Below the pieces are notes generated by a model. The model was not told the DNA's origin. It did not search any database and was given only the letters and a program-made list of their open reading frames with translations. Of a stretch of 33,776 nt of DNA, positions 1 to 33,776 are shown in pieces. The DNA comes from Candidatus Cloacimonadota bacterium. Its GTDB lineage: Bacteria > Cloacimonadota > Cloacimonadia > Cloacimonadales > Cloacimonadaceae. The DNA lies in assembly GCA_012516855.1 (NCBI GenBank), contig JAAYWB010000022.1, forward strand, positions 1-33,776. The letters run 5' to 3'. The first letter of the stretch is position 1; each line of letters begins with the position of its first letter. The position numbers and the translations under genes were made by a program.

Positions 1-70
1 CTTTGCTACTTAGCATCCGACGTTTGAGTTCTGATGCCGGCAAGGTGTCGCTTACTTGAATCTTTCTCAT
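1..70 (-). CDS. N-terminal fragment of an unidentified gene, cut by the window edge (possible transposase)
   Basis: An ATG on the reverse strand (68-70) is preceded by a strong GGAGG ribosome site at about 76-80, and the frame stays open to the window edge. The 23 visible residues begin MRKIQVSDTLPASELKRRML. A short basic start with a 'LPxSELKRRM' helix resembles the N-terminus of helix-turn-helix (IS630-like) transposases, but that is only an impression from 23 residues. The start and the ribosome site are seen directly. The function is not established. Confidence 0.5.
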   Translation of the reverse strand, partial: MRKIQVSDTLPASELKRRMLSSK

Positions 71-165
71 CACTACCTCCAGTGATATGAATACAGAGAC
101 AGGATAATCAATTCTAGTATTTATGCAAGCGAAATGGTATGAATCCATCAGGTTTTTAACTCCTT

Positions 166-349
166 GCTGCCTTCGATGGCACTTTCCTCGCCCGACGCCA
201 GCGTTTCTTCTGGCGACAACGTTTGGCCGTTAAGGCCTTTTCTCTGGTTCCTGACATGCCTCCCGTATAATGGCCGCACTTGATGCGATGATCAGGCGGG
301 AGGCGTGGGAGGGGGATAGCCTCGGGCGTTAAGGACGTGGCCGGCAGGA
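166..349 (+). repeat. Intergenic multi-hairpin repeat, copy 1 (forward)
   Basis: This is the first of six copies of a repeat family in the window. It has a CG-rich first hairpin (166-213), the block TTGGCCGTTAAGGCCTTTT (224-242), a long hairpin with arms GCCTCCCG and CGGGAGGC (258-304), and a terminal block resembling GGGCGTTAAGG...CCGGCAGG (323-348). It has diverged from the other copies in the first hairpin. It lies between the truncated reverse gene and the phosphate operon. The 350-450 stretch beyond it is A+T-rich and shows no gene. Confidence 0.85.
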
Positions 350-450
350 TATAGTGATGAGTTAGCATTAATGGCTATTTTTGATTTGATTATCTTTAAC
401 TTGGCTATATTTCAAATTGCGTGGGCAATCCGGGGGCAAATGGGTTAATA

Positions 451-497
451 AATCTTAACTTCGTCCATATAAAATCTTAACATTCCCCCGGTATTAT
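451..497 (+). promoter_or_regulatory. Candidate Pho-box promoter of the phosphate uptake operon
   Basis: Two identical AATCTTAAC words (451-459 and 473-481) lie exactly 22 bp apart. A weaker 7-bp unit, TCCATAT (464-470), lies between them, so TCTTAAC-4-TCCATAT-4-TCTTAAC gives an 11-bp period. A -10-like TATTAT (492-497) follows 10 bases after the last unit. In known PhoB/PhoP-controlled promoters, direct repeats with an 11-bp period replace the -35 box about 10 bp upstream of the -10. The arrangement is seen directly; phosphate control is inferred from it and from the downstream pst genes. Confidence 0.6.
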
Positions 498-525
498 AGG
501 GGCAGAACCTTCAAAGGAGTAAAAG

Positions 526-1659
526 ATGAAGAAACTGCTTCTCGCCACTCTGGTGGGATTATTTCTGTTACCTGCGCTTCTTGGCGCATTGGAGCTTAAG
601 ATCAGTGGGGAAATGTGGAACCGCTGGACCCTGGAACAAGGAAAGGTGTTCGCCGATACTTCGCTTACAGCCTACAAAAAAGAAATCACCAAAAACTTTT
701 TCTCGCTCGAGCGAGGCTATGTGGGAATGGAAGCCAAATTCAGCCAAAGCATGAAAGGCCGCTTCACTGTGGATATCTTCAGTTCGGACATCCTCAAGGA
801 CGGGGCTGGGCTGAAGCTGAAATATGCCTACCTGGATTTTTCCAATCTGATCCCCATCCCTGACCTGACCACCACCGTGGGTCTGCAAAAAGTTTATTTT
901 GGAAGTATTTACGACTGGAGCTACAACCTGATCGGCAAAGCCCCCACCGATGAGTACAAGTACGCCAATTCCGCCGACTACGGCATCAGCCTGAACGGTT
1001 ACCTGCCGGGCGGCTGGGGCGAATACCAATTGGGCATGTACAACGGCGAGGGCTACAAAAACTACGGCTCCAACCTTAAAGACAACATCGACCCGGCTTT
1101 CCTGGCCAACCTGCGCATTGTACCCACTGCCGGCCTCACAATAGGGGGTTCGGTAATGACCAACGGCAGCGAGAGAAAACTCAAACTGGCTGACGCCACC
1201 GAAAACTCCAGCTACAACACCCAGTTGCTTGCCGACGGAATTCTGCGCGCGGCTTTTGGACCGCTGGACATCTGGGCCGAATACCTATACAAAGACATAA
1301 GCTACGCCCCGAATTTCAGCGCCAAAGACTACAGCGCCACCTGCTTCAGCGTGTTTCCCACCCTAAAGCTGAAAAGCCTGATCGGCGCCGACATCGATCT
1401 CCAGGGACGCTATGACCGCTCTGACGAAACCCGCATGCCGGACAGTAAGAAGAAAAACCTGCTGAACGCCTGGACAGGAGGCCTGAACTTCAATTTCATG
1501 GCCGACGACAGCGGCAGCCCCGCCCTGCAGGCGCAGCTCAACTATGTAAGAAAAGACTATGACGAAGATGCTTCCGGCACCGACTACGCCAATGGCAAAA
1601 AGGATACGGACATCGTTATGCTGCAACTGAAATGGCGCTTCGCTTCCACAATCAACTAA
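526..1659 (+). CDS. Outer-membrane porin-like beta-barrel protein, first gene of the pst operon
   Basis: The 377-residue protein starts with a clear signal peptide (MKKLLLATLVGLFLLPALLG, then ALE). The rest is rich in alternating aromatic and polar strands, such as 'ISGEMWNRW', 'YQLGMYNGEGY' and 'IDLQGRYDRS'. It ends in an amphipathic strand, 'VMLQLKWRF', as outer-membrane barrels do, although with a short tail after the Phe. AAAGGAG (513-519) fixes the ATG. It lies 11 bp before pstS and downstream of the Pho-box-like array, so it is probably the outer-membrane channel for phosphate or phosphate esters. Substrate choice is inference. The family cannot be named with certainty; it resembles the general or phosphate-selective porins of FCB bacteria. 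Confidence 0.8.
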   Translation: MKKLLLATLVGLFLLPALLGALELKISGEMWNRWTLEQGKVFADTSLTAYKKEITKNFFSLERGYVGMEAKFSQSMKGRFTVDIFSSDILKDGAGLKLKYAYLDFSNLIPIPDLTTTVGLQKVYFGSIYDWSYNLIGKAPTDEYKYANSADYGISLNGYLPGGWGEYQLGMYNGEGYKNYGSNLKDNIDPAFLANLRIVPTAGLTIGGSVMTNGSERKLKLADATENSSYNTQLLADGILRAAFGPLDIWAEYLYKDISYAPNFSAKDYSATCFSVFPTLKLKSLIGADIDLQGRYDRSDETRMPDSKKKNLLNAWTGGLNFNFMADDSGSPALQAQLNYVRKDYDEDASGTDYANGKKDTDIVMLQLKWRFASTIN

Positions 1660-1670
1660 AGGAGAATAGA

Positions 1671-2483
1671 ATGAATAAAAAATATATTATTGTCGCCCTG
1701 ATCCTACTTCTGGCAATTTCTTTTGCCGTAGCCAAGTCCCGTAAAATCACCTGTTCAGGTTCCACCACAGTGCTTCCGATCGCCCAAGCCGCCGCGGAAG
1801 CCTATATGGATAAGCATCCTGATGTTAATATCTCCATCCGCGGCGGCGGCTCAGGAGTGGGTATTGCCGCTCTGCAAAACGGGTCTGCTGATATTGCCAA
1901 TTCCAGCCGCGTGATGAAGGCCAAGGAAATCTCACAGGCCAAATCCAAAGGCATCAACCCCACGCCATACGCCGTTGCGCTGGACGGCATCGCCATCGTG
2001 GTGCACAAAAGCAACTCTGTGGCCAACCTCAGCATCGCCCAGATCCGTGATATCTACAACGGCAAGATCAAGAACTGGAGCGAAGTGGGCGGACCCAAGC
2101 TGCCGATCGTCGTGATTTCCCGCGACGTGGCTTCCGGCACCTTCGAAGTCTTCAACGAAAAAGCCCTCGGCGGCAGCAAAGTGGTTTCCAGCGCGCAACT
2201 GCTGGCCTCCAATAACGCCGTTGCCTCCACGGTGGGCAGCACTCCCGGCGGGATTGGCTATATCGGCCTTGGCTATCTCACCGAAGAGATAAAAACCGTA
2301 AAAGTGAACAGCATTACCCCCAACACCAAAACCGTGCAGGACGGCTCCTATCCTCTGGCCCGCAAACTCTATATGTACACGAACGGCAAGGCGAAAGGTG
2401 ATTTGGGCAGCTACATCGCTTTCATCCAATCCGATGCAGGACAAAAAATAGTGGTGGAACAGGGTTTCATCGCTCTTAAATAG
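1671..2483 (+). CDS. pstS: Phosphate-binding protein PstS
   Basis: This is a 270-residue periplasmic binding protein of the high-affinity phosphate ABC transporter. A signal peptide (residues 1 to about 21, IIVALILLLAISFAVA) precedes the mature start. Phosphate-contact motifs are visible: SGSTTVLPIAQ near residue 30, GGGSGVGIAAL near 60 and SRDVASGTFEVF near 150. The ATG at 1671 follows AAAGGAG; an upstream in-frame start inside the porin gene is not needed. No lipobox Cys is present, so it is expected to be free in the periplasm. It is followed by a UUCG hairpin that could let pstS be made in excess of the membrane genes. Confidence 0.96.
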   Translation: MNKKYIIVALILLLAISFAVAKSRKITCSGSTTVLPIAQAAAEAYMDKHPDVNISIRGGGSGVGIAALQNGSADIANSSRVMKAKEISQAKSKGINPTPYAVALDGIAIVVHKSNSVANLSIAQIRDIYNGKIKNWSEVGGPKLPIVVISRDVASGTFEVFNEKALGGSKVVSSAQLLASNNAVASTVGSTPGGIGYIGLGYLTEEIKTVKVNSITPNTKTVQDGSYPLARKLYMYTNGKAKGDLGSYIAFIQSDAGQKIVVEQGFIALK

Positions 2484-2520
2484 TTTTGGCGAGAAAACGA
2501 CCAATAAAACCTCCATTCAC

Positions 2521-2543
2521 ACGGGAGCTTCGGCTCCCGTTTT
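2521..2543 (+). terminator. UUCG hairpin between pstS and pstC (attenuator or mRNA stabiliser)
   Basis: A perfect 8-bp stem, ACGGGAGC (2521-2528) and GCTCCCGT (2533-2540), is closed by a TTCG tetraloop and followed by only three further T residues (2541-2543). The short T run suggests partial termination or protection of the 3' end of pstS mRNA rather than a full stop. pstC begins 14 bases later behind its own ribosome site. Confidence 0.7.
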
Positions 2544-2556
2544 GAGGTAGGAAGAA

Positions 2557-3426
2557 ATGAAGACTTTTAAGGAAAAGAGTTTCCAGACAATCACCTACAC
2601 GGCAGCGTTGTTCACGGTGGCCTGTTTGCTGGGAATCATCTTTGGGCTTTTCCGGGAAGGCTTGCCAATTTTCAAACACGTTGGCCTGAAAGAGTTTCTG
2701 TTCACCAACAATTGGTATCCCGCCCACGCGGAACCGGGATTCGGAGCCCTGGCGCTGATCGTCGGGTCCCTGGTCGTGACCTTGGGTTCGCTGATCATAG
2801 CCATCCCGTTGGGACTGGGAGCCGCGATTTTCCTCTCAGAGATGGCCGGGCCGCGCCTGCGCGAGATCACCAAACCCGTGATCGAATTGCTGGCAGGGAT
2901 CCCCTCCGTGGTTTACGGCCTTTTTGGCATGGCCTTTCTCGCTCCCCTGGTGCGGGAGTGGTTTGATCTGGACACCGGTTTGAACGTGTTCACGGCCTCG
3001 CTGATCTTGGGCGTAATGATCGTGCCTGTGATCTGCAGCATGGGCGAAGACGCGCTGTCCAGCGTTCCCAAAAACCTCCGCGAAGCTTCGCTGGCCCTGG
3101 GCGCCACGCGAGCCGAAACCATTTTCAAAGCTGTAATCCCCGCTGCTAAAAACGGCCTGGCAGGAAGTGTGCTGATGGGTTTTGGACGCGCCATCGGCGA
3201 AACCATGGTGGTTCTGATGGTGGCTGGCGGGGCGGCCCGCATCCCAAGTTCCATCTTTGATCCGGTGCGTCCCCTCACCTCAACCATCGCCGCCGAGATG
3301 GGCGAAACCGTGATGGGCGATTTGCATTACCAGTCCCTGTTCGCTTTGGCCATCATCCTCTTCCTGATCACTTTTGTTTCCAATCTCATCACGGAATCCA
3401 TGCTGCTGAAGAGGGGCAAGAAATGA
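2557..3426 (+). CDS. pstC: Phosphate ABC transporter permease PstC
   Basis: This 289-residue inner-membrane permease has about six hydrophobic segments: residues 9-29, 58-80, 113-131, 140-158, 206-225 and 258-280. The cytoplasmic coupling loop is the typical '[21 protein letters not shown]', followed by GRAIGETMVVLMVAGG, which is diagnostic for PstC. The start follows GAGGTAGGAAGA. Its stop overlaps the pstA start (ATGA at 3423-3426), so the two are translationally coupled. With PstA it forms the phosphate channel. Length is normal and nothing is missing. Confidence 0.96.
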   Translation: MKTFKEKSFQTITYTAALFTVACLLGIIFGLFREGLPIFKHVGLKEFLFTNNWYPAHAEPGFGALALIVGSLVVTLGSLIIAIPLGLGAAIFLSEMAGPRLREITKPVIELLAGIPSVVYGLFGMAFLAPLVREWFDLDTGLNVFTASLILGVMIVPVICSMGEDALSSVPKNLREASLALGATRAETIFKAVIPAAKNGLAGSVLMGFGRAIGETMVVLMVAGGAARIPSSIFDPVRPLTSTIAAEMGETVMGDLHYQSLFALAIILFLITFVSNLITESMLLKRGKK

Positions 3427-4277
3427 ATAAACGAAAACTAATGAACAGCTTGGTCACAGTCATAATGGCACTGATGCTGGTTCTCACCGCTTTGTTTTTG
3501 GTCCTGTTCTTGGTGCGTATGTTTTCCCAAGGAGCCAAAGTGCTAAGCTGGGATTTCCTCTTCACCGCCCCGCGGGACGCCATGAGAGCCGGAGGTATTT
3601 ATCCAGCCCTGGTGGGAACTTTTCTGCTCACTGCGCTGTCGATGGTGGTGGCGCTGCCTTTGGGGATTCTCACCGCCATTTGGCTAACCAATTACGGCAA
3701 GCCTGTTTGGCTGGTCAATATCCTGCGGGTGGCAATCAACACCCTGGCCGGCACGCCCTCCATCATTTTCGGGCTTTTTGGTATGGCAATGTTTTCCAAC
3801 CTGCTTGGTTTCGACATTTCCCTGCTTTCCGGCGGACTTACCCTAGCCATCCTGGCCCTGCCGGTGATCATAAACAATACGGAACAGGCCATACGTAGCG
3901 TTCCAGAGGATTTTCGCGAAGCCTCGCTGGCCTTGGGTGCCACCACCCGGCAAACGGTTTCCCGCGTGCTTTTGCCCACCGCGCTTCCAAGTATTCTAAC
4001 CGGCGCCATCATCAGCATCGGCCGCGTAGCCGGTGAAACAGCGCCGATCATGTTCACAGCCGCCACTTTTTACTCCCGTCAACTGCCGAAAGGCCTGGGC
4101 GACGAAGTGATGGCCCTGCCTTATCACATCTACGCCCTGATGACCGAAGGCACCCATCCCACGGAGCAGGTTCCCATAGCTTACGGAACCTCCCTGGTGC
4201 TTCTTTTGCTGGTAATCTCCATCAGCGCGGCGGCCATCTGGATCCGTTCGTCCATCAGAAGGAAAAGACAATGGTAG
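3423..4277 (+). CDS. pstA: Phosphate ABC transporter permease PstA
   Basis: The second permease subunit has 284 residues. It has an N-terminal membrane anchor, then a five-helix core with '[11 protein letters not shown]', the coupling loop '[21 protein letters not shown]', and [14 protein letters not shown], the PstA counterpart of the GRAIGET motif in PstC. It overlaps pstC by 4 bp and pstB by 7 bp, so the three are expressed as one unit. Expected location is the inner membrane, paired with PstC and energised by PstB. Confidence 0.96.
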
Positions 4278-5029
4278 ATATACAATTACAAAGTTTGGAC
4301 CTCAATCTCTGGTTCGGAAAAAACCACGTTCTGCACGACGTCAGCCTGCCAGTTTACAAACATCAGGTAACAGCCATGATCGGTCCCTCCGGCTGCGGAA
4401 AATCAACCCTGTTGAGGTGTTTCAACCGCATGAACGACCTCATTCCCGGCACCCGCATCGAGGGCAGGGCCTTGCTCGGAGACGCGGACATCTATGCTCC
4501 CAAAGCCGATGTTTCCAAGCTTCGGTCGCGCATCGGCATGGTTTTTCAAAAACCGAATCCCTTTCCCAAAAGCATCTTCAACAACGTGGCCTTTGGCTTG
4601 CAGATCCAGGGCGGATTCAGCAAGGCAGAGATCAGCAACAGGGTTGAGGAAAGCCTGAAAGCCGCTTGGCTTTGGGAAGAGGTGAAAGACCGGCTATCCT
4701 CCTCCGCGATGAGCCTTTCCGGAGGCCAGCAACAGAGGCTGTGCATTGCCCGGGCCCTTGCCAACCGTCCCGACGTGTTGATGCTGGATGAACCCACTTC
4801 GGCGCTTGATCCCCAGTCCACCGCCAAGATCGAAGAATTGTGCTTGGAACTCAAACACAATGTGACTATACTTATAGTTACACACAACGTTGCCCAAGCC
4901 GGCCGGATTTCGGATCAGACCGCTTTCATGTACCTGGGCGAACTGTTGGAATTCGGCCCCACCGAACGGGTTTTCACGGTACCCGCGGACAAACGCACCG
5001 AAGCCTACCTCACCGGTGTCTTCGGCTAA
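4271..5029 (+). CDS. pstB: Phosphate ABC transporter ATPase PstB
   Basis: This 252-residue cytoplasmic ATPase drives phosphate uptake. It has Walker [10 protein letters not shown] (residues 38-46), Q-loop [11 protein letters not shown] (near 92), signature LSGGQQQRL (149-157), Walker B VLMLDEP (169-175) and H-loop His205. 'FQKPNPFP' and the '[10 protein letters not shown]' segment after Walker A are typical of PstB rather than other ABC ATPases. The start lies inside the end of pstA, with no separate ribosome site beyond AGAAGGAAAAG. Normal length. Confidence 0.97.
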
Positions 5030-5042
5030 GCCAGGAGAAAGA

Positions 5043-5708
5043 ATGCTAAACTCAAAGATTAAGGAATTAAAGCAGCTGCTGCTCACCGAGGCAGGCTGGG
5101 TGGAAAAAATGATCTCCCTGGCCCTCGACGGCCTGTACTCGCATAATAACGATCTTTTAAACATCGTGATCGGGTATGAGGATAAAGTGAATCAGATGGA
5201 TCTGGAGATAGAGAACAAATGCATCTCAGCCATCGCCCTCTATCAGCCGGAAGCGAAAGACCTGCGCAAAATCGTGATGATCCTCAAGATCAACAACGAC
5301 TTGGAACGGCTCGGCGACCGGGCGGTGAACATCGCCGAAAGCGCGATGCATCTGATGGGAAAACCAGTGGTATCCCAAGTTTCAGAACTCGCGCAGATGC
5401 GGGATTCGGCTTTTGCCATGCTCAAAGCCAGCCTGGACGCCTTTGCCACGGAAAACGCGGAAGCCTGCAGTGCCATTTGCGAAGCCGACAATCGGGTTGA
5501 CGAGCTCAACCGCGCCGTTTACCATCGGTTGGTGGACCTGATCAAGCAGGACACGCCCCTCACAGAATCCTGCCTGCATCTGCTGCGCGTCGCCAGAAAC
5601 CTGGAACGCATCGCGGATCTTTCCACCAATGTGGCCGAGAACACCGTCTATCTGGCCGTCGGAAAAGTGATCAAGCACCAGCAGGGTGAGGAAGACAACC
5701 CCGAATAA
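5043..5708 (+). CDS. phoU: Phosphate signalling regulator PhoU
   Basis: The 221-residue all-helical protein has two PhoU repeats. The diagnostic motif appears as 'NDLERLGDRAVNIAE' near residue 88 and as 'RNLERIADLSTNVAENTVYL' near 185. PhoU links the Pst transporter to the PhoR/PhoB two-component system and restrains uptake when phosphate is ample. ATG 5043 is chosen because AGGAGA lies just upstream and the PhoU homology starts there; the frame is open further upstream within pstB but does not look like PhoU. No phoR or phoB is present in this window. It is the last gene of the pst operon. Confidence 0.94.
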   Translation: MLNSKIKELKQLLLTEAGWVEKMISLALDGLYSHNNDLLNIVIGYEDKVNQMDLEIENKCISAIALYQPEAKDLRKIVMILKINNDLERLGDRAVNIAESAMHLMGKPVVSQVSELAQMRDSAFAMLKASLDAFATENAEACSAICEADNRVDELNRAVYHRLVDLIKQDTPLTESCLHLLRVARNLERIADLSTNVAENTVYLAVGKVIKHQQGEEDNPE

Positions 5709-5782
5709 GCACAAAAAAGCTCCCTTTCAAACCGAGTGGATAAAACCCGGTGTTTCCAGCCCGGAGGGCGACACTAATCAAT

Positions 5783-5936
5783 CCCCGCTGAACGGCGAAT
5801 CTATGCTGATTGGCCGTTAAGGCCTTTTCCTGTGTCCCGTTTGTGCCTCCCGCATAATGCCCGCACTTGATGCGAGTATTATACGGGAGGCATGGGAGGA
5901 GGATGATATAAGGCGCTAAGGGTGTAGCCGACAGGA
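5783..5936 (+). repeat. Intergenic multi-hairpin repeat, copy 2 (forward)
   Basis: This copy has a degenerate first hairpin, then TTGGCCGTTAAGGCCTTTT (5810-5828), and the best-preserved long hairpin in forward orientation. That hairpin runs from 5847 to about 5893; its arms begin GCCTCCCGCATAATGCCCGC and end TATTATACGGGAGGC. The tail is GGCGCTAAGGG...CCGACAGG. It lies 74 bp after phoU, where it could also act as the operon's 3' structure. The 5748-5775 stretch (CCCGGAGGGCG) is shared with the flank of copy 4. Confidence 0.88.
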
Positions 5937-5977
5937 CTTGACAGTGGGTAAGCATTTCTTCATAGTTCTTTTTCAGG

Positions 5978-6033
5978 CCAGGTGGGCGCGAAAGCTCGAC
6001 CGGAAAGCAGTGCCTTGGGCTTTTCCCACCTGG
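5978..6033 (+). other. Inverted repeat / structured leader before the EIIA-CBS gene
   Basis: Perfect 9-bp arms, CCAGGTGGG (5978-5986) and CCCACCTGG (6025-6033), enclose 38 bases that include a second, inner pair AAAGC/GCTTT. The structure ends 86 bases before the start codon of the EIIA-CBS gene. It matches no riboswitch class I can recognise. It could be a cis-regulatory leader, a terminator or a small mobile repeat. The remaining bases up to 6119 hold TTGACT (6058-6063) without a well-placed -10. Confidence 0.5.
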
Positions 6034-6119
6034 TTTGAAAGAGAGCCATAAAAAACATTGACTGGATTTGCCCGCGGCAAAAAACTGCACATATTAAATC
6101 ACTTTTCAGAGGTAAAATA

Positions 6120-7028
6120 ATGTTTTTAGCGGATTTCCTCGATGCCCGGGCCATCGCGTTCGAGCAGCGTGTCCTGCCCCGGGAGCAGGTCTATCAGGAG
6201 ATAATCCAGAGGATTTGCGCCCAAAGAAGCCACAACACCCCCAAATGCGGACAGCCAATGCTGGACGCGATCCTGCAACGCGAGCGGGAAGCACCAATGG
6301 CCTATCCAAGCGGGATTGCCATCCCCCACATCCGGGTTGAAGGACTCGCGGACACCCTGATCGGCATGACCTTTCTGCAAAATCCCCTGGATTATGACGG
6401 CATAAAGGTGAACTGGGTGGTGCTCATCTTCACGGACAAATCGTCCTCCAAGATCTATCTGAACATCGTGGCCGCCCTGCTGAAGCTTTCCAGGGATGAA
6501 GAGGCAATGAAAAGCCTGCATGGCCTGCATGACGGGCATGACGTGATCCACTGGCTAAAGCAGGCGAAAGTCGAGGTCGGGACGGATGTGACCGTCGCCG
6601 ATATCATGATTCGCAATCCCTTCTGCGTTGGGCCTGACGACGTTCTCAGACTGGCAAACAGCCTCATCAACGAACACAAGGTCTCAATGTTGCCCGTCAC
6701 CGACAAGGATGACACCTATCTGGGCGAACTCAACATCCTGGACATTCTCAAGGTGGGAGTTCCGGATTATCTGATGATGATGATGGAAGACTTGAAATTC
6801 CTCAAATCATACGAACCCCTGGAAAACCTCTTTGAAAAGGAAGATGAGATCACCGCTGGCGAAATCATGCAAAAGGACAACAAGGTGCTGGAGCCGGACG
6901 ACTCCATCGTGGAAGCGGTTTACCTCATGCTCAAGGAAGGCCGCAGGTATTTCTGCGTGGTTGAGGATGGCAAACTGCTGGGCGTGGTGACGGCTATGGA
7001 CGTCTTCAGGAAGGTGGCAAAAGCATGA
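6120..7028 (+). CDS. PTS EIIA-type domain fused to a CBS pair
   Basis: Residues 1 to about 147 form a PTS fructose/nitrogen-type EIIA domain with the phosphorylatable-type His in GIAIPH (His70). Residues 157-300 hold two CBS motifs ('VADIMIRNPFCVGPDD' and 'AGEIMQKDNKVLEPDD'), which in other proteins bind adenine nucleotides. It is expected to be cytoplasmic. The stop overlaps the start of the next gene (ATGA, 7025-7028), so it is made together with the ion transporter and probably gates it in response to phosphorylation or nucleotide state. That role is inference. No EI or HPr gene is visible nearby. Start ATG 6120 follows CAGAGGTAAAATA. Confidence 0.88.
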   Translation: MFLADFLDARAIAFEQRVLPREQVYQEIIQRICAQRSHNTPKCGQPMLDAILQREREAPMAYPSGIAIPHIRVEGLADTLIGMTFLQNPLDYDGIKVNWVVLIFTDKSSSKIYLNIVAALLKLSRDEEAMKSLHGLHDGHDVIHWLKQAKVEVGTDVTVADIMIRNPFCVGPDDVLRLANSLINEHKVSMLPVTDKDDTYLGELNILDILKVGVPDYLMMMMEDLKFLKSYEPLENLFEKEDEITAGEIMQKDNKVLEPDDSIVEAVYLMLKEGRRYFCVVEDGKLLGVVTAMDVFRKVAKA

Positions 7029-8314
7029 ACCCCGGTATTGCCATGTTTGCGGCTCTGATCATCTTTGCCGTAACCTACATCTTCATCATCACAGAGTGGA
7101 TCAACAAGATGCTGGCCTCTCTCATCGGTGGATTCCTCCTGATCGTTACCGGAATCCTGACCCAGGGCGAGGCTTTCAAGGCTGTTGACTGGAACGTCAT
7201 ATTCTTTCTTATCGGCATGATGCTGGTGATATCCGTGCTCAAGAAAACCGGGGTCTTCATGTATGTGGCTATCAAGACCGCCAAACTGGTGAGGGGGCAC
7301 CCTGTGGCCATCATGATGCTGATGTTTGCCATCACTGCTTTTTTCTCGGCTTTTCTGGACAGCGTTACCGCTGTGATGATCCTGGTTCCGGTGGTGATGC
7401 TCATCTGCCATGAGCTGGAGATAACCCCCGTGCCCTTCATCATAACTATGGCCGTGGCCTCAAATATGGGAGGTGCCTCGACCATGGTGGGTGACCCACC
7501 CAACGTGATTCTGGGAAGCGCCATCGGCAAGACTTTTCTGGATTTTGTGACCAACCTCGCCCCGGCTGCCATCGCCTCCGTAATCTTCAGCATGGGACTT
7601 ATCTATCTTTTTTACCACAAAAAACTTCACGTAAGTCTCACCAACCGGGCCAAGCTGATGAGCTACAATGAAGACAAGCTTATCAAGGACAAGCGGACGC
7701 TGGTGATTTCCCTAACCGTGCTGGGCCTAATGCTCCTGGCCCTGGCTCTGGACGGAGTTCTGCACATCGGCACGGCCAGCATTTCCATGACCGCGGCGTT
7801 GACCCTGATGATCATCAGCAACCGCAGGAATATGGAACCGGTGATGGCAAAGGAAATAGATTGGGTTACCCTCTTTTTCTTCATCGGGCTCTTCATCATC
7901 GTGGAAGGACTGGTCAAAACTGGCTTCATCAATATGTTCGCCAACAAAGTGATCAGCGCCACGGGAGGAAATCCCCGCTCCACCTCAATGGCCATCCTCT
8001 GGCTTTCAGGAATATTTTCTGCTTTTGTGGACAACGTTCCTTTCGTGGCCACCATGATCCCCGTGCTCAAACAGATAAGTCAGGTTATAAACAACCCCGC
8101 ATTGATGGACCCCATCTGGTGGTGCCTTTCGCTCGGCACCTGCCTGGGCGGAAACGGAACCCTGATCGGCGCCTCTGCCAATATTGTCTCTGTGGGGATA
8201 GCCAAGCAGAATGGCTTTCACATCTCATTTTGGGATTTCACCAAGATCAGCGTGGTTTTCACCCTCTGCTCTCTGGTGATTTGCACTGTTTACATCCTGC
8301 TCCGCTATTTCTAA
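7025..8314 (+). CDS. ArsB/NhaD-type ion transporter (IT superfamily)
   Basis: This 429-residue polytopic membrane protein has about 11-12 hydrophobic segments in two halves. Each half carries the IT-superfamily signature: 'FFSAFLDSVTAVMILVPV' then 'ASNMGGASTMVGDPPNVILG' in the first, and 'IFSAFVDNVPFVATMIPV' then 'LGTCLGGNGTLIGASANIVS' in the second. These motifs are typical of ArsB, NhaD and P-protein relatives. Sodium/proton exchange or anion export are both possible, and the sequence does not decide the substrate. Translational coupling to the EIIA-CBS protein suggests regulated ion transport rather than arsenic resistance; there is no arsR or arsC here. Its stop is 3 bp from the convergent SRAP gene. 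Confidence 0.9.
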   Translation: MNPGIAMFAALIIFAVTYIFIITEWINKMLASLIGGFLLIVTGILTQGEAFKAVDWNVIFFLIGMMLVISVLKKTGVFMYVAIKTAKLVRGHPVAIMMLMFAITAFFSAFLDSVTAVMILVPVVMLICHELEITPVPFIITMAVASNMGGASTMVGDPPNVILGSAIGKTFLDFVTNLAPAAIASVIFSMGLIYLFYHKKLHVSLTNRAKLMSYNEDKLIKDKRTLVISLTVLGLMLLALALDGVLHIGTASISMTAALTLMIISNRRNMEPVMAKEIDWVTLFFFIGLFIIVEGLVKTGFINMFANKVISATGGNPRSTSMAILWLSGIFSAFVDNVPFVATMIPVLKQISQVINNPALMDPIWWCLSLGTCLGGNGTLIGASANIVSVGIAKQNGFHISFWDFTKISVVFTLCSLVICTVYILLRYF

Positions 8315-8317
8315 GCT

Positions 8318-8983
8318 TCAGACGGCAGCCCAGCACTCCTCTGAGTTGTTGCCCACCCGGTTCACGAATTTGCTCACCGGACGCAGGGCCAGTTCGCCTT
8401 CCGGGGCTGGTTTGAGCAGCGGAACGAAGTCCAGCGGATCGCTCTGCCGGTGGTTCAGCCAGGCCAGCCTGTCCCCGCCGAAGAGCAGCACCGGCATCCT
8501 GTGATGGATTTGTGCCATGGCGTCATTGGCGTCCGTGGTGATAATGGCCAGGGAGGGAATGAAGCTTCCGTCCGGGCCGCTCCAGGCGTCGTAAATGCCT
8601 GCCATCCAAATCAAATCGTCGTTCACGGCGTGGATGAAGAAAGGCTGCTTGTCGCTAACGCGCCATTCATAGAAACCATTGGCCGGAATGAGGCAGCGCC
8701 GGCGCTGTAACCCGTTGCGGAATGAGGGCTTGGATGTGATGGTATCCGCCCGCGCGTTGATCAGGTTAAATTTTGGCAGTTCCCGGCTCCAGGAGGGAAT
8801 CAGGCCCCAGCGAAAATATCCCGGATAGCGTCCTGCGTCCTGGCTCAGAACGGCCATCACCGTCTGGGTGGGCGCCACGTTGAAATTCAGCTCCTCCTGC
8901 TCCGCCAGATGGGTCAGCCGCAGTTCTTTCTCCATCTTTTGCAGTTGGTCATGTTTGATCACCTGGGCAAATCTTCCGCACAT
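8318..8983 (-). CDS. SRAP-family abasic-site protein (YedK/HMCES-like)
   Basis: The 221-residue protein starts MCGRFAQ. Cys2 is the residue that, in YedK and HMCES, forms a covalent thiazolidine link to abasic sites in single-stranded DNA. Other family landmarks are present: NFNVAPTQ, WGLIPSW, NARADTI, 'RRCLIPANGFYEW' (the conserved Glu) and 'IHHRMPVLL' (the conserved His). ATG 8981-8983 is fixed by the need for Cys at position 2 and by AAGGAG just upstream. It is divergent from endonuclease III (97 bp apart), which acts on the same lesion. Normal length, apparently intact. Confidence 0.95.
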   Translation of the reverse strand: MCGRFAQVIKHDQLQKMEKELRLTHLAEQEELNFNVAPTQTVMAVLSQDAGRYPGYFRWGLIPSWSRELPKFNLINARADTITSKPSFRNGLQRRRCLIPANGFYEWRVSDKQPFFIHAVNDDLIWMAGIYDAWSGPDGSFIPSLAIITTDANDAMAQIHHRMPVLLFGGDRLAWLNHRQSDPLDFVPLLKPAPEGELALRPVSKFVNRVGNNSEECWAAV

Positions 8984-9079
8984 GCTAAACTCCTTCTGGT
9001 TGACAGATTCGGCAGCCCGGGAAATCCTGCAACATATTTTTTGACGTTTATCGGATTCACAGCCAAAAAAGGAAAGACC

Positions 9080-9727
9080 ATGCCCAAATTCAATATCGAT
9101 GCCGTGATGAAGGCGCTCGCCGAACACTTTGACAGGGTGAAGACCCCCATCGTAGACCTCATCCAGGTGCGGACCAAAGACCCCTTCAAGGTGCTGGTGG
9201 CGACCATCCTCAGCGCCAGAACCAAGGACGAGACCACCGCCAGGGCCTCCGCAGCCCTTTTCGCGGAAGTGAGCGGTCCTGACGATCTGGAAAAGATTAG
9301 CGCTGACAGGCTCAACTCCCTCATCCGGCAGGTGGGCTTCCACAACGAGAAGACCAAACACCTCAAACAGCTTCCCGCCGTGCTGAAAGAACGCTTCGGC
9401 GGCAAGGTTCCCTCCGAGATCGACGATTTGCTCCAGCTTCCCGGCGTGGGTCGCAAAACCGCCAACCTGGTTCGGGCGGTGGCATTTTCCCTGCCCGCCA
9501 TCTGTGTGGATGTGCATGTACACAGGATCAGCAACCGCTGGGGCTATGTGAGCACCAAAACCCCTTTCGAAACTGAGATGGTCCTGCGGAAAAAACTGCC
9601 TGAAAAATACTGGCTAACCTACAATTCCCACGTGGTGGCTTTTGGCCAAAACCTCTGCTCGCCCCGCAAGCCGCGCTGCTCAGAGTGCCCAGTCTTCAAT
9701 TATTGTGCCCGGGTCGGGGTGGCTTAG
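9080..9727 (+). CDS. nth: Endonuclease III (DNA glycosylase / AP lyase)
   Basis: This is a 215-residue base-excision repair enzyme that removes oxidised pyrimidines and cuts at abasic sites. The helix-hairpin-helix LPGVGRKTANLV holds catalytic Lys126, and VDVHVHRISNRWG holds catalytic Asp144. The C-terminal iron-sulphur loop has Cys193, 200, 203 and 209 in the standard C-x6-C-x2-C-x5-C spacing. ATG 9080 follows GGAAAG and gives the usual family length; the frame is open further upstream across the SRAP start, but that part has no Nth similarity. 'LSARTKDETT' replaces the LSAQATD of E. coli, a change also familiar in other lineages. Confidence 0.96.
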   Translation: MPKFNIDAVMKALAEHFDRVKTPIVDLIQVRTKDPFKVLVATILSARTKDETTARASAALFAEVSGPDDLEKISADRLNSLIRQVGFHNEKTKHLKQLPAVLKERFGGKVPSEIDDLLQLPGVGRKTANLVRAVAFSLPAICVDVHVHRISNRWGYVSTKTPFETEMVLRKKLPEKYWLTYNSHVVAFGQNLCSPRKPRCSECPVFNYCARVGVA

Positions 9728-9746
9728 CTTAAACGATGTAGTAGTA

Positions 9747-9776
9747 AGGCTTGACGCCAGGCCTTTGGCAGAGCCT
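9747..9776. terminator. Possible bidirectional terminator between nth and recX
   Basis: An imperfect stem lies in the 47-bp gap between the convergent genes. The outer arms are AGGCT and AGCCT and the inner arms GCCA and TGGC, around GGCCTT. There is no T run on either side, so termination strength is doubtful; the position is the main support. Confidence 0.3.
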
Positions 9777-10383
9777 AAGCCAGTTCCTCCCAGGCGCTTT
9801 GGATTTCCTCGAGCTCAAAACCCTTGCGGAAAAGATAGCCGAAGGCTTTTCCCCTCAGCTTCTGGCGGGGCAAGCCGCGGTGTGTGGAGCAGTATTTGGC
9901 TAGCAGTTCGCTGATGTTTTCGCTGGCCTGTTCGCGAGGATAGAGCTCTTCCAGAAGTTCTGTCCAAATCTCTCTGGGGATGCGTTGTTCCCGTAGTTTG
10001 GCGATGATGGCGCGTTTGCTGGCTTTGCGTGCGATGTAGGAACGGATCAGCACATCCGCGAAGCGGGCGTCGCTCAGAAAGTTCTGCTCCCGGCAGCGCT
10101 GTATCGCGGCGTCAATGATTCGGGGCTCGAACTCCTTCCTTTTCAAAAGGTTCCTGCACTGGAATTCGCTGTGTTCAGCCTTGGCCAGATAGTCCAGCAG
10201 GGTGGAAAAGGCCTGTTTTTCGAGCAAGGCTAGCAGTTCCTGAGCTTTATCCCGCTCGATTTCGCCCTCGAAATTATCCGGCCAAAGAGGAAGGAGTACC
10301 CGCGTTGGCAAGGTGCCCCTGCAAATTCCGTCCAGTTCGACGCGGACCGTGTATCTATTCTTCGGAACTGTCCTCAGCCGCAT
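9775..10383 (-). CDS. recX: RecA regulator RecX
   Basis: The approximately 202-residue small helical protein lies directly after recA. RecX hallmarks are visible: '[26 protein letters not shown]' (first three-helix repeat), '[25 protein letters not shown]' (second repeat with the SDxRFA motif) and '[11 protein letters not shown]' (third repeat). RecX caps or disassembles RecA filaments. ATG 10381-10383 lies inside the last codons of recA, giving a 29-bp overlap; a TTG 12 bases further upstream is an alternative start. The overlap implies translational coupling to recA. Confidence 0.92.
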
Positions 10384-11404
10384 CCGTTTTGTCAAAGATC
10401 TTGTCCGGATTGATGTTCTGTTTCACGGCGTCTTCGATTTCGTCCAGCAGTTCAGGCGTCTCTTTCAGGTATTGCTTGGTTTTTTCCGCGCCCTGGCCCA
10501 GCTTAATGTCCTTGTAGGCGAACCAGGAGCCGCTCTTCTTGATGATGCAGGCATCCACCGCCATATCCATGATGATGTCCAGTTGGGAGATTCCCTCGCC
10601 GAAGATGATGGGGAAAACCACTGTCTTGAAGGGTGGGGCGAGCTTGTTTTTCACGATTTTAACGCGGGTCTTGGCTCCGATCACCTCGGCTTCAGCTCCG
10701 CCGGTTTTGATCGCTCCGGCAAAACGCACTTCCAGGCGCACGGAGGAGTAGAACTTCAGCGCTACGCCGCCGGAGGTTGTTTCCGGGTTCATGAAGGGCA
10801 TGGTGCCGATTTTCATGCGGGTCTGGTTGATGAAGATGACCGCGGTATTGGATTTGGAGACAATCGCCGTGAGTTTGCGCAGCGCCTGGCTCATCAGGCG
10901 AGCTTGCAAGCCAACGTGGCTGTCACCCATGTCGCCTTCGATTTCCTGTTTTGGAACCAAGGCCGCCACGCTGTCCACGATCACCAGGTCCACAGCGGAA
11001 CTGCGCACCAGGGTCTCGCAGATTTCCAGAGCCTGTTCCCCGCCGTCCGGCTGGGAGAGCAACAGCTCCTCCGTCTGCACGCCCAGATTCTTGGCGTAAG
11101 CTGTATCCAGGGCGTGTTCGGCGTCGATGAAAGCCACCACGCCGTCCAGTTTTTGCGCTTCCGCGGCGATATGCAGCGCGAGGGTGGTCTTTCCGCTGGC
11201 CTCGGTGCCGTAGATTTCGGTGATGCGGCCGCGCGGGATGCCGCCAATGCCGAGGGCGATATCCAGGTTGAAAGCCCCGGTGGGGATCACCTCAACTGTC
11301 TGCTGAGGCTTGTCGCCCAGGCGCATCAGCGTGCCCACGCCGTATTTTTTCTCAAGCTGCGAAATCGCGGTCTTGAGGGCTGTCTCTTTGTTTTTGTCCT
11401 GCAT
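10355..11404 (-). CDS. recA: Recombinase RecA
   Basis: The 349-residue recombinase polymerises on single-stranded DNA for strand exchange and repair. Walker A is GTEASGKTT (residues 66-74), with Thr where most RecA proteins have Pro. Walker B is '[12 protein letters not shown]', followed by L1 '[20 protein letters not shown]'. The L2 region reads '[20 protein letters not shown]', against INQIRMKIGVMFGNPETTT in E. coli, so it carries one extra residue and loses a Gly. The C-terminus is acidic. The start at 11404 (MQDKNKE) is preferred over 11410 because AAGG is then 8 bases upstream instead of 2. It is the third gene of a reverse-strand operon. Confidence 0.96.
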
Positions 11405-11420
11405 TGTCATATCCTTTTGT

Positions 11421-11972
11421 TTATCTTAATATACATTGTTCCAAACTGTGGTAGGTGGGTCCCTCGGGCTTGAGCACGCTGCGGTAGAGGGTGATTCTGT
11501 CATAGGTGAAGCTGCTCTGTTCCACCTCGCTTTGCAATATTTCGCGTTCCAGCGTGGGCGGCAGGGTGGATTTGATCCGTCCCAGAGTGATATGTAGCTT
11601 CAGCGGCTTGGCGTCGGGCTTGAAACCCTCTGTGCGAATTTCAGATAGCAGATGCTTGTACCAGCGGGAAAGGGAGTCGTCCTGCGCCTCAAGGCTGGCC
11701 CAGATGAGCCGCGGCGATTTCCAGGGGAAGAGTTCCAGTCCTTTCAACGCCAGTTCGAAGGGCGCGCTTCGTTCTGCCGCTTCGGTCATTACCCTGGCCA
11801 GATCGGGGATTCGGGCGCTGTCCACATCACCCAGGAAAAGCAAGGTCAGATGCAGATTGTCTTCCCTGACCCACTTCACGCCGGGCGTTCCCCGCAGCCA
11901 GCGCAGTTTTTCGGCAAGGCAGGCTCGCGGCCTGTCTGGAACTTCCAGGGCGATGAAGGTTCGGTAAAGCAT
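11421..11972 (-). CDS. thpR: RNA 2',3'-cyclic phosphodiesterase (2'-5' RNA ligase family, ThpR)
   Basis: The 183-residue protein of the 2H phosphoesterase superfamily has both signature motifs: HLTL (His41-Leu44, followed by LFLGD) and HITL (His127-Leu130, followed by GRIK). The start '[13 protein letters not shown]' is typical of ThpR. These enzymes hydrolyse 2',3'-cyclic RNA ends, and some also join 2'-5' ends in vitro. The gene abuts the upstream adenosine-kinase gene (start codon directly next to its stop) and lies 16 bp before recA, so it is an internal member of the operon. ATG 11970-11972. Confidence 0.93.
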
Positions 11973-12455
11973 TCAGCGCTTGTAGCCGATGTCCCGCAGG
12001 AATTTTTTGCGGTGGGTGATATCGGTATCCAGCTCTATTCCCAAGGGCGAGGAACCGTCGATGACGCCCAAAATGCCGTTTCCCTGTTCGCTGTGGGCCA
12101 GCACCACCTGCACCGGATTGGCCGTGGCGCAGAAAATCCGCACCACCTCGCGGCAGGCTATCACTGCCGGCAAAACGTTCACGGGGAAAGTGTCGCGCAG
12201 CACGATCAGGAAGCTGTGCCCCGCGCCCAGGCGCAGCATGTTGGCCACCGCGCATTCGATTAACTCGTTGTCCGTGCCCTCTTTGCGCACCAGGCGGGGA
12301 CCTGAGGCCTCGCAGAAGGCCAGGCCGAATTTGATGCCGGGAACGCTGTTAACCAAAGCTTCATAGAGGTCTTCCACGGTCTTGATGAAGTGGCTTTGAC
12401 CCAGAATGATGTTGGTGTCTGTGGGAAATTGAAGCTGCTCAAGCCTGAGTTCCAT
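11973..12455 (-). CDS. Adenosine-specific kinase family protein
   Basis: The 160-residue protein is clearly of the adenosine-specific kinase family (Pfam PF04008). Its hallmark blocks are present in order: 'SHFIKTVEDLYEALVNSVPG', 'KFGLAFCEASGPRLVRKEGT', 'LGAGHSFLIVL', 'PVNVLPAVIACREVVRIFCA', 'TANPVQVVLAH' and 'GNGILGVIDGSSPLGIE'. The family is found in archaea and some anaerobic bacteria and is thought to act on adenosine; the physiological role is not well known. It is the first gene of the operon with thpR, recA and recX. ATG 12453-12455 is preceded by AGAGG. Full length. Confidence 0.92.
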   Translation of the reverse strand: MELRLEQLQFPTDTNIILGQSHFIKTVEDLYEALVNSVPGIKFGLAFCEASGPRLVRKEGTDNELIECAVANMLRLGAGHSFLIVLRDTFPVNVLPAVIACREVVRIFCATANPVQVVLAHSEQGNGILGVIDGSSPLGIELDTDITHRKKFLRDIGYKR

Positions 12456-12485
12456 GCTGCAAACCTCTTTTTATCTGATGTCGGC

Positions 12486-12514
12486 AAGATATTCCGTGGG
12501 CAGAGCCTTGTCAA
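12486..12514 (-). promoter_or_regulatory. Sigma70-type promoter of the adenosine kinase-thpR-recA-recX operon
   Basis: Read on the reverse strand, a perfect -35 TTGACA (12509-12514) is followed after exactly 17 bases by the -10 hexamer TATCTT (12486-12491), about 30 bp before the first start codon. I see no LexA-like operator (neither CTGT-N8-ACAG nor GAAC-N4-GTTC) around it, so DNA-damage control of recA is not supported by the sequence. Confidence 0.75.
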
Positions 12515-12581
12515 GCTAAATTTCCCGTTTCGTTTCTCCTTGTCTGTCACCCCGGTTCCTTACTGCTTTTTTCCGTGATGA

Positions 12582-12821
12582 CCTGTCGGTCAGGCCCTGA
12601 ACCCTCGTGCCCTTCCTTCTCTTACGCCTCCTGCACAATCCCCGCATCGAATGCGGGCATCATGCGGGAGGCGAAACAGGAACACGGGAAAGGGCCTTAA
12701 TGGCCAGCAGATATCGCCTGGCCATATGCTGGCGTCGATCGCAGCATCGACGCCAGCAATTAATGATTTACCTCAATACATCCTGTCGTCCATGCTCACT
12801 AAGTTCGCTGTACGCCAGGCC
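12582..12821 (-). repeat. Intergenic multi-hairpin repeat, copy 3 (reverse), longest form
   Basis: This reverse-oriented copy holds the clearest first hairpin of the family: perfect 12-bp arms GCTGGCGTCGAT (12728-12739) and ATCGACGCCAGC (12746-12757) around a 6-base loop. It also has the GGCCATTAAGGCCC block, the long hairpin (arms CGCCTCC / GGAGGCG with inner CCCGCAT / ATGCGGG, about 12624-12674), and the extended tail ending in GCTGTACGCCAGGCC (12807-12821) that copies 5 and 6 share. No gene is visible between 12456 and 12914 apart from this element and the promoter. Confidence 0.88.
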
Positions 12822-12914
12822 AACTTTTTTATTTCTTTCTCCTTTTCCCTCTATCACCCATCAATCCATCACTTAATCACTTTCCCAATTCGTGTAATTC
12901 GTGGACACCCCATC

Positions 12915-13112
12915 CTATTTCAGCAGCACCAGTTTCTTGGTTTCCCTGTAAGCACCGCATTGCCGGCTGTAAAGATAGACCCCCGCGGGAAGTCCGTCCC
13001 CGCTGAAGGGTGTCTGGTGCATGCCGGGGCTCAGTTCATGGCGGGCCACGCTTTGTCAGTCGTCACTCCAGATGCTGATTTTTCGGGAAAGCCCTTCATT
13101 TTCCTCTTGACA
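12915..13112 (-). pseudogene. Remnant of a secreted protein: FlgD/Por-type C-terminal sorting domain
   Basis: Read on the reverse strand, the last 47 codons before TAG (12915-12917) spell a typical sorting-domain end, with 'GMHQTPFSGDGLPAGVYLYS' then 'YRETKKLVLLK'. In the same frame just upstream there is 'NEGLSRKISIWSDD', then a TGA (13056-13058), then 'QSVARHELSPG'. This is the sorting-domain strand pattern broken by a stop. No complete gene lies upstream, because the frame runs into the rpsU leader. It is therefore a broken leftover of a secreted protein like the C10 peptidase in this window. Confidence 0.72.
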
Positions 13113-13170
13113 CAATTCCCCCCTTCCAAAATCCTGCCTTCTCAATTTAGAAAAAAAGGTGGTGATTTGT

Positions 13171-13377
13171 TTGCCGACAGTAGTTTCCAAAGAGAATGAG
13201 TCTTTCGATTACCTGTTGAAAAGGTTCAAGAAGAAATGCGAGAAAGCCGCAATCCTTTCTGAGATCAAAAAGAGACAGGCCTACGAGAAGCCCAGCGTGA
13301 AGAAAAAACGCGAAGAAAACGCTTCCAAACGCAAGATGCTCAAGATCCAGCGCAGAATGCAGCGCTACATGAGGTAG
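13171..13377 (+). CDS. rpsU: Small ribosomal subunit protein bS21
   Basis: The 68-residue, strongly basic protein matches bS21: (M)PTVVSKENESFDYLLKRF, then KKKCEKAAILSEIKKR, 'AYEKPSVKKKREE' and a Lys/Arg-rich tail. bS21 sits on the 30S platform near the anti-Shine-Dalgarno region and helps initiation. The start is taken as TTG 13171, because the conserved PTVV follows it directly and AGGTGGTGA lies 5-13 bases upstream; a GTG at 13159 would add four untypical residues. It is the first gene of the rpsU...dnaG-rpoD cluster. The tail is slightly longer than the shortest bS21 forms. Confidence 0.94.
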   Translation: MPTVVSKENESFDYLLKRFKKKCEKAAILSEIKKRQAYEKPSVKKKREENASKRKMLKIQRRMQRYMR

Positions 13378-13415
13378 CCGCGGGCGTTTCCGTTATTTTG
13401 CCTAATGAACCGTTT

Positions 13416-13446
13416 GCAACAGGGATTCGTCCCTGTTTGCTTTTTT
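13416..13446 (+). terminator. Rho-independent terminator between rpsU and cvpA
   Basis: The stem pairs GCAACAGGGA (13416-13425) with TCCCTGTTTGC (13430-13440) around a TTCG loop, with one bulged T, and is followed by six T residues and more T-rich sequence. The classical E. coli rpsU-dnaG-rpoD operon has a partial terminator at the same place, which makes rpsU far more abundant than the downstream genes. The same purpose is likely here. Confidence 0.88.
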
Positions 13447-13471
13447 ATTTCTATAAAAAAAGAGGTAAATC

Positions 13472-14017
13472 ATGGGTATCATCGACTGGCTCATCCTGAT
13501 CATACTCGCCCTGTCGGCCTTTCAGGGGCTTCGCAAGGGTTTGGCGTCAACGCTGGTGCGCGTCGGCGCCGTCATTGCCGTCTTTATGCTCATCGGACAG
13601 ATTTTTCCCCTGGTGAAAAACGGCCTGATAGAAAACCTCAGGCTGGGCCTGGTTCCAGCCACCCTGCTTGCCGCGCTGCTCATCATCGTGGTGGTGGCGG
13701 TGATGGTGGGCATCGTGAACCTCATCTTCAAGAAAGTCCTCAAGGTCACGAAGCTATCCGGCCTGAACAAGTTCCTGGGCCTGGTCTTCGGTTTCCTGAA
13801 CGGCCTGATGGTGGTGATCGTGCTGATGGTGCTGCTGGACTACATCCCGAAACTGTCCACCCCGCTCAAGGACGGCTCCCGCCATCGGGTTTACGTCGCC
13901 GTGGACACCTTCAAGGAAGACCTCTTCACCGTCCTCAAATTTGAGGAACGCGACCGCTTCCAGCAGATCAAGGCGAAGCTCAAAAAGGACAACAACCAGA
14001 CCCAGACCGGAAAATGA
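13472..14017 (+). CDS. cvpA: CvpA family membrane protein
   Basis: The 181-residue protein starts MGIIDWLILIILALSAFQGL, the CvpA opening, and continues 'RKGLASTLVRVGAVIAVFML'. It has four hydrophobic segments (about residues 4-18, 30-47, 60-90 and 102-125), then a charged, polar C-terminus. In E. coli CvpA is needed for colicin V production, and relatives are linked to envelope homeostasis; the molecular role is not clear. It overlaps mutS2 by 4 bp (ATGA, 14014-14017). cvpA next to mutS2 is a recurrent bacterial pairing. RBS AGAGG at 13461-13465. Confidence 0.9.
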   Translation: MGIIDWLILIILALSAFQGLRKGLASTLVRVGAVIAVFMLIGQIFPLVKNGLIENLRLGLVPATLLAALLIIVVVAVMVGIVNLIFKKVLKVTKLSGLNKFLGLVFGFLNGLMVVIVLMVLLDYIPKLSTPLKDGSRHRVYVAVDTFKEDLFTVLKFEERDRFQQIKAKLKKDNNQTQTGK

Positions 14018-16362
14018 ACGCCCCCGAGCTTTACGCGGACCTGGAATACGCCCGGCTGGTGGAACAGGTGGCCGTCCGTTGCCACAGCCAGTTGGGAAAG
14101 GACCTCTCTGCCGGACTCGCGCCCCTGACCGATAAAAAGGCCATTGAGGCCTCGTTGCGCCTGGTGGGCGAGCTTCAGGAATGCTTGAAACACGGCCTGG
14201 AAAAGGATTTCAGCGACTTGGCCGACCTTGGCCCCCTCTTCCGCGAAGCCCAATATTCCCTCTTTGCCTACGAGGAATTTCATCTCGTTTGGCTCAACGC
14301 CCGCCTTGCCAGTGGGATAGCCGCCTCTGCCTCCGCCCTGGAAACCTTTCCCTCCTTGCGCCGCCTCTGGCTGAAAATCTCCGCCCTGGATTGGGTTTGC
14401 GAGCGTTTCGACCGCATTTTCGATCCCGAGGGCGAGGTGCTTGATTCCGCCTCGCCGGAGCTTTCGCGCATCCGAAAACGCCAGGCTTCGCTTCAGCGCG
14501 GGATCATGAAGACCATGCAGGGAATGCTGGGCGACCCCCGCCTCGTAGGCTATCTCCAGGATAAATTCATAACCCGACGCGACGACCGTTATGTCCTCCC
14601 CGTGCGCGAAAGCGCTGCCCCCCATGTGCCCGGCATCGTGCAAAGCCAGAGCGGAAGCGGCTCCACTCTCTTCATCGAGCCCCAGTCGGTGGTGCCGCTC
14701 AATAACGAGCTTCAGTTGCTCAGGCAGGAAGAAAAGCGTGAAATCTTCCGCATTTTCAGCGAATTCACAGCCCAGATAAAAGCCCAGGAAAAGGTCTTGC
14801 TGGCCAATCAGGAGGCGATGGCCGCCCTGGATTTCCGCTATGCCTGCGCCCGGCTCTGCCGCTCCCTGAAAGCCGAAGTGCCCCGAATCCTGGAACAGCC
14901 CGTCCTGAAGCTCTCCTCGGCCCGCCATCCCCTACTCATCCTGCGCCTGGGCCAGCCTGCCGATGTGGTGCCCTTTGACCTTTCCCTCGGCTATGAAGCC
15001 AGAATCGTACTGCTCAGCGGACCCAATACCGGCGGTAAGACCGTGCTGATGAAAGCCGCCGGACTGCTGACCCTGATGGCCCTTTCCGGCCTGCCCATCC
15101 CTGCTGGCAATGACAGCGAAATCGGCCTCTTCAGCCAGGTTTTTGCCGACATCGGTGACGACCAGAGCATTGAAAACGCCCTCTCCACCTTCAGTTCGCA
15201 CATTCAGAAAATTGGCCGGATGCTTGTCCAGGCGGATTCAAACAGCCTGGTGCTCATCGACGAGATCGGTGCCGCCACCGACCCCCAGCAGGGTTCCGCC
15301 CTTGCCCAGGCCATTCTGGAGCGCTTCACGGAAATCGGCTGCAAGGCCATCGTTACCACCCACTATACCGCCCTCAAGATTTTCGCTGAAACCCATCCCG
15401 CTTGCCTCAACGCCTCCATGCAGTTCGATTTGAACAGCCTTACCCCCACTTTCCGCTTCGCCCCGGGGATTCCCGGCGACAGCTTCGCCATCGAGGTGGC
15501 TTCCTCCTTGGGCCTGTTCCCGGAGCTCATCGAACGTGCCAAGAGCCTCAGCGGCAGCCAGAACCTCGAATTCACCGAACTCCTGAAGAAGATGCAGGCA
15601 GAAAAAAAGGCCCTCGGCCGCGCCTCCTACGAATACCAGCTCAAAACCCGCAACCTCGAGGACAAGCTGAACAAATTGGAAAGCCGAGAGGGCAAGCTCG
15701 AGGAAGAGCTGAAACAGCGCAAGCAGAAGTTCATCAAAGAGCTCCAGAGCGAGCTCATCTCCCAGCAAAAGCTTTACCAGCAGGAACAGGAACAGCTCCG
15801 CAAGCTTGACCGGGATGAACGCAAGGCCCTTTCGGAAAGGAAATTGCATGAAATCTCCGGTAAATTGCAGGACATCCGTGACGAACTCGCCGCGGCCGGG
15901 ACCAAAAACCAATCCCTGGCCCGCGATCCCAAGCCCGGAGACCGGGTCTGGCTGGCAGGTTTTGAAACCGAAGCCATCCTCCTGGAAATCCGTGACAGTA
16001 GCGCCAACGTGGACATGAACGGCATCAGCTTCCGCGTGCCGGTGGACAGCCTTTACGAAGTGCCCGCCTGCCCCGAGACCCGGGAAACCCAGCCTCTGGC
16101 CACAACCCACGCCACGCCCAAGGCCGCCACCGAGCTCAAGCTCCTCGGCCTCACCTTTGACGAGGCCCGGCCGTTGATAGACGAGTTTTTGGACAACGCC
16201 ACCCTCGCCGGGCTCCATAGCCTCCGGATCGTCCACGGCAAAGGCACCGGCGCCCTCAGGGGCAAGGTGCGCGACTATCTGAAAAGAAAAAAAACGGTGG
16301 TCTCGATCGACACGCCAGTCCCCTCCGAGGGCGGCAGCGGGGTCACCCTGGTGAAAATATAG
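14014..16362 (+). CDS. mutS2: MutS2 ATPase with degenerate Smr motif
   Basis: The 782-residue MutS paralogue lacks the mismatch-recognition domain. It has a clamp/lever region (about 1-290), Walker A GPNTGGKT (336-343), 'SSHIQKIGRMLVQAD', Walker B LVLIDEIG (412-419), a Lys/Glu-rich coiled coil (520-625), a KOW-like domain (about 638-685) and a C-terminal Smr domain (about 704-782) with HGKGTG (741-746). MutS2 has been described both as a suppressor of recombination and, in B. subtilis, as a sensor of collided ribosomes. The usual LDLRG of the Smr domain reads LKLLG (708-712), so the acidic and Arg residues tied to nuclease activity are missing. It is coupled to cvpA and abuts dnaG. Confidence 0.95.
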   Translation: MNAPELYADLEYARLVEQVAVRCHSQLGKDLSAGLAPLTDKKAIEASLRLVGELQECLKHGLEKDFSDLADLGPLFREAQYSLFAYEEFHLVWLNARLASGIAASASALETFPSLRRLWLKISALDWVCERFDRIFDPEGEVLDSASPELSRIRKRQASLQRGIMKTMQGMLGDPRLVGYLQDKFITRRDDRYVLPVRESAAPHVPGIVQSQSGSGSTLFIEPQSVVPLNNELQLLRQEEKREIFRIFSEFTAQIKAQEKVLLANQEAMAALDFRYACARLCRSLKAEVPRILEQPVLKLSSARHPLLILRLGQPADVVPFDLSLGYEARIVLLSGPNTGGKTVLMKAAGLLTLMALSGLPIPAGNDSEIGLFSQVFADIGDDQSIENALSTFSSHIQKIGRMLVQADSNSLVLIDEIGAATDPQQGSALAQAILERFTEIGCKAIVTTHYTALKIFAETHPACLNASMQFDLNSLTPTFRFAPGIPGDSFAIEVASSLGLFPELIERAKSLSGSQNLEFTELLKKMQAEKKALGRASYEYQLKTRNLEDKLNKLESREGKLEEELKQRKQKFIKELQSELISQQKLYQQEQEQLRKLDRDERKALSERKLHEISGKLQDIRDELAAAGTKNQSLARDPKPGDRVWLAGFETEAILLEIRDSSANVDMNGISFRVPVDSLYEVPACPETRETQPLATTHATPKAATELKLLGLTFDEARPLIDEFLDNATLAGLHSLRIVHGKGTGALRGKVRDYLKRKKTVVSIDTPVPSEGGSGVTLVKI

Positions 16363-18084
16363 ATGGATAGAAACCTCATCGAACAGGTCCGCCACGCCAA
16401 TGATATCGTGAATGTTATCCAGGGCTATCTGCCCCTGAAGCGCGCGGGCGCCAACTGGCGAGGAATCTGCCCCTTTCACCAGGACACCAACCCCTCCCTG
16501 AACGTGAACCCCGCCCGGCAGATCTTCAAGTGCTTCGCCTGTGGCAAGGCCGGAAACGTCTTCACCTTCGTGCAGGAATACGAGAAGCTCACCTTTTTCG
16601 AGGCCTTCAAAAAACTTGCTGCCCGCGCCGGGATAGCCATTCCGGATTCCGACCGCACCAAAACCGTCTCCACCAAGCGCGACCAACTGCTCCAGATTTA
16701 CACCAACGCCCGGGATTTCTACTGCGAAAACCTCTTTAAACACGGCCAGAAGGTGCTCGATTACCTCCAAAAACGCTCTTTCAGCCCCGAAACTGCAAAA
16801 TCCCTCGAGCTCGGCTACTCCCTCGCCAGTGAAAAATCTCTGCTCAACCACCTCCTCAAGGAAGGCCATTCAGTCTCGCTGCTAAAGGAATCCGGCCTCT
16901 TCGGAAACTACTCAGGGAACCTCGTGGATTTCTTCCGCGGGCGCCTGATGTTTCCCATCCATAGCAACATCGGCGAGGTTATCGCCTTTGGCGGACGCGT
17001 TTTGGAAGAAGGCGCCCCCGGTGGAAAATACGTTAACACCGCCGGAACCGAGCTTTACACCAAGGGCCACGAGCTTTACGGCCTCTTCAAGACCAAATAC
17101 GAGATTTCCAAAGCCGGAAGTGTGCTCATCAGCGAAGGCTATTTCGATTTCCTGAGGCTTTACGAGGCCGGCTTCCTCAATTCCGTGGCCTCTCTAGGCA
17201 CCGCCCTAACCGAAGACCAGGTCTGGCTGTTAACGCGTTATGCCCCCCGCGCCCATCTGCTTTACGACGGTGACGCCGCCGGTGTCCAGAGCGCCGTCCG
17301 CGCCGCCCTGCTCTGTCTTTCCAAAGGCCTCGAGGCTTTCATCGTTGAGCTTCCCGAAGAGCACGATCCGGACAGCTTCATCCTCGAAGAAGGCCCCGAA
17401 GCCCTCCGGGAAAGGATTGCCGCCTCCCGAAGCGTGATCAGCTTCCTGGCTGAAACCCCCTCCAAAACGCCAGCCGGAGAACGCATCGACACTATCCTGG
17501 ACGCCGTCCGCGCCCTCAGGGATCCCGTCCGCCGCGAACTTCTGGCCCGCGAAATAGCTGAATCCTTCGGCATTTCCGCCCGCGCCGTTTTCTCCAAGCT
17601 GCGCCGCACCACCGCTCCCCCCGAAGAGCCCGCCCGGCTCTACACTGTGCCCGTCCTCGAGGAAAACGCCGAGGAGCGCCACCTGCTCATCCTCGCCCTC
17701 CAATCCGCAGATTCGTTCAATTTACTTGCCGAAACCCTCACTCCGGATTATTTTGTGAATAGATCATACCGCGAGCTCTTCAAATATCTGGCCGCACATG
17801 CTGACCGGGAAGCCATTGAAGAGCCCGCCCGTCTTTTGGATAACATTGAAAACAAGGATTTAAGGGACCTCTTGGCAGACTTTCTCTTCGCTGACCTGCA
17901 GGAAATGAGCTTCAGCGACGTCCTGAACCAGGTGCAAATGCGCAAACTTCAGCGCGATATGCTGGAGCTTGACCGCAAAATCCAGGCTGAGCCGGACAAC
18001 CTTTCTCTCCTCGAAGAGAAGAAAAAGCTCTCCCAAGCCTTCAACCGCCTCACGAAAAAAGTGGTGCGTGGCCTTCTCACCTGA
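16363..18084 (+). CDS. dnaG: DNA primase DnaG
   Basis: The 573-residue primase makes RNA primers at replication forks. The CHC2 zinc finger has Cys36, His39, Cys57 and Cys60 (CPFH ... CFAC), followed by the catalytic core with '[20 protein letters not shown]'. The Toprim domain has EGYFD (258-262) and DGDAAG (302-307) for metal binding, plus 'HDPDSFI'. The C-terminal helicase-binding region is weakly conserved, as usual. The ATG follows directly on the mutS2 stop codon with no clear ribosome site, so translation probably continues from mutS2. Intact and of normal length. Confidence 0.96.
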
Positions 18085-18110
18085 GAGGTCCCGCCTCGAA
18101 AGGAGCATTA

Positions 18111-19847
18111 ATGATCACCTACAACGAATGTCTGAAGAAACTTGTCGATCTCGGCAAGGACACCGGCTATATCACCTTTAAGCAGATCAATGACATTCTG
18201 CCCAACAGCCCCTTCTTCCTGGACAAGGTGGACGACATCATCTTCGACCTACGCCAGGACGGCATCGAGATCATCGACGAAACCGAAAAGCGCCTTACCA
18301 AGGGAGCCGCCCTCCGCAAACCCGCTCCCCCCAAGAAATTCAAGTCCAAGCGCTTTTACGATGATCCTGTCCGCATGTATCTCCGCGAAATGGGCCGCGT
18401 TCCCCTTCTGGACCGCGAAGGCGAGGTCCGCGTGGCCCAGAAGATCGAAACCTACCAAAAGATGGTCAACCAAAACGTCTTCAAGTCCGGCTCCACCCTC
18501 CGCGAAATGTACAACTTCCTCCACCGCTACCGCGAGCGCCGTGTCCGCCTCGACCAAATCTTCCGCGTGGACATCGGCACCTGGATAGATAAAAAACAGG
18601 ATGTCATTATCGTTGACCAGTTCCGCGACGTCCTCAAGGCCAACGACGCCATCTTCGAAAAAATCGGCATCATCCTCGACAACTGCGACTATGACGACGC
18701 CGGAAACGCCTCCCGCCAGGAAGAGATCGACGCCCTAAGAAACCAGGTCATCGACAACTTCAACCTTCTCACCTACAATGAAAAACTCATCAAGCGCATG
18801 GTGTACCGCGTCCGCTCCCTCGTGGAACGCATCGAGGAAAGCTATAACAGCATCACCGATCTAACCCGCATCAAACGCTATACCATCGACGAAATCTGCA
18901 CCTACGGCCGCCGCGCCAAAAAATCCGACGAGGATTATGAGGAAGTCCGCGCCGAAACCAAGATCGACCCAGAAGTATTCATCGAAACCCTCCGCAAAAT
19001 CAAGAACGCCCGCCGCAAGATCCGCCGCGTTGAGCTCGAAACCAAGATGACCGGAAACGACCTCATCTTCCTCCTCCGCGAAATCGACCGCGCAGAACGC
19101 AACAAAGAAAAAGCCCAGAACGAAATGATCGAGGCCAACGTCCGCCTCGTCATCTCCATCGCCAAACGCTATAACAACCGTGGCCTCGAATTCCTCGACC
19201 TCATCCAGGAAGGAAACACCGGTCTCATGCGCGCCGTGGAAAAGTATGACTACCGCAAGGGCTATAAATTCTCCACCTACGCCACCTGGTGGATTCGCCA
19301 GGCCATCACCCGGGCCATCGCTGACCAGGCCCGAACCATCCGCATCCCTGTCCACATGATCGAATCCATCAACAAGATCAACCGCACCAGCCGCCGCCTC
19401 CAGCAAAAACTCGGCCGGGATGCCTTCCCGGAAGAAATCTCCGAAGTCCTCGATATGCCCGTCGAAAAGGTCAAATCCATCCTCTCCATCTCCAAGGAAC
19501 CCGTCTCCCTCGACAAACCCATCGGACACGACTCCGAAGATTCCATCCTCGGCGATTTCATCGAAGACCGCACCATCATCAGTCCCGAACGCCTTGCCGA
19601 ACGCTCCCTCCTTAAAAAACAGGTCGATGAGGTGCTCAAAACCCTCACCACCCGCGAGGAACGCGTCATTCGCCTCCGCTTCGGCATCGACGACGGCTAC
19701 CACCGCACCCTCGAGGAAGTCGGAAACATCTTCCAGGTAACCCGCGAACGCATCCGCCAAATCGAGGATAAAGCCCTCAGGAAACTCCGCCACCCCTCCC
19801 GCGCCGCCATCCTACAACAGTTCATGGATAATTTTAACGTCAAATAG
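18111..19847 (+). CDS. rpoD: Primary sigma factor RpoD (sigma70)
   Basis: This is a 578-residue housekeeping sigma factor. It has region 1.1 (about 1-65), region 1.2 '[20 protein letters not shown]' (from 84), a non-conserved insert, and region 2 with '[20 protein letters not shown]', '[20 protein letters not shown]' and '[20 protein letters not shown]'. Region 3 precedes region 4, which has '[20 protein letters not shown]', '[19 protein letters not shown]' and '[11 protein letters not shown]'. AAAGGAG lies just before ATG 18111. Codons are strongly C-ending, more so than in neighbouring genes. It is the last gene of the cluster; the following 285 bases hold a repeat but no gene. Confidence 0.97.
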
Positions 19848-19898
19848 GGGACAAAGATAAAAGAAACAGTTTCAAACCCGGAGGGCGTGAAAGGGCGG

Positions 19899-20090
19899 AT
19901 GGATGATAGGATGTGATCCCCGCTGCCGTCGATGCTCGTTCCTTGCTCGCCGCCAGCGTGTGGCTTGGCCGTTAAGGCCCTTTCTTTTGCCATAGTTTCG
20001 CCTCCCGCATGATTCCCGCGTCCGGTGTGGGCATCGTGCAAGTGGCGTAGGAGAGGGAATATCGCGGGCGCTAAGGGCCTGGCTGGCAGG
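19899..20090 (+). repeat. Intergenic multi-hairpin repeat, copy 4 (forward)
   Basis: This copy shows the family order: first hairpin GCTGCCGTCGATGCTCGTTC...GCCGCCAGCG (19922-19961), TTGGCCGTTAAGGCCCTTTC, long hairpin CGCCTCCCGCATGATTCCCG (from about 20000) with a decayed right arm, then GCGGGCGCTAAGGGCCTGGC...GGCAGG (20064-20090). It sits between the convergent rpoD and C10 peptidase genes. The flank at about 19870-19887 (TTTCAAACCCGGAGGGCG) matches the flank of copy 2. Confidence 0.88.
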
Positions 20091-20134
20091 GCGTTGCTGC
20101 GGCCGGATGCAGTATTACAAACCTGTGAGAGATT

Positions 20135-22420
20135 TCACCGAATCAGGATAAGCTTATTGGTTTGCAGGCTGTTGGGAGTCTTTGCCCTGAGGAAATAGAT
20201 GCCCGGGCCGAGGGCATTTCCGGCCTGGTCGCGGCCCCGCCAGGTGAAGCTGTGGTTTCCCTCCGGCAGTATGCCTTCAAAGAGAGAATACACTTTCTGC
20301 CCTCTCAGGTTGTAGATTTCCAGGGTCAGGGGCGCCTGCTTGGTTTGGGCAAGTTTTATTTCGGTGCCGGTTTTGAAGGGATTGGGATAGGCGAAGATTT
20401 GCAGCGGGGTTTCGGGGAATCCTTCGGAAACGGCACTCACCGGAGCCAGGCTCACGACGGCATTGACGGTTCCCGGGACGGCAAAGCCATTGTAGAAGAA
20501 GTTATTGAGCTGAACCTGCGCCACAACGAGGCTGGAGTCATTGCCGACGGCGGTGAAGCAGACCTTCAGGAGCAAATCCGCCAGCCCCGTGATGGGCTCA
20601 TCGCTATCGACTGAAACACGCAGCGAACCCGGGCCCTGAAGCTCGGCAAGGACGCCGGTCGCCCAGGCAGAGAGGGTTTGGGAGGTTTGGACCTCACTGA
20701 AGGTTATCTTGTCGGGAGGAAAAGCTAGGTCGAACTCATAATGCGTAATGTTCCATGAGGGAGGCAGATAGGATGTGAGGAGGTTCAGGGTCGCGGTTTC
20801 GCCGTAATCCACCCCCAAAGCGTTGGAAAGCCGCAGCGAGCTCCCGGCGGGGCTGTCTATAGTGCTGAAAACGTTGGCCGTTGCCGTTCCCAAGTCATTC
20901 ACGCTCACCCCCGCGTATTCCGCCGCGACAGGCCTGATGAGATAGGTTCCGGTTTCCCTGCCCACGAAAATGAGTTTCAGCAGTGACCCGCCGCCGACAA
21001 GCGGATTGGCTCCGGTCCAGGATACTTGCAGCAGCCCGGGCTCAGGGCTATTCACCAGTATGTTTCCGCCTTCGGACATGGTTCCGACGGTTTCGGCGCC
21101 GTCAAATTGCAGGCCTTCGCAGGGATAGGAAATGCTGAGGCTATAACTGTACACACCCCAGCTGGACAGTATGGGGTCGGTGGAGATGCTGACCGTGATT
21201 GGATGCGTGATCTGGGCGTCATGGGCGCCGAGCCTGATCCTGGCGCCGTCGACGGCGTAGCCTTGCGGGACAGCGTTGATTATCGCGCGTTGGTCTGTGT
21301 TTAAGCTGTATGATAAATAATTGATGGCGTCAATATTATAATAGCCATCCCCACTGCCTCCCCAGCCGAAATTCACATGGAAATAATCACCGGCCTGGTA
21401 TCCGTCTAGATTGAAGGCGTGATTCATGGTTGGGTCGGAGCCGCCGAACCAAAGCGGAATGCCCTGGTCCAGTTGTTCCTTCAAAGTATCGGTCCACTGG
21501 CTGTCGGAGCAATTATTCCGCTCAAGGGATGTGGCTTCGGGAAAGCCAAAGTGATTCCTCAGTCCATCCAGCCCGGCGTACCAGTTTGCCCCCGAGCCCG
21601 CATAGGAATACTGCATGTTCATGCTCACCCCGCAATGGTACAGGAGGGTGGCAACGGCAAGGTTGGGAGCTTGCAACGCAGGAGGCATCTGGTCCCACTG
21701 ATAGGTCGTTTCTCCAAAGTTCACGCTCTGATAGCCGTGGAGTTGGCAAATGTAGCTGTTTGAGCCGATTCCCTGAATGGGGCGGTTCCAATACTTGAGC
21801 AATTGGGCCATGGCCACGGCCATGCACCCCGCGTAAACATGTCCGCTCGGGCCGGCGGGATCGGCGGGGCAGAGTTCGTTGTACGGCCAGGATTGATTCC
21901 AGCTAACTTCTATCAGGGGACGGACTTCACGCGTGACGTCGAGGAAGGAGAAGTCACCGGCCGCCAGTTGCTGCCAGAGTCTTTGTTGCCCGGGCCTCGC
22001 GGTGCCGGTGGCCCTGCCGTGGCGCACATTGGCGGCGTAGGCTTCCATAAGCGCGTAAAAGGCCGGCGGGAGCGTTTCGCCCACCCTCCCCGGTTCGGTG
22101 GAATAGGCGAGGATGGGTGGAAGGTTGTCATCCGCGGGCAGGATGGCGAAGGTGTCGTCGGCGAAACGGACATAATAAAGCTCCGGCAAGCTGTCGTCAC
22201 CGGAGTAAACGCGCCGCTCCGGTATGGGAAGGAACTGGCCGTCCTGATACGCCTGCATCTGCTTCAGTGGGCTGGCGGTGTCCGGCTGGAAGTGCCTGAT
22301 CCATTTCCCGGAACTGTCCAGAGCTTGCGCGGGAGTGACGAACTCCGCGGCCAGAACGCCACAGAACAGCCATAAACAGGCTGCCAAGGCCGTGTTCCGA
22401 ATCTTCAAAAGGCGTAACAT
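20135..22420 (-). CDS. Secreted C10-family cysteine peptidase with C-terminal sorting domain
   Basis: The 761-residue secreted protein has a signal peptide (about 1-33) and a propeptide-like region, then a streptopain-type C10 catalytic domain. Nucleophile Cys199 is in 'HVYAGCMAVAMAQLLKYW', catalytic His334 in 'TMNHAFNLDGYQ', and 'FHVNFGWGGSGDGYYN' closes the fold. Two beta-sandwich modules follow (about 385-500 and 505-650) whose pattern resembles cohesin-like domains. A FlgD/Por-type sorting domain ends the protein ('FAYPNPFKTGTEIKLAQ', 'LTLEIYNLRGQKVY', 'GIYFLRAKTP'). Start 22420 is fixed by a strong GGAGG and the signal peptide. It likely digests extracellular protein. The cohesin similarity is tentative. 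Confidence 0.9.
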   Translation of the reverse strand: MLRLLKIRNTALAACLWLFCGVLAAEFVTPAQALDSSGKWIRHFQPDTASPLKQMQAYQDGQFLPIPERRVYSGDDSLPELYYVRFADDTFAILPADDNLPPILAYSTEPGRVGETLPPAFYALMEAYAANVRHGRATGTARPGQQRLWQQLAAGDFSFLDVTREVRPLIEVSWNQSWPYNELCPADPAGPSGHVYAGCMAVAMAQLLKYWNRPIQGIGSNSYICQLHGYQSVNFGETTYQWDQMPPALQAPNLAVATLLYHCGVSMNMQYSYAGSGANWYAGLDGLRNHFGFPEATSLERNNCSDSQWTDTLKEQLDQGIPLWFGGSDPTMNHAFNLDGYQAGDYFHVNFGWGGSGDGYYNIDAINYLSYSLNTDQRAIINAVPQGYAVDGARIRLGAHDAQITHPITVSISTDPILSSWGVYSYSLSISYPCEGLQFDGAETVGTMSEGGNILVNSPEPGLLQVSWTGANPLVGGGSLLKLIFVGRETGTYLIRPVAAEYAGVSVNDLGTATANVFSTIDSPAGSSLRLSNALGVDYGETATLNLLTSYLPPSWNITHYEFDLAFPPDKITFSEVQTSQTLSAWATGVLAELQGPGSLRVSVDSDEPITGLADLLLKVCFTAVGNDSSLVVAQVQLNNFFYNGFAVPGTVNAVVSLAPVSAVSEGFPETPLQIFAYPNPFKTGTEIKLAQTKQAPLTLEIYNLRGQKVYSLFEGILPEGNHSFTWRGRDQAGNALGPGIYFLRAKTPNSLQTNKLILIR

Positions 22421-22479
22421 CCTTCCTCCTTCGCGGGTTTGGGGCGGTTCCTGCTGGTAACGGGGCAATCAGCTCTGAT

Positions 22480-22508
22480 ATAATAAGCGTATTATTGCCC
22501 CGGCACAA
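22480..22508 (-). promoter_or_regulatory. Possible promoter of the C10 peptidase gene, overlapping an inverted repeat
   Basis: On the reverse strand TTGTGC (22503-22508) is followed after 17 bases by TATTAT (22480-22485), about 60 bp before the start codon. The -10 is good and the -35 is weak (3 of 6 matches). The -10 forms one arm of the perfect inverted repeat ATAATA-AGCG-TATTAT (22480-22495), which could be an operator. The rest of 22509-22755 holds pyrimidine-rich spacer with no gene. Confidence 0.38.
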
Positions 22509-22755
22509 GAAAAGAAAGCCAAACAACTCCGTTAATCCGTATGAAAATAAGTATATCCGACCCCGACCCATCACCAACCTTTTCCCTTTGTCCTTTTTCT
22601 CTTCGAAATCCGTCCAATCAGTAAATCCGTATTGAATTCGTATGCCTGACTCTTTTTCCTGTCCACGAATTGAACGGATCGTGGAAAAGGTAATCCTGAA
22701 GGCGTCCGGTAAAGCACCGGGTAGTTAATGCGCATAAATCACAATCGGTTATGGT

Positions 22756-24174
22756 TCAGATCAGGTCATAATGACGGGTATAGGGCAATCTCTCCAGAAC
22801 CTCGTCCGTGCAGCCGCGGGTCAGTGCCAGATAGGCTTTGGCGGCTATGCCTTGTAACTCCGGGGTCAGGTAGCCCAGTTTGACCACGATGACATTCTGG
22901 GCAAAGGGGTCTATCTCCAAAACCCGGAACGGCTCCAGATCGGTGAAGCCGATGTGTTTGGAGGTCAGGATCAGGTCGAATTCCTCCGTCTGGAAAAGGA
23001 CCAGGGTGGCGGCATAGAGGCCAAAGTTCTCCACCACCCGTAGCGGAACGCCCAGCAGCCTCAGCGGCTGGCAATACTGGGTGTCAAAGTTGCCGCCTAC
23101 CCGGAGGGAAATCCTTTGGCCCATTCGCCCGGCGCAGACACGGACCGCCTCAGGATCATAGATACCGGCAACCGTGATGCTTTTGCCGCGCGTGAGGTGC
23201 TTCAGTTCGTTTGCCAGCAACGAGATGACGGCGGTGTTGTCGGAAGTTGAGCCGGCGGTGGGGTTGTCGCCGGAATCGGAGACCAGCACGGGCTTGCAAG
23301 TATCCCGCAGAGCCAGAGTGAGAGTCTGTTCGGGAGGATAGGCCGGAACGGAGAAGCAGAATTCGCCGCGCCGGGCGCTGAAACTGTCACGTATCCGGTG
23401 GGCGCAGGCATCCGCCAGGGCCTGGTCGTCTTGGGTGACTACGAGCGCGGTGACGCCGTTTTCCTCCGCGTCCGCCCAGGGAAAGCCCAAAAGCAGAGAG
23501 GCCGAGCAGACCCCCGGCAATGCTTCGATTTCGCGCAGTTCGGCGATCAGGGAGCGCATCGGCTCAAAGTCGGTTTCGGATTTTTCCCCGGCGATGAGGC
23601 AATCCAGGCGGGCGGCGCCCATCCGCAGTCTGGTTTTGGTGCTGAGTGCCAGGTCGGCCAGCCGGGCGGTTTGCCAGCCGGTTTCCCAAGCATCGGTGTG
23701 CGGGGCTGTTTTGAAACCGACCAGGGCTTCCGAGCAGCGCAGAAGATCCCGGGTGACCGTGGCGTGCATGTCCAGGCCGCAAAAGACGGGAAGGCCGGGG
23801 AACGCGGACTTGAGGGCGAGGAGCAGGTCACTTTCCGCGGAACCGATACCCCGAACCCGCATCGAACCGTGCAGGGCGAGCACGCAGGCGTCCACGGGTC
23901 CGGCTTCCTGCAGATAGTTGAAAAACTCGCTTTTGAGCCTGCTGTAAAGCTCCGCGTCCACTTCGCCATTCGGCACCGCCCGGGCAAAGACCAGCGGCAT
24001 AAGTTCATATTCCGCTTGAGCTTGGAAATAAGAGATGATCCCTTTGGCAAGTAAATAGGCATCCTGATGAGCATATATTTCTTCGCGGCGAAAGATCAGG
24101 AAATCCTTCGCCCCGGTGACGAGGGGGCTGAAAGTGTTAGATTCGTGAAACAATCCGCCGATGGCGACACGCAT
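22756..24174 (-). CDS. M81-family metallopeptidase (MlrC-like)
   Basis: The 472-residue protein starts 'MRVAIGGLFHESNTFSPLVT', the M81 opening. Further family landmarks are 'ACVLALHGSMRVRGIGSAES', 'GLDMHATVT' (Asp and His zinc ligands), 'FKTAPHTDAWETG' (third ligand His) and 'SDSGDNPTAGSTSDNT'. The family includes MlrC, which breaks linear microcystin peptides, but most members have unknown substrates. It has no signal peptide, so it is probably cytoplasmic and acts on small peptides. The ribosome site AGAGGA lies 8 bases before ATG 24172-24174. It is transcribed the same way as the C10 peptidase but is separated from it by 335 bp, so a shared promoter is unlikely. Confidence 0.92.
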   Translation of the reverse strand: MRVAIGGLFHESNTFSPLVTGAKDFLIFRREEIYAHQDAYLLAKGIISYFQAQAEYELMPLVFARAVPNGEVDAELYSRLKSEFFNYLQEAGPVDACVLALHGSMRVRGIGSAESDLLLALKSAFPGLPVFCGLDMHATVTRDLLRCSEALVGFKTAPHTDAWETGWQTARLADLALSTKTRLRMGAARLDCLIAGEKSETDFEPMRSLIAELREIEALPGVCSASLLLGFPWADAEENGVTALVVTQDDQALADACAHRIRDSFSARRGEFCFSVPAYPPEQTLTLALRDTCKPVLVSDSGDNPTAGSTSDNTAVISLLANELKHLTRGKSITVAGIYDPEAVRVCAGRMGQRISLRVGGNFDTQYCQPLRLLGVPLRVVENFGLYAATLVLFQTEEFDLILTSKHIGFTDLEPFRVLEIDPFAQNVIVVKLGYLTPELQGIAAKAYLALTRGCTDEVLERLPYTRHYDLI

Positions 24175-24387
24175 GACATTCCTCTGCAGTTGGTTCCTTT
24201 TGGGATAAATCTGTCGACTGTGTGATTATGTCAAGCAGGATGTATTCTTTTCAGAGGGAAATCGGCCAATAATTGTTCAAGGCAGGTAAAGGTTGGCAGA
24301 GAATGAAGCGGCGGAGACTTGTCCGCTTTTGCCTGTCGCTGACAATCTGACTGATTCATCGGGAGGAGCCTATTTCGCTCGACATGT

Positions 24388-24416
24388 TTGACAAAATCTG
24401 GCCAGAGAGTTTTAGT
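24388..24416 (+). promoter_or_regulatory. Sigma70-type promoter before the SBBP pseudogene and acetyltransferase
   Basis: A perfect -35 TTGACA (24388-24393), a 17-base spacer and a -10-like TTTAGT (24411-24416, 4 of 6 matches) lie about 25 bp before the ATG of the broken gene. It may still drive the acetyltransferase at 24698. The 24175-24387 stretch upstream shows no gene. Confidence 0.55.
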
Positions 24417-24443
24417 GTAAATATCCGGCCTCAGGGAGGAAAA

Positions 24444-24656
24444 ATGAAGGCGGTTCAAAGCTTTGTGATGTGCATTGTCCTGCTCTTCGGAGCGGCGGTT
24501 TTGACAGCGCAGGCGCCCGAATGGAAGTGGGCGGTTATCTCGAGAGGGGTTTTTCGCGTTGAAGGTCAGTCCGTAGCCCTCGACAGCCAGGGTAACTAGT
24601 ATGTCGCCGGAAAGTTTGTAGACACAGCCGCTTTCGGCAGCCACAACCTGACATGA
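24444..24656 (+). pseudogene. Broken secreted SBBP (beta-propeller repeat) protein
   Basis: A strong ribosome site (GGGAGGA) and an ATG start a signal-peptide protein (MKAVQSFVMCIVLLFGAAVL, then TAQA). It continues 'WAVISRGVFRV' and 'VALDSQGN', then meets TAG at 24597-24599. The same frame goes on beyond the stop as 'YVAGKFVDTAAFGSHNLT', which completes the SBBP repeat pattern (DSQGNxYVAGxFxxTAxFG), and then meets TGA at 24654-24656. The rest of the gene is absent. The signal peptide and half a repeat survive; two stops and a large deletion inactivate it. Confidence 0.82.
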
Positions 24657-24697
24657 AGTGGATACGGAATACCGATTTGCTATTGGAGAGGCTTAAC

Positions 24698-25249
24698 ATG
24701 GCAAACGAGATAAAAGGACAAAAGGTTACTCTGCGAGACCTGACCGATGCTGATTTGAATGATTATCGAAAATGGTTTATAAAAGGGCTCGAATGGACCA
24801 AATGGGATGCGCCTTGGGAGGAAATGAGTGATACATTTGCCCAGAGCTTTATCCAAAAGCTATCCGAAAGACTGTCAAAAGGAGCCCAAGAGAAAAGAAC
24901 GCGGTTTGAAATAGAAGTGGATGGCACTCATATTGGTTGGGTTTCTTCTTACTTCATTGAGAATAATCCGGACTTCCTGGCAGTTGGTATTGTCGTCCCG
25001 GAGGAAAATTTCTGGGGTAAGGGCATAGGCAAAGAAGCATCGCAACTGTGGGTTGAATACCTGTTTGAAAACCCTGGATTGGAATACATTTACTGTGAAA
25101 CTTGGTCAGGTAATGAAAGAATGGTGCGTTTGGCCCTTGGTGTCGGTTTTGAAATCATTGAAGATGACAAGGTGCTGAAACATAACGGGATAAAGTATCA
25201 CAAACTCAAATTCAGGATTGGCAATATATCCGCACCTCAAGGCAACTAA
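24698..25249 (+). CDS. GNAT-family N-acetyltransferase
   Basis: The 183-residue protein has a GNAT fold: 'KVTLRDLTDADLNDYRKWF' at the N-terminus, 'FEIEVDGTHIGWVSSYFIE' (beta hairpin), 'VGIVVPEENFWGKGIGKEAS' holding the acetyl-CoA loop, and 'VRLALGVGFEIIED' at the end. It resembles acetyltransferases acting on small molecules or protein N-termini; the substrate is unknown. TTGGAGAGG lies before ATG 24698. The gene is clearly richer in A+T than its neighbours and sits right behind a decayed gene, which suggests later acquisition. Confidence 0.85.
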   Translation: MANEIKGQKVTLRDLTDADLNDYRKWFIKGLEWTKWDAPWEEMSDTFAQSFIQKLSERLSKGAQEKRTRFEIEVDGTHIGWVSSYFIENNPDFLAVGIVVPEENFWGKGIGKEASQLWVEYLFENPGLEYIYCETWSGNERMVRLALGVGFEIIEDDKVLKHNGIKYHKLKFRIGNISAPQGN

Positions 25250-25448
25250 GGACCCGAAACGAAATAGACTTCTGTTACCTGACTCCAGCGGAATAACCAC
25301 AATGCTGGAGAGCCTTTTCCAACTGCGCGGTGCTTTTTTGGCCCCAAACCCTTCCTCTGCCGGGAGCTGGAGCTTTTTCATTGACAGGGAAACAGCCGCC
25401 AAATCAGATGTCCGAAAAAGGCAAATAGAGATTGGCGGTAAGATTCCC

Positions 25449-26609
25449 ATGCGCAAAAAATGGAAGATAGTCATAATCATAGTGGCGGCATTGCTGCTGC
25501 TGTTTCTTGGGCTGAGGCAGTGCGGAAAGGCTGCCCAGGGCAAGGCGGCGGCTTTGGGCGTGACTCCCAGCCACAAGGTGGCGAAGGGCGAAATCGTGGC
25601 GCGGGTGGAAATCACGGGTGAATTGCAGCCTGAGACGGTGGTTTCTATCAAATCCAAGGTTTCGGGCCGGATCGTGAAACTCTACGCGGACGAAAACGAC
25701 TTCGTGAAGAAAGGGGACGTGATCGCGGACATCGAGCCGGACTATAACCAGGCGAACACGCTGTTCAGCACGAAAGCCCAGCTCAGCCGGGCGGAACTGC
25801 GGCTGAAAAACGCCCGGGACGATCTGGCGGACAAAAAGATCCTGCTTGACAAGGGTTACATCCCCCGGGAAAGCTATGACGCTGCCCGGGACGAACTGAG
25901 CTCGGCTGAAATCGAGTTTCGCCAGGCGCAAAGCCAGTATGAGGCTATCCAGGACATGGACGTGCCCGGCAAGGTTGTCCACGTCATCGCGCCCGCTTCC
26001 GGAACAGTGATAGAGCGCACAGTGAACGAAGGCGAAATGGTGCAGTCCAGCCTCACCAGCTTTGGCGAGGGAACTGTGGTGATGAAGATCGCGGACCTTT
26101 CGCGAATGGTGGTGAAGAGCAATATCAACGAGGTGGACATCGGCAAATTCCATCTGGGGCAGGAAGCCAAAATCAAGCTGGATGCGCTGCCTTACGAGGA
26201 CTTCTCCGGCTCGATCGTGAAGATTGCTCCCGCGGCCATCAAGGAAAACAACGCCAAGGTCTTTCCCGTGGAAATCAGCATCAACGCCACCGGGGAAACA
26301 GCAAAGCCCGGATTGACCGCGGCGGTGACCATCATCGGCGAATCGCGCCAGAACGTATTGGTGATCCCCATCCGCGCGGTGTTCACCGACGACAAGAATC
26401 AGGATATCGTGTATCTGAAGCCCAAAGAGGACAAGGCCGCCAAAGATCAAAAGAATGTCCCGCCAAGCCAGCCTTTGCCCATCCCGGTGACCTTGGGCGC
26501 CAATGACCTCCAGAACGTGGAAGTGATCTCCGGTCTGAAGGAAGGCGACGAAATCCTGCTCGCGGAGCCCCCGGGGCAGAATAATTTTATGCGCATGATG
26601 ATGAGGTAA
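25449..26609 (+). CDS. HlyD/RND-type efflux adaptor (membrane fusion protein)
   Basis: The 386-residue protein has a single N-terminal membrane anchor (about 5-22, KIVIIIVAALLLLFLGL) and then the adaptor architecture. A biotinyl-lipoyl half (about 48-95) has 'VEITGELQPETVVSIKSKVS' and 'GRIVKLYADENDFVKKGDVI'. A coiled-coil hairpin (about 100-165) precedes the second lipoyl half with 'IAPASGTVIERTVNEGEMVQ' and beta-barrel domains. It resembles MacA/AcrA adaptors and would span the periplasm. It lies 4 bp before the ABC ATPase, so it is the first gene of the export operon. ATG 25449 is chosen because the membrane anchor starts there, although its ribosome site is weak. Confidence 0.9.
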   Translation: MRKKWKIVIIIVAALLLLFLGLRQCGKAAQGKAAALGVTPSHKVAKGEIVARVEITGELQPETVVSIKSKVSGRIVKLYADENDFVKKGDVIADIEPDYNQANTLFSTKAQLSRAELRLKNARDDLADKKILLDKGYIPRESYDAARDELSSAEIEFRQAQSQYEAIQDMDVPGKVVHVIAPASGTVIERTVNEGEMVQSSLTSFGEGTVVMKIADLSRMVVKSNINEVDIGKFHLGQEAKIKLDALPYEDFSGSIVKIAPAAIKENNAKVFPVEISINATGETAKPGLTAAVTIIGESRQNVLVIPIRAVFTDDKNQDIVYLKPKEDKAAKDQKNVPPSQPLPIPVTLGANDLQNVEVISGLKEGDEILLAEPPGQNNFMRMMMR

Positions 26610-26613
26610 CGAG

Positions 26614-27687
26614 ATGATAGAGATCAAAGGTCTGTCGCGCAGCTTTGGCCAGATCAAGGCCGTGGACAGGGTTAGCTTCGCTGTGGAAAGCGGCGAAATA
26701 GTGGGTTTTCTGGGCCCCAATGGCGCTGGGAAGACCACCACGATGCGCATGATGGTGGGCTACCTGCAGCCGGATGAAGGAAGCATCGAGCTTGACGGGC
26801 ATAGCGTTTTTGACGACCCCATCACCGCCAGCGCCCGCATTGGCTATCTGCCGGAACACAATCCCCTTTACCCGGAAATGTCGGTGGGGGAATTCCTTAT
26901 CTACCTGGGCCATCTGCGTCGGATGAAAGAGGCGAAGCTGGGGGAAAGGCTGGAATTCGTTCGCGAAGCCTGCGGCCTGGACGAGGTCTGGAACCAGCGC
27001 ATCGCCACTCTTTCCAAGGGTTACCGGCAGCGTACCGGGCTGGCGGGGGCAATTCTCCACGATCCTGAAGTGCTCATCCTGGACGAGCCCACCGGCGGAC
27101 TGGACCCCAATCAGATAATGGAAATCCGCGAACTCATCCGCGACTTGGGACAGGCCAAGACCGTGCTGCTCTCCAGCCACATCATGCAGGAAGTGCAGGC
27201 CCTGTGTTCGCGCGTTATCATCATCAACAAGGGCCGCGTGATAGTTGACGACAGGATTGAAAACCTGGGCGCCCACATCTCCGGTTTCCAGCGCGTGATT
27301 CTGGAACTCGAGGCGATGGAACCGGATTTTGATCCCTGGCTGAGTCAATACCCGGAGGTGAAGCTGGATTCGCGATCCCAAAACGGAGAGGCTTGCTTGC
27401 TGCATTTCCTTGCCCCGCCAGAAACCGACATCCGCAGGGAGCTTTCAGCCTTCGTGGCAGCCCAGGGCTGGCACTTGCTGAGCATCTACCAGGAAAAGCA
27501 AAGCCTGGAACACATCTTCCACGAGCTTACCTCGCAGGAGGAAATCCCGGTGGAGGAGGAGCCCCAGCTTCCCCAGGAGGAGATTGGCAAACTGGTGGCT
27601 AGGCATGACCCCATCGACAGTGACCTCATCTGCCCCGGGGAGGACCTGCCCCCGGAAAACGGCAACAACAACAAGGAGCAGCAATGA
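26614..27687 (+). CDS. ABC-2 type transporter ATPase, GldA-like
   Basis: The 357-residue ATPase has Walker A GPNGAGKTT (about 34-42), 'RIGYLPEHNPLYPEMSVGEF' (Q-loop region, typical of GldA), signature LSKGYRQRTGLA, Walker B VLILDEPTGGLDPNQ and 'LLSSHIMQEV' (H-loop). The C-terminal 110 residues extend past the ATPase core and end in an acidic, Pro/Asn-rich tail ('EEEPQLPQEE', 'PENGNNNKEQQ'). In Bacteroidota, GldA works with GldF and GldG; here the next two genes look like those partners. The stop overlaps the permease start (ATGA). Confidence 0.93.
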   Translation: MIEIKGLSRSFGQIKAVDRVSFAVESGEIVGFLGPNGAGKTTTMRMMVGYLQPDEGSIELDGHSVFDDPITASARIGYLPEHNPLYPEMSVGEFLIYLGHLRRMKEAKLGERLEFVREACGLDEVWNQRIATLSKGYRQRTGLAGAILHDPEVLILDEPTGGLDPNQIMEIRELIRDLGQAKTVLLSSHIMQEVQALCSRVIIINKGRVIVDDRIENLGAHISGFQRVILELEAMEPDFDPWLSQYPEVKLDSRSQNGEACLLHFLAPPETDIRRELSAFVAAQGWHLLSIYQEKQSLEHIFHELTSQEEIPVEEEPQLPQEEIGKLVARHDPIDSDLICPGEDLPPENGNNNKEQQ

Positions 27688-28406
27688 ATCCCGCCCTCAC
27701 CATCGCCAAAAAGGAATACTCGCTGGCACTTCGCTCCCTGGGCACCTACATCATCTTCGGCGTTTTCCTTCTCGCTGCCGGCATCTGGTTTGCCCTCACG
27801 GCCCTCAAGCTGGGAGTGGCGGACATGCGCGAAACTCTGGCCAGAATGCACTCCCTGTTCCTCTTTTTCATCCCGGCTATCACCATGGGTAGCATCGCCA
27901 AAGAGCGCAGCAGCGGGACCCTGGAGCTGATTTCCACCCTGCCCATCAGGTTGGGGCACATCGTTTGGGGAAAATTCCTGGCTGCCTGGGCGCAACTGGC
28001 CACTGTTCTGGCTTTTAGCCTCGTTTTTGCCGCCCTGATCTTCATCTTCGGAGTCGGAGTGGATGCCGGCGCCATTTTCACCGGCTACCTAGGCCTGCTC
28101 TGTGCCGGGGCGGCTTACATCGCCATCGGCATCTTTGCCAGCAGCCTCACGGAAAACCAGGTGCTGGCCTTCATCACCGCCCTGGCCATCTCCGGAGTCC
28201 TGTTCCTGCTGGGCCGCCTGGGCGAACTGATTCCCCTGAAGCTCTTTGCCGCCCTCGAGTATTTCGGCTTCGACTACCATCTGAATAGCTTCATCAAGGG
28301 AGTGATCGACACCCGCGACCTCATCTGGTTTGCCGCGGTCACCTTCATCTTTATGCTGCTGGCCCAATTCCGCCTCCAGAGCGCAAACCTGATGCAGGAG
28401 AGATAA
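27684..28406 (+). CDS. ABC-2 type permease, GldF-like
   Basis: The 240-residue membrane protein has six hydrophobic segments (about 20-38, 58-72, 95-120, 130-152, 160-180 and 213-232). It begins 'MNPALTIAKKEYSLALRSLG' and has the 'SIAKERSSGTLELISTLPI' loop that marks the ABC-2/GldF permease family, followed by 'GHIVWGKFLAAWAQL'. It would form the channel energised by the upstream ATPase. It overlaps that gene by 4 bp and sits one base before the GldG-like gene. Confidence 0.92.
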   Translation: MNPALTIAKKEYSLALRSLGTYIIFGVFLLAAGIWFALTALKLGVADMRETLARMHSLFLFFIPAITMGSIAKERSSGTLELISTLPIRLGHIVWGKFLAAWAQLATVLAFSLVFAALIFIFGVGVDAGAIFTGYLGLLCAGAAYIAIGIFASSLTENQVLAFITALAISGVLFLLGRLGELIPLKLFAALEYFGFDYHLNSFIKGVIDTRDLIWFAAVTFIFMLLAQFRLQSANLMQER

Positions 28407-28407
28407 C

Positions 28408-29973
28408 ATGAACACCCGCAGCCAAATTTTCGGAACCTACGCCGTCAAAATCCTCATCGCCGTCCTCGCGCTCATTCTGGCCAGCTTCCTCTATTTGCGC
28501 CTGGATGCAAGCAGCAGCCGCGCCCATTCCCTCAGTAAGGCCACCAAAGCTAGCCTGCGCTCCCTGCAGGAAAAGGTGGTGGTTAAAGTCTTCGCCTCTA
28601 ACGACCTGCCCCAGCAACTGAGCAGCCTGAACCGCGACCTGAAGGACATGCTGGAAGAGTTTCAGCGCAATTCGCGCGGCAAGCTAAAATATGAGTATGT
28701 AAGGGCCAAAAGCACCGAAGAGCTTATCGACGAGGCCCGGCAATACAACATCCCGCCCCTGAACGCCACCATCTATGAGGAAGACAAGATGGTGAGCAAG
28801 GAAATCGTCTTCGGTGTGAGCTTTGAAGGCGGGGGCAAATCTTCATCGATGTATCTGCGCCCGGGCATGGAGACAATGCTGGAATACCAACTCCTCAAAG
28901 AGGTTAACAAACTTCAGCCGGAAACGCTGCCCAAGGTTGCTTTCTTCGCCGATTCGCTGGCCCTGATGTATCAGTATGCCTATTATCAGGACAACGTGGC
29001 GACCTTTTTCCTGGAACTGACGGAGAACTACAACCTCGAAGTCACCAGGCTGGACAGCCTGCCCCAGGCCCCGGTGATGCTCTGCATGGGCGTGGTGGAT
29101 TCGCTTTCCACCCTCCAGCTCTACCATCTGGACCAATACCTGATGCGGGGCGGGGAGGTGGTGATGCTTCAGGACAGGGCTTTGGTGACCTACAGCTCCC
29201 AGGGTACGGGCGTTTCGGAGGTGAACAGCAACGTCTTCCGGCTGCTGGAACACTACGGGATTTTCATCAAGCCGAACATCGTTCTGGATGAGGAATGTGA
29301 GCTTGGCAGGGGCTCCGCCCTCGGCACCCAGGTGCCCTATCCCTTCTTCCCCCGGCTAAAACCCAATCCCGATGTGCCTTACGCCCTCGGTTTCGATCCC
29401 ATCGTGATGAACATAGCCTCGGAACTGGTCACGATGCCTGGCTCGAAGCTGAAGCGCTTGCCTGTTTTGACGACCTCCGGAAAGTCAAATTCCCTGATGG
29501 GGCCTTATTTCAACATCGAGGAAGCGATCAACCGCAGCCAGGAACCCGGCTGGCTGAGCATGCCGCCAATGACCGTGGCAGCGGAATTCAGCGGCCCGCT
29601 CAAAAGCTTTTTCTCCCAAGCACTTACGGACAGCACCTTCCACCCCTCCAACCCCAGTGGCCGCGTCATCCTCTTCGGAGACAGCGAGTTCAACCTGGAA
29701 TTCGGCTCCGGCGCCTACATGGTGCAAAACGCCATTGACCACCTGCTGGGACGCGCCGAAATGGTGAAGCTGCGCTCGCAAAAGACGGTCTATAACCGCC
29801 TGGGCGTGGACGTTTACATGGGCAGGAACCAGATGCGCCCCGCCGAACCTGCCAAAACGATATCCAACCTCACCCTGGGCTTCAAGCTCACCGCCATCCT
29901 ACTGCCTCTGCTGCTTCTGGCCTTTGTGGGCTTCGCGCAGGCTTACAGGCGCTCGAACCGGGGGACTCTGTGA
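28408..29973 (+). CDS. GldG-like ABC transporter auxiliary protein
   Basis: The 521-residue protein has an N-terminal membrane anchor (about 10-30), a large extracytoplasmic domain and a C-terminal membrane segment (about 486-510, FKLTAILLPLLLLAFVGFAQ). The pattern 'SKATKASLRSLQEKVVVKVF' followed by 'LNRDLKDMLEEF' and 'EYVRA' is that of the GldG/ABC-transporter auxiliary family (PF09822-type). 'MRGGEVVMLQDRALV' and 'SGRVILFGDSEF' are typical of its Rossmann-like part. It probably forms a complex with the GldF-like permease; the cargo is unknown. AGGAGA lies before ATG 28408. It overlaps the next gene by 4 bp. Confidence 0.9.
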   Translation: MNTRSQIFGTYAVKILIAVLALILASFLYLRLDASSSRAHSLSKATKASLRSLQEKVVVKVFASNDLPQQLSSLNRDLKDMLEEFQRNSRGKLKYEYVRAKSTEELIDEARQYNIPPLNATIYEEDKMVSKEIVFGVSFEGGGKSSSMYLRPGMETMLEYQLLKEVNKLQPETLPKVAFFADSLALMYQYAYYQDNVATFFLELTENYNLEVTRLDSLPQAPVMLCMGVVDSLSTLQLYHLDQYLMRGGEVVMLQDRALVTYSSQGTGVSEVNSNVFRLLEHYGIFIKPNIVLDEECELGRGSALGTQVPYPFFPRLKPNPDVPYALGFDPIVMNIASELVTMPGSKLKRLPVLTTSGKSNSLMGPYFNIEEAINRSQEPGWLSMPPMTVAAEFSGPLKSFFSQALTDSTFHPSNPSGRVILFGDSEFNLEFGSGAYMVQNAIDHLLGRAEMVKLRSQKTVYNRLGVDVYMGRNQMRPAEPAKTISNLTLGFKLTAILLPLLLLAFVGFAQAYRRSNRGTL

Positions 29974-30926
29974 AAAAGAACAAGCTGGTTCTGCTGGCTG
30001 TTTTTCTGTTGATGCTGGCGTCGGTGGTCATACTGGTGCTCACCCGCCGCGACCGGGAAAGCAACAGGGCAATCTTCAGCGCCGACAGCACGGTGGTGGC
30101 CGCCATCGAAATCGCCAGCCCGGACACCAGCATCTCCTTCGCCCTGGAAAACGGCAGGTGGCGCATCACCAAACCCGTCGCGTGGGACGTGGAGGAAGGC
30201 CATTTCCAGCTTTTCATGCGGGATGTGATCCTGAAGCAATATTCCACGGAGCCCATCGCCTCCGGCAAAGAGGCCCTCAAACAGTATCGACTCACGAAGG
30301 ACAATGCCTTGCGGATAAAGGCGTTCGACGCCCGAAACAAGCTGCTGCGCGAGGTCTGGTTCGGCGATTTGGGCAATCCCTTCGATTACTTCTGTTTCGC
30401 CGGCGGGACCAACGTTTTCCAGATCCGGAGCAAGGTGAACTCCTTCTATGGCCCCAAGCTGGAATCCTGGCGCTCGCCCTACGCGCTCAGCCTCTTTTCC
30501 GACCAGTTGCTCACCATCAATATAAAGCACCAGAAAAACAGCTATGAACTCACCCGGAACGGCGATATCTGGCACTACAGCGACAATATTGAGGATTTCG
30601 ACATTCCGCCGGGCAACCTGGTGATGGGCAAACTGCTGAACGCCCTTTCCCATCTGGGTTCGCACACCATGCTTAGCGGCGAGACCCTGCCTCCGGCCTC
30701 TTCCGTCCCCGCCCCGGAATGTGAGGTGGACCTGATGCTGAACGACAATTCCCGGGTGAAGCTCAGCTTCCATGCCTGGGAGGACAAAAACTACCTGCTC
30801 AAAATAGACCGCTATCCGGACAGCTATTTCGTGGTGCTTTTCGACACCGTGTTCCGCTTCACCCGCCACGCCGCGCTGTTCCGGGCAGTGGTGGGCGACC
30901 CCAGCTCGATTGAACCTCAAAATTAG
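29970..30926 (+). CDS. DUF4340 domain protein of the GldG-type transporter operon
   Basis: The 318-residue protein has an N-terminal membrane anchor (about 5-24, LVLLAVFLLMLASVVILVLT). The soluble part contains 'ENGRWRITKPVAWDVEEGHF' and 'YRLTKDNALRIKAF', the DUF4340 pattern seen in genes next to gldG in many bacteria. The start codon is GTG, overlapping the previous stop (GTGA, 29970-29973). It is presumably an accessory extracytoplasmic subunit of the ABC complex; its actual function is not known. Confidence 0.87.
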   Translation: MKKNKLVLLAVFLLMLASVVILVLTRRDRESNRAIFSADSTVVAAIEIASPDTSISFALENGRWRITKPVAWDVEEGHFQLFMRDVILKQYSTEPIASGKEALKQYRLTKDNALRIKAFDARNKLLREVWFGDLGNPFDYFCFAGGTNVFQIRSKVNSFYGPKLESWRSPYALSLFSDQLLTINIKHQKNSYELTRNGDIWHYSDNIEDFDIPPGNLVMGKLLNALSHLGSHTMLSGETLPPASSVPAPECEVDLMLNDNSRVKLSFHAWEDKNYLLKIDRYPDSYFVVLFDTVFRFTRHAALFRAVVGDPSSIEPQN

Positions 30927-31335
30927 CCGCTGCCGGGAACTCGATCCCGACCTCTTCCAGAGCATTACCGCCATCTGGCTCGAAACCGGGATCAGTAACC
31001 CCGCCCGGGCTGACAGCTTCGGAGCTGTGCAGAACAACCTCAGCCAGAACGGGACCATGCTCCTGGCCTGGCTGGACGGCATTCTGGTTGGCACAGCCTG
31101 GCTCAGCCACGATTTCCGCAGGCTCTACATCCACCACATGGCCGTGTCGCCCGAATTCCAAAACCGGGGCATCGGCCGCGCCCTGCTGGAGGAAGCCCTT
31201 TCCATCGCCCGCGACAACGGCTGGCAGGCCAAACTGGAGGTTCACGTTGAAAACGCCGCTGCCCGGCATCTTTACTCCTCCTATGGCTTTACGGACCTCG
31301 AGGGCTACATCGTGATGATCAGAAGAGAGGGTTGA
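30910..31335 (+). CDS. GNAT-family N-acetyltransferase overlapping the DUF4340 gene
   Basis: The 141-residue protein has the GNAT core 'YIHHMAVSPEFQNRGIGRAL', which includes the acetyl-CoA loop QNRGIG, and then 'AAARHLYSSYGFTDLEGYIV'. The only reasonable start is TTG 30910, inside the end of the previous gene (17-bp overlap), because the next ATG would remove the first beta strands. It is the last gene of the operon. The substrate is unknown. Confidence 0.87.
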   Translation: MNLKISRCRELDPDLFQSITAIWLETGISNPARADSFGAVQNNLSQNGTMLLAWLDGILVGTAWLSHDFRRLYIHHMAVSPEFQNRGIGRALLEEALSIARDNGWQAKLEVHVENAAARHLYSSYGFTDLEGYIVMIRREG

Positions 31336-31370
31336 CCTAAAGAGCTATAAACCCTTGGTCGCCGCAATGC

Positions 31371-31608
31371 CCCGCCAAACAGGCCCTTAGCGCCCGCGAC
31401 CATCCCTCTCCCACGCCCCTTGCACAATGCCCGCATCAAATGCGGGAATCATGCGGGAGGCGAAACCAAGGCCAAAGAAAGAGCCTTAACGGCCCGACCA
31501 TACGCTGGCGTCGAGCGAGGAACGAGCATCGACGGCAGCAATGAATGATTATTCCAATACCTCCTGTCATCCCTGCTCACTACGTTCGCTGTACGCCAGG
31601 CTCCGAGG
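31371..31608 (-). repeat. Intergenic multi-hairpin repeat, copy 5 (reverse), full form
   Basis: This complete reverse-oriented copy has GGCCCTTAGCGCCCGCGA, the long hairpin with inner CCCGCAT/ATGCGGG arms (31428-31444 and flanks), AGAGCCTTAACGGCCCGA, the first hairpin (CTGGCGTCGAGCGAGGAACG ... ATCGACGGCAGC) and the extended tail ending GCTGTACGCCAGGCTCCGAG. The last 99 bases (31510-31608) match copy 6 with 3 differences by eye. It lies 35 bp after the acetyltransferase stop. The 31609-31790 stretch shows no gene. Confidence 0.9.
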
Positions 31609-31792
31609 AAAAAGGCGATATGGCGAGCGCGGTTACTTTTACAATCCACAAAATCTGTGTGAGCTTCCAATTACCCTGTTCCACTCACATCTCATTCACT
31701 TCCGGCTGACTTCCCAATGGTCCAATGGGAACTGAAGGGGAGGCGGTAAGGATGTGGATGCGAAAGGGCAAAAAGGGAAATACACGGCTAGG

Positions 31793-32236
31793 TCAGTTAT
31801 TATTTATATATTTCTGCAGATCGGAGCTAAGTTGCTGACATATTTCTTGTATTTCTGGCATAGAATTCTTTGGAGGATAAGCACCACTTTCAAGCTTTCC
31901 TACTGTGAACTTGGTGATAACCTGATTGTCTAAGCATACTATCTTGAGCGAATAACTACACCATAACATAGTTAATGCCATAGGTATCTGCATTTGGGGG
32001 TTGGCTATTAAAGTGCCTGTTTCAGGCTGGCGCAAGGTAATGACTTTATTCGCATTTGCTATGTTTATGCTAAGCCACTCTTCAGCTAAATAATAACTGG
32101 TCTTTTGGTCCTTAGATGTTTCGTTAGTGTATGTATAGACACCTTCGCCGTCATCAAGCGTAAAACGAGGGGCTGAGTTCGCACAGCCGCAGATTAATGC
32201 ACAGAGAATTAAGCCAAATACGATTCTTACCATCAT
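31793..32236 (-). CDS. Small predicted lipoprotein of unknown function
   Basis: The 147-residue protein starts MMVRIVFGLILCALICGC. A hydrophobic stretch ends in a lipobox-like ICGC, so Cys18 is the likely lipidated residue. The mature part has no motif I recognise; it is rich in Thr, Asn and Tyr and ends 'SDLQKYINNN'. Two adjacent ATGs (32236 and 32233) could serve as the start, behind GAAGAAG. The A+T-rich composition, unlike the main block, and its place between a repeat and an insertion sequence suggest acquired DNA. No function is assigned. Confidence 0.72.
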   Translation of the reverse strand: MMVRIVFGLILCALICGCANSAPRFTLDDGEGVYTYTNETSKDQKTSYYLAEEWLSINIANANKVITLRQPETGTLIANPQMQIPMALTMLWCSYSLKIVCLDNQVITKFTVGKLESGAYPPKNSMPEIQEICQQLSSDLQKYINNN

Positions 32237-32454
32237 ATCTTTCTTCTTCAAGTGTATTTAGGTACTGATAAGACTATAGAGTCCCAAAAGTTGGTGTATA
32301 ATCCAACTCATTGTTCTTCAGGATATTTGAGGGCATTAAATATCCCTCATTATAATCATTCTTATACTAGAGCCAAACGTTAGGTTGCATTCTTTTGATC
32401 TTGCTAATCTAAGTCAAGCTTTTTTCCAACATATTAACTTGCCGTGACGGTCTA

Positions 32455-32559
32455 GCTGTCGTCGAGCGAGGAACGAGCATCGACGGCAGCAATGAATGAT
32501 TATTCCAATACCTCCTGTCGTCCATGCTCACTGCGTTCGCTGTACGCCAGGCTCCGAGG
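32455..32559 (-). repeat. Intergenic multi-hairpin repeat, copy 6 (truncated, reverse)
   Basis: Only the first hairpin (GTCGAGCGAGGAACGAGCAT ... CGACGGCAGC) and the tail ending GCTGTACGCCAGGCTCCGAG are present. By eye, 96 of 99 bases match copy 5. The copy stops at GCTGTC (32455), where unrelated sequence begins, so the hairpin half of the element is missing. The 32252-32454 stretch before it is A+T-rich with no gene. Confidence 0.9.
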
Positions 32560-32561
32560 CC

Positions 32562-32738
32562 ACGTCATCCCGGACGTCACAGAGCTTGCGAGGTGATATT
32601 GATCCGGAATCCAGTATACGAGGGGCTCACGTTCCCTCGCTATCCTTATGTCACCCTACGGGCTCGATCAACCAGCTCGACCTCCCGGTTTGATACAAGA
32701 TCTATAATGACAAGCCATAAAGCTTTATTGTTTTGTCC
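32562..32738. other. Non-coding spacer with palindromic GATCCGGAATCCAG-type sequence
   Basis: This spacer holds CGTCATCCCGGAC (32563-32575) and, after an insert, GATCCGGAATCCAG (about 32600-32613), an outward-facing pair like the half-sites of palindromic repeats known from several bacterial genomes. It also holds GAGGGG...CCCTC (about 32621-32639). Only one copy is in the window, so the repeat nature cannot be shown here. No gene is visible. Confidence 0.3.
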
Positions 32739-32765
32739 GGTGTATTGAAAGAAATGTAGTTGCTA
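32739..32765 (+). repeat. Insertion-sequence terminal inverted repeat, left
   Basis: 27 bases starting GGTGTATTG and ending TTGCTA; an exact reverse complement of 33750-33776. It overlaps the last codon of the transposase gene. Confidence 0.93.
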
Positions 32766-33685
32766 TTTAGCCAACATGTAGTCGATGATTTTCTTTCTTC
32801 TGGTGTCTCTAATACCTTGATGAGCTTTGAGTTTTGCTTTAAGAGAGCTGTTTATTCCCTCTATCGAATTTGTGGTGTTGGGAATCATGCGATTTGGATA
32901 CTTCTGGTAAGTGAACAGATAGGGCATATTTGATCTTAGGCTACGAATTGCACTTCTTAGTCGTTTATGCGTGTAGAACCACTTTCCGGTACTGGAGTAA
33001 GTCCTTTCCTTCAAAAACTGATCCCATTTCAACTGCCACAACTCAATAAACATAGAGAACACTACTTCACAGGTAGAGCTTAGAGTTTCAACGATCGCTT
33101 TCAATTCAACCCCAGCTGGAAGTATCGGATTTTTGGTTAGGTATCTTGTGATGATCTGTTTCTGACGGAACTGGCACATTTGTACAGGGATACCAGGAAA
33201 AGATGAAAACAAACCCTTTTTGCCATCACAGACTATACCCGTTACAGAGCAACCCTTAGCGATGATTTGTTCTATGCCATGCTTGTATGTCTCTAGAGTT
33301 TCATGCTGCACATACAGCCAAAGGAGATTGATCTTGCAGTTGGGATCCCGAAAGATACTTACCCCAAAGCCTCTTCTGAAATAGGTAGTATCCATTACCA
33401 CTATTGCACTTGAAGGATAGTCTATAACCGGTGTAACCTGGTAGCTGCCCAAGTATTTTTCAATCACCGCATGACTAACGGAGTATCTTTCACAAAGCTC
33501 GTGTATGGTTTGTTTGTGGTCTATATAGTCCTTCCATATCTTAGCGGCCCAGGAAGCAGTGAAGTCTCTACGCTTGTTGTTGAATACGTGCTTGCAGTCA
33601 AGACAACGGTATCTTTGCATTCCTCTGAAAAAGCCGTTTTTTTTACTCGATTCGAATGGCATTTAGGACAACGCTTTTTATACAC
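32763..33685 (-). CDS. Transposase, two-frame (-1 frameshift), IS256-type with N-terminal zinc ribbon
   Basis: The catalytic part has Asp in 'VVMDTTYFRRGFGVSIFRD', Asp in 'GIVCDGKKGLF', and Glu in 'NTTNSIEGINSSLKAKL', the DDE pattern of IS256-type (mutator) transposases. In that frame it starts only at ATG 33662, in the middle of a zinc ribbon. A neighbouring frame starting at GTG 33685, six bases after GGAGG, reads VYKKRCPKCHSNRVKK and supplies the missing CxxC. A -1 shift at A_AAA_AAA (33638-33644) joins it to 'NGFFRGMQRYRCLDCKHVF'. The joined protein has 307 residues with Cys6, 9, 28 and 31, and catalytic residues near 99, 154 and 276. The short form would lack half the zinc site. Confidence 0.85.
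33638..33644 (-). other. Candidate -1 frameshift (slippery) site in the transposase gene
   Basis: On the reverse strand the zero-frame codons GTA AAA AAA ACG contain the canonical slippery heptamer A_AAA_AAA within a run of eight A. Slipping back one base joins the CPKC-encoding frame to the catalytic frame exactly. The same A run would also allow transcriptional slippage. A one-base sequencing error would look the same. Confidence 0.7.
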
Positions 33686-33749
33686 TTTTATCCTCCAAAA
33701 TAAAAGTTAGTATTTAACTATATGCCACTCTTATGAATAACCCCCTTTT

Positions 33750-33776
33750 TAGCAACTACATTTCTTTCAATACACC
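33750..33776 (-). repeat. Insertion-sequence terminal inverted repeat, right (window end)
   Basis: 27 bases ending TTTCAATACACC at the last base of the window; an exact reverse complement of 32739-32765. It lies 64 bp upstream of the transposase GTG start. Confidence 0.93.

Follow-up and report, generated by a model that had tools for sequence, protein, structure and literature searches.

The end of a contig from a Candidatus Cloacimonadota bacterium (JAAYWB010000022.1; the whole stretch of 33,776 nucleotides analysed is called the window here) carries a transposase gene whose zinc ribbon is divided between two reading frames that meet at a run of eight A's. This raises the question of whether the gene is broken or whether its product is made by recoding at the run, and, if so, by which machine. 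We consider it quite likely that the locus is an insertion sequence (IS) of the IS256 superfamily (IS256_Zn_var) that expresses its transposase by conserved recoding at an A run, mostly through polymerase slippage, which would act as a throttle. Slippage in cells, its level and the machine responsible are points that we infer from sequence comparison.

A complete insertion sequence at the contig end

The final kilobase of the window was a complete IS of 1,038 bp on the minus strand (32739..33776), and the contig terminated exactly at its end, which leaves flanking DNA on one side only. The transposase gene was bounded by 27-bp terminal inverted repeats with a 100% match, as found in insertion sequences, one at the 5' (transposase start) end (33750..33776) and one at the 3' end, overlapping the transposase stop codon (32739..32765). 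The first-pass annotation had given a span of 32763-33685, which holds for the gene part and omits the IS ends. The same IS end was found with different flanking DNA in two copies of genome G011 (L033 and L035) and in a second copy of the window's own genome, of which only the end was present at the edge of contig C2 (C2:1-111, 98%). A single complete copy was thus assembled in the own genome, and the C2 copy stops short of the A run; conservation of the run was therefore examined in relatives. A sigma-70 promoter and terminator scan gave no match, and a viral-contig database yielded a single relative.

The catalytic frame alone scored 339.7 bits, and the fused product 346.9 bits, against the profile NF048019 (IS256_Zn_var; cut-off 150), placing the protein in this family. 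Of the D, D, E and C-x-x-H motifs of the IS256 superfamily, the three acidic residues were present on the minus strand as Asp91 (MDTTYF, 33390..33392; 79/80 relatives), Asp146 (CDGKKG, 33225..33227; 76/80 relatives) and Glu268 (NTTNSIEG, 32859..32861), the last position being Glu in 36 and Asp in 36 in an automatic alignment of 80. The His of the C-x-x-H motif is replaced by Arg166 (33165..33167, minus strand). This position is His in 76/80 relatives and is retained as His in the sister copy in G011 (L023/L065). Arg166 is probably a damaging change, and the window copy may be catalytically impaired or inactive even if its recoding is genuine. Because Arg166 replaces a near-invariant His, the window copy is perhaps a poor choice for experiments.

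A zinc ribbon divided at the A8 run

The catalytic frame (32763..33662, minus strand, 299 aa) is intact and starts in the middle of the ribbon, with the second CxxC alone (CLDC, 33594..33605, minus strand). The two cysteines of this motif are strongly conserved (Cys20 in 80/80 and Cys23 in 77/80 relatives). The first CxxC (CPKC, 33659..33670, minus strand) lies in the neighbouring start frame, which was read as an open reading frame of 54 aa if unshifted (33521..33685, minus strand). This frame opens with GTG (33683-33685) behind a Shine-Dalgarno GGAGG (33692-33696, minus strand), and a GGAG-like sequence stands at the same place in most relatives with a mid-ribbon split. The two frames join at the A8 run (33637..33644, minus strand), where the start frame reads ...CGA GTA AAA AAA ACG... 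and A_AAA_AAA is exactly in phase. The arrangement that the first-pass annotation had described, with a catalytic frame beginning inside the ribbon, CPKC in the neighbouring frame behind GGAGG and GTG, and a join on a canonical slippery heptamer in an A8 run, was recovered in full at these minus-strand coordinates.

A change of -1 (or one additional A in the mRNA) is needed at the run, after which the catalytic frame is entered at AAC (Asn9). With the one-base -1 shift, the product is a transposase of 307 aa whose four-cysteine zinc ribbon is complete (...CPKCHSNRVKKNGFFRGMQRYRCLDC...), and the predicted junction peptide of the window element is ...CHSNRVKKNGFFR.... All three domain profiles improved from the catalytic frame alone to the fused protein: NF048018, the four-Cys zinc domain, from 3.9e-6 to 3.6e-11; NF050000 from 3.8e-7 to 5.3e-12; and NF048019 from 1.5e-101 to 9.6e-104. 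The fused protein reached 43.5 bits against NF048018 (cut-off 27), the four-cysteine ribbon being complete only after the frame change. Coverage of the ribbon by the NF048019 profile begins inside the first CxxC, as would be expected if the members of this profile lack their true N-terminus. The catalytic frame has an ATG at 33662, inside the ribbon. We rejected it as an internal start since it loses the first CxxC, has no Shine-Dalgarno sequence and has no counterpart in most relatives.

Conservation of the split in the closest relatives

Nine relatives besides the window, from Cloacimonadota and related metagenome-assembled genomes (MAGs), are split within the ribbon at the same codon, giving a set of ten from at least six genomes (window, L033, L062, L063, L113, L036, L029, L057, L064 and L045). 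In the start frame they carry a start codon, in most cases behind a GGAG-like Shine-Dalgarno sequence, and CPxC (CSKC in L033 and L062). In 10/10, an A7 or A8 run begins 41-42 nt from the start codon, and the remaining half of the ribbon lies in a different frame. A split that falls on one and the same codon in divergent relatives goes beyond chance. Before the run, mean amino acid identity in this set was 0.49 in the start frame versus 0.29 and 0.34 in the other frames; after the run, it was 0.55 in the catalytic frame versus 0.25 and 0.26. Variability was likewise highest at third codon positions, those of the start frame ahead of the run and those of the catalytic frame beyond it. The selected frame thus switches at the run.

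L062 (JAGPKI010000108.1) lies in a MAG labelled Caldisericia. The element is interrupted by several stops and differs very little from Cloacimonadota copies; its contig is probably misbinned, and L062 was left out of the evidence for taxonomic spread.

Out-of-frame starts in wider homologues

A scan of named genomes yielded 80 loci, mostly at 35-50% identity. From these loci and relatives found in other searches, we classified 80 homologues with a usable 5' region, belonging to Bacteroidota, Patescibacteria, Pasteurellaceae, Cardiobacterium, Campylobacterota and others. In 67/80, an out-of-frame start is followed by a run of 5-8 A's ahead of the first CxxC (pre-ribbon type), and 7/80 have the mid-ribbon run. 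Only 1/80 was cleanly in frame (L112, ATGAACAAGAAGAAATGC), its run being interrupted by G's. L124 is in frame and has lost the first Cys, L107, L108, L137 and L141 are broken, and the automatic start assignment was ambiguous for L131.

Pre-ribbon elements typically have an ATG (or TTG) in another frame and an A run within a few codons, such as ATGAATAAAAAAAATGC or ATGAATAAAAAAAGTGC, and a stop codon of the catalytic frame usually lies just ahead of the run. The sequence ATGAATAAAAAAAG is a further type of A run besides the A8 of the window, and a few relatives have runs of only A5-A6. An ATG, GTG or TTG in the catalytic frame ahead of the first Cys was present in only 6 of the 67 pre-ribbon homologues, which means that translation has to arrive at the conserved first CxxC in another frame.

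The same out-of-frame run was found in 11/11 readable copies of Cardiobacterium, seven in the complete C. hominis genome and four in C. valvarum. Aliarcobacter plasmid records showed the same out-of-frame layout, with annotated hypothetical proteins of ~200 aa whose starts lie within the gene. An independent sample covered 296 genomes from one order (Flavobacteriales, around genome G128); here, 5/5 matches above the cut-off with a readable 5' end were out of frame with A6-A8 (L196, L197, L198, L200 and L201), three of them in a more distant subfamily at ~200 bits. The split at the A run, which the first-pass annotation had proposed to follow by comparing copies, is thus kept across homologues, and the in-frame read-through copies that would have spoken against it were absent among relatives keeping both run and ribbon.

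These data bear on two other explanations of the split. Homopolymers are error-prone, the contig stops at the IS so that copies have perhaps been collapsed, and Arg166 suggests decay, all of which would fit a run length misread in sequencing or assembly, or a single gene copy that has decayed at the A run. However, unrelated genomes share the split, complete ones among them (Cardiobacterium, Aliarcobacter plasmids), which contradicts this for the family; in addition, the 299-codon catalytic frame of the window has no stop, and purifying selection in two successive frames is not expected of a broken gene. An error or lone pseudogene is accordingly very unlikely. Alternatively, replication could change the run length and switch the transposase on in rare cells. 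A runs do mutate readily, and the runs of relatives differ by one A. However, in-frame ('on') copies, which should be the transposing ones, were practically absent among the 80 homologues, and the 11 Cardiobacterium copies all had an identical out-of-frame run, leaving such phase variation highly improbable.

Evolution of the proposed slippage site

In a maximum-likelihood tree of 80 transposases, the position of the site changed once, the mid-ribbon elements forming one side of a branch (SH-aLRT 88). This suggests that the window clade merely moved the slip site within a lineage that uses recoding. The required direction was far less stable: -1 is needed in 44 homologues and +1 in 30, with at least 12 switches between the two across the tree, an estimate that is subject to the ambiguous L131 and the broken L107, L108, L137 and L141. 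In clear sister pairs such as L079 (A6G) and L080 (A7G), or L066 (A8) and L069 (A7), the runs are a single A apart and the required shifts are opposite, yet neither member is in frame. Run length drifts from one out-of-frame state to the other and avoids the in-frame one, which argues that the frame break itself is maintained.

Probable mechanism of recoding

We propose that translation of the window transposase starts at GTG 33685, in the frame of the first half of the ribbon, and that at the A8 run a minority of products would shift by -1 into the catalytic frame to give the 307-aa transposase with its complete ribbon. Products that stay in the start frame would terminate after 54 aa, with only half of the ribbon. 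The slipping machine is most likely RNA polymerase, which would insert one extra A into part of the transcripts; in the window copy, the ribosome may also, or instead, slip by -1 on A_AAA_AAA. Without a shift, the window element yields half a zinc ribbon, and most relatives yield a peptide that ranges from a few residues to a few tens. The shift therefore most likely does no more than limit the level of transposase. The net effect would be a throttled transposase, with no second regulator made.

The first-pass annotation had suggested programmed frameshifting of the IS1 and IS3 kind. That the transposase is subject to programmed recoding is strongly supported by the conserved split, the switch of the selected frame and the lack of in-frame relatives keeping run and ribbon; the mechanism that the annotation named is possible for the window copy, but polymerase slippage fits the family better. 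Purely ribosomal -1 frameshifting would be well served by the textbook heptamer A_AAA_AAA, exactly in phase in the window, L062, L113 and L036, and A_AAA_AAA and A_AAA_AAG together make up 72% of the heptamers in the IS1 and IS3 families (PMC4066793). However, L063, L064, L045 and L060 of the same clade carry A7 and need the opposite direction. The in-phase X_XXY_YYZ heptamer typical of IS1 and IS3 is also absent in many relatives: most pre-ribbon runs, including the commonest, ATG AAT AAA AAA AGT GC, have no in-phase tandem slippery heptamer, and the A7G and A6C runs of the family have no tandem slippery heptamer. Folding around and downstream of the site was no better than that of shuffled sequences (window z +1.1), giving no sign of a stimulatory stem-loop, and no Shine-Dalgarno-like stimulator was seen by eye upstream of the run. 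A purely translational shift is therefore doubtful.

Polymerase slippage is favoured across the family because both directions occur, many runs have no in-phase heptamer and no stimulatory fold was found. It is usually cited for nine A's, and the A7-A8 runs of the elements here are shorter. The occurrence of both shift directions within one transposase family has been used by Antonov et al. as a criterion for transcriptional realignment (PMC3711429), and direction was not conserved among our homologues (44 versus 30, with the changes noted above). As for run length, only seven A's are needed for slippage in IS1447 (PMC6211511), and elements with eight A's have been proposed to slip (PMC1088944).

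Comparison with known elements

Transposase recoding has been listed for the IS1, IS3, IS5 and IS630 families (PMC5009743). We found no description of recoding or frameshifting in IS256-type or IS1249 elements in the open-access literature, and the family to which the window transposase belongs, 'IS256 family transposase, variant Zn-binding type' (NF048019), bears a name without reference to recoding. IS1 (insA/insB') and IS3 resemble the window element in that low-level recoding at an A-rich site yields the full transposase, and the model of the IS1 N-terminal zinc-binding domain also matches the window ribbon. However, the upstream products of IS1 and IS3 are generally DNA-binding regulators (PMC5009743), whereas that of the window is half a ribbon and that of most relatives a very short peptide; the catalytic domain of the window is IS256/Mutator-like.

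The ISMich2 group (p-MULT 4, Mutator superfamily) likewise has a two-ORF transposase with a predicted, conserved -1 shift (PMC3942029). By description it is set apart, belonging to p-MULT 4 and not to the IS256 group, with only -1 reported (PMC3942029). IS1447 (IS3 family) and IS630-type elements share slippage on an A run and a direction that is not fixed within the family (PMC6211511, PMC3711429), but their transposases are unrelated, and IS1447 has A9 and a measured slippage of ~16% each way. The nearest named relative was IS1249 of the IS256 family (E 2.1e-39), with the same ribbon and DDE layout. It is ~26% identical and has no A run, an ATG opens the frame of its ribbon, and the window protein scored 135.7 bits against the IS1249-family model NF033544, below the cut-off of 300.

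Taken at the level of the lineage, and with moderate confidence, we suggest that IS256_Zn_var elements obligatorily slip on an A run, usually within the first few codons, and that the out-of-frame state is actively kept even as run length and direction drift, with the site moved once into the ribbon, giving a throttle without an OrfA regulator in Bacteroidota, Patescibacteria, Cloacimonadota, Gammaproteobacteria and Campylobacterota. Recoding is apparently the rule of this lineage and seems to have escaped annotation. The first-pass annotation had called frameshifting unusual for an IS256-type element, which does not apply within this lineage, where nearly every sampled element needs recoding. 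If this reading is correct, a widespread IS256-type lineage joins the recoded transposases, a start-proximal A run can act as a minimal throttle, and many 'truncated' or 'hypothetical' transposase genes are intact with wrongly annotated N-termini (e.g., the Aliarcobacter copies). The relocation of the site and the repeated flips of direction would also offer a natural experiment on polymerase versus ribosomal slippage.

Other features of the elements and their surroundings

The distant subfamily, at ~25% identity or ~200 bits to NF048019, has a CWxC ribbon and an out-of-frame ATG followed by A7-A8 (L148, L198, L200 and L201, from Flavobacteriales and Emticicia). Four Pasteurellaceae elements (L128, L129, L140 and L142) carry a long hairpin (e.g., GTGGCTTAAAGCC...GGCTTTAAGCCAC followed by T's) whose end lies ~10 bases upstream of the out-of-frame ATG. 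Such a hairpin could terminate transcription that enters from outside, or could promote slippage when it forms in the nascent RNA. An inverted repeat also lies upstream of the start of L143 (NZ_CP071820.1, 116926-120192), a relative with 41% identity that sits beside an IS630-type element on a conjugative Klebsiella pneumoniae plasmid; its annotation gives a hypothetical protein that begins at a TTG. Near the first CxxC, L059 and L044 encode a related transposase with ATGAGTATAAAGAAAAAAAACGC out of frame plus an in-frame upstream ATG (MLIDKRSY...). Outside the IS, intergenic repeats (GTCGTCCATGCTCACTGCGTTCGCTGTACGCC...) occupy positions 32500-32693 and 31549-31608 of the window; their family has ~50 partial matches across the genome, 75-100% identical, and is possibly a MITE or another dispersed repeat.
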